From Sciurus carolinensis (taxonomy: Eukaryota > Chordata > Mammalia > Rodentia > Sciuridae), in the NCBI RefSeq assembly GCF_902686445.1, contig NC_062219.1, forward strand, positions 48,449,056 to 48,513,055: a stretch of DNA of 64,000 bases. Reading direction: 5' to 3'. The stretch's first letter is position 1. Each line of letters starts with the position of its first letter. A model generated the notes under the pieces. It was not told the origin of the DNA and made no database searches. It worked only from the letters and a program-made list of their open reading frames with translations. Shown here piece by piece: positions 1 to 64,000 of this stretch. Both the position numbers and the translations under genes were made by a program.

Positions 1-1963
1 TCATCTCATCGAAAGAGATTCCCACAGACTAAAGATGAAAGGATGGGAAAAAACATACCATGCACATGGACTCAGCAAAAAAGTGGGGGTATCCACCCTT
101 ATATCAGATAAAGCAGACTTAAAACCAAAATTAGTTAGAAGGGATAAAGAACATTTCATACTTCTTAAGGGAAGCATAAGTCAATAAGACATAACAATCA
201 AAAATATTGATGCCCCAAGCAATAGCTCATCCATTTACATCAAACAAATCCTTCTCAGTTCCATGAACCAAATAGACCACAACACAATAATACTAGGTGA
301 CTTTAACACTCCTCTCTCACCACTGGACAGATCTTCCAAACAAAAATTGAACAAAGATCATAGATTTTAATAACACAATAATTTAGAATATTCCATCCAC
401 AATGAGCAAATACACTTTCTTCTCAGCAGCACATGGATCCTTCTCTAAAATAGACCATATGTTATGCCACAAAGTCACTCTTAGCAAATACAAAAAGATA
501 CAGTTACTACCTTGTATTCTATCAAGTCTTAATGGAATGAAATTAGAAGTGAATGACAAAATAAAAAACAGAAACAACTCCAATGCCTGGAGATTGAAAA
601 ATACACTATTAAATGATGCATGGATAACAGAAGACATCAGGGGGGAAATAAATAAAATTCTTGGAGGTAAACAAGAAGAAAGATACAACATATCAAAATC
701 TCTGGGACATTATGAAAGCAGTACTAAGAGGAAAATTCATTGCATAGAGCACATTCAATAAAAGAAGGAAAAGTAAAAAAATAAACAACCTAACATTACA
801 GCTCAAAGTCCTAGAAAAAGAAGAACACAGCAACACCAAAAGAGTAGAAGACAGGAAGTAGTTAAAATCAGAGCTGAAATCAATGAAATTGAAACAAAAT
901 AAACAATCAAAAAAATTGACAAAATAAATAGTTGGTTCTTTGAAAAAGTAAACGAAATTGATAAACCCTTAGCTACACTAAAAAAGAGATGGGAGAAAAC
1001 TCAAATTACTAAAATTTGTGATGAAAAAGGAAATATCACAACAGACACGATTGAAATATAAAGCATAATTAGAAACTATTTTGAAAATCTATACTCCAAC
1101 AAAAAAGAAAATCTCAAACACATCAAAAGGTTTCTACAGACATATGATCCGACCAAACTGAATCAGGAGGACATACACAATTTAAATAGATCAATTTCAA
1201 GCAATGAAATAGAAGAAGTCGTCAAAAACCTACCAATAAAGAAAAGTCTGGGACCAGATGGATTCTCAGCTGAGTTCTACAAAACCTTCAAAGAAGAGCT
1301 CATTCCAATACTCCTCAAAGTATTCCATGAAATAGAAGAGGAGGGAACCCTCCCAAACTCATTCTATGAGGCCAATATCACCCTGATACCTAAACCAGAC
1401 AGACACACATCGAGGAAAGAAAATTTCAGACCAATATCCTTAATGAACATAGATGCAAAATTCTTAACAAAATTTTAGCAAATTGCATACAAAAGCATAT
1501 TAAAAAGAAAGTGCACCATGATCAAGTGGGTTTTATCCCAGGGATGCAAGGTTGGTTCAACATTTGGAAATCAATAAATGTAATTCACCATGTCAGCAGA
1601 CTTAAAGTTAAGAATTACATGATTATTTCAATAGATGCAGGAAAACATTTGATAAAATACAGCACCCCTTCATGCTCAAAACACTAGTAAAATTAGGGAT
1701 AGTAGGAACATTCCTCAACATTGTAAAGGCCATCTATGCTAAGCCCATGGCCAACATCATTCTATATGGACAAAAACTGAAATAATTCCCCCTAAAACTG
1801 GGACCAAGGCAGGGATGCCACTTTCACCACTTCTATTCAACATTGTCCTTGAAACTCTAGCCAGAGCAATTAGACAGATCAAAGAAATTGAAGGGATACA
1901 AATAGGAAAAGAAGAACTCAAACTAACCCTGTTTGCCGATGACATGATTCTATATTTAGAGGA
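1..1963 (+). pseudogene. L1 ORF2 remnant: endonuclease and N-terminal reverse transcriptase part
   Basis: Translation in shifting frames matches the intact ORF2 from after the catalytic glutamate of the endonuclease domain to just past the reverse transcriptase FADD motif, which is readable as [12 protein letters not shown] near 1929-1963. Damage includes an in-frame TAA at 185-187 where the intact copy has Gln, and frameshifts after about 360, 760 and 1460. The endonuclease Ser-Asp-His triad (SDH in the intact copy) reads Ser-Ser-Leu at about 522-530, so the nuclease would be inactive even if the frame were open. The 119-codon open stretch at 402-761 is only a surviving piece of this domain. 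Confidence 0.92.
1958..1963 (+). repeat. Target-site duplication, left copy, of the solo LTR
   Basis: The hexamer agagga immediately precedes the LTR and recurs at 2422-2427. Joining the flanks across one copy restores the continuity of L1 ORF2 after the FADD motif. Confidence 0.8.
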
Positions 1964-2421
1964 TGTCAGGATCTTAAGCCCCCTTGCTCTTCTCAACCAG
2001 CGACAAGGGAAGGGACACTCCCTAACAATGTCAGACCAGGATAGGTAGGGCTGACAGACCGCCTGTTCCCAGCCCTCCATGCGGAGGACAATCAGACGCG
2101 TCAGGGAGACCAGTCACACCAGGAACTCGTTTATTGAGGAAATCACACAGCTTTTATGTAGGGTGGGGGCTAGGTGGGAACCAATCAGCTTAAAGGTCAG
2201 CAAGGCATGGGGGAGTTTACACTGGTGAGACTCCCATAGGACTATATGGCAAGCAGGAGCTGATCACGTTTGCGGAACTGTTGTTAACCAATCCCTGACG
2301 GCGTTCCGATTTATCGTTATCAACCTTTGAAACTGCCTTTGAGGCCTTGATCTTGCTCACTCGCTTTGCTCAGCGAGTAAGGAGTCAGCCTGAGTTAGTT
2401 AACATGTCATTAGTCCCAACA
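1964..2421 (-). mobile_element. Class II (ERVK/IAP-like) solo LTR inserted in L1 ORF2
   Basis: This 458-bp block has no counterpart in other L1 copies and is bounded by 6-bp direct repeats, agagga, at 1958-1963 and 2422-2427. On the minus strand it begins TGTTGGG and ends CTGACA, giving the canonical TG...CA termini. A TATA-like CATAAAAG (complement of 2151-2158) lies about 15 bp before an AATAAA signal (complement of 2130-2135), a compact U3-R layout typical of class II LTRs. The six-base target duplication also fits ERVK. No internal gag/pol/env sequence or second LTR is present, so it is a recombined solo LTR. It must be younger than the L1 it interrupts. Confidence 0.85.
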
Positions 2422-2427
2422 AGAGGA
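2422..2427 (+). repeat. Target-site duplication, right copy, of the solo LTR
   Basis: This is the second copy of agagga, directly after the terminal CA of the LTR. L1 ORF2 homology resumes with the codons that follow in the intact copy. Confidence 0.8.
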
Positions 2428-4104
2428 GCCAAAAAATTCCACCAGAAAACTTCTAGAACTCATAAATTCAGTAAAGTAGCAGGATATAAAATCAATGCTC
2501 ATAAATCTAATGCATTTCTATTCATGAGTGATGAATCCTCTGAAAGAGAAATTAGGAAAATCACTCCATTCACAATAGCCTCCAAAAAAAAAAAAAAAGA
2601 AAAAAAACTTGGGAGTCATCTAACAAAAGAGGTGAAAGATCTCTACAATGAGAACTACAGAACACTAAAGAAAGAAATCAGAGAAAACCTTAGAAGACAG
2701 AAAGATCTCCCATGTTCTTGGATAGGCGGAATTAACATTGCCAAAATGGCCGTTCTACCAAAGGCACTATACAGATTCAATACAATTCCAATTAAAATCC
2801 CAATGACATTCCTCATAGAAATAGAGAAAGCAATCATGAAATTCATTTGGAAGAATAAGAGACCCAGAATAGATAAAGCAATCCTTAGCTGGAAGAATGA
2901 AGCAGAAGGTATCACAATACCAGAACTTCAACTATGCTACAGAGCAATAGTAACAAAAACAGCATGGTATTGGCACCAAAATAGACAGATATATCAATGG
3001 TACAGAATGGAGGACACAGAGACAAACCCACATAAATACAGTTTTCTCATACTAGACAAAGGTGCCAAAAACATATAATGGAGAAAAATAGCATCTTTAA
3101 CAAATAGTGCTGGGAAAACTTGAAATCCATATGCAACAGAATGAAACTAAACCCCTATCTCTCACCCTGCACAAAACTCAACTCACAATAAATCAAGGAC
3201 CTTGGAATCAGACCAGAGACCCTGCACCTTATAGAAGAAAAATTACATCCAAATCTTCATTATGTTGGCTTAGGACCAGAATTCCTTTACATGACTTCCA
3301 AAGAACAAGAAATAAAAGCAGGAATCAATAATTGGGATAGATTCAAACTAAAAAGCTTTTTCTCAGCAAAGGAAACTATCATCAATGTGAACAGAGAGCC
3401 TACAGAGTGGGAGAAAGTCTTTGCCAAACATACTTCAGATAGAGTACTAATCTCCAGAATCTATAAAGAACTCAAAAAACTTTACAACAAGAATACAAAC
3501 AACCCAATCAGTAAATGGGATAAGAAAATAAGCAGACACTTAATAGAAGACCATCTACAAGCAATCAACAGATATATAAAAAAATGTTGAATACCTCTAG
3601 TAATAAAAGAAATATACATCAAAACTACCCTAAGATTCCATCTCACCCCAATTAGAATGACTATTATCAAGAATACAAGCAACAATAGGTTTTGGCAAGA
3701 ATGTGGGGAAAAAGGTACACTCATACATTGCTGTTGGGTGTTGTAAATTAGTGCAGCCACTATGGAAAGCATTGTGGAGATTCCTTAGAAAACTTGAAAT
3801 GGAACCACCATTTGACCCAGCTATCCCACTCCTTGGCCTATACCAAAAAGACTTAAAATCAGCAAACTACAGTGATGCAGGCACATCAATGTTCATAGTT
3901 GCTCAATTCACAATAGCCAGATTGTGGAACCAACCTAGATGCCCTTTTATTGACGAATGGATAAAGAAACTGTGGTATATATATACAATGGAATATTACT
4001 CAGTCATAAAGAATAATAAAATTATGGAATTTTCAGGTAAATGGATGCAATTAGAGAATATCATGCTAGGTGACATAAGCCAATCCCAAAAAACCAAAGC
4101 CTGA
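2428..4104 (+). pseudogene. L1 ORF2 remnant: C-terminal reverse transcriptase, thumb and Cys/His region
   Basis: Homology to the intact ORF2 resumes after the solo LTR and continues to the ORF2 stop. The longest open piece (2347-3078) starts inside the LTR and then reads L1 codons for about 200 residues. An A-run at 2585-2608 has expanded where the intact copy encodes SKKIKYLG. A frameshift near 3075 and others at about 3290 and 3590 break the rest. The C-terminal Cys/His motif region at about 3690-3750 is frameshifted and its first Cys is replaced (FWQECG where the intact copy has CWRGCG). It ends at a TGA at 4102-4104, close to where the intact ORF2 stops. Confidence 0.9.
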
Positions 4105-4345
4105 ATGATCTCTCTGATAAGCAGATGATGATGATACATAATGAGGAGTGGAGGGAGGCAAGAATGGAGGAAGGACGAATTGTGTAGAGGAAAAAGAGGG
4201 GTAGGGAAGAGGTGGGGGAAGGAAAATTAACAGAATGAGACAAACATCATTATCTTATGTATGATTACACAAATGGTGCAACTCTACTTCGTGTATAAAC
4301 AAGAGTTATAACCCATTTGTGTACAATGAATCAAAATAAATAAAT

Positions 4346-5051
4346 TTAAAAATTACTATTAAAATTAAGTTTGATAGCAAAAAAGATGTCAGCTGCCTTA
4401 ATAAGCAAAAAATTTAATATCTGCTTATCTAAGGATGAGTGTGATGGCTGGTGGGAAAGTTGGGTGGAGGAAATTTAAGTTGGCTATAGAAAGAGGAGGG
4501 AAGGTAGAAAACCAAAAGGGTCTGGCAAAGGTCTTAAGAAAGAAAATGGAATGGAACCCGAATGGCAAATAAGTGTGTAGAGACATATCCATAGTTGAGT
4601 TAGATGGAAGAATGGGGGTGGGGTAAGGTAAAGATGAGCCCTGCCTCATAAGGAAGGGATGGGGCAATGGGATAGAGCACCTGGTAGACTGCAGGACCCA
4701 CATCCCACTTTTCTGTTATGCCACCTGCAATTCCCCTAAGTGCTTGACAAGGATTCTGCTGAGTAATAAATATGTTTGCAAAGTCTCATAGCCTTGGGAA
4801 TTCGGTTGCGGGCTTTCCCTCCTTGCTTGCTTAATATGTGTAGGTTTACTATTAATATTTTATGTGTTTTCCCTGAAAATAGGAGTCTTAACAGAACCAG
4901 GGTTAGAACATAAAAACCAGACTTCTAATGGAACAGTGATTTCAGATTTAGTAATTTGCTATGAAACTCTGAGTAACCAAGATTGCTATGAGAAAATACA
5001 AAAACAGATTCTAGTGGCCGATCCCCTGTTGTCTACTCTCAGATGACCTGA
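4346..5051. other. Unannotated spacer
   Basis: No gene or recognised repeat. A purine-rich plus strand around 4440-4680 may be old LTR or L1 3' UTR material but cannot be placed. A 60-codon open frame at 4864-5046 shows no recognisable domain and is not called. Confidence 0.5.
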
Positions 5052-5577
5052 AACACATAGGCAAATAATTCCAACCTCATCAGGAAGGATTAACAGGAAC
5101 AGAAGAAATAAAGGGTTCCTCAATGTTAAGTTCACACAGTATAAGATGATATCACATATTTGTTAGCTTAAAAGGTGTAGCATTTATTAACTACAGCAGT
5201 AGTCACATGACTGACGTTTATTCAACCCTACTGAACTTGCTTTAACCTTTATGATTAGTTAAATATTAATATGTCTTATTGTTTAGTTATAGGTTATCAC
5301 AAGTAAACAATTACTAAAAATAATTAGAATACTTCATTGTCTAGTCTAGTAATAATTATACAAAATATTTTTGTTTTTCTCCTTGTGATCTTTTCCTGTT
5401 CTGGAAAAACATGTGTAACTGCCAACCTTTTAATGTATAAAAAGCTGACTGGGAAAAATAAAATTTAGAACTTAGCATCCATTCCTTGAGTTTGTGTTGC
5501 TTTGTTCTCCACCTCGCCAACGCCTACTCTCTCACCTGAGACCACTACGACCCCTGCTAGGGCTAGACCCTGGCACT
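5052..5577 (+). mobile_element. Possible class II LTR (boundaries unsure)
   Basis: The 3' half has the look of an LTR: a TATAAAAAG box at 5436-5444, then an AATAAA signal at 5457-5462 about 15 bp on, then a C/T-rich U5-like segment ending in CCCTGGCA near 5575. This spacing resembles the class II LTR at 1964-2421, though the sequences are not obviously the same family. I could not find a matching target duplication or a certain 5' TG, so the start is a guess. It could instead be an unrelated promoter-like fragment. Confidence 0.35.
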
Positions 5578-8500
5578 TTTCTATTCATATAATCTGTGTT
5601 CACCATTCGGCATGTGTATTGTGATGGATATAATGAATTCCTTTTCTCCCAACCATTGCTTTGGAAGTAATAAATCTCTGTGTAAGTTGGGGCAATTGTT
5701 TATGGTGGGAATTTTTTTTTATTAGAAATCTAGCAAGATCTATGAGCAGTTTTTGATCAGTGGGAATGAGAAGAAGACTGCTGGGTGAAATGACAACAGA
5801 CATTCGAAGTTGACAAGATCCAGTTTTCCCTGAAGAAAGGCTCTCTTGTCACAGGAGAGCCTGGCTGGTATGCTAGGAACTATGTGGGTGAAAAGATAGC
5901 TATTTATTACATAAATGACTGAGTTTGTCTCAGGAGCAAAGTTAGTTTAAATTACACTAAAAACTAAGGTTTTATAAATTTTTTGTATTTGAAAATTAAG
6001 TTCTATAGTTTATATTCATAACATCAAAGAGAGTCAAAGATCAAAAATGTCAAAGGGAACAAAGTATTTTGTGGAACTGCAAATAATGGAGAATGCTCAA
6101 GTCTGTAAGAAGCACCATCTTAAGGAATTTGTTGATGGGTGAGTAGGAAAGGGATAAAGGCAAAACAATTTGGCATTAATATTTGATTGACTATTGTTTT
6201 TAATGTGTATTGTTTGTAACTTGACAACATAAGAGAGAAAGCAGTGTAAACATAGAGGAGTATTCTAATCTTAGCATTTGAACAAACTGATTTCCTCATG
6301 AATTAGATCTACTGATATACTGGCATTTGGTATATTCACTATATAGATTTTAAGGTCTTAAGATATTCTAGATAGAGATATTGAACAAATAGGGAGGATA
6401 ACTGGTAGATACATGTAGACTGAAATGGATGATGCAGAGAAAATGAAGGGAAAATATGTCCTTATATGAAACACTAATCCAATGTGTGTATAGTTTATTA
6501 AGCATGTGAATTCAGATATGTGGTCTTGTTTGGCATCATAAGAATCAAGGACTAAAACTTCATCATAAGTATGCTATGCATTTTTACCCTTGCAAGTGAT
6601 TATATGATAAGGTATATTCCATTCAGGACAAGCTACATGCATATGTATGTACATACGACAGCACATAGACATCAGTACACCTTCATGGGAGGAAGTTGGG
6701 GAGAGAGGGAGAGTGAAGGAGCAGAGTGTATAGGGAAATAATTTTCATAAAAAATCAAAGTAAAATCACTAAAACATCATGAAATAATACAGATTTTACT
6801 TAATGGATAATCTTATCAAAATTATATTAATAAGTGATTGTTGAGTAAATATTGCTGGAAATTTACTTAAAATTCTCTTAAAACCATTTCAGAGGTTAAA
6901 ATATAGTTACCAAGATTTTGCTTTTTCATTCATGTTATTCATTCAGTTATTCATTCACTGCATGAGTGCATACTGTCCCAACTCTGATAACGTGTTTTGA
7001 AAATGGATGCAAATTGTTAGAATCTTCCAAAGTTAGAGTGGGGAGCTGAGGCACTTCTCTTGTGAAAGTAATTTTGGTGTGGCTGAGCTCTGTATCATAA
7101 AAGTCTCTTAACATGGTAAAGTAGTAGAGCTAGAAGGAAAAAGCACCTTCTATTCAAGGTATTACTCAAAAGCATTGAATGAAGGAGAACAGAAGAAAAG
7201 GACAGGGTTGTGAAGCACAGAGGGTGGAGGGTTAAACTGCAAGGTGAGGTTGAGGAGTGGGATGTAAATCATAAGATTTGTAGACTTTGACACACTAATG
7301 TTTTCTAAGAGAAATGCAATTCTTTTGAAGATTCATTAACATGGGTGAATGGTACCATTTGCATTTTGCAAAGATTACTTTGCCACATGGAGATAAAAGA
7401 GTGGAGGAGAAAATACACATATGTAGATTTAAGATTTAAGTTGGTTGAATAAATATTTTTATATGTTTTTCTTGAAACACCCCAAAGGGAAAAAAAAGCC
7501 CATATGTATTTGTAATTATCAAGTAATAACTATGATAATGAATTTCAGATAATATCTACCAAATAATAAGAAGATACAGTCCCAAACAAGATAGCATGAT
7601 GAAAACCAACACAGTCTTCTCTAAACCTCAAGTCAAGCACATGCATCTTTAGAAGTAAGTGCCATATTTCTGACAGGCTTATCCAATGTTCTCTTAATTA
7701 GTACATGGATTTGGTGGAATGGAAGGAAAAGCAAGATTGTCAGGCAGACACTGCTTGGTTTCACCTCTGAGCAGAAAGTGACAGAGGATGAGACAGTAAG
7801 AGGACACTTTTGTCACATCATCACCTACCCCTCCTAGTGAGTGAGCCTGCTAGTATGAGATGTGGGAAGGAAAGGGAAACAGGATTAGGAGATTAAGGCC
7901 CAGAGAGTCTGAGTAAAGCAGCTTCACAAAGAGGATTACAAACCCCTACCTCCAAAATCTCAGTGTACAAATGAACTCAGTGAAAATGAGCATAGCTGAT
8001 TTGTGGCTCATCCTGGTGTGACTTGAAATTGCAGATAGCCTCAGGGGAGCTCCTGTACCTCACTGTGTTTCAGACTGGCTGAATCTCACTACCCACAGTT
8101 TTGGAAGGAACAAGTCCAGAACCTGGGCAGAGATCCCTTGAACAAAACTAACGCAAGAAAATAAGCAAACAGTAGGAGAAACATACAAACATGTGGCAAT
8201 GGCAACAAATTTTGGAAGGAAGGAAGATCAAAACAGCATTTGACAAGTTTTTTAACTTTGGAATCAGAGGGAGAATCTGTAATGCAATTTATACTCTTTT
8301 GCGGCATTTGTGAAGATATGGATGTTTGTGTATTTGTTTAATAAATTTTAGAAAAAGAGTTTAAAGGAGAGATGCCAATTCAAAAGAAGAGAGTCAAAGA
8401 GAACTGTCATTGCTCAGAAAGAAATGGAAGAAAAATCACAAACATGTCGCAGAATTTAGGAAATATTTCTCCACAAGTAGAATGAACTTAGCCAACAGTA

Positions 8501-11500
8501 CAGTGATAAATGTAAGAACATTGAGAAAAGTCACAAAAGCACAGGAAAATAAGCAAATAGGAAAAAATATTATTAGCACAAATAGTTGATCTGGGAGAAA
8601 AAGTCAACCAACAGACACCAACAGACACATAATTCATGTTCCCAAACAGAAAATACAGTATGTGGAAAAGATATATAGATGAATGATAAAATTGCCTTTC
8701 CTGTAAAAAAGACAATTCAGGTCCCACAAAATCTGTTACAGAAAAGACAATATTGTGAGATTTGGAACTTGAATGTTAATAATTTTCAAAAGCATGTATC
8801 ACACTTCATACAATGTCCAGAGACAGAGGAAAATCTGAGAGTCTCATGCCCGACCTTTTATTCTTCCTGGGCATTATTCTCAAAATTTATAAATCTCAGG
8901 GAAGATATCTCCCTCTTGAATTCTTATTGAAAGACATATCACTTAATAACAAAATTGGGCCAACCAAGGGATAATTGTAATGGAATTTAGAGATCAGGAA
9001 GAATATAGCATGATAAAAAGGCTGAGATAGACATGTTCAAATAAATATTATTTGACTCATCAATTCTTATTTTCATTTCTTTGTACTTCCCTATTTTATA
9101 ATAGGATTGTGTCACTTTTGCATATAGTAAATATTTTAATTTAAAAGTATTAACATGGAGAAGCAGGTTAAAATACAGCTTTTGAGTTCAGGCACATGAG
9201 TACTCAGACTAGAAAGTAGCAGCAGGGATAAAGAGGCTGGGCAGAAGCAGGAGATGCAGGGGTAAAGTTGGCAGAACCTGCTGATGGGATGGATGTGGTA
9301 TGTGATAGAGAGGCGGTAACAAGCACAACTTCTGCATTCCTGGCTTGCACAACTGGTTGGATGGCTGTTGTGATAGAAGATTCCAGAAGACCACTTAGGA
9401 GGACTAGGTTAGATAAAAGATATCACTTGAATCTAAGGTGGTGATTAATAAATTTCAGAGGGCAATGATTTATTTAGTTCTCATTTCTCCTTCCCTGAAG
9501 ACTGCATAGCAGAACAGTTATCATTATTCTATGCCTTGGTAAATACTGCTCCAGATTGTAGAGGCAGGTGTTCTCTAGTAATCTAGAAAAAGGTAGGTAC
9601 ACTTTTTGTAGAGGACCAGATAGTACATATTTTAGATTTTGTACTCTATTGTAAGCACCCAGCTCTGTTTTGTAGCATGAAAGCAACCATGGACAGCACA
9701 TAAATGCACGTTTGATGATGCTACAATGAAACTTATGAAACACCAGAATTTGAATTGCATTTAATTTTCAGATCATGTGATATTATTCTTTTCTAAGTTC
9801 TTTTCACCAATTAAAAATGCAGAAACCATTGTTAGCTCACAGACTGCAGAAAAAGAGAAGTGGTACGGCTTTGGCATGTTGCATGCAAATTTGTGAACCC
9901 TTGGTCTGGAATCCTTACTTTCTAGATATCTTCTTAAGTCTTTTCACAAGAATTGGCCTCTGCCATATCTGTCATAGTCTTTGATATTGTAGATGAAATC
10001 ATGGGACTTTTTGACAAAAAAAAAAATTGTAGAATTTTGGTAACAAGAGAAGTATAATTGAAAACATATGGCAAAATCTGCAAGGATTTTCAATATGATA
10101 AGGATTTCAGCTAGTAAATGTATCCTATAGAATCAGTGACTTTGCACTGTTGTCTCATTAGGACACTTTTGGTTGAAGTGTTTAGAAATTTTTCTTCTTG
10201 ATAAATTTATTTATTGAAGTAGTGTTGCTATTCTGGCTATATGATTACCTTCTCATTTTTAAGGTAACTAACTTTCAAATCACCCCACATAATTTTCTTT
10301 ATAAGTGACTTCTAGTTTCTCTTCAGTTAATTCAACTGAAAAGTAGTATTGTGGAATATATCATCAGGTGAGCAAAAGGTGCGGGGAGAAAGTCTAAAAA
10401 TTTCTTTGAAATATTTTCTCAAATCTCATAAACTCTTTCCCTTCCTTAGTTATTAAATATAAAATTTAACATTGTTGAAAACTTGAATATACTTTAGAGA
10501 GATTTTAATAAAATATAATTTTATTAGACATTTTTACTTAATTGTTTTGTACATACAAAATAGAATGTGTTTCTAGAGAGTAACCTATTTAATTTACTAG
10601 ATAAAATATTAATGTTGACTTTCTTGATTAACATGTTTATATGTAGTTAACTTTTAGAATCCTTTTAAAAGGATTATGTTTGAGAAAACTTCAAATATAA
10701 GAAAATGCTGAAGTTCTTAAAGAAGTGATTAGAATTTCAAAAATATTTGAGATAAATAGGACACGAATAAAACAGTTTTGAAAACATTGGGGCAATAGAG
10801 TTCTTCCATATTTATTATCATTACTGCAGAATGACCAACTACAGTGATTTCTAAAAAGGCAATCTATACTATCTTTAAACTATATAGATTATTAAACTAT
10901 ACGGACGTTTTTAAACTCAGGCAATAGTAATGTCAGTATCTGTAAGTATATGTGTGTTGTCTTTGCCTATAATCATATGGAGTCCTAAATGTACCTTTAC
11001 ATTTTGGTTTTTGAAGAAATTAATAATAGATCTAGAATATCATCAGCCAACACTGATGTCAAACAACCTTTAGTTTATGGTAAAAGATGCTGAACCAGAG
11101 AAGATGAGTTCTCATGGGAAACAAAGAAAGAAGCTGAAAAGGTAAATAGAAATTGCTCTATATCTCAATACCTATTATAGTTCAAAAATTTTAGGAAATA
11201 AGAGTTTATTATTGAAGTGTCCTTCCTACAAAATGTTATCCATCAGGATATTGACTTATATACCAAAGAGTTCAGTTGATTAACAGAAGCACTGTATCTG
11301 AGAAATTCCATCTGTTTGGCATTTTTTCCCTCACTCTATTTGAAATGCTCAATTCCACCCCCTGGGAAAATCATAACCTAATGCATATTGGAGACAGACT
11401 TTTGTATCAACATTTTATTGCTTTCTAATTTAGAAGAAAAATGTTCACTATAATGCTCACTCCATCATGAAGTGGAAAAAATATAAAGAAGAAAATAAAT

Positions 11501-12335
11501 ATTACTCAGAATCTATAACCGAGAAATAGCCATTATAAGCCTACATGGATTTCTTCTGTGAATTTACTGAATTACGCTAATATATTGAAAACAACCTCTC
11601 TAATTAATAGTGATGTTTGAATCACTTTATTTCTCATTGTATTAGTTGTTTAGACTCTCAAAGGACAAATCATGAAGCAACATTTCACATCTCCTGTATT
11701 TAGGCAGTGCTATTCATCCCTAGATGGTAAATTCAGATGAAATGGCATTCATATTATAGCTCACTTATTTCTAATTACTGGTGTACCAAATAGCCACTCA
11801 CCACTATTTTTATTTAAAAATTGTACTATACATGCAAACAATTATGCATGTAAAAACAAGAATTAAACAGTATGTTCTTTCCCTTTCATTTTTTTACCTT
11901 ACACTTTATTTCTTATTCAAAGAATTGTCTGAAAATTTATTTAGTCTCAAAACATCATTATTTACTAATTGTTTTAGTGTCTATTTTTCTAAAATTGTTC
12001 ACATTCTGATGTGATCTATTTTCATCTTAGGTTGTGCTTTTAATGGTGCCATTATCTAAAGATTAGAATCTGTTAATTAAGTAGTTTTCCTTAGGTGTTA
12101 CTATTGTTTCTATAGGTATTGACAAGGTACTGATGTTGGCATTGTTAGAATCATGACATTTCACACCATGAAAAATAAAGCTGTTCACTGTTCTCAATCA
12201 TCTCATCTACAAGTCTCTCTCACTGATTCAAATCTTTAATTGCTTATTATTAGCAACTGTAACAGACCTTTCTTTCTTCCTCTAGTTATAAGGCCACTAA
12301 TTTTATTGAATTGAGATCCTCTTCTTAAGACCTGG
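5578..12335. other. Long unannotated AT-rich stretch
   Basis: About 6.7 kb with no reading frame above roughly 90 codons and no recognisable exon, RNA gene or mobile element. Scattered A/T runs are present. Old, heavily mutated repeats may lie here beyond what can be recognised by eye. Confidence 0.5.
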
Positions 12336-12782
12336 TGTTGTGGTTTCAATATTAGGTGCCCCCCAGAAGCTCATGTATGAGACAATGCAAAGAAGTTTAG
12401 AAGTGAGATGATTGGGTTATGAGAGCCTTAACCCAATCAGTGTATGTACTAATCCCATGTTAGGGATTAACTGAATTATGATGGTAGGCAGGTAGGGTGT
12501 GGCTGGAGGAGGTAGATCAAGGGTGTACCTTTGGGGTTTATATTTTGTGAGCTGAGCTTAGGTTCTCTCTCTACTTTCTAATCATCATGTCCTGAGCCAC
12601 TTTCTTCTACCACACACTTTGCCATCATAATTTCTGCCTCATCTCAGACCCCAAAGAATGGAGCCAGCTATCTAAGGATTGAGATCTCTGAATCCATGAG
12701 CCCCCAAATAAAGTTTCCTCCTCTAATATTATCTTTTCTTGTCCAGTCTTTGGGTTGCAGCATTGAAAAAAACTGACTAAAA
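12336..12782 (+). mobile_element. MaLR-type (ERVL-MaLR) solo LTR
   Basis: It starts TGTTGTGGTTTC and has a T/A-rich promoter-like stretch around 12535-12550, followed by a short CT run. A polyadenylation signal AATAAA lies at 12707-12712, and the element ends near GACTAAAA. Its reverse complement aligns by eye with the minus-strand LTRs at 14668, 39602, 40843 and 44205, which share the start, the AACCCAATCA block and the AATAAA-TTTCCTCCT end. No coding interior adjoins it. The exact subfamily name is not known to me. Confidence 0.75.
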
Positions 12783-13248
12783 TCCCTTGTTTGACCTTAC
12801 TTACCTTCCAAAGTCCTATCTCTCAAAGTGAGAAGCTAAGGCTTCTACTTATGAATTTTCTTTTGGGGAGGGACAAAATTCAGTCTTAAGATATAAAGTT
12901 AATTTAATAGAAGTAGACATTGATACTTTAAAAAGTGACAGACCAAGTGCCTTTGACTTGTTGTGTTCAAACAAACATTATTTTCCGTCTATCAATCACA
13001 GTGTCAAAAGCACAGGTTCATAGCTGACAATTTTCTGTGTCTCTGTAAGTGACTCTAATCTACCCAATTGAGGAACTAAGTCCTTCAGAAAATTGAGAAC
13101 ATATAGATGATTGATTCTATCTACTCTTTATTGTTTATAAGTGTGACTAGTCACAGAATAAATTTTCATGGAAGGGTCATATTCCTGATTAAGAGATAAG
13201 AACTTTTTTCATGCACATAAATTGTGCTCAAAATTTGGAAAATCATGG
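12783..13248. other. Spacer between two MaLR LTRs
   Basis: About 470 bp with no gene and no recognised element. It is too short, and the two flanking LTRs too different, for these to be the paired LTRs of one provirus. Confidence 0.5.
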
Positions 13249-13672
13249 TGTTATCCCTTGAATATAAGGTGCCCTTCAAAAGATCCTATTTTAACACAGG
13301 AATATTCAGAGGTAAAATGATTGGACTATCAGAACTGTAACCTAAAGTCCATCCTAGTTTGAATGGAATAACTGCTTAGTAACTGTAGGAAGCGGAAGTG
13401 ACTGGAGAAGTTAGTCACTGGGGTTGTGTCCTGGAAGAATGTATCTTTCCTGAGGTCCCTTTGCTTTTCTGTTTCCTGACCAGAATGAGATGAGCAGGGT
13501 TCCTCCACCATGTGCTTCTCCATGATGTTCTTCTTCTCCTTGGGCCAGAACAATGAAGTCAGCTGTCACCACGGACTAAACCTCTGAAACCAGGGCCCCA
13601 AATAAATCTGTCCTCCTCTAAGTTGTTCTTGTCAAGTATATTGGTCACAGTGACAAAAAGCTCACTAACACA
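13249..13672 (+). mobile_element. Older MaLR-type solo LTR
   Basis: It has the same architecture as the preceding LTR: a TGTTATC start, a related internal order, CCCAAATAAATCTGTCCTCC near the end, and a terminal CTCACTAACA. It is more diverged from the others, so it is probably an older subfamily. No clear target duplication is visible. The 74-codon antisense frame within it has no support as a gene. Confidence 0.65.
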
Positions 13673-14662
13673 TATGCCTCTGCTATAATTTTTTTCTAAA
13701 TCACTGACTCAAATTTTTGTATATGATGGCTACCTATGATGCTGATTTTTAATTAAAATAGAGAAAAATAAATAGTGAATAGGCAGAAATGCCTGAAAAT
13801 CACCCATACCTTCTATATTTACTTATAGTTACACAGCCCAAATATAATAATTCATACAAGCCATTAAGTCATCCATCCAAAAGATATTTCTGAATGTTTT
13901 CTATGTAAAAACCCATCAAAGTCATTGGGAAACATTTTGTTCATATATTTTGCATATACTATTTCTTAGAATATATTTTGTGCAGAAAATTAATAGTTAT
14001 TTTGTTGATGCTTATTTTGTTTGAGTTGTAGAGAGAGTTGAAGGTTAATTATATTAATAAATCAAAATTGCTTATAAAGAACTCTATAAGCAAATGAATT
14101 CTTTTGTCTTCTCTTGTACAGTGGAATTAATGCAATTCCTGAGAGAGTATGCTTACTATTGCCAGGGAGTGCAAAATTTATATGTGCATCCTTAGGATAG
14201 GAACCACCATAGAAATATATGAATGAGGAAAGTTAGATAAGTCCGGAATCCAAATAGACACGAAGTGTCAGTCAGAGTTTGCACTATAATAAACATTCTA
14301 AAAATCACAAAGGCATGCAATAATAAGCATTGAATTCTTGATCATATGTCTGCTATTTATCTGAAGTAGATCTGTAAATACTGTATGTAGGGTTCAGTCA
14401 GGACAACTCTGCTTCAGATTGTGGATTCAACCTATCTTTTCTCCTATGCTGAGTTCGGTTTTCTTTCCTGATCTTCACTACAAAGCAGAAAGTTCAGGCA
14501 CTCAGAGGATGCTCTTCTCATAGTGATCTCCAGAATGCAGTCATTCAGGCACATTTTAGACTTACTAACATAATATGTTAGTATTTTATTAGTTAGTATT
14601 TCATTGTTGTACACTATATTTAAGCCAACATTAATTAGGCAAGAAAGTACTTGCCTTCCATG
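13673..14662. other. Unannotated AT-rich spacer
   Basis: No gene, RNA or recognisable repeat. Confidence 0.5.
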
Positions 14663-14667
14663 GTAAG

Positions 14668-15092
14668 TGTTTTAGTCAGCTATTTCGCAGCTGGGACTAA
14701 TGGATCTGACCAGAACTATTTTAAAGGAGGAAAAGTTTATTTGAAGGCTCAAGGTTTCAGAGGTGTTAATCCATAGAAGGCCAGTTCCATTCCTTGGGGT
14801 TTGAGGTGAGACTGAACATCATGGTGGAAGAGTGTGGCAGAGGGAAGCAGCTCACATGATTTCAGGAAGAAGAGAAAGAGAATCTGAACTCTCCAGGTAC
14901 AAAATATATACCCCAAAGCCACAGCCCAGTTCCCCACCCTACCACTTTAGTTACCACTCAGTTAATCCCTATCAGGGGACTAAATCATTGATTGGGTTAA
15001 GACTCTTACAAACCAATCATTTCTCCTCTGAAACTTCTTGCATTGTTTCACATGGGAGTTTTTGGGGAACACCTCATATCCAAACCATAATA
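14668..15092 (-). mobile_element. MaLR-type solo LTR with 5-bp target duplication
   Basis: Read on the minus strand this is the same LTR family as 12336-12782. It is bounded by the 5-bp direct repeat gtaag at 14663-14667 and 15093-15097; five bases is the usual ERVL/MaLR target duplication. The complement of AATAAA lies near 14736. The purine run at 14866-14884 (aagaagagaaagagaa) is unexpanded here, whereas sister copies carry long (GA)n at the same position. Confidence 0.82.
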
Positions 15093-15097
15093 GTAAG

Positions 15098-16389
15098 AAC
15101 AAGGATCAATAATGAATATATGTCAAAATTGATCTAATTTTTGCAGTGTGATACCTTGTTTACAAATATTTATTTCCCTCCTTCATGAAAAATCACTCTC
15201 TCCTCAGGAAACATACAGAAAAAGTCTCATTTCAACACTCATTTAATCATAGCACAAACTCAAAGTCTAGTATCTTTTCATTTTTAAAGAGCCTAGATTA
15301 TGCTCCTCCTGAGCTAGACACAAATGAGGTAAAAGAAAAAGCTATTTTCTAAGCATAAAATGAAGGAGGAAGGGCAGGATAACTACATAATCAACCCTGT
15401 CCAAAAGGAAAGCACATAGCATTCCCAGATCCAAAACACTCTAAGGTTCTGCAAGGTGAACATTGCCAGGTCTTCCACTGTAGTGTGAGAGAAAGTTCCT
15501 TGACCAGGCCCCAGCTCCCTTCCTGGAAATACTTTTCCAATATATTCCTTCCACAGTTCCTGGATCTGCCTTGTGTGGAGAACTTCATTTTTCATCATCC
15601 TCCTGGTCATTACTCAAGAAATCACTGGAGCACATGTCACTCATTGAAAATTAATTAGCTTTTCAGTCTTTTCTTGCTTTCATCCCTCACGCTATCTCAG
15701 TTTCCTTAAATATGAGATATTTGTACTTTTGCCAGTATGGCCCACTGAAAATGAAAATGTTGCGTATGTACTATTTATCTCTACTTAACTTTATGTGCCT
15801 AATGCCATGTCTCAAATTCTTTTCTAGACTTGTCTTCTCTGTGGATTTATAAAACAGTTGTTCAGGTATATTTGATTTTTGCTGAATAATACTTCAAGTT
15901 TTCTAAACTCCTTGGTCCAAATGACGTAATTCACTTAAAACCTTTATTTTTTTCAGAGGTCTGAAATAAATATTACAGATACCCCCTTGATATCATCTTT
16001 GATTTAGAAACAGATTCACTTTTCAACTCTATAAATTCTTGGTTGTCTCTATTTCCTCTGAACTCTGTTTGCCAATAGGTCATTTCCTTTCTGAGCTCAT
16101 ATTTTTGTTGTGTCTTATCTAATGTGCTTCATGGCAACCAGCTCACACTGTCAAGCTGCTGCCTCAAAACTTCCTAGCTCAACACTGCCAATTCAACAGA
16201 AAGATGTTTTCCCCTTTCATACATTGCTGCTAGAATCAGTTTTGCCAAATGTTTTGCCACTGCAGTACCCAGATCATTGTTCTCAACTTCATTTAACGAT
16301 TTCCTTATCTTTCTGCCAGTTCCCCCAAATCACTGCCACATATTCTAGGTTTTAATTATGGCAGCTCCAGACTTCTAGGACCAATTCTG
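15098..16389. other. Unannotated spacer
   Basis: No gene or confidently recognised repeat. Overlapping 65- and 75-codon minus-strand frames at 15383-15610 and an 81-codon plus-strand frame at 16110-16355 have no recognisable domain or splice context. Confidence 0.45.
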
Positions 16390-16800
16390 TGTTAATCAGC
16401 TTTTGTTGCATAACAAACAACCACAAAATTTCTGTGACACACAAAAATAAGTACTTATTTCTTATTCATACATCTGTGATTCAGCTGGGGTATATCTGTT
16501 TCAAACTCTGGAGATGGCTGCCTTGGCTTCAGAATCTGTGTTTGGGCGTATGTCTGCTTGAGTGTGTTCCTTCTGGAGTTAGGACTGACGAGACAGAAGC
16601 AATCTGGGGGATGCTTTTTGCAAGTCAAAATACCAGAGCCCAAAAATACTTGCCCAAAGGCATATGCATTTTTTAAGCCTTGTCATGTTCATCAACATCC
16701 CATTGCACAAAAAAAGTCACATGGTCAACCTTGGCATCAATGGAGTTGGGAGGATTTTGCTTCTCTAAAAGATCAAGGTTGTGGGAAATGAGTGAATGTT
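16390..16800 (-). mobile_element. Old interspersed repeat, family uncertain
   Basis: The stretch opens with a TGTTGCATAACAAACAACCAC-like start followed by TTATTTCTTATTCATACATCTGTG. This resembles a common old mammalian repeat whose consensus carries a 'gcataacaaaccacc' start, but I cannot name it with certainty. Small reading frames inside it are not supported as genes. Confidence 0.4.
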
Positions 16801-19800
16801 TAATAAACAATAATCAACCATACAAGGGAAAGCATGCAGGGAATATAATGATTGCAAGTCATGCCGTGAAAGTGAATAGTGTGGACTTCTGCTTTTCTTT
16901 GTAGCTGAACCTTGATACTCTACAGAAGTCTATGGGAAATGTATGAATTTTCAACCCAAAGACTATGGGCTATACTAACATTTTAGCAAAACAAGATGGT
17001 TGGATTCTGTTGTTTGGGAGACAAGGGAAGAATAACTGGAAACTCACAGTAAACGAGAACTGAATATTGGGAAAAGGAGATTAAGCAGGGAGAGATTTAT
17101 AAGTGTGCTTGTTTGCCTTTGTATGAAAAGGGAAAAGTACAGCATTAATCACAGCAATAGTTTAGTGGGCTAATATCAAGATGGCAGAAGGACAAAATTA
17201 ACTACAACCCTTAGGATTGGCAACAACTAAATAATACTATGCAGTGGCCAAAGTAATAAAATAAGAGAGAGAGAGAGGGAGAGAGGGAGAGAGAGAGAGA
17301 GAGTGTTTATCTTGCAAATATATATACAAATGCAGGAATATATGCCAAACTGCCAAACACATTATAGGAAGTAAGGAAGTTTAAGACTGGGGTTTAGATA
17401 GAAAATGAAACACACTTGGTAAAACAAGTGTAAAACAAGTGAAAGAATTTTATGTTAGCAGAAGTATGTTTAATCTGACCTATTCCTGAGGTATTCTCAT
17501 ATTTGTCATATTTGATAGTATGCAGGTCAGAAACAAGTACAAATATACAGAGTTACTGAGGCAGGTATAGAGACTCAGCTACTTAACAGATAGTAGTAGA
17601 TGAGTAAAGCATCCCAGAAACCAGATGTTAACAGAATGATAGGTAACAGAGGTGAGAGAGGTCAACCCAGAGAGAGAACTGAAAGAAGCCATTGGCAATG
17701 CAAACATTCTTGTGTCAGTGATATCCATGAAGAAAGTTTGCTTCAGCTATGGCTCTGTCTGTTCTGTTAGGAAGTGGTCCACCATCAGGTGCTACATGAA
17801 ACGTTCTGTGCCAAATGAAATGGGAAGAAGGCTGGGGAAATGTTGTTGAACAGTTTAGACCATTAGAAAGTATTTTTAGGATAAATTATAGTTATAAAAA
17901 TGGGAACAAAATATTGTTACCATGATAAATCTACTAGCATATAAAGATGGTTTTGTTAGAGCTCTTTTTAATTGTATTTGTTGAAATGGAATTGTATCTG
18001 TGTTTTGATGAGAAAGATTTACTGTGTTCTACATAGTTCGTCGTCATCCCTTGGGAAGGTTGTTGGAGACTTACATGATTTTCCTTAAAGGAGGAGCTCT
18101 GCTGAACAGAAGAGAGAATAGAGTAAGAGTCAGGGTAGGGAAATCAATGTTGCTATGAAATGAATAGCTGATTCTGGCAAGATTTCCAGGAGAAATATGA
18201 CTATGGCTAAAACGCAATCATATCAGAATTGATTTGCTGTGCCTGACCTCATTGTATAACAATCTACCATAAACTGAATGGGAATTACTTTAAAGAGGAG
18301 GTGGGTCCACTATAAAGCAAACTGTCAATCCTGACAAATACACAATTTTCCCTTTCTGGCCTCCTCTGCTTCCTCTTGTCCTGAAGCTAGCAGCATTTCA
18401 CATTTATTTGATGGTGGACCTGAAACATTCTTCTTTATGAACGACCTCATTCCTGCCCCACTGGTAAGAAAGTCCCTGTTTTATAAAGCATATCTCAATT
18501 TCTGTAATCCTATGTAATTTGCTTCTTACCCCAAAAGGTGATAGGAACTAACACGAAAGCTACTCTTAAATCACAAAAAATGTAGAAAGAAAAGCAGCAT
18601 TTCTCCTATTCTTAAGTAAACAAAAGGTAAGAGACTAGAAGGAAGACTCATTTCTTTTGTGTCTTTTTATTTACAATTTAGACTATATAGTTTGTTAGAA
18701 TTAATTTTTGGTTCTATTAAATTTTTTATTTAAGAAAATCTAAGTGCAGATAGTATTGGAGTTATTCAAAATAATAAAGACTTTATTTTATTCACCATAA
18801 AAATAATCAATAAACCATCTTGATCATGTGTAAATATTACTGCTTCTTACTCTTTTAAATATTTGAAATTCTTGCCTGTCTACTAAAGTGGAAATAAAAA
18901 TAGGGTGAAAAACTCCATGATTTAATTAAGTGAAAAGGTGACAGAACAGATAGACAATTGGTACAAAGATTTGTTTTCAGTAAAGTGACATGGCAAGTTT
19001 TCAAAGGCTCAGTCTACATCCGTCATGTATAATATAACCCTTGATGTTGCCAAAATTTAGCAGAGCCTCATGGATTTCTTTTTCCTTTATACCTTCTCTT
19101 TTCTATTTATGTTAATTCTGAGTCTACCTAAGAAATTTAAAGTGGTATAATGCACTTATTTGAGATTTACTATGTTATATGTTGAGTTGGCAGAGCCCAA
19201 AAAATGAAGTCCCAGGTTATAATGATTTTTCTCTCCCCCAAATTACTTTCTCTCCTGCACCTGTTCTGATTGGCTAACATCCTTGAACAAAAATGGCTGG
19301 TCACCCCTCATGTATAATTCATGCAATCAAAACTTTGCAACTATGCACAATTTTGAGTCCTGTGTCCTATGTGCCCAAATGTGCTCTCTCTAAGCTGTCA
19401 AGACTTTCTGCAAATCAGCTTGCTCCACAATCATAAACTGAAATACTAATGAAGTTGTCCAAATGGTTCTAGAGAGAGCAGTTTATTCAGACACTGCTTC
19501 TAATTGGGATTGGCTAACAGGTGGCCCCAAATACTGAAAGACTTAACCACAGTTTAAAACAGCAGCAACAACAAAAACAGCTTTCTTTGCATCAGACCAA
19601 ATCCTCATATGGCTTACTGGAAAATGTTCATGAAGAGATTTTAATCAGTGACTTTCATTCCCAAAGAATAAGAGTAGTGTTTTAGAAAAATGTAGGTGTT
19701 GTTACCTAACACTGTTTCTAAACCCAATGGTCAATTTAATAATTACGTAATTAGATCTGAATTACCAGAATGAATGCTTCCAAAGCACTGGGACTTACAG

Positions 19801-21593
19801 AGTATGTTATCTCAAATATGCACATGCCTCTGAAGAGCTTAATGAAATCAGCCAATGGTAATTGGGAAAATTTTCTTTTTGTCATTTCCTAAATGCATTA
19901 TTTTATGATTGGGCATTGTATCCACAGTCATGGGCTAGTCATAGAAGGAAAAAAATGGAAACATAAAATATTACACGTTTTCTATGTGCCAAATTTGATT
20001 TACTTGCTAATTAGATATTTTTCACCATGGAAATTTTTCTACATACTTAGGCAGCTCTCTTCTTCAGATATATGACACAACCTTGTCTTCTCAGTTCTTC
20101 AAAGTTAAAAGATGATACACAAAATTCTTTTTCCCTCAGTTATGAAATTGGACGATTTACTCAGAACATTCAAAGTACAACTATATTCATCATCTTTTGT
20201 ATTAAAGCAACTAAATCTTAAAATTATGATGAACCCAGAAAAACTAATATGTACTGTGAAGATATACTCAGAAGTAAATTTTGGAGCTTTAGTTATGAAC
20301 AAGCATGTGCTGAAAATCTGCTATGTTTAAGAAACTGAGACAATATCAGATCCTGCAATCAAATAGAATGAAGAACAGAATACTAGAATACATCAAGGTA
20401 TGGGAAGTTCTTACAAAATGTAAAAAATCTACTAAAATGCTTAAAAAGACAAGATAAATTATATCAGTTTGGCATTGAGATTCCAGAATGTTTCATGTCT
20501 GTATTATTTTCACTCTATAGACTCTGCTTTCAAGAGAAAAGTTCTTCCCTTGTTTCTGAAATGATAACAGTGGTTCCATTTTAAAAATAACAAAATAGCA
20601 ATTTCCAGTAGTGAAGGGACGTTTTATGATGAATGACAAAATTTTTTAATACAAATAGTTCTCTTTGGCCAGAAACACATATTAACCATTCCCTATAAAA
20701 ATCGTTTGAGCAAAATAATTTTATTTATTCTTAACAGGTGAAGATACTGAAGGTCTAATTGACCATCCTCCGTATACGCACTGCTTCTAGGAGAAGTAGA
20801 ACAGAAATACCACAATGAAATACCACAATGAGTTTAGATTAACTAAGATCCACTGCTATATTTGGGCATGAGGTCATTTTTTGCCATATCTTAGAAAAAG
20901 GGCCTTCTTTATGATACCAGATTTCCATTATCAAGGAGGAATAAAGAAAGAGGTGCCAAGGGTTAATCACCTCTGTCTGCTACATAAGCATGAGTAAAAG
21001 GTCTACTGAATTACATGAGGTTTTGTAATTAATGTTGGTACTATGATTACAAGAGTTAAATCAGTCAGGGTTGAAGCCAGTTTGAAACCTGGTATGTGCC
21101 TAGATCCTATATGAAATGAGAGGGAATGCTAGGAGAGCTATGATATACTCAGGAGGAAGATTATGAGGGTAATGAGCAGAAATTTTTTTACCAAGGGAAA
21201 GGACCATTTATTTATTAACTCTTTTTATGAGAAGTATTGTCAATGAAGAGAAAAGACACTACAAAGAGGGAAATAATTGTTGTGAAAGGAATTTAGAGCA
21301 GTACTTTTCATTATTTAATGTAAGCCACCAGATAGAAAGCTCATGGTGAAACCTTATCAGGAATATATCTCAATATAAAGAGTATGATATTCTATGTTGA
21401 ATCTAGGAATTTTTTTTAGGGGAATAAGAACAGATACCATGTGAAAATTGGGTGCCTGTAAAGAGAAGGAGTGAGGAAAGCATATGCAAGGACAGAAGCC
21501 CATGATGACTACTTCAATTTTTTACAGTGTCTAGAAAGAATTTATCATAGCCAAGATGTGACTTAGAATGACTTAGAAGAACCTTCAGGTTTA
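16801..21593. other. Long unannotated stretch with one GA microsatellite
   Basis: No gene found. Apart from the (GA)n at 17265-17303 I recognise no element with confidence. Around 19200-19500 a CCAAT-like ATTGGCTAAC and promoter-like composition hint at an old LTR but no boundaries are visible. A 13-bp tandem duplication (gaaataccacaat) sits near 20804-20829. Confidence 0.45.
17265..17303 (+). repeat. (GA)n microsatellite, interrupted
   Basis: About 39 bp of GA dinucleotides interrupted by two GGGA units. Confidence 0.9.
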
Positions 21594-21913
21594 CAGTCAG
21601 CACTTTTTATCAATAGGTTGTTCATCTGTGGACTCCACCAACCATAGATTGAAAATATTTAGGAAAAACTCGAGTTTGCACTGAATACATACATACATTT
21701 TTTTTCTTTTGGTTATCCCCTAACCAATACAGTATAGCAACTATTTCCATAGTGCTTACATTGTAATAAGCATAATAAATATGTAGGAGGATTGCCTGGG
21801 TTACATGCATACCCAGGCAACACTATACCTTTTTATAAGGAACTTGAGCATTCTTGGATTTTAGTATCCTCAGGATCCTGAAGACGATTCCTGTAGGATA
21901 CTCAGGAAAACTC
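21594..21913. mobile_element. MER2-like DNA transposon (Tc1/mariner, Tigger group)
   Basis: The ends are inverted: CAGTCAGCACTTTTTATCA at the left, and GGATACTCAGGAAAACTC before a TA at the right. TA dinucleotides flank both sides (21592-21593 and 21914-21915), as for Tc1/mariner elements. The interior carries CCACCAACCATAGATTGAA and CTTGAGCATTCTTGGATTTT, recognisable from the roughly 345-bp non-autonomous MER2 family. It encodes no transposase; the 62-codon minus-strand frame is incidental. Confidence 0.72.
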
Positions 21914-21915
21914 TA

Positions 21916-22322
21916 TTTCACATGCAATGACTTAGCTTAACAGTAACAAAGGTTCAATCTGAAACTTTTACAGTTGTGCCAGTAGAAGGAGAAAGATATA
22001 AAGAAAAAAACCCAAAGAAATATAATTTAATTTATCACATATGTTCTGAGAGTCTACAAAAATAACACATTTTAAGCCCTGAGTCACTGTAAGATTTGCT
22101 ATTTTAATTTAATATAACTTAAGCAATCAACAATTAAAAATACAACTTTGAAACTGCAAAGATTTTAATATGAAATACTTTATAGTAAAAATTCCAATGT
22201 CCATAATCTTAGATAAGTAAGGGATTTTTTTGTTCCTCATTTGCTTCAAAAATTATGATTTTGAACAGGTTCACATTTCATCCAAGTCACTGATCCCCAA
22301 TTGTGTGAGAGATTGTTTGTGT

Positions 22323-22366
<44 letters not shown>

Positions 22367-23644
22367 GCACACAAAATATATGCAGGAGACCCAGATTGAT
22401 CAAATGTTTAGAAACCATAATTTAAATACAGTTTTGAAAAGGAAGGAAGCATAGAAAATGATATGAGAGCTCATTTTTTGTAAAAGAAAAAGTGGGTTTA
22501 GTACTGAAGTAAGAATATACTCAGTTTCTTAGAGAAGAATAGAAACCAGTATATAAAATTTATAAAACTTAATAAAAGGGAAATATTTTAAGAGTTTAAA
22601 ATTCTGAACAAATGATTAGGTTGATTTTGGTGGAAGCAAGGCTTGATCCCTTGTCGTGTTTAAACAAAGGCTGATTGATCATTTGCCCCAACATTATGGA
22701 GGAGATATTGATATTATTGACTGCTAAGACTAAACATACTCTAACAATCCTTTTACTTTAATAACATTAAGTTATACACGTGGATGTGATCTTCAAAATT
22801 TTCCTCAATATGAAATGCTTTTTACTTTTCTTCATTAGGGATAAACACATTAAATTCAACAAATAAAAAATAAAAATATGATTACTTTGGTACTGATAAT
22901 AGAATTTTGAGAATGTCAATTATGCCAATTAGGTTTCAGAAATATACCTTCAGGACTTGAATCCAGATAACTGGGATTTGTTCAAACTTTCAAAACAAGC
23001 CAATTATACTGTAGCTCAAATTCCTATTTTCCTGCCTGTTCCTCTTTTTGTTGATTGATTGGAAAAAGCTTTAGTTCCCTTAAATGAGCTATTAGGAGTA
23101 TTTTTATCCTGTTTACTTGAAGATCTCTATTATATCAAGCAACCTAAGGCTTAACCATATAGATTTCATTAATCACCCATGTATTAATATCAGTGAGATG
23201 GAGCTAATGCTGCAGGACAATGTTAGCCTACAAAGTTTATAAATATATTTAAGATCCCAAATATCTTTATATTTATTCCCACTAGTATATGCAATTCTAA
23301 GGAATTATGTTTTTTTCCTATGGTTTTCATTTTAATTTTTTCCTTTTCAAGCATTTTGTTTAAATAATTTGTGCGTTATTTTCTGGCAAAGAGAAATGTA
23401 AAAGCATATTCTCTATACTACGTACTCTTAATGGTGAACACATACCATGATTATAATTCTATAATAGTGGAGGAAGAGGAGTGGAAAAACATTCGTTTTC
23501 TCAGGAAAGAGGTTTATATGACTATTACATGTTTAGTTTTTATACTCAAATAAAGGTAAAAAATATGTTAGACCTCATTTACTTATTTATTAAAATTTAG
23601 GGATTTCCATTTATCTTGTGAAGTTCAACTCAGGGCAGTATATC
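21916..23644. other. Unannotated AT-rich spacer with one GT microsatellite
   Basis: No gene or recognised element other than the (GT)n at 22316-22363. Confidence 0.5.
22316..22363 (+). repeat. (GT)n microsatellite
   Basis: About 48 bp of near-pure GT with one TATG interruption near its start. Confidence 0.95.
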
Positions 23645-24055
23645 TATGGTTTGAGTGCTTCCCTCAGGCCTCCATGTGTTCAAATTTAAACCCAATGTGA
23701 GTTATTAAAAGAGTGGAAACTTAATACAACTATGCGGTTTAGAGGTGGGGCCTTCAGGAGGTTATTAGTGTTAACGAAGATCTTTAGAATGAAGCCTGCA
23801 TCATTGAATCCTGGTGGTTTTATAAGAATAGGGAGAAAGATCAAAGGGGACACATTCTCTCTGTCCTACCTAACCCTCTGCCCTGCCCTCATATCTTGCA
23901 GGTGATGCCCGGCACCACCTAGGGACTCTGCCTGTAAGTAAGAAGGCCATCACCAGATGCAGCCATTCAACCTTTTATCTCCATAAACATGGGCCAAAAT
24001 AAACCTAGTTTCTTTCTAACTAACCCAGTCTGTAGTATTAGCAACAGAAAAAAAG
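23645..24055 (+). mobile_element. Old MaLR-type solo LTR
   Basis: It starts CTATGGTTTGAGTGCTTCCC, continues with GAGGTGGGGCCTTCAGGAGG and a CTCTCTCTGTCC block, then has CCAAAATAAACC as the polyadenylation signal region near 23993-24004 and CCAGTCTGTAGTATTAGCAACAGA at the end. This order matches MST/THE1-like MaLR LTRs. Boundaries are approximate and no target duplication was found. Confidence 0.65.
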
Positions 24056-24136
24056 TATATACATATATAAGAAAACAAGTACACATGCATGTACATATGT
24101 GTGTTTATACATATATATGTATTTTTAAGTACACAA

Positions 24137-24184
<48 letters not shown>

Positions 24185-25352
24185 TTGTGCCAGAAACTGG
24201 AGTATCAGTGTGTACAAGCTACTCCTTGTACTCTAGCTAAGGGTTTGTGGGTAAAAAGAAATCAGAGGAATAGATTTTTGAGTCATACTCTATTCAGAGA
24301 AACAAGGGAGGAGACCCAGTGATGAGAAAGAATGTGGATTAGATCATGGTTAAACTGTTTTGAAGAATGTGTAAAAAGCCTGGTTATAATGTAATGACTA
24401 CTAGTAAGTATGGGTAAAAATGTCTGTATTTTAAAAATACTATTGCACTTACTAAAGTATATACATTACAATGCACATTATGAGGAAGGAAAATTATAAA
24501 CTCTTGCCAGAAAAAAATCTTTTCAACATATTGACAGTAGCAAATGGAGTGTAAAATTCTTTTGAGTTAAAATAAAAATTGAAATTCCGTGAAGAAGATA
24601 ATTACCATGGCTGGTACTGACCACATCATCTTTCTTTTGGCTTCTTTTGATCATTCATGCTTCTTCAGACTTCCCTCATTGGTCCAGGGTAGATATGGCC
24701 CCATACAGCCATGATCTATTGTGTTGTGAATCACATTATCATGTAATGTCACATCACATCAGGTCACATCAAGTCATCATAACACATCGTCTCACATTTT
24801 CTCCGTACAATATCAACTTGAAATTTTGCTCTTGTATATATGTGGTGTGTTTTAGACCAGATATCTAGCCTATCCTTAACTATTGTAAGATCCTGGACAA
24901 AAGTAGAAATGGAAGTTAAATGGCAAAAATTAACAAGTAACTGTGGACCTAACAAAATATTTAATAAAAATCTCTTATCCTTCCTTTGATAAATATTCCT
25001 TCAGAGTAAATGCACAAAAATTGAAATAGTATGGTTTTTATGAGTAAATATTGGGAAAATGTAAAAAGCTGAATTTAATTTTTATTGAACATGTCAAATT
25101 TTCTATTGAGGTAAAAGCAACTTTTGACTAAATAATTATAAGCAACAACTTCATAAATTATTAATTCCATAGAATTTGTTTTCCTTATTTTCATTCCATC
25201 CAACTCACTAATTATATTGTTTTAAATATTTCAAATATTTGCTTTGTTGATGATCTAAATGATGAAAAAATAATCATACTTAAAGTGAACAAATTTTTAA
25301 TAGATTTGTATATAAATATAGTAAAAGTTCAATATAAAATTTTGAAAATTTT
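24056..25352. other. Unannotated spacer with CA microsatellite and cryptic TCACA repeats
   Basis: Contains a purine-pyrimidine alternating stretch from about 24050 leading into the (CA)n, and a loose array of gtcacatc-like units at about 24745-24795. No gene is seen. Confidence 0.5.
24140..24183 (+). repeat. (CA)n microsatellite
   Basis: About 44 bp of CA dinucleotides. Reading frames through it owe their length to the repeat. Confidence 0.95.
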
Positions 25353-25555
25353 AGCTGGGCGCCATGGCCTATGCCTATAATCCCAGCTACTAAGGAGTCT
25401 GAGGCAGAAGGACCACTGGTTCCAGGTCAACCTTGACAACTTAGGGAGACCCTCTCTCAAAATAAAAAATGAAAAGGACGAGGCATGTAACACAGTGGTA
25501 GAGTTCCTCTGAATTCAATTACCAACACTAAAATAAATAAATAAAATTAAGAAAA
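25353..25555 (+). mobile_element. B1-ID dimeric SINE (squirrel type)
   Basis: The left monomer (about 25353-25458) is B1/7SL-like: AGCTGGGCGCCATGGCCTA, then TAATCCCAGCTAC, then GAGGCAGAAGGA. An A-rich linker follows, then an ID/tRNA-like right monomer (about 25477-25532) with a diverged form of the 'gctggggatgtggctcagtggt' box A and 'gttcaat' box B. It ends in an AAATAAATAAATAAA tail. B1-ID dimers of this order are characteristic of sciurid genomes. It carries many changes from what I remember of the consensus, so it is moderately old. Confidence 0.82.
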
Positions 25556-25890
25556 TAAAAACTTGAGTATTTTAAATTTATTTCCATATATATTCAAATT
25601 TACTTTTTTCTTAAATATTGTATCCTTATATATTTTCTAAAGTTTTATAAAATAAATGCAGAATTTAACAATCACAAATGTAAAAGTTAAAATTATTAAA
25701 TCGAGCTAAGTTTTTTTAAAAAATATTTGAAATCTTAAAACTTTTGTTTTTTATAAAATGGAAACTTATTAGAAATTCTCCTGTACAGTGCTCATGTAGT
25801 TGCCAATGCCACTCTCCAAGCATGTTACATAGATATAAATTTAACATTATTAAATAATGCTAAGTATTCCTTGACTATCATGGGAAATTT

Positions 25891-26030
25891 CTGACTCTAC
25901 CTCTGAATAGTAGTGTGTGACTTTCCACAGGAAGCTTAGCCTTTCTCTGCCTCAGTTTCCTCACCTGTAAAACAGTTAAATTGGTAATAGGTACTTCACA
26001 GGTATAGTGCTTGTTAAATGAAATGTAAAT
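25891..26030 (+). mobile_element. MIR SINE
   Basis: Contains the MIR core phrase CTGCCTCAGTTTCCTCACCT followed by GTAAAACAG and a diverged 'gtaataggtacttcacagg' segment. These are ancient mammalian tRNA-derived SINE remnants. Confidence 0.75.
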
Positions 26031-26385
26031 CTTCTCTCAGCCTCTTGCCAGTTTTACAACCCAGGAATATCTTCATCAAGCACCTGGGAGATTAGTCTTT
26101 TGAAATGTTGTCATTGAAGAAGATAAAGCCTCTATCTCCTAGTCTCTATGGGATGGTAGGAAACTAATTTTAAGTGCCAATTAGCAAACTCAGTTTGCCT
26201 CATTGAATTGACCAACCTCCCCCAGAGAGTCTTCCATTGTTTTTCTAATACAAAACAAAACCACACAACAACCAACAAAAACATATCTACCCTTTGTTTC
26301 AGAGAAAATGAGTTTATTTCTCCTATTACAGTAGTCTTGGATAAAATCTTCCTTCCTTGTTTCTCCTCATCAATGGATTGTCTTT

Positions 26386-26520
26386 TTGATACTCCATTTT
26401 ATAGTTGTGGAGTTGAAGTTTAGAATAATTAGGAAACTTGGTGAAGTTCAAACAGTTAGTTAAAATGGTAGAGGCAAGATTCTCACCTAGGAAATCTGAG
26501 TCCTGGCTGAACCTGTGCAC
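26386..26520 (-). mobile_element. MIR SINE
   Basis: Reads ACTCCATTTTATAGTTGTGG, then a diverged form of the MIR antisense core (aggaaacttggtgaagttca), and ends with a 'ctgagtcctggctga' segment. Orientation is opposite to the MIR 350 bp upstream. Confidence 0.65.
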
Positions 26521-28914
26521 ATAAATGATTACCTAGGTTGACCTTTGGTAGAAGCAAAAGCATGTATTCGCCTGGTTAAGACAACAGATTTTTCCCTTTT
26601 GATAGCTCCCAGTTAGCTATGGCCAGTCATCAAACATTGATGCCATGTCCCAGAGTCTAATATATTCTAAAACTAACAAAAATACTTATTATGAAACTAC
26701 CCTAATTCCTTAATTTTGTTTGCATTACTAAGTACAGAAGTACAGAATCATACATTCAGGAATGTTTATGTCAACATAATGATCCTCACAGAAAACATCC
26801 ATTAACAGTACAATGGACAATTAGTTATGATGTCAGGATACGATGGACAAAGGCAAGAAGCAAGAAGAATTCTAGAGTTTGGAATGTGGCAAAACTTACA
26901 GATATATTGGGCTGAATACTGTCACAGCTAAAGTGATTATGGTACCCTTAAAGGAGAAACCAGAATTTAGAGTTAGAGAGACTCAGTGTATATGCAATTC
27001 TGTTCTGACACCTATTTTGAAGTTATACATGTAAATCATTTATCATAGTACTCAGCACACAGTAAGCATATATAGACAAAAAAAAAAAAAAAAATCTGAC
27101 TTGGTGCCTGTATTTAAAGAAACCTAGATTCAAGCGGTGACTCCATCTTCTTAGAGCGCTTATTTAAAGAAGCATGTTTATGTTATGTAATCTACTGTTT
27201 TAGATGGAAGGTTTATGTGGCATTGCTTGTACAGTAATGAGTCTGCTTAAACAACGCTGCATGACTGCCATCCTTTGGGACCCACAAGAAAATGAGCCTC
27301 TTGTGAATCAATCCCAGCAATGAAAAAATTTACAATAAAATTGGCTTCCGTTTTGTGTGCACTTTATATCCACTTGTACAAGGTGAGTCGATACAGGATA
27401 TCAGCATGAGTTCTCACTGGGGAGATTCTCTTGAGACTTGTAAAAGAAATGATCGCTACTGCCAAGCCCCAGTGGTGTCTTTTTTCATTCGAGGCTGCAA
27501 CTCCACTTTGACATTATAATGTTTTCCTATGCAAATTATAATGATTGGCATTGCATTGCAGCAATCTATTTCTCTATTATTATAGATAATAATAGCAAAT
27601 TTTATAGAAATACAGGCTTGGGTCAAACTTTTTAAGCCTTTTCCTAACATTTGAGCAAATCAGTTCTTCCAACATTGCTTAATGATAGCCATAATGAAGA
27701 GTAGGAAATAGGGGACTAATAACCTACTCACTTTGCTCCAGGTATTCACTGAAGAGTGTGTGGGCACATCCAGAAAATTAGAGATCTGAATTATCCACAG
27801 CTCATCTGAATAATGAATCCAAAATATTGAATAGCTTGGTAAGAAGTTCTAGTGAGTTTTTGTTTTTGTGCATAAAAATGACTGCTGACTGCTTTCTGCT
27901 TTGTGTAATCATTAATTCCTGAGCAGTTTAGTGATGCTTTGTTCTAGCATAGGGTTGAGCTGGAGAACCAAACAGATTAGACAGCATTGATTTTCTTTCT
28001 TACCTAAATATTTATGAATTTGGGAAATTAACTCTGGGAAATAGAATGAGAGATGTAAGTAAACCTTTGCTGCTGACTCATTCTATTCCACAATGGCTAA
28101 AACCTAGGTTTATCACATACCTGAGAAAACTATATGTTAGGAAAACAAATTATAATTGTGAAAGCAATTGATTTCCCATGTGAATCATAGTTTTACTTTA
28201 AAACAAACTAATAAACACCAACCCAATTACCTTTCCAACTAATTAGAAAACCAATTACACAATAAATAAATGAAATTAAAAACCCTAGTTGAGCAAGCTG
28301 AGTGGGGGTTTGAGTTTATGTTTATTATTCTAAAACTAGGAGGGAAGATATGGATCATTTCTAGTTGCTCTTCTATTACAGACATTTATTTAACTATTTT
28401 TTTTCCATTTATGGATTGGAATGATTCATGATTCCCTAAAAGGATTTGAAAGTTCTCTTATCTCAAGAAACATCATCTCATTCTGCCTTTCACTCTTTTT
28501 GTTTTTTAGATTTTACAAATAAAAACAAAAGGTTGGATTCCCCAAGTCAGTATTGTCTCTTGCACATTGAAGTTGCTTTGGGCAAGATGGTGACAGTTGA
28601 TGACTGATCATAATTACATTACTATAGAACATTGCAAATTCGCTGTAGATCAATGATATGACTGAATTCATTAGGCTTGCATTCAATAATATGAAAATTA
28701 AGTTAGAGTACATGTAATACAAAACTTATGAAGACTATATTATATTTTGAAATGCATGATGGTTCTGGGCTATATGTATCTCAGCAATGTCAGATTTGGC
28801 AAGCTCTCTACTGATATACCCCTCTGTATCTGAGATAACTGGAATTAGTAGAAGAAAGAGGTATGTTTGATCCACCACTAAAACAATGAAACATTCCTTA
28901 ACTCTGAGTTGTAA

Positions 28915-28962
<48 letters not shown>

Positions 28963-29388
28963 TGGCATAGATTTGAATTGTGAGCATTGACACTGAAAGC
29001 CTGAATCCCTTCTGAATAACTCTGCTTCATGCTGCCTCATGTTTTATGTAAATTATGTTTTTGCTAAAATTACTGTTGCCAGATTACATTAACTTTTAAT
29101 ACTCTAGAGAAGGATTATAAAAATTACTGTTAATATCATGTCTATGCAGAAAATATTTAAGAAAATCATTTCAACATTTTAAAAAGACATAGGAAAAAGT
29201 ACTACAAATGAGAGAAAGAAAAAACAATCATTTTTAGTCTAAAAATAACACCATTTAATGTTTGGTAGTAAAATTTTGACCAGTTTTTCATAATCAGATT
29301 CATAATAAGAGTCACCTTCAAGTATCACTTCATTTCTCTTCACAATGAACTTAGAACCTAAGTCTCTTTAAGCTGGAATCTTCTTCAG
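26521..29388. other. Mostly repeat-free stretch with a candidate conserved noncoding block
   Basis: No gene is recognised. A degraded MIR-like piece may lie at about 26960-27080, followed by an A-run at 27078-27095. The 27100-28320 part lacks recognisable repeats and holds clustered homeodomain/POU-like motifs: ATGCAAAT at 27529-27536, ATGATTGG at 27541-27548, and CCAATTAC, CTAATTAG and CCAATTAC between about 28222 and 28258. A (GT)n lies at 28918-28956. Confidence 0.4.
28918..28956 (+). repeat. (GT)n microsatellite
   Basis: About 39 bp of uninterrupted TG dinucleotides. Confidence 0.95.
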
Positions 29389-29400
29389 AAATGAGTCCTT
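29389..29400 (+). repeat. Target-site duplication, left copy (twin-primed L1)
   Basis: aaatgagtcctt precedes the inverted L1 segment; the partner at 31645-31656 differs by one C/T change. Confidence 0.75.
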
Positions 29401-30841
29401 GATTAATTGTATTTCATCTTCTGTGAAGTGACTGTCAGTTCCTTAGCCCATTTATTGATTGGGTTATTTGATTTTTTGGTGTTGAGTTTTTTGAGTTCTC
29501 TATATATCCTGGAGATTAGTACTCTATCTGAGGTTTGTGTGGTAAAGATTTTCTTCCATTCTGCAGGCTCTCTCTTCATGTTATTGATTGTTTCCTTTGC
29601 TGAAAAGAAGCTTTTTAGTTTGAATCCACCGCATTTATTGAATCTTGATTTTACTTCTTTCACTTTAGGTGTCTGGTAAAGGAAGTCACTTCCTAAACCA
29701 ACATGGTGGAGATTTGGTCCTGCTTTTTCTTCTATTAGGCACAGGGTCTCTGTTCTACTGCCTAAGTCTTTGGTCCACTTTGAGTTGATTTTTGTGCAGG
29801 GTGAAAGATAGAGGTTTATTTTTACTTTGCTACATATGGATTTCCAGTTTTCCCAGCACCTTTATTGATTAGGCTGTCTTTTCTCCAATGTACGTCTTTG
29901 GCACCTTTGTCTAGTATAAGATAACCCTATTTATGTAGGTTCGTCTCTGTGTCTTCTACTCTGTACCATTGGTCTACATGTCTATTTTGGTGTCAATTCC
30001 ATGGCATTTTTGTTACTACAGCTCTGTAGTACAGTTTAAGGTCTAGTATTGTGATGCCTCCTGCTTCACTCTTCTTTCTAAGGATTACTTTAGCTATTCC
30101 AGGTCTCTTAATTTTCCAAATGAATTTCATGATTTCTTTTTCTTGTTCTATCTATGAAGCATGTCATTGAGATTTTAATAGGAATTACATTAAATCTGTA
30201 TAACAGTTTGGGGAGTATTGCCATTTTGACAATTTTAATTCTGCCTGTCTAAGAGCATGTGAGATCTTTCCATCTTCTAAGTTCTTCTTAGAGTTCTTTA
30301 TTTAGTGTTTTATAGTTTCCTTGTAGAGGGCTTTCACTTCTTTCGTTAAGTTGATTCACAAGTATTTTATTTTTTTAAGCTATTGTGAATGGGATAGTTT
30401 TCCTAATTTCTCCTGCAGTGGATTCATTACTGATGTAGAGAAATGCATTTGATTTCTGTGTATTGATTTTATATCCTGGATTCATTTATTAGTTCTAAAA
30501 GTTTTCTGGTAGAGTTTTTGATCTTCTAAATATAGAATCATGCCCTCAACAAATACAGATAGTTTGAGTTCTTCTTTTCTTATTCCTATCCCTTTAATTT
30601 CTTTTTTCTGTCGGATTGCTCAAGGATTATTTTGATAGAAGTGGTAAAGAGGGTATCCCTGTACTGTTTCAATTTTTAGAGGGAATGCTTTCAACTATTC
30701 TCCATTTAGAATGATGATGGCCTTGGACTTAGCATAGATATCTTTTACAATGTTGAGGGATGTTTTTACTATCCCTAGTTTTTCTAGTGTTTTGAACATA
30801 AATGGATGCTGAATTTTGCCAAATGCTTTTTCTGCATCGAA
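29401..30841 (-). pseudogene. L1 ORF2 fragment, inverted half
   Basis: The minus strand encodes a diverged ORF2 segment running from just after the ISIDAEKAF (motif A) region through the palm to the linker before the Cys/His region. The best open stretch (29403-29663) reads SRFNKCGGFKLKSFFSAKE, matching [19 protein letters not shown] of the intact copy. Several stops and frameshifts are present. Confidence 0.88.
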
Positions 30842-31370
30842 TGTTCATCATCTCTAGTGATTAGAGGAATGCAAATCAAAACTACTCTAAGATTTCACCT
30901 CACTCTAGTCAGAATGGCAATTATCAAGAATATAAGCAACAATAAGTGTTGGTAAGGACGTGGGGGAAAAGGTATACTCATACATTGCTGGTGAGACTGC
31001 AAATTGGTGCAGCCACTATGGAAAACGGTATGGATATTCCTCAGGAAACTTGGAATGGAAATACCATTTGACCCAGCTATCCCATTCCTTTGGTTTATAC
31101 CCAAAGGACTTAAAATCAGCATACTATAGTGACACAGCCACATCAATATTTATAGCAGCTCATTTCACAATAGCTATGCTATGGAACCAACTTAGATGCC
31201 CTTCAACAGATGAACGGATAAAGAAAATGTGGCACATATACACAATGGAATATTACTCAGTCTTAAAGAATAATGAAATTATGGCATTTGCCGGTAAATG
31301 TATGGAGTTGGAGAATATTGTGCTAAGCAAAATAAGTCAAACCCAAATGTCAAATGGGTTTCTCTGGTAA
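30842..31370 (+). pseudogene. L1 ORF2 C-terminal fragment
   Basis: The open stretch from about 30960 reads through the C-terminal region ([21 protein letters not shown], then [20 protein letters not shown]) to the end of ORF2. The first two Cys of the Cys/His motif are disrupted by mutation and frameshift. The 3' UTR and tail follow to 31644. Confidence 0.88.
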
Positions 31371-31644
31371 GTGGATGCTGATACATAACAGGGGAGTAAG
31401 TCAGGAAGAATGAAAGAACTTTGGATTGTGCAGAGGGGAGTGAGGGGAGGGGAGGGGGGTTGTGGCAATGGGAAGGATGGTGGAATGAGACAGACTTTAT
31501 TATCCTATATTAATGTATGATTACACTATAGGTGTGACTCTGCATGTTCAGTCAGAGGAAGAAGTTGTGCTCCATTTGTGTGTAATGTGTCAAAATGCAT
31601 TCTACTGTTATGTATAACTAATCAGAACAAAATTTTTAAAAAAC

Positions 31645-31656
31645 AAATGAGTCTTT
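31645..31656 (+). repeat. Target-site duplication, right copy (twin-primed L1)
   Basis: aaatgagtcttt follows the A-rich L1 tail and matches 29389-29400 at 11 of 12 positions. Confidence 0.75.
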
Positions 31657-32279
31657 AATACTTGCAGAAATTTTCTTAAAATTATATAATATATAATTGC
31701 TATAATTACATAATGATATATTACAAAATATGTAATTAATTCTGAACATTAACAATCAACTGTTGTAATCTGATAGCACTTTATAAACATTCTAAATTTC
31801 TTATGATAGACTGTCCTGACATTGAAAATTTCTTTTAGAGATTTTCAATTTCCATAAACTTTTTTAAGTATAATTTAGGCCTTTTCAACACTATTGTCTT
31901 AAATGTATATAGGGTTTTCTAAAATGTTAATGAAAACAAAATTATCTTTTTAAATTTTTGGTAATTTCTTAGTAGATCCTGGATATAATAATAACTAATA
32001 ATATTATAATAAATTAAATTGATTTATCTGATTTTATCTTTCAATCTTCAATCAAGGAAGCTATTAATTATAGAATTCTGGAGAATTGGAAAAAAATTAA
32101 TAAGGGCTTACTCAATAGTTTCAAAGTATCTCTCCCAGTGAATGTGTTAGGTTGAAGAAAAATGCACTCAGGAATAAGACATAGATATTGGAACCACTAA
32201 TGGGAGTTTTGTATAGATAGATTTGATGCTTCTTTCCTGCCTTGTTAAATGTTTTATAGATAGTCTTTAATATTTATCT
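31657..32279. other. Unannotated AT-rich spacer
   Basis: No gene or recognised repeat; A/T-rich. Confidence 0.5.
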
Positions 32280-32990
32280 TCATACCATTTCTGGTGATTT
32301 CATTCCTTCCCATAGTCTGGAGTTTCTATTTGGAACCATTTCCCTTTAGCCTGACAAACCTTTTTAGCATTGTTATATTAAAAGTCCACCAATAATAATT
32401 TCTACCAGTTTTTTCTTTTAATATATTTACATCTTCATAGTTGAAGGACAGTTTCATTGAATACATAATTTAAGGTGAAAGGTTTCTTGTTTCACCTTTA
32501 ACATTTTAAAATTATTAAACTGTTGTCTTTTTTTCTGCCTTGTTTATAATGAGAAAAGTAAAGTTTCTATAGTTTTTAACATTGCTCTTCTACATAGGTA
32601 ACCAAGTATACAATGTGTAATTTTAATTTGCATACTTTTGAGGTATTCTTTTCTCACCTTTATATTGGGTAATTTGCTTAATATGTGCTACAGTGTGGTT
32701 TACTTCATGTTATCTTGTTTGAGATGAAATAAAATGAAATTTTGGATCAGTACTTTGAAGTTTTTCACCTTATTAGAAAAAATATTAATTCACTATTTCT
32801 TTGAATTCATTTTCTATTCTATATTCTCTCCAGAGTTTCATTCATGTTGTCATATATATATTGATATTTTATTAGCATTTTTGCTGAGTAATATTCTCGT
32901 GTACTGATGGATGGCCCAACCATTTGAATATCTGCTTACTGGTTGGTATATGTTTGTGACTTATTTTTCCTCAATTTTTGACTTTTTAGC
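32280..32990 (-). mobile_element. Ancient L1 relic (ORF1-end region and another fragment)
   Basis: The plus-strand text around 32420-32580 resembles the antisense of the ORF1 C-terminal region (tgaaggacagtttcattgaa, then 'cttgtttataatgagaaaag'). A piece at about 32885-32960 (gctgagtaatattctcgtgt) resembles the antisense of an ORF2 C-terminus. Divergence is high and the order is not simple, so this is tentative. Confidence 0.4.
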
Positions 32991-32999
32991 ACTTATCTT

Positions 33000-33935
33000 C
33001 AAAATGTATAAACAACTTACAAAACTTTACACCAAAAATACAAATAACCCAATCAATAAATGGGCCAAGGAACTGGACAGACACTTTAAAGAAGACATAC
33101 AGGTGATTAATAAATATATGAAAAAGCATTCAACATCTCTAGTTATTAGAGAAATGCAAATTAAAACAATGATAAGATTTCATCTTATTCCAATTGGAAA
33201 GGCTGTTATCAAGAACACAAACAATAATAGCTGTTGGCATGGATGTGGGGAAAAAGGCACACTTTTACATTGCTGGTGGAGTTGCAATTTGGTGCAGCCA
33301 CTCTGGAAAGCAGTATGGAGAATCCCAAGAAAACTTGGAATGAACCCACCTTTTGATCCATTTATCCCACTCCTCGATTTATACCCAAAGGATCTAAAAT
33401 CAGCAAACTACAGTAACACAATCACATCAATATTTATAGCAGCTCAGTTCACAATAACTAGATTGTGGAACCAACCTTGATGCCCTTCAACAGATGAAAG
33501 GATAAAGAAACTCTGGTACATATACACAATGGAATACTATTCAGCCATAAAGAAGAATAATATTATGGCATTTGCAAATAAAGGGATGGAAGTGAAGAAT
33601 GTCATGCCAAGTGAAATAAGCCAATCCCATAAAACCAAAGGCCAAATGTTTTCCCTGATAAGTGGATGATAATATATAATGGGGATGGTGGGGGTGGGGA
33701 GAGAGAGAAGAATGAAGGAACTTTAGATTATGTAGAAGGAAATGAGAGGTGGGAGGGTATGAAAAATCGTGGAATGAGACAGACATCATTACCCTATGTA
33801 CATGTATGATTACACAAATAGTATGAATCCACATCATGTACAACCATAGAAGCAAAATAATGTAAAATGACTCATTTGTGTAAAATGAGTCAAAATGCAG
33901 TCTGTAAAAATTTAAAAAATAAATAATTGATTAAA
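33000..33935 (+). mobile_element. 5'-truncated L1
   Basis: It begins abruptly within ORF2 at the position equal to [16 protein letters not shown] of the intact copy and runs through the ORF2 C-terminus and a full-type 3' UTR to an A-rich tail at 33908-33935. Simple 5' truncation is the usual outcome of L1 insertion. I could not identify a convincing target duplication. Its 3' UTR lacks the telomere-like insert and has the distal portion missing from the intact copy. Confidence 0.9.
33007..33660 (+). pseudogene. L1 ORF2 C-terminal fragment
   Basis: Open from the truncation to a TGA at 33478-33480, reading [20 protein letters not shown] and later the Cys/His motif [18 protein letters not shown] (CX3CX7HX4C), which is intact here. 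After the stop the homology continues to the ORF2 end. An upstream ATG at 32911 opens the same frame through non-L1 sequence, which is coincidental. Confidence 0.88.
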
Positions 33936-33983
33936 AAGATAAAATAGGACTATGGAGAAATAAATGTAATGTGTCCCATAACT

Positions 33984-34060
<77 letters not shown>

Positions 34061-35646
34061 TAAAGAAAGAAGGGAGGCAGGAGGGAGGAAAGGAAGAAAG
34101 GAAGAAATGAGGGGTTTAGTGGTTCATAAAGTATGTGACTTCCCCAAATTCCATATGATCTGATACCAAAACATGTTAACATCAGTACTAACCTACCTTC
34201 TTTCAAATATGACTTTAAATATATTCCATTTTGGTTCAGCAGTCAGGTTTATAGTTAGGGCAAATTTTCTAACTCTTTAACTTACAAGTAATCCTCCAAC
34301 AATTCAGTATAAACTTTGAATTTCATTGCTTCATTTAAAGTTTGCTGTAGATATAGAATGAGCACTGTCTCATGATTTTGATCTGTTTGAGAACAATAGA
34401 GCATATGATATTGAGCACTTTAAACTTTTTAGTATCCAGAGGTTAACATGACATCCTGCCTTTATTTTTGCAGTGATTTATTTACTTATTTTACTTTTCA
34501 TCTAAGGACAGAGATGTAATGCTGCTCCCTGTGGCTCTAGCTATCAGTGGAGGGTGGTGGATTTGGCTGTCTTAACCATTCTGAGGGAGCTGGTGCTCAA
34601 AACACATTTGCAGTCATAGAGGGTATAGAGGCAGTTTGTAGATCTGTTGAAAAGTAGGAAAACAGACGACATTAGGCTCCTCAGCCTTGTGACACCATTG
34701 ATCTTCTAATTTCAAGTTGAAACCTGCAGAGATCTTCAGAATGTTTGTAATAGATTTGAGATCTGTTAACTTCATGGAGAAGTTAACTTTTCAGTTTATA
34801 GATCAGCTTTGGTTTTTTTAAGGGTTAAGTAACAATAACTTAGGTACACACTGGGTTACTTTCTCGAAATATTTCAAAATACATTCTCAACTTTGTATAA
34901 TTTATTTACCCAAGGAAACTAGAAAGGAATAGGTAGGATTTTGTTTAATTTTAAACAAATAAGAAAAATTTAATTGATTCATTGTCCCCCTATCTTTCAT
35001 TCTGAAATAATTATGACGTGAAATTTCCACATATTGTGTTTATACAGCTCCTTCCTCCTTTCTGCATGGTTCTCCTCACCCCGAACCACTATGGGTTGCT
35101 AGTATTAAGTATGAGGAGTTTTATGCTAAATGTATTTTCTCTGGGGTTAGATGGCAAATATGATATTACTCTTACACAATGATTAGGCTTAAAAGCAAGG
35201 ACAGTAAATGAGTATTAGTTTGCTTATAGTTAGGAAGAAATCATTTATATATTACTGTTCTGTAGAGAGTTTGGGGGAAAAAGAGATCTGCAAATTATGA
35301 TCAGTTTCACATCTATTTATTAAAGCTGTTAATCACCTTTTTCTCCAATGCATTTCCATAGAAAGAATGATGTGGGCATATCTCTGAATGTGGATTTGAA
35401 AACTGGTTTTCTGAATTGAGCCTCTTCGTTGCTGATGAGCAAGTAAGCCCCATCATTCCACACTACCACCTTGTTTTAAAATTTATCCCATGTATCAGTG
35501 CCCTGCTTTTTGCCGTTTACTATCCCAGAGTTTTGGAAAACAGTGAAGAACAGCGTATGATTTTCCTCTCTCTGTATTCACTGCTCAAAATCAAGTAGGG
35601 AAGTAACAAATAAAAAAATGCAATAGAGTACAGTGAATGCAGAAAT
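33936..35646. other. Unannotated spacer with a long GA microsatellite
   Basis: No gene. The (GA)n at 33987-34060 is the only clear feature; a purine-rich stretch extends to about 34110. Confidence 0.5.
33987..34060 (+). repeat. (GA)n microsatellite
   Basis: About 74 bp of GA with an AAAG interruption near each end. Unlike three others in this window it is not inside a recognisable LTR; it lies about 50 bp beyond an L1 tail. Confidence 0.95.
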
Positions 35647-35826
35647 AGATTTTTTTTTAATTTTTCAATTTGTTCTAATTAGTTTTATTTGACAGTAGAA
35701 TGCATTTTGACACATTGTACACAAGTGGAGCACAACATCTCCTTCCTCTGGCTGAACATGGTGCGAAGTCATACCAGTAGTGTAATCATATAAGTATATA
35801 GTGTAGTGATGTCTGTCTCATTAGAT
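35647..35826 (-). mobile_element. L1 3' UTR end fragment
   Basis: On the plus strand it opens with poly(T), then AATGCATTTTGACACATTGT, CTTCCTCTGGCTGAACATGG and GATGTCTGTCTCATT. This is the reverse complement of the last ~180 bp of the L1 at 31480-31644. It is an extremely 5'-truncated insertion. Confidence 0.85.
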
Positions 35827-38659
35827 TATTTTTAATTTGCTGGGCAATGAAGAAAAGGAAAGAATTTACTTTTAAGTGTCAAAGGAAAAATAAGGAGACA
35901 GATAAATGACCTTTGATAGGCTTTTGATGATCTGCACAAAGACCAGGGAAGAAAAGGAAATTGTGGGCAGAGGAAATAGCATAGAAAAAATTCACAAGTC
36001 AAAGAAAAAAGTATGCTGTGTTTGGAGATATGTTATGAAGTCTCTGGAATATAAAGAGTGAAAGAAAAGCAAGGGAGAAAGCAAGAAATGTTAAAAGGGG
36101 GGCAAATCACTGAAGGCCTTGTGTGCCAGTCAATAATCACGTAATGAGGTAAAATCCCAGGGATGGTGATGACTGATGTGCTCTTTAGGTGATGTAATCT
36201 GGGACCGAGTGGTGGATAAAGTGCAGAACTGAAGAAAAGGACACCAATTAGCAGGTATGGAAAATGTCCAAGCAGGACATGATAAAATCTGGTAATGATG
36301 AAGGTAGAACTGTGCTTTACAGATATGTGTTTTAGATGATATATTTATAGTATGAGTTAGGAACGGACACGAAAGGTCTAGATGGATCCCAGAGTTTCTG
36401 TTTTGGAAAAATGGGCAGTATGGTAGCATTATCTGACAGAGGATAGGAAGGAAAGGTCAACTTTTGAGGAGGAATGTAGTAATGTTACTTGTAGATCTTT
36501 TCCGTACTACATTGTCTTTCTTTCTAAAGAAAAACTAGGGTACCCAAACATCTGAGTTTGTACAGGGAAGTCTCAGATTATACCTGCTATCTCAGGTGCT
36601 CATCAATAACTGATGATATGTATGGTGATGTTACCTGTGACAGAGCACTAAAAAAAAAAAAAAAAAAAAAGAGAATGATTTTCTGTTTTATCCCTTGCAA
36701 AGTTTTTCTTGGTGAATTTACTCTTCATCTTCTTAAAAGTCAAAGGAATGCAGATTCTGAAGCCATATTTTTCTTGCTCCCTATTCCCAAACTGTCCTAT
36801 CCTCCTGAAAGCTAACTGACAGACCCTCTCATTTTCCCAAATAATTTGGTGAATAGCTCTTTCAGTTTATCACATTTTATGATAACGCTTATAAAATTAT
36901 TTTTCATGATCCATCTTTTCCAGCAGATTGTTACTGGATAGAGTATAAGACCTGCTTTTTAAATTTCCCTGTCAGTCAGAATAGTGCTTGTCATACCAAA
37001 TTTTTAATTCCACTTGTACATCGATTGGTCTTCTCTCTGACTATTGTGATTTTATAATTGGTCAGAGTTAAGAAATAAATTGTGGAGGACAATAACAGCT
37101 TTCCTCAAATTTTGACTGTTTCCTGTTAAAGTAATTAAAGGTAAGGAGTTTAAAGAATTTTTAAATTATCTGGAAAAATTCCTGAGGATTTAGAAACCAT
37201 GTTCTAGGCTTTCCTCTCTCACTAAGTAGTTATTTGGAGATTTTAATGTCTGAAACTTTAAAGTCATGCAAAATGACCTTGATTTTCTATTACAAAGGCT
37301 GTTATTTGCATCTACTGATGTAATAGATAGGCACTTTGCACAATAAGAAAAAGGATATTCATATATGCATTGTTATTTTATTATAGCTATTAATATTTTA
37401 GAAAGTTTCCAAGGATAACATGTTTCCTTTGCAGTGGCCATTTTCCTTAATCACTGAGGCTTTTTAACAACTTGCTAAATTTAAAGAACAAAAGCATAAT
37501 TATTAAATGAAGAAAATAACTGAAAAAAAAGAATGAGAGAAGTCGTAGTTCAAAATAATAGTAACACAAATATGACTCTGTACGTGATGAAAATGACTCA
37601 ATTTCTACAGCACTGATAGAGAAATCACATAATTCGTATTAAAGCACCATGATTTTGAAAATTTTTATATAGTAGCCTCATTAAATGCAGTATGTTTGAG
37701 GTAAAGTGATAGGCATACTTTTGAGTTATGTTAAGAAAACAAGAGTCAGAAATAATAAAGGCAAAAGAAAAGTTAATCAGAAATTGAAAAGCGAGAAGGG
37801 AAACACAACTTTTCACCCAGAATTACTGAAAGCTCTCAGAGCTTCCATGGAGATAAGGATAGCTGGTATAATTAGCCCAAAAGTCAAAGAGGAAGAGAGG
37901 TTTTGATTTGAATGCCTTGCAAGTTTATTACATCTGGTTTTAGCATTGATTTGGTCTTTAGAATGCATTCAGCAGGGGACTGAGTATTGTGAAGTAAATA
38001 TTTAAAAAAACTACCAAGCATACTGTTCTCAAGAAAATCAATATACTGAAGAAAAATGACACTGAGGTAAATGGACACACACACACACACACAATATTAA
38101 TATAGTTTGGTGTAAACTATTCTCACTGGTATGAATATATATGTGTGTGTGTGTGTATACATGCATGTGCATGTATATCTGTATATATGTATATACTTTA
38201 AAAAATAGATGTAACAAATTTAATTTAATATTATATTTAAGAATTGTTGGATAATTATAACACTAATATTATAGCACTTTAAAAGGAAATCATATAAATA
38301 AATGAAAATCTATTTATCTGTTTACCAAACATATATACTTATATTCATATTAATTCATATTATGTGAGTTGAGGGGAGAAGAATGCATAGAAAGATTAAG
38401 AATTGGAGTTATGGGGTCAGGCAATAAAGAACTTTTAAGATCATTTAAAATCACTAAAAGTTTTTATTTGATAGAGTAAAGGATAAAAATAGGTCTGTAT
38501 GGTGCTCCCATAAAAGGAAATGAAGTAGAGGCAGAATCTAAGTTCAACAAGAATAATTCCTATATTCATACTTATAATTTTGTGTATATTTATGTGAGCT
38601 GGGGAAAAGTGTATACCTGTGGAGGGGATCATGTTGAACTTTGTTACTAAGCACATGTT
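35827..38659. other. Unannotated AT-rich stretch with A-run and purine-pyrimidine repeats
   Basis: No gene. There is an A-run of 21 at 36650-36670. A (CA)n at 38072-38092 and an alternating GT/TA tract at 38134-38195 face each other as inverted repeats. Confidence 0.5.
38072..38195. repeat. Paired (CA)n and (TG/TA)n tracts
   Basis: ACACAC... (about 20 bp) is followed about 45 bp later by about 60 bp of alternating purine-pyrimidine sequence including TGTGTGTGTGTG. The two arms are complementary and could pair as a hairpin or adopt Z-DNA. Confidence 0.8.
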
Positions 38660-38866
38660 TTTTGTTTATTTGTTTTTGATTGAACTCAGGACTCTTAGCC
38701 TCTGAGCCACATCCCAGCCCTTTTTATTTTTTATTTTGAGACAGGGTCTCACTAAGTTGCTCAGGGCCTTGTGAAATTACTGAGACTGGTTTTGAACTTG
38801 TGATCCTCCTGCCTTAGGCTCCCAAGTCACTGGAATTACAGGCTTGCACCACCAATCCAGTAGTGG
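38660..38866 (-). mobile_element. B1-ID dimeric SINE (squirrel type)
   Basis: On the plus strand the ID part comes first (TGAGCCACATCCCAGCCC is the antisense of its box A), then a T-rich linker. Antisense B1 follows (GAGACAGGGTCTCACTAAGT, GATCCTCCTGCCTTAGGCTC, ACTGGAATTACAGGCTTG). The flanks gcacatgttttt (about 38651-38662) and gcacatttttca (about 38867-38878) look like an imperfect target duplication. It is closer to what I remember of the consensus than the copy at 25353. Confidence 0.85.
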
Positions 38867-38867
38867 G

Positions 38868-39601
38868 CACATTTTTCAAACAATAAGAATTGCTTCTAAA
38901 TATAAGAAATATCTGTGTATGTGTGAGAACACTGAAATTTTATTGACAATACACTGCAAAGGCATTCACATCACAACTAATGTGTGAGAAATTTTAGAAG
39001 CACATATGAAAAAATATAAATATAAGAAATATTAAATAGAGAAAATTTCAATTTGGGAAGAAGTTAAGACTTTCTAAACATGCAACATTTGAATGTTTGT
39101 TTACAAGACATGTCCTAGAATTGATTAAATGGATAATTAAATATTCTTGTTCATACTTAATTAAAAGCAGATATTTACCAAATTGTAACAAATTTGTTTA
39201 TCCTGTAGTGTTAGTGCAGTAGAATCTGTTATTATTTCTTCTCATTTTATCTCTTTTTTTATTATCTTCATTCTCAGTCATTGTGTATATATGCCATGCT
39301 TAACTGAATAAGTCTGAAAATTTTCTGTAATCTCTTTCCCCTTTAGACTATGCATTTATTATATTCTGTAGGACTCAGAATCTCTTTCTTCAGGAACTCA
39401 GGTTACATGTTCCTTCTTGAATCCTCAAGACTCAGTCTTAATTATTTACACTTGTCCCAACCTCTCTTTGTACCTTGATTACACTGTATTTCAATTATAT
39501 CTTTACCAATTTGTGTCCCCATATAAGGTCACTGAATTAGAAGCTAGACGGTAATTCTATCTATACCATCTCATTCAATAATGGGCACCAGATTCTTACT
39601 G
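38868..39601. other. Unannotated AT-rich spacer
   Basis: No gene or recognised repeat. Confidence 0.5.
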
Positions 39602-39817
39602 TGTTAAGATTTTTATTGATTTTTGTTTTTTATTTGTTCTGTGATCAAAATACCTGATAAAAACAACTAAAGGGAGGAAAGGTTAATTTTGACTCACAGT
39701 TTCAGAGGATTTAACCATGGTTATATGCTTTCATGCTCTGGGCCTGATGTGAAGAATCATGGTGGAAGGATTTGGCAGAAAAAAGCATCTCAGCATCTCA
39801 GCTCATTGCATCTAGTA

Positions 39818-39884
<67 letters not shown>

Positions 39885-39891
39885 AGGGAGA

Positions 39892-39951
<60 letters not shown>

Positions 39952-40131
39952 CAGGGGGAGACCAGAAAGAAGGTACTTGATCTACTTCCTTCAACTAGGT
40001 CCCACCTCCTCGTAGTTCACCCAGCCATCAAAGAATTAATCTGATGAGTTCAGAGCCCTCATGATCCAATGACTTCACAAAAGCACTGCCTTTAAATACA
40101 TGGGACTTTAGGGAATATTCCAGATCCAACA
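39602..40131 (-). mobile_element. MaLR-type solo LTR carrying a very long GA tract
   Basis: Same family as 14668-15092: the plus strand opens TGTTAAGATTTTTATTG, then CAAAATACCTGATAAAAACA, GGAAAGGTTAATTTTGACTC and ATCATGGTGGAAGG. After the (GA)n it continues CTAGGTCCCACCTCC and ends CCAGATCCAACA. It is about 105 bp longer than the copy at 14668, largely because of the GA expansion. No clear 5-bp duplication was found. Confidence 0.75.
39821..39951 (+). repeat. (GA)n expansion within MaLR LTR
   Basis: About 130 bp of GA with a central GGGAGGGAGGGA block. The long Arg-Glu or Ser-Leu reading frames here are artefacts of the repeat. Confidence 0.95.
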
Positions 40132-40837
40132 TTTTAAGTTAAAAAGTGAATGAGTGAACAAATCTATTTTGCACTGACCACTCCGAACAAGATATTATGT
40201 ATATTAACTATGCATAATGATTTTGGTTCAGTCACTGTACCTTTGTTGCAGGTAAATTGGGAGATATTCCTTATGTTCCTTCACACATAGTAACACTAAA
40301 AAGTGTTGTGCTTTCTTCAGATAATAATTAAATCACTAAAGAATACATATTTAATTGTGTTTCAGATGCCAAGTTCTTCTTGAGCTATATTATATTCTAA
40401 ATATGGAATCTAAATTCCATACATAGAATAAATAGAAGGTGAAGATACATATAATGCTAAGTCATATGTTATATAAAAATAAAACTGGTAAGGATTTTGA
40501 AAGACATGTGATCAATTTTTGCAGAAGCTTGAAAGTGTGATGATGGTAGTTTCTGATCCATATGGATAAAATCTAGTTTGATTAAAAAGAGAAAGAATAC
40601 CATTACCTGCCAGGGGAATAGCATTAGATAAGTGCTAGCAATGGTAATGATCATGACTCTTGGAAATGTAAGGGACTGGATACTAAAGTGAATAGTAATA
40701 AGTTGGAAACACAACACAAATTGAAAGAGAGAAAATAGAGCCATATTCTGAAATGTACTGACTAAAGAAAATCCTTTGGTTTGGATTATATTCAATAGAT
40801 CATGATTACTGCCAGTAGAACTAGAAAACTTGCCTTA
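40132..40837. other. Spacer between two MaLR LTRs
   Basis: No gene. A 108-codon minus-strand open frame at 40469-40795 has no recognisable domain or codon pattern and is not called. Confidence 0.5.
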
Positions 40838-40842
40838 AGCTC

Positions 40843-41050
40843 TGTTTTAATCAGCTTTTTTTCATTGCTGTGACCAAAATACCCAACAAGAACAACTTAG
40901 AGGAGGAAAAGTTTATTTGGGGTTCATGGTTTTAAAGATCTCAGTCCATAGATTAGATAGTTAACTCTGTGACTCTGGGTCCAAGGTGAGGCATACATCA
41001 TGGGAGAAGGACCCATGGAGGAAAGCTGCTCAGTCATGGGACAGTCAGGA

Positions 41051-41136
<86 letters not shown>

Positions 41137-41348
41137 AAGAAAGAGAAGGGAGTTGCCATAGGGAAGAAGCACTTTTCTAGGGCATGCCCCCCAGTGACCT
41201 ACCTCCTTACAGTTACCACCCTGTTAGTCCATTCAAACTAGGATGGACTGATTATGTTATAGTTCTCATAATCTAAATCATTACACATCTAAACATTCCT
41301 GCATTAACACAGGAGCTCTGGGGGGAGACTCATATCCAAATCATAATG
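40843..41348 (-). mobile_element. MaLR-type solo LTR with GA expansion and 5-bp target duplication
   Basis: It is bounded by agctc at 40838-40842 and 41349-41353. The plus strand opens TGTTTTAATCAGC, carries GAGGAAAAGTTTATTTGGGG (complement of the AATAAA region) and ends CATATCCAAATCATAATG. A (GA)n sits at the same relative place as in the LTRs at 39602 and 44205. No internal retroviral sequence adjoins it. Confidence 0.84.
41053..41146 (+). repeat. (GA)n expansion within MaLR LTR
   Basis: About 90 bp of GA with a few CAGA and AAAG interruptions. Confidence 0.95.
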
Positions 41349-41353
41349 AGCTC

Positions 41354-44204
41354 CCTGTGTATTTACTATTTTGACTTTCATTAATTTTCCTCTACATTAT
41401 TTTTGCTAATTTATCTTTCACTTTCACTAGCTATAACTGATGATAATGAGAATTCCTACCTAACACTAATACCAGTGTTATGAAAGTGCATTGTTACACC
41501 TTATTTCTTTTCTCACTTTACATAAGAGGTAATAGAAGTTCAAAGAAATGGCTTAGCTTGCTGGAAGTGGTGGAGTACATTTTTTTCTCATGATACCATG
41601 CCCTTTCTGAAACCCCATATCACTCCCAGTGTATGTACTTGAATGACAAAAGCACCACGATGAATATGGTAGTGGTGGGAGACTGATCTTGCAGCAACAT
41701 TGATATGGGAACTGAGAAAGTGCTTACAGGTTGTTGTAGAAATAGGCAAATGATTCTGCCTAAAGATGAATTCCCTCTTACATGGAGTCTTCCTTATCCC
41801 CTGTTGGTGGTCATATCCCTCTCCTCTGAGCACAGATATTTATGTTTGTCTTATACATCTTTCACTTACTTTCTATCATTATATATGTTTAAATGCATAC
41901 ATGTAATTTTTTATTACCTTATCTGTATGAAAGACGCTAACCTGCTAGTCTGTAAGATATTTTAGTGCATGCTTCATTGAAGTGCAAGTTTCTTGAAGTA
42001 AGAAATACACCTATTGTTATTTTCTCCATTTCTTACAAATATTATTTGCATTATATGAATTCATTAAATTATTAAAATCAAAATAACATGGTATTATATG
42101 CATTTAGAATAGAAGCTTTAGAATTGGGCAGATCTGGGTTCAAATCCTGACTATTGTTTTGTAGCCATTTGATCTTGGAAAACCTAGTCACTCAGGATCC
42201 TAGTTTCTCCATTTGAGATATGGTAATAGTAATGAAGATGATGATGATTGATGGTGATATATAACATTTGTGGAGTGCTTACTGTTTCGTGATCACTCTG
42301 CTAAGTGCTTTTCATAGATACTTAATATCTATAAAATCCTATTAGGAACATGCTATTATTTAAAAAATACTGCTTTGATGGATGGTTCTGAGAATAAAAT
42401 GAATAATGGGGGAAGCACAGGAGACACTCAAGGTAGGGAATGACTGTTAGTTTCTGATTATAGACAGAGATAGGATTGTGACATTGGTAGAGAAGAAAGG
42501 ATGAATTCAAGAAATAATTAGAAAAATGTGCTTAGTGATTGGACACATAAGATAACAAGTAGGATTCAAAGACAATATAAAAAGGCTCAGTTGTTTAACA
42601 TTAAATTTCTAATTTCAATTAGTCTCCATTAATATTACATTATCCTAAGGACAAGTTGATCATCAATTAATAAAAGAACTTTCACACTAAAGACATAGAC
42701 AGCAAATAATTTTCAGGATGCTTACTATGGCAAAATTAACTTACTATGACAATAATTATAACTGTTCAATGTGGGAGCCCAGCTATGCCCCTTTTTATCA
42801 GCATATAAATTAAAATATCTAGCATCTAGTGAGAGCTGTTTAAAGAGCATTTATTTGCATTGATGCAAGTATTGAAAGTATTTGGGGTTAGAAAATTTGA
42901 ATAATAAAATATGTAAAAAAAAAAAAAATCCTCTTCTCCAAATGTTTATCATCCCCCCACCACCCTGCAATTCACATCACATTTTGGCCCATCACTGCAA
43001 GATAACACACTGCCAGGTTCATGAGAAGGGACGGTCCAGAGTACCATTGTCAGGCCTGTGTAGCTCCTGGCCACCTGATTATTCCAGAACAGTCCCAAAA
43101 TTATTTTCCTTGCAAAAGTAATGTGTTTCTGAAGATCTAATGGCTTGTAATGAAAGCATATTAGGTCAATATCACCACCAAATTGGAATTGGAAAAAAAG
43201 TTTAAATTGTAATTTAGTTGACTGTAAATAAAGTAGTGAATTGTACTCTTAGATTACTGATAAAACAAAAGCATTCTCAGCAGATTTATTGAATTGAGCT
43301 TAATCATAATATGAAACTCACTACTTAGAAATGCCTGGAAAGAAAGATAAAAAGAACTTCCAACTGGAAAAATATTTTTCATTGCCGAAAAATGTCAGGT
43401 TTTGCTATTATTTTGTCTTAAAATACATATTACAATGTTGATTTTGTTTGAAATATTTGCTTCATTACCAGATAGTATTTTTCTTAATAGTTAAGATTAT
43501 GTTAAGGCCTATTAAACAAGCTTTTAATAGAAAAAAACAATAAAATAATAACAAATAAATTTAAGAAAAATTTGAAAATAGATGTAATTAATTTAGAATA
43601 TGATTTATATTAAAAGTGGTTTCCTAATCAATAAGGTTGCCATCATTCTGGTTGTAATATTTGTACCTCCCAACATGAATAAATATAAGAGACAGATAGC
43701 AATGAATGTAAAAATATGCTTGATAAAAGCAAAAATGTGAATAATGAATGTCAACTTTTAGTTTTTCCACAAAATACTTTAACTTTTTATTTTTTGGAGG
43801 TTTTCACTATGTTTGTCTACCAAGGGCTCTATGCTAAATTAAACACCTTGATGTTTATATCTGTTTGAAAGCAAAGTAGCATAAAAGTTGCAATGGTTTT
43901 ATTTTTTATGCTCATGAAAATATAACTATAGAAACAATAAAATTAGAGTAGTATAGAGCATGCATAGAAAGCTAGAGAAACAATACAAATTGGACCATTC
44001 AGATGATAAACTATACTTGTTTAACTAAAGGTTGCTATTCATCTCTTTTTTGAATATTTGATAGATTTATTACCATTATTGCCACCAGCATCTCATCTCC
44101 TTACCAAGTGTTTCCAATTGTGAATGTGTCCAGTTAACAATAAAATAAAGAAGACCTCCTTCAGTTCTCTAATTAAGAAAACATCTTTTGTTCTTTCTAG
44201 CAGT
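41354..44204. other. Unannotated AT-rich stretch with a MIR remnant
   Basis: No gene. One MIR is recognised (42110-42330). A weak L2-like 3' end may lie at about 41955-42050. A short T/C-rich and more GC-rich segment at 42935-43110 is unlike its surroundings but matches nothing I recognise. Confidence 0.45.
42110..42330 (+). mobile_element. MIR SINE
   Basis: Contains GGCAGATCTGGGTTCAAATC (tRNA-like box B region), a diverged core, and a TGTGGAGTGCTTACTGTTTC...CTAAGTGCTTTTCAT end. These phrases occur in this order in MIR-family elements. Confidence 0.68.
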
Positions 44205-44254
44205 TGTTAGTCAACTTTCTGTCATTGTGACAAAACACCTGAGAAAATAAATTT

Positions 44255-44263
44255 AAAGGAGGT
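44255..44263 (+). repeat. Target-site duplication, left copy (young twin-primed L1)
   Basis: aaaggaggt, preceded by ATTT, giving an ATTT/AAAG site close to the L1 endonuclease consensus. It recurs at 45508-45516. Confidence 0.8.
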
Positions 44264-45266
44264 TGATTCCCAAGTATTTTATTTTTTTCGATGCTATTGT
44301 GAATGGGGTAGTTTTCCTAATTTCTCTTTCTGAAGATTCATCACTTATGTATAAAAATGCTTTAGATTTATGTGCATTGATCTTATATCCCGCTACTTTA
44401 CTGAATTCACTTATGAGATCTAAAAGTTTTCTGGTGGAATTTCCTGGTTCCTCTAAGTATATAATCATATCATCAGCAAACAGGGATAGTTTGAGTTCTT
44501 CTTTGCCTATTTGTATCCTTTTAATTTCTTTGGTCTGTCTAATTGCTCTGGCTAGAGTTTCAAGGATGATATTGAAAAGAAGTGGTGAAAGAGGGCATCC
44601 CTGCCTTGTTCCAGTTTTAAGGGGGAATGCTTTCAGTTTTTCACCATTTAGAATGATATTAGCCATGGGTTTAACGTAGATGATCTTTACAATGTTAAGG
44701 AATGTTCCCACTATCCCTATTTTTTCTAGTGTTTTGAGCATGAAGGGGTGCTGTATTTTATCAAATGCTTTCTCTCCATCTATTGAAATAATCATGTGAT
44801 TCTTGACTTTAAGTCTATTGATATGGTGAATTACATTTATTGATTTCCTGATGTTGAACCAACCTTGCATCCCTGGGATGAAACCCACTTGATCATGGTG
44901 CACTGTCTTTTTAATATGTTTTTGTATGCGATTTGCTAAAATTTTGTTGAGAATTTTTGCGTTGATGTTCATTAAGGATATTGGTCTGAAATTTTCTTTC
45001 CTCGATGTGTCTCTGTCTGGTTTAGGTATCAGGGTGATATTGGCTTCATAGAACGAGTTTGGGAGGGTTCCCTCCTCTTCTATTTTATGGAATACTTTGA
45101 GAAGTATTGGAATGAGCTCTTCTTTAAAGGTTTTGTAGAACTCGGCTGAAACCCCATCTGGTCCTGGACTTTTCTTTGTTGGTAGGCTTTTGATGACTTC
45201 ATCTATTTCATTACTTGAAATTGGTCTATTTAAATTGTGTATGTCCTCCTCGTTCGGTTTAGGCAA
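44264..45266 (-). pseudogene. L1 ORF2 reverse transcriptase fragment, still open
   Basis: An uninterrupted 337-codon frame (stop at 44253-44255, just beyond the L1 junction) covers the reverse transcriptase finger and palm. It contains [53 protein letters not shown] (motif A; Gly replaces Ala), [14 protein letters not shown] and [11 protein letters not shown] (motif C). There is no endonuclease domain, C-terminal region or promoter, so it cannot act alone. The open frame fits recent insertion rather than selection. Confidence 0.92.
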
Positions 45267-45507
45267 TTCATATGTCTCTAGAAACCTGTTGGGTTAGGGA
45301 GGGGGGCAAGAATGGAGGAAGGAAGGACTGTATAGAGGGAAAAGAGGGGTGGGAGGGGTGGAGGGGAAGGGAAAAATAACTAAATGAATCAAACAGCATT
45401 ACTCTATGTAAACTTATGATTACACAAATGGTATGCCTTTACGCCATGTACAAACAGAGAAACAACATGTATCCCGTTTGTTTACAATAAAATAATAATA
45501 ATAATAA
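44264..45507 (+). mobile_element. Young 5'-inverted (twin-primed) L1 nested in a MaLR LTR
   Basis: The left part (44264-45291) is L1 on the minus strand, matching about 53320-54348 of the intact copy. By eye over a few hundred bases there are roughly seven differences per hundred. At about 45291 it switches to plus-strand L1 3' UTR (AGGGAGGGGGGCAAGAATGG), running through TTACACAAATGGTATGCC to an AATAATAATAATAAA tail. It is flanked by aaaggaggt at 44255-44263 and 45508-45516. Unlike the copy at 29.4 kb, everything between the two segments (the ORF2 C-terminus) was lost. The GGGTTAGGG at the junction is related to the telomere-like insert of the intact L1. Confidence 0.9.
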
Positions 45508-45516
45508 AAAGGAGGT
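45508..45516 (+). repeat. Target-site duplication, right copy (young twin-primed L1)
   Basis: aaaggaggt after the A-rich tail, identical to 44255-44263. Confidence 0.8.
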
Positions 45517-45621
45517 ATGTTTAATTGCACTATGGTTTCAGAGGTTATAATACATAGTTGCTTGGTCCCATTGCCATGGGCCTGTGATGGGGCAGAAGAA
45601 CATGTTGGAAGTGTGTGGTGA

Positions 45622-45625
<4 letters not shown>

Positions 45626-45669
<44 letters not shown>
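45626..45669 (+). repeat. (GA)n expansion within MaLR LTR
   Basis: About 44 bp of GA at the position where sister LTRs also carry GA tracts. Confidence 0.95.
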
Positions 45670-45672
<3 letters not shown>

Positions 45673-45843
45673 AAAACAGGAAGGAAGGAAGGAGCCAGAG
45701 ACAAGCTATACTCTCAAGGACACACCTGTAGTAAACTACTTTTTCCAACTAGGCCCTACTTCCTAAAGTTTCTACCACTTCCCAATAGTGCCACAGACTG
45801 GTGGCCAAGCCTTTGGTAGACATTTTAGATCCAAACCACAACA

Positions 45844-46669
45844 ACATGAATTGAGAGTTTTCTATAAAACACCGGCCTCTGAGGCAGAAAAGAAGAATAA
45901 AATAAGGAGCAGGCTACAGGGATTCCTTTCTTCTCAAAAACACCACCAAATAGTCTAAACTAATATGAGCCATCATACAGATCTAGGATCTTTGATTTTT
46001 ATGGTATCTGGGGTTTTTCCTTTTTGGTGCTATAGACTTCAAATGGTACATAATATATGATATATGTCATATATGTAAATATAGGAATTGAATGCAGAAA
46101 ATTCAGAAATTTTATATTCTTTACCTCAATCATTTAAAGCATGCTGTCTGCTGTTATAAAACAGCAAATTGAGTTAGTGAGTTTGTGGAACATTATTATT
46201 GTTTATTTTCTTTAATAAGTAGTAGGAATGAGAATTTCTTTGGTGACCTTGCTTAGGATGTAATTGAGGACTCATTGTATATGTGTGTAAAAATCAATGA
46301 CCTATCTTAGTTTCACTTCCTTGGCACAAAGAATCTTAAATCAACATTCAAACCTAAGTTTCTTTTGTACCAACTACAGATAAAAGTAATGACTGTTTTT
46401 GGATTTCCCTTATGCAGGAATTTCCTAATCCCCTCTAATTTTTATATTTGTCTCTATGCCCATTATTAATGAGCATCAGCAATGATTTTTAAATTAACAG
46501 CAAACATCTTCAAGTGATTATTCAGTTTCTCTCACAAGAATATTTTTGTTGTTGTTGTTGCTGTTTTGAGGAAAAAAAATAATAAGTGATGAATCTTTGC
46601 CTTATGTCTTCAGATCTTTGTTGAATTAAGATTGCAAACCAATCAACTGGGTTGCTTATTGTGGAGTAG

Positions 46670-46710
<41 letters not shown>

Positions 46711-46904
46711 CCTTGTTAATTGGAGCACTCCAGTTCATTTTGATTCAAGTTGTTTTTAGATCATCTTGTGAGAAGCATTACTATGTTATAAAAACCTTAA
46801 AAAGCAACAAAGTCAGCAAATTCTCTTGAGTTGCAAATAAGAATGAGAGATACTTTACTTAGATAACTGTATTTCAATTGTATGTTGTTCCTGTTTTTTG
46901 TTTT
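45844..46904. other. Unannotated spacer with CA and GTT repeats
   Basis: No gene. A (GTT)n of about 20 bp lies at 46543-46563 and a (CA)n at 46670-46706. Confidence 0.5.
46670..46706 (+). repeat. (CA)n microsatellite
   Basis: About 37 bp of pure CA. Confidence 0.95.
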
Positions 46905-49900
46905 TATATTTTGATTAAAGTGCTAATTGTACATATTAATGGGCTTCAACACGTATGTAGCATGCACTGATCAAATCAGGATTATTAGCATTCTACTCTT
47001 TACATCATTCTTTGTGTGTTGCCTTTGAGCTCCTCTCTTCATAATATATGTAACAGTTTATTGTGAACTACGTTCATCCCGCTGTGCTTCAGAGCACCAG
47101 AACTTTTTCATTTAACTATGTTGTTTTCAATTCCAAGAATTTAGGGTGTCTGTCTGAAAAAAAGAAGTTTGAATTATCTTAGTAGTTTGTTCTTTATGTG
47201 TGTTGTTTCACTTATAAGACTTCAAATAAAACAATTTAGATCCTTATAATGTACCACAAAAATTACTGAGTTCACCAATCCTTGAAGCTTGTTTGAACCA
47301 ATAAGCTCACGTTCACTTAGGCTTTTGTAGCCCGCCATAGATCAGATACTAGTCTCTGCTGATCTTGACTTTGCTTCCTCATCGTTCAATGGATCAGTTG
47401 ACTGTTGTCTCATTTAGGATGATCTCACTCAACTCTGCCTTTTAGTAAGAAGACTTTAAGTCATATGATGCAGGTCATAGATACAAGGAGGTATGAAGAA
47501 TGGAGGCTATTAATGTAACTAATCTACCACTTCTCTGAAGGTGGGCATAAGACTAAGTCTTAAACTTGTGTGTTTTTCAAATGTATTTTCTTTCCAATTC
47601 TGAAAATAGCCTGAATTCTAAGAAAACTTTTACAGATATAGAGCTATATTTATACATATACATTTATATCTATATCATCTGCCTATATAATTCTAGCATC
47701 TTGTGAACATGGTAAAGACAAAAAATTCAAAGGTTTTTTGATAAATGAATATAATTACCATCCTGGAAACTCAGCTTTATTTCCCAGAATAGCCAATGGT
47801 CTTCATACAGTCAACCAAGAATTATCCACGGCAAAGCAGGCATATGTATATGTTTTTTAATATATAAATTTTTCTATTTTAATATTTTTCAATGAAATAT
47901 CTGAATATTCTTTTCTATATATGCCTATTCCAATATTTATCTTATTAATTTTAGTGTTTCCTTGATATTTAGTTAAATGTATGTACCATAATTTTTAAGT
48001 GATACTGACAATAAGCTGTAAAATAATGAATTACATAAGTTTTAGATAGTTTTCTATTACAAACAATGCTAAAATGGATATGCCTGTCCATATGTTTTAT
48101 GTGAGCATATAATAGTTATTATGTGCAATCATTTCCAACAAGTGGCTAAAGAAAATCAAATATGCATTTCTGATTTTTACAGATTTCACGAAATGTCTTT
48201 CTAAATATTCAGGAAAATATGTAGATTTCTCCACATCTTCACCAACAAGATGAATTTCTGCCAATGTGGTAGGTGATTCTGGTTCTCATTCATTTTTAAG
48301 TGCTTAACATACCTATGTCCCAACATGAATAGTAAGCACAAGTTCAGCTTAGCCATCAAACTGGCAAGGCACAATGACTTAAATCTAATATTATGTTGCT
48401 TTAGCTCTTATAGTTGCATCCTAGGCAGAAAAAAACAGCATACACAACATCTTCATTTTATTTGGAGGTCCATAGCTCCCATGTTCCCCCATATGCAGCC
48501 TCCTTCATGAAACCCCATTACACTGAGCCAATATGCAATTTTCTTATCCCTCTACCCCAACTGGTCCTAACTTACAGGTTGGGTATTTACCTCTGGACAA
48601 TGACAACAGGCAGTTTTCATCTCTCTCTTTAAAAAGAGTTCATTATAATTATACATGATATGGAGTTCACTTTGACATAATTACACAAGCATGAAATATA
48701 ATTTGCTCCAGTTCAGCCCCCAATACTTTTCCTTTCACTGCCCCTCCTTTCCATGTTGCCTTTCCTTTATTGCACTGATCTTTCATTCATTATTTGTAGT
48801 TGTTTTTCTAAAATTAGTGCATTATAAATATATATAAAGGTGAAATTCACTATGGTATATTCATATATGTACATTGGAAAGTTTGGTCAGATTCATTCCA
48901 TCATTCTTCCTTTATCTTGACACAGAGAAACTGCAACCTTGGTTTCTGCCCAGGACCCTTCTGTGACATTGTAGCTTGCTTTCTTTAAGTACAATCGGAG
49001 GCTTCCCAGTAAAATTTGGCTCCCATTTTATTACATTCCACTTCCTTATTAATTCAGGAGATTCAAAGGATATATTATCATGCAAAGGCAGGACACCCTT
49101 CCAGAGGATTCTATTTCTTTCAGGGGACAAGTTTAAACTTTACTCAAACTTCTGAGGAATTTTATTATGTTGTGGTTGATATTCACCCCCACCCGCAAAC
49201 TACCTTCATAGGTTTGCCCATTTGCTTTTGACTTTTTGGATTGTTTATTTATTGATTGATGGTAAAACTATTTTCTGTTATCAGAATTTAAGTCCTTTGC
49301 TGCATATCCTAAATATGACTTTATGATGTGACTTTTCTAATTTTGAGCAAGATATTTTCCCAAATATTAAAAAAAATTCCTTTATGTTTTCCTTAATAGG
49401 TTTATTATATCTTATATAATGTAGTCATAACATTTAAGTGTCCATTTAAAAATTACTTTGGTGCTGTATGTGGCACAACGATATTTTCTTTACAGTTGAC
49501 TATCTTATTAAATAATCCTAAATTTCTACGCTGCTTTAAGATGACTTCTTTATCATGTACCAATTTGTCAAGGCCCTTGATACTTAATTGCAATGATTTG
49601 TATTTCTCTTCCTGTGTCTTTACCTAACATCTGTAATTACTCTAGCCTTCTATTGTGTCTTACTATCTGCTAAATCATTACACCCACATTAATTCTTCTA
49701 AAATTTTTGCAGGCTACTTTGTATGTGTATTTTCCCACTTCTATTGAAATCAGTTCTTCATATGGAAAAAAAATTCACTATAACTTTTACTGTGATCAAG
49801 TTATGTTCATAGATTAATTTATGGGAAAATGACAACTTTTCAAAATTGACCCTAAGAAAGTGATTTATAGTTTTTATTTATTAGCTGTCTTTTCTGTACC

Positions 49901-50800
49901 ATACTATGAAGACTCATTTCCATGGAGTCTGGTAAGATTGTTTAATAAGTATCTTTTCTTCCTGTGTATTTTATCCTTTATCATACTCGAATATGAGAAT
50001 TTTAGTAATGTTCTATCACTATTCAATTCAACCACTTCATTGTATTGAATTCCTTTGTTATTTTTACTAGCATTTCAGTTGTTAGTTTTCAGGTATCCAA
50101 CAATTCTTGAAATTCTACAAACTATACAATTTTCTTTATTTTCAGAACTGCCAAGACAATACTAACTTACATTGAGCATTTTTTTTCTTTTTCTGGACGT
50201 TTATGGAATACAACTTTAAAAAATATATTAATTACATTGCTATTACTAATACATTTTAAGAATCAAGAATGAATATTGAATTAATTACTGTAAATGTACA
50301 ATTATTCCACATACATTTTCATAAATAAATGATCCTTGCATAGTTCTTATTTTTTCTTGGAATCTGTAATTAATTGCAAACATAATTATTTTGTGTGCTT
50401 GCACATTCTCTATCTTTTTAAAATTACATAATAGTAATTGATTTTATTTTGCTTCCTTTTTCAAAGAATCTTCTCTTTGTCTTTTAGGTTTTTCCTGTTT
50501 TCTATATTATTAATTTCTACTTCCGTCTTTGTGAATTCCACTCTTCTATCTTACTTATATATTATTATTTTTGTTCCTTTCCTACTGTCTTTATTTAGTA
50601 CTTAGCTTTTTTGCATCCCTTATCATCTTTTAAGTGTATGTTTTTTCTGTTGATTCATTGTGTTAAAATACTTCTTCTAATTGTTCTAGACTTTTCATTT
50701 TGACTCTGCTTAACAGAAGAATTTTTTATAGGGTCTAATTAATTTTTTGGAGTATTGGAAACTTCACTTTTATTTAGAGAACATGGTACATATTCTAAAG
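46905..50800 (-). mobile_element. Ancient L1 relic, heavily decayed
   Basis: The order of weak matches fits one old L1 on the minus strand. At 46905-47115 the plus strand reads like the antisense of an old mammalian L1 3' UTR (TGCTAATTGTACATATTAATGG, GATCAAATCAGGATTATTAG, GAGCACCAGAACTTTTTC). At 48045-48310 it resembles the ORF2 C-terminal antisense (ACAAACAATGCTAAAATGG, CTCCACATCTTCACCAACA). At 49205-49600 and 50400-50720 it resembles more 5' ORF2 antisense (TTTGCCCATTTGCTTTTGAC, TTGTCAAGGCCCTTGATAC). No long frame survives and individual boundaries are uncertain. Confidence 0.5.
48640..48905 (-). mobile_element. Old L1 3' UTR fragment with internal duplication
   Basis: Two related units lie in tandem: TTCATTATAATTATACATGA...ATAATTTGCTCCAGTTCAGCC, and GTGCATTATAAATATATATA...GTTTGGTCAGATTCATTCCA. 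Both resemble the antisense of an older rodent L1 3' UTR. It probably inserted in the ancient L1 around it, or is part of that element's own 3' region. Confidence 0.45.
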
Positions 50801-51580
50801 TTTAGAATGCTATTGAAATTTTGTTTGTGTGTTTTCTGTGACCAGAGTATGGAGTTTGGCAGAAACCAAGTCTCAGCACTTCTGACACTGTGAGCTATAT
50901 AATTCTTTGCTGGTGCATGGACGTAAGGACCGTCTTATGCATAGAGGGATCTTTAGTAACAGGCTAAAAGAAAAGAATTGCCAAATTTGAGTTGTAAAAG
51001 AGATAATTATGTGCCATATGCTGAACTATAAACTCTAGAAGTATGAAATACCTATTTTCATGGGCCTGGTTAATAAGTCCCTTCTCTTGAGTAAAAGCCT
51101 AACCTTTTTATTTAAAATATTTGAACCAGCATATTTCTGATTATTATGGTGACAGAAATGTTTGAAAGTGAAAGAAAATGTGTTAGAGACAAAACAAGGC
51201 CATTTCAATGAATGGATTTTAATGAAAACATCAATAGCAGATTGTGGCAGACTTTTAATGAAGAAAAATAAAAGAATAGCACAATTAGCTGTAATCATGA
51301 AATAATATTTAAAGCATTTAATGAATTTTTTAAAAAGCTGTTGCACTGGAGATACCTGCAATCTGTTTTTCTTGATTTTCATTTAAAAAAATCATTTTCA
51401 TACTTTCAATTATACTGGATTATAAAAATATTTGAAAGTCAAACCTAACAAAAGAAACATTTAAAACAGCATAGCAGAATAATCCCACCCATCAGAATGT
51501 TAAGACTATAATGTGTGGTTTATATCATGTTCCTTCTGATTGAAGATTAGAGATTTTATATCATTACTCACACAGCTTCT
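50801..51580. other. Unannotated spacer before the full-length L1
   Basis: A 115-codon minus-strand open frame at 51035-51382 has no recognisable domain or supporting context; not called as a gene. Confidence 0.5.
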
Positions 51581-51595
51581 TGTGAAGTTTATTTT
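51581..51595 (+). repeat. Target-site duplication, left copy (full-length L1)
   Basis: tgtgaagtttatttt, identical to 57818-57832. The right copy is followed by AAATATG, so the original site read ATTTT/AAAT. This is an L1 endonuclease target with the correct strand polarity for a minus-strand insertion. Confidence 0.95.
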
Positions 51596-51638
51596 ATTTT
51601 ATTTTATTTTATTTATTTATTTTTTTATTTATTTTTTT
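51596..51638 (-). other. A-rich tail of the full-length L1
   Basis: On the L1 strand the tail contains AATAAATAAATAAA and AAAATAAAATAAAA units rather than pure A. These supply AATAAA motifs that the shortened 3' UTR itself lacks. Confidence 0.9.
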
Positions 51639-51809
51639 ACGTTTACATAGGGTAATGATGTTTCTTTTTTTTCCCCTTCCCCCCCCACCCCTCCCACCCT
51701 TTTCCCTTTATACAGTCCTTCTTTCCTTCATTCTTACCGCTCTCCTTAGCCTAACTCTAAACCTAACCCTAAACCTAATGCTAACCCCTCCCACCCACAT
51801 TATATGTCC
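51639..51809 (-). other. Short 3' UTR of the full-length L1, G-rich with telomere-like insert
   Basis: Between the ORF2 stop and the tail lie about 170 bp. On the L1 strand it holds a telomere-like segment (51745-51787; units such as GGGTTAGG, TTTAGGG) and then a G-rich run (about 51671-51706; at least five runs of three or more G) able to form a G-quadruplex. It ends CCCTATGTAAACGT. Other copies in the window continue for about 100 bp more, with a 'gattacacaaatgg' segment and an AATAAA before their tails. Confidence 0.88.
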
Positions 51810-54800
51810 TCATCCGCTTATCAGCGAGATCATTCGTCCTTTAGTTTTTTGAGATTGGCTTATCTCACTTAGCATGATATTCTCCAATTTCGACCATTTG
51901 CCTACAAATGCCATAATTTTATCATTCTTCATTGCGGAGTAATATTCCATTGTATAAATATGCCACAGTTTCTTTATCCATTCATCAACTGAAGGGCATC
52001 TAGGTTGGTTCCACAATCTGGCTATGGTGAATTGAGCAGCAATGAACATTGATGTGGCTGTATCTCTGTAGTATGCTGATTTTAAGTCCTTTGGGTATAG
52101 ACCAAGGAGTGGGATAGCTGGGTCAAATGGTGTTTCCATTCCAAGCTTTCTGAGGAATCTCCACACTGCTTTCCAGAGTGGCTGCACTAATTTGCAACTC
52201 CACCAGCAATGTATGAGTGTTCCTTTTTCACCACATCCTCGCCAACACCTATTGTTGCTTGTGTTCTTGATAATCGCCATTCTAATTGGGGTGAGATGAA
52301 ATCTTAGGGTAGTTTTGATTTGCATTTCCCTTATTACTAGGGATGTTGAACATTTTTTCATATATCTGTTGATTACTTGTACATCTTCTTCTGTGAAGTG
52401 TCTGTTCATTTCCTTAGCCCATTTGTTGATTGGATTATTTGTATTCTTCGTGTAGAGTTTTTTGAGTTCTTTATAGATTCTGGAAATTAGTGCTCTATCT
52501 GAGGTATGGTTGGCAAAAATATTCTCCCACTCTGTAGGCTCTCTCTTCACATTTCTGATAGTTTCCTTTGCTGAGAGAAAGCTTTTTAGTTTGAATCTAT
52601 CCCAGTTGTTGATTCTTGCTTTTATTTCTTGTGCTATGGGAGTCCTGTTAAGGAAGTCTGATCCTAAGCCAACAAGTTGAAGATTTGTACCTATTTTTTC
52701 TTCTATAAGATGCAGGGTCTCTGGTCTGATTCCAAGGTCCTTGATCCATTTTGAGTTGAGTTTTGTGTAGGGTGAGAGATAGGGGTTTATTTTCATTCTA
52801 TTGCATATGGTTTTCCAGTTTTCCCAGCACCATTTGTTGAAGAGGCTATCTTTTCTCCATTGCATATTTTTGGAACCTTTGTCTAGTATGAGAAAATTGT
52901 ATTTATTTGGGTTTGTGTCCATGTCCTCTATTCTGTACCATTGATCTACCTGTCTATTTTGGTACCAATACCATGCCGTTTTTGTTACTATTGCTTTGTA
53001 GTAGAGTTGAAGATCTGGTATTGCAATACCCCCTGCTTCACTCTTTCTGCCAAGGATTGCTTTAGCTATTCTGGGTTTTTTATTCTTCCAGATGAATTTC
53101 ATAATTGCTTGCTCTATTTCTGCAAGGTACATCATTGGGATTTTAATTGGAATTGCATTGAATCTGTATAGCACTTTAGGTAGTATAGCCATTTTGACGA
53201 TATTAATTCTGCCTATCCAGGAACATGGGAGATCTTTCCATCTTCTAAGGTTTTCTTGAATTTCTTTCTTTAGTGTTCTGTAGTTCTCATTGTAGAGGTC
53301 TTTCACCTCTTTTGTGAGATTGATTCCCAAGTATTTTATTTTTTTCGATGCTATTGTGAATGGGGTAGTTTTCCTAATTTCTCTTTCTGAAGATTCATCA
53401 CTTATGTATAAAAATGCATTGGATTTATGAGCATTGATCTTGTAACCTGCTACTTTACTGAATTCACTTATGAGTTCTAAAAGTTTTCTGGTGGAATTTC
53501 CAGGTTCCTCTAAATATATAATCATGTCATCAGCGAACAGGGATAGTTTGAGTTCTTCTTTTCCTATTCGTATCCCTTTAATTTCTTTGGTTTGTCTGAT
53601 TGCTCTGGCTAGAGTCTCAAGGACGATGTTGAATAGAAGTGGTGAAAGAGGGCATCCCTGCCTTGTTCCAGTTTTTAGGGGGAACGCTTTCAGTTTTTCA
53701 CCATTTAGAATGATATTAGCCATGGGCTTAGCGTAGATTGCCTTTATAATGTTTAGGAATGTTCCCACTACCCCACTTTTTTCTAGTGTTTTGAGCATGA
53801 AGGGATGCTGTATTTTATCGAATGCTTTTTCTGCATCTATTGAAATAATCATGTGATTCTTAACTTTAAGTCTGTTGATATGGTGAATGACATTTATTGA
53901 TTTCCGAATGTTGAACCAACCTTGCATCCCTGGGATAAAACCCACTTGATCGTGGTGCACTATCTTTTTAATATATATTTGTATGCAATTTGCTAAAATT
54001 TTGTTGAGAATTTTTGCATCGATGTTCATTAAGGATATTGGTCTGAAATTTTCCTTCCTCGATGTGTCTCTGTCTGGTTTAGGTATCAGGGTGATATTGG
54101 CTTCATAGAATGAGTTTGGGAGGGTTCCCTCCTCTTCTATTTCATGGAATAGTTTGAGGAGTATTGGAATGAGCTCTTCTTTAAAGGTTTTGTAGAACTC
54201 AGCTGAGAACCCATCTGGTCCTGGACTTTTCTTTGTTGGTAGGCTTTTGATGACCTCTTCTATTTCATTGCTTGAAATTGGTTTATTTAGGTTGTGTATG
54301 TCCTCCTCGTTCAGTTTAGGTAATTCATATGTCTCGAGAAATTTGTTGATGTCTTCGAGGTTTTCTGTTTTGTTGGAGTATAGATTTTCGAAATAGTTTC
54401 TAATTATGTTTTGTATTTCACTTGTGTCTGTTGTGATGTTTCCTTGTTCATTCCGAATTTTAGTAATTTGAGTTTTCTCCCTCTTTCTCTTTGTTAGTGT
54501 GGCTAAGGGTTTATCAATTTTATTTATTTTTTCAAAGAACCAACTATTTATTTTGTTAATTTTTCCGATTGTTTCTTTTGTTTCGATTTCGTTGATTTTG
54601 GCTCTGATTTTAACTATTTCCTGTCTTCTACTACTTTTGGTATTGGTCTGCTCTTCTTTTTCTAGTGCTTTGAGCTGTAGTGTTAAGTCGTTTATTTGTT
54701 GATTTCTACTTCTTTTTTTGAATGCACCCCATGAAATAAATCTTCCTCTAAGTACTGCTTTCATAGTGTCCCAGAGATTTTGATATGATGTGTCTTTGTT

Positions 54801-55658
54801 CTCGTTTACTTCTAAGAATTTTTTTATTTCCCTCCTGATGTCTTCTGTTATCCATTCATCGTATAATAGTGTATTATTTAGTCTCCAAGTATTGGAGAAG
54901 TTTCTGTTTTTTATTCTGTCATTTATTTCTAATTTCAATCCATTATGATCTGATAGAGTACAAGGTAGTATCTCTATCTTCTTGTATTTGCTAATAGTAG
55001 CTTTGTGGCATAAAATATGGTCTATTTTAGAGAAGGATCCATGTGCTGCTGAGAAGAAAGTGTATTCGTTCTTTGTTGGATGGTATATTCTATATATGTC
55101 CGTTAAGTCTAAATTGTTGATTGTGTTGTTGAGATCTATAGTTTCTTTATTCAATTTTTGTTTGGATGATCTATCCAGTGGTGAGAGAGGTGTGTTAAAA
55201 TCGCCTAGTATAATTGTGTTGTGGTCTATTTGATTTCTGGAATTGAGAAGGATTTGTTTGACGTACGTGGATGAGCCCATGTTCGGGGCATAGATATTTA
55301 TGATTGTTAAGTCTTGCTGATTTATGCTTCCCTTAAGCAGCATGTAATGTCCTTCTTTATCCCTTCTGACTAGTTTTGGTTTGAAGTCCACATTATCTGA
55401 AATGAGGATGGATACTCCAGCTTCTTTGCTGTGTCCGTGTGCATGGTATGTTTTTCCCCATCCTTTCACCTTTAGTCTATGGGTGTCTCTTTCTATGAGG
55501 TGAGTCTCTTGCAGGCAGCATATTGTTGGATTTTTCTTTTTAATCCAATCTGCCAGTCTGTGTCTTTTGATTGATGAATTCAGGCCATTAACATTCAGGG
55601 TTATTATTGTGATATGATTTGTATTCCCAGTCAATTGACTCATATTTGTTTTTGACAT
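51810..55658 (-). CDS. L1 ORF2 protein: endonuclease and reverse transcriptase, 1282 aa
   Basis: ORF2 protein nicks target DNA and copies L1 RNA from the nick (target-primed reverse transcription). An AP-type endonuclease domain fills about residues 10-245: N22, E51 in LQETH, D and N in ILGDFN (about 153-155), KIDH, and the SDH triad (about 236-238). The reverse transcriptase spans about 500-780, with [17 protein letters not shown], motif [12 protein letters not shown] (D608), [14 protein letters not shown] and motif C FADD (residues 708-711). A C-terminal Cys/His motif CX3CX7HX4C has C1138, C1142, H1150 and C1155. Length is slightly above the human protein (1275 aa). The ATG chosen lies 31 bp after the ORF1 stop; translation is probably by reinitiation, as known for L1. 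No defect is visible, but activity cannot be judged from sequence alone. Confidence 0.97.
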
Positions 55659-55689
55659 GATTTGGTTTCTCCTTTATTTGGCTATTCCT

Positions 55690-56736
55690 TTAGGTTAGTT
55701 CCTCCTGTTGCTGATTTGCATCGTTGTTTTTCATCTCTTCCTCATGGAATATTTTGCTGAGAATGTTCTGTAATGCTGGCTTTCTTTTTGTAAATTCCTT
55801 TAGCTTTTGTTTATCATGGAAGGATCTTATTTCATCGTCAAATTTGAAGGTAAGTTTTGCTGGGTATAAGATTCTTGGTTGGCATCCGTTTTCTTTCAGG
55901 GCTTGGTAAATGTTGTTCCAGGCCCTTCTGGCTTTTAGGGTCTGGATTGAAAAATCTGCTGATATTCTTATTGGTTTCCCTGTGAATGTAATTTGATTCT
56001 TTTCTCTCGCGGCCTTTAAAATTCTGTCTTTATTTTGTATGTTAGGTATTTTCATAATAATGTGTTTTGGTGTGGGTCTGTTGTAATTTTGTATGTTTGG
56101 AGTTCTATAAGCCTCTTGTATTTGGTTTTCCATTTCATTCTTCAGATTTGGGAAATTTTCTGATATTATTTCATTGAAGAGATTGTTCATTCCTTTGGTT
56201 TGTTTCTCTAAGCCTTCCTCAATCCCAATAATTCTTAAATTTGGCCTTTTCATGATATCCCATAATTCTTGTAGATTCTGTTCATGATTTCTTACCATGT
56301 TTTCTGTTTGGCCAACTTTGCTTTCGAGATTAAATAATTTGTCTTCAATGTCTGAGGTTCTGTCTTCCAGGTGCTCCATTCTATTGGTTATGCTTTCTAT
56401 GGAGTTTTTAACTTGGTTTATTGTTTCCTTCATTTCAAGTATTTCAGTTTGGTTTTTTTTCAGTATCTCTAACTCTTTATTGAAATGATCTCTTGTTTCC
56501 CGTATTTGGTCTTTTAACTGTTGATTGGTGCGATCATTTAATGCCTGCATTTGCTCTTTCATCTCCTCCTTCAATGCCTGCATTTGCTCTTTCATCTCCT
56601 CATTTGCTTCCCTGATCATTTTAATTACGTACATTCTGAGCTCCCTTTCTGACATTTCTTCTGCTGTGCTGTCATTGGGTTTTATTGATGTAGTATCTAG
56701 GTTTGTTTGGGATATTTTCTTCCCTTGTTTTCTCAT
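55690..56736 (-). CDS. L1 ORF1 protein: RNA-binding nucleic-acid chaperone, 348 aa
   Basis: ORF1 protein forms trimers that coat L1 RNA in cytoplasmic particles and assist reverse transcription. Residues 1-30 are a polar N-terminus. About 30-155 is a charged heptad coiled coil with an 11-residue repeat (MKEQMQALKEE, then MKEQMQALND). The RRM begins at RPNLRIIGIEE (about 164-174) and contains AAREKNQITF (242-251). The C-terminal domain follows with LKARRAW (267-273) and YPAKLTF (291-297). The start ATG has A at -3. It is close in length to the human protein (338 aa). The coiled coil is the most lineage-variable part, whereas the RRM and C-terminal motifs are conserved and uninterrupted. Confidence 0.96.
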   Translation of the reverse strand: MRKQGKKISQTNLDTTSIKPNDSTAEEMSERELRMYVIKMIREANEEMKEQMQALKEEMKEQMQALNDRTNQQLKDQIRETRDHFNKELEILKKNQTEILEMKETINQVKNSIESITNRMEHLEDRTSDIEDKLFNLESKVGQTENMVRNHEQNLQELWDIMKRPNLRIIGIEEGLEKQTKGMNNLFNEIISENFPNLKNEMENQIQEAYRTPNIQNYNRPTPKHIIMKIPNIQNKDRILKAAREKNQITFTGKPIRISADFSIQTLKARRAWNNIYQALKENGCQPRILYPAKLTFKFDDEIRSFHDKQKLKEFTKRKPALQNILSKIFHEEEMKNNDANQQQEELT

Positions 56737-56969
56737 ATTGGTCAGCTGTCAGTGGGACCCTGAGATATTGCAGTTTTCCGCTATTGGCTTATAGTGTCCC
56801 AGTAGATTTCCAGTGTATCACCTCCCAGCCTTCAGTAGCCTGATGTCTTGGAGGAATCTGATAAAGCAGCGTATCCGAAGAAAACTGCCCCTAGCCCCCT
56901 ACTGTTTCCACGATTTGGAACTGGCTCTGTACTGAAATGCTCTCACTGTGGGCCTGCACCGTGCAGCTG

Positions 56970-57211
56970 GCCGTGTGGGAGGAGCTCACTGCCGGAGTGT
57001 GGAAGGCTACCTTGGGAAGACTCTAGCTGCCCTGCCCGGCTCCGATAAGCCACCTCTATCTGGGCCTGTCCCCCGGGCCGAGATTTACCTAGTGGGCAGA
57101 CTCACCCGTGACTCTATTTCAGTCCAAGTCTCTCAATGCCTCCCCTTCTTAACTCCTGGGTTCTGGAGCGACAGGGGGTGCAGTCTCCCTCTAGGCCGCC
57201 ATCTTGGATCG
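56970..57211 (-). repeat. 5' UTR module, downstream copy
   Basis: About 242 bp, near-identical to 57575-57816 in its YY1-proximal 170 bp and more diverged toward the other end. Confidence 0.85.
57196..57208 (-). promoter_or_regulatory. Second YY1-type site, 605 bp downstream
   Basis: A second copy of AAGATGGCGGCC at the 5' end of the downstream module. It could start a shorter L1 transcript that still contains both ORFs. Confidence 0.65.
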
Positions 57212-57574
57212 TCCCGAGAAGAGAGCCTGCAGCCGGAGTGGGCAGAGCCGCCTGAAGAGGTCTCTGGCTGCCCTGCCCTGATCCCAGAGGTTGTTTGTGG
57301 ATCGAGGCTCTCCGTTGGTTCGGGGGCTTGTGGCTGGTTCTATGTAGAAAGTCTCTCACTGGGCGGTCAGCTCCGAGAAGCTAGCCTTGAACGGCACCTC
57401 CCACCGCAGGGGTCCAGACTACTTGGGGAAGTCTCTGGCTGCCCTGTCTGGACCCTGAATCTGCTTGCGTGCCAGAGTACGCTGAGCTGCACTGGCTCCG
57501 GGACTTGGAGCTTGTTCTGGTCAGGAAGGCTCTCACTAGCGGGCCAGTTCCGTTCCGAGAACCTGGAGAAGCTG

Positions 57575-57816
57575 GCTGTGTGGGCGGGGCCCACTGCCGG
57601 AGTGCGCAGGGCTGCCTGTGGATGACTCTAGCTGCCCTGCCCGGCTCTGATAAGCCACCTCTGTCTGGGCCTGCCCCCCGGGCCGAGCTTTACCCAGTGG
57701 GCAGACTCACCCGTGGCTCTATTTCAGTCCGAGTCTCTCAATGCCTCCCCTTCTTAACTCCTGGGTTCTGGAGCGACAGGGGGTGCAGTCTCCCTCTAGG
57801 CCGCCATCTTGGATCG
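57575..57816 (-). repeat. 5' UTR module, upstream copy
   Basis: First module of the element; its YY1 end forms the L1 5' terminus. Confidence 0.85.
57801..57813 (-). promoter_or_regulatory. YY1-type site at the L1 5' end
   Basis: The complement reads ATCCAAGATGGCGG..., matching the YY1 consensus (AAGATGGCGGC) within the first 20 bp of the element. In human L1 a YY1 site in this position directs accurate initiation; that role is inferred here. Confidence 0.7.
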
Positions 57817-57817
57817 C

Positions 57818-57832
57818 TGTGAAGTTTATTTT
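57818..57832 (+). repeat. Target-site duplication, right copy (full-length L1)
   Basis: tgtgaagtttatttt, identical over 15 bases to 51581-51595 and adjacent to the L1 5' end. Confidence 0.95.
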
Positions 57833-59439
57833 AAATATGCCCTTATATTTAACATTCTAATGAGATACACTATTTTTCTCTCTCTACTGTAATATTTTAA
57901 AGAAGTCTGAAAGTAATTTTAGAGAATGAATGAATAATGTTGCACACAGAATAGAATAAATGATACATAGAGTATTTTGGTAGTTTAGGTGCATTACATA
58001 TTGAATGAGCTGTAATAAAAAATGTTTTTGATTTTTACTTTTTACAAACTTTATTTAGACAACTATTTGTCTCTCATAAATTTAACTGGAACTGGAAACA
58101 ATTATTTTCCAAATTATTTACAGGAAATTGACATTGACATTGTCATTTGACATTGACAATACAGAAAGAGAGAATGTGGATTAGTATGCTTGATATTTTT
58201 TATTGTAGGGTCCATGGATTTCTTGACATTATGTATTGTCATTGAAATTTGTGAACATTTGGCAGTGTTTGGAGAGAAGCCCTTTAAAAAGTTTAATCAT
58301 TATGCCTTTAGTAGGTATTTAAGTACTCAGAGATCTGCACAAAACTAGATCTGCTTTATGAATCTCTGTTAAATAGTTGCACTTGTGCAAAGAAAGCAAT
58401 GTTCTCTGTAAACCTACAGTCTTTGAATTTATGACATCTCATGTTTTTTATATTTAAAATATATTATTTATTGTTTAAAAATGTCATTTGAACTGTTTCA
58501 ACTTTTGTGAATTATTGGAAGTATGTTAAACTACAGGTAGGGAGCATTTTCTGCTGTAATGTGTTATGTGGAGGGCAAACCTTCTTAATGTTAAATTGCA
58601 CAGATAGAAATAATATGCACAAAATGGAAATGCTGTCACAAAGATGTCTTAGGGAACTTGGTGCTAATACCTGTGCAGGTTCTTAGTAATAAAATAAAAT
58701 TTATTGCTCATGCCTAAACAATAGTCAGAGAGAATGAAAATTACCCCGATTCAATAATTTTATTGAATAAAATGATTATGTTTTTACTTAAGTCTAGCAA
58801 TCTAAGTTGTATGTAAATGGGTCATAAATAAAATGACTACTTCAAAATTTAGGTGGAGTCCTGATTAATGAGTTTAGAAAGTCTCTGGATGTCAATAGTG
58901 CTTAGCCTTAAAATTTCTCTTCTTAAGAATTGACTTAAGGCAGGGACAGTTCTGGAAATATGTCAACCAAATCTTAATGGTTGTGTTAAGGGGTGGAGGA
59001 ATCAGAAAACAATTGGAGATGCTTTTTTTTTTTTTAATAGCTTCTTCTTTTCTGATAAATAGCTTTCTTTTGCTATTTTCATCTTAAAGACTTGGTAGAA
59101 AATATACATTATATATGTATGTATATATAATATCAGTTATCTATGCATTTATCTATAGAGAGAGATTTCACAGTAACATTGTTTTGAGATCATCTTTTAC
59201 TTAATGTTTATCTTTTTGATCACAGTACATGCTAATTTTTAGGGAGAAAACATAGTAAACCACTCTGTCCTTCAGTTCTGCACAATTCCTGGCATAGAAT
59301 TTTAATCCCTAAATGTGGACTTATTTCACTTTTGTCTGCATGCAGACAATGAGAAAAGAATAGATAGACACTGGTAACCCCTGGTGTGGTCTCTGTTGAG
59401 TGTCATTCTTTTTCAGTTGCCCAAAATAGTATGCTTAGA

Positions 59440-59750
59440 GTCAATTTTAAAATCTTCTTTTCTCTCCTCAATCTTCCCCTTCCAGTCCCTGCTCCTGCTC
59501 CATCCACATAAACTCATGGGCAAAGGATCGCTTGGTTTTAGGATACTATTTCTATTATCCCAAACTCACTTTCATCCAATCCCTTCTCTGCTTCTCTGCA
59601 GTAACTAGTGAGGGTCAATGCTGCCCATTATTCAGCACTACTTTGCAGCACTTGGACGTTGTAATAGCCTCCAAGTGGGTCTGTCTGCCTTCTGAGTCTT
59701 ATACTACAACCCATCACTCATAGAGTAAGCAGCCTCATAATTTAAAAAAT
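59440..59750 (+). mobile_element. Ancient mammalian repeat, L2-like
   Basis: The phrase order CAGTCCCTGCTCCTGC, AATAGCCTCCAAGTGGGTCT, CTGCCTTCTGAGTCTTA and AGCAGCCTCATAATTTAAAA weakly follows an old LINE-type consensus ('agcctcctaactggtctccctgc'). The family name is uncertain. Confidence 0.3.
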
Positions 59751-61204
59751 AGATTTAGTAGTATACCTGCCAAACTTAAAAAAATAAAGTATTTATGGTT
59801 TCCGTTGCTTGCAAGACAGTCTAAACTGTGATAAAGTGGAGATTTTTTTAAAGTTGGTTAACATTTATGTTAAAATTCTTAATTTTCATGGATTATTCAT
59901 GATGTCTGACATTTTAGTTGATTCACTTTGAGAACAAAATAATAGAGATCTTGAAAATACCAAATACCTTAGAATTAATCTCAAGTGTAGAGCTATACTA
60001 GGTAAGCAGATGTTATTTTTCTCTAATATGTTGAATTTTTGCTATGTTTGTATAATCTGAAATATGAGCTGAAGTATTAATGATAAGCCAGGTTTCCTTT
60101 AAATCTCTTCTCAACAGGAAACAAAGTGCTGAAAGAATCTATACTATTTAAGTGGAAATACATCAATCATGGAAAGGAGCAGGCCACAGGTCCAGGTCAA
60201 TACCTTCCAGCCCATTAAACAGAGGGAAGGAAAGCAAGTTTGTTTATATTCAATACACCATGGAGTAGGAATGAAAAGCAATAATGCAGATCCTGACTGG
60301 AGCTTGCCAATAGTAACTTAGAAAATTATCAATCATGAATCCATCACAGTCCTAATTATTACTGAACTTCTGCATCAACAGGAAACAAAATTTAATAAAT
60401 TAGGTTAAGGAGTTTGGGTTTAAAAGAAAAAACATCTTATTAGATTACATCTAAAGACCCATCCTAATACTAATAATCTTAGACACTTAAAAGGAATCCT
60501 ATGGTGGGTTATGAAAATGTATGTCCATAAAAGAAATTAAACATTCTGAAACCTATTCATTCCTGAAAAATAGTAGTAGCCTTATTATTCTAATATCTAT
60601 GATTTGAATATATAATATCTAATATTTGAAGTATTATAAGGAAATTTTGGAATTTTTAGGTTTAATGATGAACAGTGAAAGAATGAATGCTCATTCTGTT
60701 TTTCTAAATAAAGTAAGATCCAGTGCATATTATATTGAAAAAAATTTCTCATAATAGAATAAGATAGTGTTTGGCATTAAGATGAAGTTGAAGAATTTGA
60801 GTGATATAATGAACTCTGAGAGTGAAGTCTGAGTAGATAAAATAGGAAACAGGCTAAGCAGTTGCAAATACCTATAATATTAAAAGTGGTTCATTTGTCA
60901 TTTTTATCCTTGCTTTTCACTGGGCAGATATATGAATTATGTCATGCTTTGCTACTTGAAGTATGACTCAGAGTATGTGCAGAGTCAAAAATTGGCAAAG
61001 GTAGTGTAATACTTAATTTCATAAGTCTTTTAACATTTTTTATCTTATTCATGGTTCAAACATCTACAGAGTCCTTCAGTGTATTTTATATTCTATTTTT
61101 CTTCCTGTGTAAACCTTTTATTTTGTGAAAACCAGTGTGGTAAAATAATTCATTTTATTAGGTAGACTGCAGAGGTAAGTATGCCATTATTTATGGTATT
61201 CTGT

Positions 61205-61275
61205 ACTATAATACAAACTTCATGAAGACCCAAACTTTGTTTTGTTCAGCATCTTATCCATGCCACCAGGAATAC
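61205..61275 (+). mobile_element. L2 3'-end fragment
   Basis: CAAACTTCATGAAGACCCAA, then TTTGTTTTGTTCAGCATC and TCCATGCCACCAGGAATACA. This weakly follows the L2 3' end ('gctccatgagggcaggga', 'ttttgttcactgctgtatcc'). Confidence 0.45.
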
Positions 61276-64000
61276 AAGTACTAATGCATGCTGCTAACTT
61301 TTTAAAAGTCATTTTTTAGTTTTTTAAATTTTTTTTATTCTTAACACCATTTGATTCTTTAAAATTTTCTTTTGCAAAATGTATGTGTTTTGAACTTCAT
61401 TAATAATTAGGGCACTTTAATAGATGAAGATTCCACTTGTTTTTCCTGCTTATAGGATGTAGGCAATAGGGAAATAAAAGCTGTTTTTAAAGTCAATAAC
61501 TGTCAGCATTAGTAAAACAAGTAATGCTTGAAAGTCATATTCAAGGGTGAAAGCCGAGTAGAGTAATACCCAGTAGCCCATAGAACATAGATATGCCTGC
61601 CTGGGCAATGGCACCTAATGGTAGGATTCAGTTGGACTGTGGTCACCCATTAACCTCTGCAGAATGAGTGCCCTGTGGCAAGCCAGAGGTGGGCCTCACC
61701 CATGATCTCCATTACTTTCAGTGGTCAGACCCTGTAACTCAATGGGAATGATTGCATCCCCAGGTGCTATTGCTGAGTTTTGAAGGAAGATACATTGGAA
61801 AATATTCACAGAATCTTGAAAAGAGTTAATTAAATTAAAATAGATTATATAAAAATGAGGTGATGGTGAAACTGCTTTTAGCTGTCTGTGACTACCATTC
61901 CCATGATATTTGGTCACTAAAAATCATTGCAATAATTCTTTATTTTTCTTTTTGGTTGAAATGATTAGTCCAAGATCCCACCCTATTTAAAAAGAAATTG
62001 AACTTAGTCAACAGGTGTACCTTATTATATTATCTCATTTATTTTAAACTTTATCAGAACATCAGTGGAAATACTCTATCCCTTATATTTAATAATGTAA
62101 ATCTTCTGTAACATTTTTCTTTTTAGTATGTAACTGTAGTGTACTCTATTGTTAAAGAAATGTCTTTATATGATGATTGTGAATGTAACCATGTGTTGTA
62201 CTTGTACTAAAATTGTCTTTTTGGTCATGATCATTTCAGTTGTTTTGAAGCCAAGTGAAATGACAAGCCCAAAGTTAAATCAGATCACTCAGAGTATGTT
62301 CAGTTGTAAAAATGGGCTGTAAAGAGACTTTCAAAAATTAGGTGAGCACATTCCCTAACGCTGGAGTAAATAATGATTAGCAAGAAAAACTGACATTCTA
62401 ACCATGAAAAGTTAAATTATACTTTGATCACTAAAAAAAAAAAGAAGTCAGGTTTCAAAATTGTGTTTAAATACACAATGTTTATTACTAAATATATCAA
62501 CTTTTTTTCTTTCTTCTGTTCTAAGCTACATATTTATACATTCTTTAAACATAGTCGTCATTTCTTCATTTTAACTGAATTTTTACTTTTAAAATTTATG
62601 CATGCAGATGGTTTGGTGTCAAATAATTGGACAATCTTTTAAAGAAATACAGAAATTCACTGCTCATATCTCTCCTTCCTTATAATTCTTAGACACCCTA
62701 GCCTCCTACTTTTTGTAGTCATTTTAGTTAATTTTTTTTTCTGGCTAATTCTTTCCAAGTAACAAGTTTATAATATGCTTAGAAAATTTTCAATTTCAGA
62801 GTTACTAAGCTTTCATTATGCAAAATGAAGACTATGACTTAATGATCTGAAGATGATTACTTACTTGTCTGGCTTTCAATAAAACCCTCGTACCTTCAGC
62901 AGACTTTGTTCAGATCCTGAGTTCCTCAGGTCCCACCCTTGCAGCAATGAACCCACCTGCCCCTGTGGTGGAAAGGAGGCAACTAGGAGCATCCAGCTGC
63001 TCTTTGGACAGATGTCCAGTCACTCCTATTTCTCCCTCCTCTTGCACCTAACTTCAGTGGGACAGTTCCTGACTTTTAGGTGTTTTCTAGTGGAAGTCAG
63101 CTTAACTCTCTGCCTTCAGCCCTTCCAGATGTTCTTTATGTTGTTTAATCAGTAATCATTTGTATACATGATTCTCAGCTTCCAAAATTTTGTCAGTCTT
63201 ACCACGTATTCTTTGTTTCTTTGGAATTATGCAGTGTCTTACCCTTTCCTTCTGAGTTGGTAGATTTTAGAAGAAACAGAAGAATCAAAGTCATTTTACC
63301 ACATTTGTGTCATTTTTTCTTGTCTCTTATAAACTTCCTAGATATACTTAATTCAAATGTGGCATTATTTAATATATACATATATATAGCTCAATTTTTG
63401 TGTTCTCTTATGCTTTTGTTAGTCAGTTATCTCCATTTCAATAATTCATGTCTCTTTCTACCACTAGCTCATTTCTCATTCATTAATAACTATTCTTAAA
63501 CCTGTTTGATAATAGCATTGAATTCTACTAACAGCACAAAGAAATGTGCATTGTTGCTCTGAGTTCATTGGTGGTTTTCATGGGGCTACATAAATATCAA
63601 CTCATTAGCTCATCCTTTGAACATGCAGGTTAGTGGCAACTGTATGATTACATTTAGAGATAGAAGGTCTGAGCTACTGTGGGACTATGGAATTCCTTAG
63701 GTCACTCCACAGCATTGTGTGATAATACAGATCAAGTACTCTCAACCTTTATTGTTTTACAATAACCACTAACTTAGATCTTTATGGTAAAATTCACAAT
63801 GGAATACTGCTCAACTGAACCGATCTTTGCTATGTCCCAAAAACATTTAAGGAAAAAAAAATCAGTTTTTTAAAAAAATTATACATTGCAAATATATCTT
63901 ATAGATAGCACCAAAAATTTCACTTGGAGAAAAGCCTACCCATCTGGTATGTTTTTGCCTCATCAATATTTGTCAAAGATTCAAAATAATGTAGTGCTCT

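Follow-up and report, generated by a model that had tools for sequence, protein, structure and literature searches.

Among the closest described systems, human and other mammalian LINE-1 (L1) elements share the order 5' UTR, ORF1, ORF2 and 3' UTR. According to the available text of two papers (PMC6454616 and PMC9022269), mouse L1Md elements of types G and T carry tandem promoter units (monomers) of about 200 bp, which vary in number and have 5' ends near a YY1 site, and rat L1Rn elements carry promoter repeats of about 600 bp. Such rat repeats are described for few elements and in at most two copies, and the YY1 motif is given as GCCATCTT, both in the accessible part of PMC6454616. Among squirrels, the thirteen-lined ground squirrel is one cited case of lost L1 activity (available text of PMC5857283 and PMC3501640). 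Our literature search, at the level of the text accessible to it, retrieved no study of Sciurus L1; a single article with both Sciurus and LINE-1 terms concerns lncRNAs. Likewise, no transposon dating was found in the accessible text of the chipmunk genome paper PMC13135541.

A full-length L1 element with two open frames

The window (the whole stretch of DNA analyzed here, 64,000 nucleotides) contains a full-length L1 of 6,222 bp at positions 51596..57817. Our analysis reproduced the coordinates and the two open frames of 348 and 1282 aa given in a preliminary description of this DNA, and assigned the element to the minus strand, which that description had left out; all features of the element mentioned below lie on this strand. 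The element has the mammalian L1 order. Its 5' UTR begins with segment A (57570..57817), which comprises the first unit head and the 5' end of the element, followed by segment B (57213..57569), the remainder of a 605-bp unit, segment A2 (56965..57212), a second copy of the unit head that matches 57570-57816 at 93%, and the non-repeated, tether-like segment C (56737..56964), which adjoins ORF1. The 3' UTR contains a telomere-like TTAGGTTTAGGGTTAGG run (51750..51791) and a G-rich polypurine tract (51668..51712), and the element ends in an A-rich patterned tail of AAAT/AAAAT units (51596..51638). All 21 copies that we checked have the telomere-like run, with one repeat altered in copy L017. To our knowledge, human L1 has neither a repeated 605-bp promoter unit nor a telomere-like stretch in its 3' UTR, and the squirrel element differs from it in both respects.

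ORF1 (55690..56736, 348 aa) encodes an RRM-like domain (PF02994, E 1.7e-24) and a C-terminal, dsRBD-like domain (PF17490, E 1.4e-17). ORF2 (51810..55658, 1282 aa) encodes an endonuclease (PF03372, E 3.9e-21), a reverse transcriptase (RT; PF00078, E 8.6e-45) and a C-X3-C-X7-H-X4-C region. Nearly the whole length of ORF2p (residues 6-1282) aligns with solved human L1 ORF2p (best score 1,989.6 bits), and residues 115-334 of ORF1p align with solved LINE-1 proteins. ORF2 keeps the catalytic residues of both enzymes as well as the Cys/His region, and the domain content agrees with the preliminary description. The RRM-like and C-terminal L1 domains of ORF1, the APE-type endonuclease and RT with full-length alignment to L1 ORF2p, and the A-rich tail, target duplication and TTTT/AA site place the element in the LINE-1 clade. 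Overall, it looks like an ordinary full-length LINE-1 in a slightly worn copy.

The element is flanked by a perfect 15-bp target-site duplication, TGTGAAGTTTATTTT, at 51581..51595 on its 3' side and at 57818..57832 on its 5' side, the latter at TTTT/AAAT; the duplication becomes 16 bp if one base common with the tail is counted. This agrees with the perfect duplication at an ATTTT/AAAT site reported earlier, and with the TTTT/AA target and 15-bp duplication of human and other mammalian L1. The duplication, the site and the tail point to ordinary target-primed reverse transcription as the probable route of insertion at this TTTT/AA site. ORF2p would have cut one strand of the target, begun synthesis at the A-rich tail and reverse transcribed the RNA up to its 5' end. 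No short SINE box motif was found when the window was searched for one, and Rfam and tRNA scans of it returned nothing. As one would expect, ORF1p had no tblastn match among phage records.

A family of near-identical copies in the same genome

In a genome search with the 805-bp 3' end, the 39 other matches among the 40 scored, out of 2,409 first-look candidates, were 97-99% identical, and in a search with ORF1 the 39 others among the 40 scored, out of 5,144, were 98-99% identical. In addition, an exact 58-base stretch of the promoter unit head, which contains CpG sites, occurs 505 times in the genome, and its reversed control 0 times. We read 26 copies (20 first, five later and the window copy), which were selected for likeness to the window copy, and the shares given for them describe this selection rather than the genome. 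Element extents were defined leaving out BLAST pieces shorter than 300 bp or below 97% identity (first set) or 96.5% (later set).

The 5' UTR is reached by 19 of the 26 copies, of which 16 are bordered by a perfect duplication of 13-17 bp that differs from copy to copy; the other three (L017, L023 and L032) are without a perfect duplication of at least 13 bp. Across all copies read, 19 of 26 have their own perfect duplication of 13-17 bp. The seven without one of at least 13 bp are compatible with an origin of the similar copies by segmental duplication or assembly error instead of retrotransposition. However, this origin is contradicted for most copies read by their individual duplications, and the unique sequence bordering the window element at its 5' side occurs only once in the assembly; we consider it most improbable. 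The genome contains numerous near-identical copies that carry target duplications of their own, as a recently active family would leave behind. The recent mobility proposed in the preliminary description is hence upheld for the family, and the absence of close relatives in the genome, which it had named as evidence to the contrary, is not what the 39 best 3'-end matches show.

Divergence was calculated leaving out the columns before ORF1, with CpG columns also dropped from the non-CpG figures. Among the 171 pairs formed by the 19 copies that reach the 5' UTR, mean divergence is 1.32% (minimum 0.53%), and mean non-CpG divergence is 1.01% (minimum 0.40%). The tree of these copies is star-like, with good support for only one of its 16 inner branches, and its youngest end branches measure 0.19-0.21% (non-CpG). 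Both ORFs have the full 348/1282 aa in four of the 26 copies (the window copy, L021, L026 and L030), and they are near complete in two more (L010, 348/1278; L014, 334/1282).

It might be argued that L1 is extinct in the tree-squirrel lineage too, and that these frames are fossils left open through luck. For a single copy such luck is not rare: after 29 private coding substitutions (the number from our first count, with 14 copies), both frames would be stop-free with a probability of 0.20-0.30 if all changes are assumed neutral, which makes the open frames by themselves a weak argument against chance. More telling are the near-identical full-length copies at other places in the genome, some of which are just as open. 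With several further copies open and such short youngest end branches, the fossil reading was rejected as very unlikely; the 505 exact 58-mers, intact despite the CpG sites within, also speak against it. The family is instead very young and has spread recently; its members probably kept moving into the recent past, and may do so to this day.

A putative tandem promoter of 605-bp units

The putative 5' UTR promoter, which the preliminary description had not mentioned as such, consists of tandem 605-bp units, each with a YY1-like site at its head. In the window copy, this site, AAGATGGC, which we take to be a YY1-like motif, lies at 57803..57810 at the 5' end of the first unit and at 57198..57205 at the head of the second. 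The number of units upstream of A2 varies from 0 to 2 among copies. In 13 of 19 copies the 5' end lies no more than 20 bp from a unit start (binomial 1.2e-11, with the 20-bp limit chosen after the ends had been seen), and in the remaining six it lies elsewhere. The variable number of tandem units and the fixed place of 13 of the 19 5' ends are features of a monomer-type promoter. Judging from the 5' ends, the YY1-like site at the unit head may set the start of transcription, and whole units would be gained or lost among copies while the promoter survives.

These features resemble those of the mouse L1Md promoters, in the available text on which tandem units, variable number and 5' ends near the YY1 site are likewise described; the likeness drawn here is in unit arrangement and 5' ends, and the mouse units are much shorter than 605 bp. 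The rat L1Rn repeats are similar in unit length. We give about an even chance to the proposal that tree-squirrel L1 has its own monomer-type promoter, a self-contained 605-bp unit with a YY1-like start that would be renewed at each insertion as mouse monomers are.

A long antisense frame of up to 229 codons was also observed in the 5' UTR. It was compared with 200 same-letter shuffles per copy. In 15 of the 19 copies 0-13 shuffles reached its length; the number was 27 in L023, 78 in L031, 91 in L022 and 166 in L033, where L031 and L022 are copies without a full unit. Since the copies are not independent of each other, the frame is recorded here simply as an observation.

Private changes and source status of the window copy

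The preliminary description had called the window copy source-like. Its open frames, its endonuclease and RT catalytic residues, its Cys/His region and a promoter with two unit heads would all suit a currently competent source element. However, the window copy has 26 private substitutions versus 5 in L021 and 7 in L025 (19 copies, tail end left out; the first count, with 14 copies, gave 31 for the window copy). Its end branch is 0.57% in the second tree (19 copies) and 0.66% in the first, against about 0.2% for the youngest. The closest ORF1 sequences among the copies read, which are the top-scoring of the 39 others in the genome search, differ from it at 13 of 1047 positions. Moreover, ORF2 codon 558 (53985..53987), in the RT, encodes Cys in the window copy, whereas among 118 listed homologues Arg is found in 112 and Cys in none; the replacement is non-conservative and affects a conserved RT residue. 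The window copy also has Glu where 61 of 68 homologues carry Lys. On the private changes and the RT Cys, the source-like status was not retained: that the window copy is itself a competent source is unlikely, and it would probably be an inefficient one at present.

In ORF2, the first count of private changes comprised nine replacement and ten silent ones (binomial p 0.005 against an expected replacement share of 0.77; the computed fractions give 0.73-0.79 among non-stop changes). This ratio suggests that part of the window branch is older than the insertion, and any age calculated from the branch is therefore an upper bound. Under background substitution rates, the window copy would have been inserted at most about 1-4 million years ago.

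Host lineage and L1 loss in ground squirrels

The closest proteins are UniRef predictions of L1 from Sciurus vulgaris, Marmota and Spermophilus dauricus. ORF1p is 89% identical to that of S. vulgaris, 59-61% to Marmota clusters and 60% to S. dauricus, and ORF2p is 83% identical to S. vulgaris over 73%; the S. vulgaris copies listed, compared as proteins, belong to another lineage or are older. In addition, cytochrome b from a mitochondrial insert has its best matches in Sciurini clusters. By these matches, the host is a tree squirrel of the tribe Sciurini. Taken together, we hold with considerable confidence that the window contains a member of a very young Sciurini L1 family, spread by target-primed insertion and carrying a 605-bp tandem promoter, in a copy that is probably an inefficient source.

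According to the preliminary description, an intact copy from a related species would bear directly on the fading or loss of L1 activity in the thirteen-lined ground squirrel lineage. Since the host is a tree squirrel, ground-squirrel L1 extinction is bracketed only. A young tree-squirrel L1 cannot contradict the loss in the thirteen-lined ground squirrel, and any loss is placed on the ground-squirrel side.

If the monomer-type promoter is confirmed, rodents would have gained or retained L1 promoter monomers on more than one occasion, tree squirrels being far from Mus, and such a promoter would help to explain why L1 has stayed lively in tree squirrels. The tandem promoter offers a second setting, outside mouse, for asking how L1 keeps its promoter despite 5' truncation. 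Lineages without L1 activity serve as natural experiments on the role of mobile elements in mammal genomes. For the ground squirrel, the young tree-squirrel family provides a living sister group, so that when and why L1 was lost may be compared within one rodent family.

Structure of the L1 element

The minus strand of the window carries a full-length L1 at 51596-57817, recognized by its reading frames, domains and flanking duplication. Both ORFs are open: ORF1 (55690-56736, minus strand) encodes 348 aa with RRM-like and dsRBD-like domains, and ORF2 (51810-55658, minus strand) encodes 1282 aa with endonuclease and reverse transcriptase (RT) domains, as assigned by Pfam. In phmmer alignments, ORF1p residues 115-334 matched a solved LINE-1 ORF1p, and ORF2p residues 6-1282 matched the solved human ORF2p. 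ORF2p retains the Asn/Glu/Asp/His residues of the endonuclease, the aspartates of the RT and a C-X3-C-X7-H-X4-C region; for all of these residues, we assume the human numbering and roles. The element ends in an A-rich tail of AAAT/AAAAT units and is flanked on both sides by a perfect 15-bp duplication at a TTTT/AAAT target. The preliminary description of a full-length element with two open ORFs, endonuclease, RT and Cys/His residues and a perfect 15-bp target duplication was thus confirmed.

The 3' UTR carries a telomere-like TTAGGTTTAGGGTTAGG stretch (51750-51791), which is kept in all 21 young copies checked; one repeat of it is altered in L017, one of the other young copies from this genome (handles between L010 and L033). 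The stretches compared from four older L1 copies contain just one short GGGTTAGGG. Older L1 pieces lie in four places of the window: 1-4274 (87% to the young element), 29399-31388 (approximately 80%), 32988-33695 (81%) and 44259-45416 (93%). This ladder fits a single L1 lineage that evolved in place. At 29399-31388 and 44259-45416, one part is inverted relative to the other, an arrangement that resembles twin priming.

A young L1 family

The genome (2.815 Gb, 752 contigs) was searched with the 3' 805 bp and with ORF1. The former yielded 39 matches besides the window with 97-99% identity (best 40 of 2,409 first-look candidates scored), and the latter 39 other matches with 98-99% identity over the whole length (best 40 of 5,144 candidates scored). 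Near-identical copies, one part of the check proposed in the preliminary description, were therefore found among the best-scored matches. Twenty of the 39 3'-end matches, five of the 39 ORF1 matches and the window copy were compared (26 copies). Four of them (window, L021, L026 and L030) have both ORFs at 348 and 1282 aa, and L010 (348/1278) and L014 (334/1282) are near full length. The 5' UTR is reached by 19 copies, 16 of which have perfect duplications of 13-17 bp, all different; in the remaining three, the duplication is 11 bp (L032), 15 bp with one mismatch (L023) or not clear (L017).

Across the 171 pairs of these 19 copies, the mean difference from ORF1 to the 3' end was 1.32% (0.53-2.03%), or 1.01% (0.40-1.74%) outside CpG. 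Their tree is star-like: one of its 16 inner branches has good support. End branches are shortest in two copies, at about 0.2% each, and the window copy has one of 0.57%. Taking mammalian substitution rates as 1.5-4e-9 per site and year, these lengths correspond to approximately 0.5-1.3 and 1.4-3.8 million years, respectively. The family is young and comprises many independent young insertions, and we infer that it may still be active.

A putative promoter of tandem units

The 5' UTR (56737-57817) is arranged as A(248)-B(357)-A2(248)-C(228), in which A and B form a 605-bp unit, A2 is the head of a second unit and C is the non-repeated part adjoining ORF1. A and A2 are 93% alike at a spacing of 605 bp, and both unit heads of the window copy contain the YY1-like motif CCAAGATGGCGGCC. 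The number of units varies among the 19 copies: upstream of A2 there is no unit in L022 and L031, a partial unit in L012, L015, L019 and L020, one A-B unit in the window copy, L010, L013, L017, L021, L023, L029, L030, L032 and L033, one unit plus part of a further B in L025 and L026, and two units in L014. The genome contains 505 exact occurrences of a 58-mer from the unit head (reversed control, 0); among the 100 places listed, as counted by eye, the spacing was 604-607 bp for 15 neighbouring pairs and 1,210 bp for one.

Most 5' ends fall at unit heads: for 13 of 19, the distance to a unit start is at most 20 bp (binomial 1.2e-11, with the 20-bp limit chosen post hoc and ends scored by eye), and the other six are inside A or B. 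L025 and L026 share an identical 5' end within B and have different target duplications, and L012 and L015 share one at the start of B; these common ends are possible secondary start sites. YY1-positioned initiation would direct transcription from a unit head, ORF1p and ORF2p would form a particle, and target-primed reverse transcription would insert the copy.

The putative squirrel promoter resembles the monomer promoters of mouse in its repeated units and in 5' ends near YY1-like sites. In passages of PMC6454616 and PMC9022269, mouse monomers are about 200 bp with 5' ends near YY1 sites, and rat 600-bp repeats occur in few elements, in at most two copies; there, the paper covering the rat repeats places mouse repeats alone close to the 5' end.

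The 5' UTR also has an open frame in antisense direction (56948-57625, plus strand), with a length of up to 229 codons; it exceeds nearly all shuffles in length in 15 of the 19 copies and not in the other four, the copies being non-independent.

Window copy and source status

The preliminary description had called the window copy source-like. Comparison of the 19 copies argues otherwise, and it is probably not the source element: it has 26 private substitutions, compared with 5 in L021 and 7 in L025. Since L015 (33), L023 (36) and L029 (38) have more, it is not the oldest copy. The closest ORF1 sequences among the copies compared differ from it at 13 of 1047 positions.

Residues were counted in the best 120 homologues listed per ORF, as far as aligned. 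The window copy has Cys at ORF2 position 558, which belongs to the RT domain; none of 118 homologues has Cys there (Arg 112, Gln 3, His 2, Trp 1). It has Glu at ORF2 position 79 (Lys in 61 of 68) and Thr at ORF1 position 252 (Lys or Arg in 114 of 120). Several further private changes match residues frequent in relatives. A first count gave nine replacement and one silent change in ORF1, and nine and ten in ORF2. The ORF2 ratio implies some past constraint, and therefore part of the private branch may be older than the insertion.

Squirrel relatives and the ground-squirrel claim

The nuclear assembly contains a mitochondrial insert (positions 849-2586 of L034, a stretch of G000 contig C25) in which cytochrome b and ND6 are both open under the mitochondrial code; a second insert, in opposite orientation, lies approximately 245 kb away. 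Translated with the vertebrate mitochondrial code, the cytochrome b has its matches in 90%-identity clusters named after Leptosciurus similis (96%), Sciurus aberti (95%) and Syntheosciurus (94%), a resolution above the species level; no marmot or ground-squirrel names appear among the 120 best listed clusters. Leptosciurus, Sciurus and Syntheosciurus are genera that we take to belong to the tribe Sciurini.

Among the homologues listed, a predicted Sciurus vulgaris protein shares 89% identity with ORF1p, Marmota-named clusters share 59-61% and a Spermophilus dauricus-named cluster shares 60%. Together with the cytochrome b matches, this makes a tree squirrel of the Sciurini the most likely host. 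Passages of PMC5857283 and PMC3501640 cite Platt and Ray 2012 for L1 quiescence or loss in the thirteen-lined ground squirrel, a claim on which the window element was said to bear if it came from a related species. The young family stands; because the present genome is that of a tree squirrel, the reported loss is not contradicted. In the part of a U6 pseudogene survey concerning Ictidomys (PMC4476161), 29 unique sequences are given, 24 with duplications, which shows past L1 work at an age not stated there. On the ground-squirrel side, a lead comes from ORF1p predictions of 327-340 aa: Marmota-named clusters have 13 and 11 members, and a Spermophilus dauricus-named cluster has 3.
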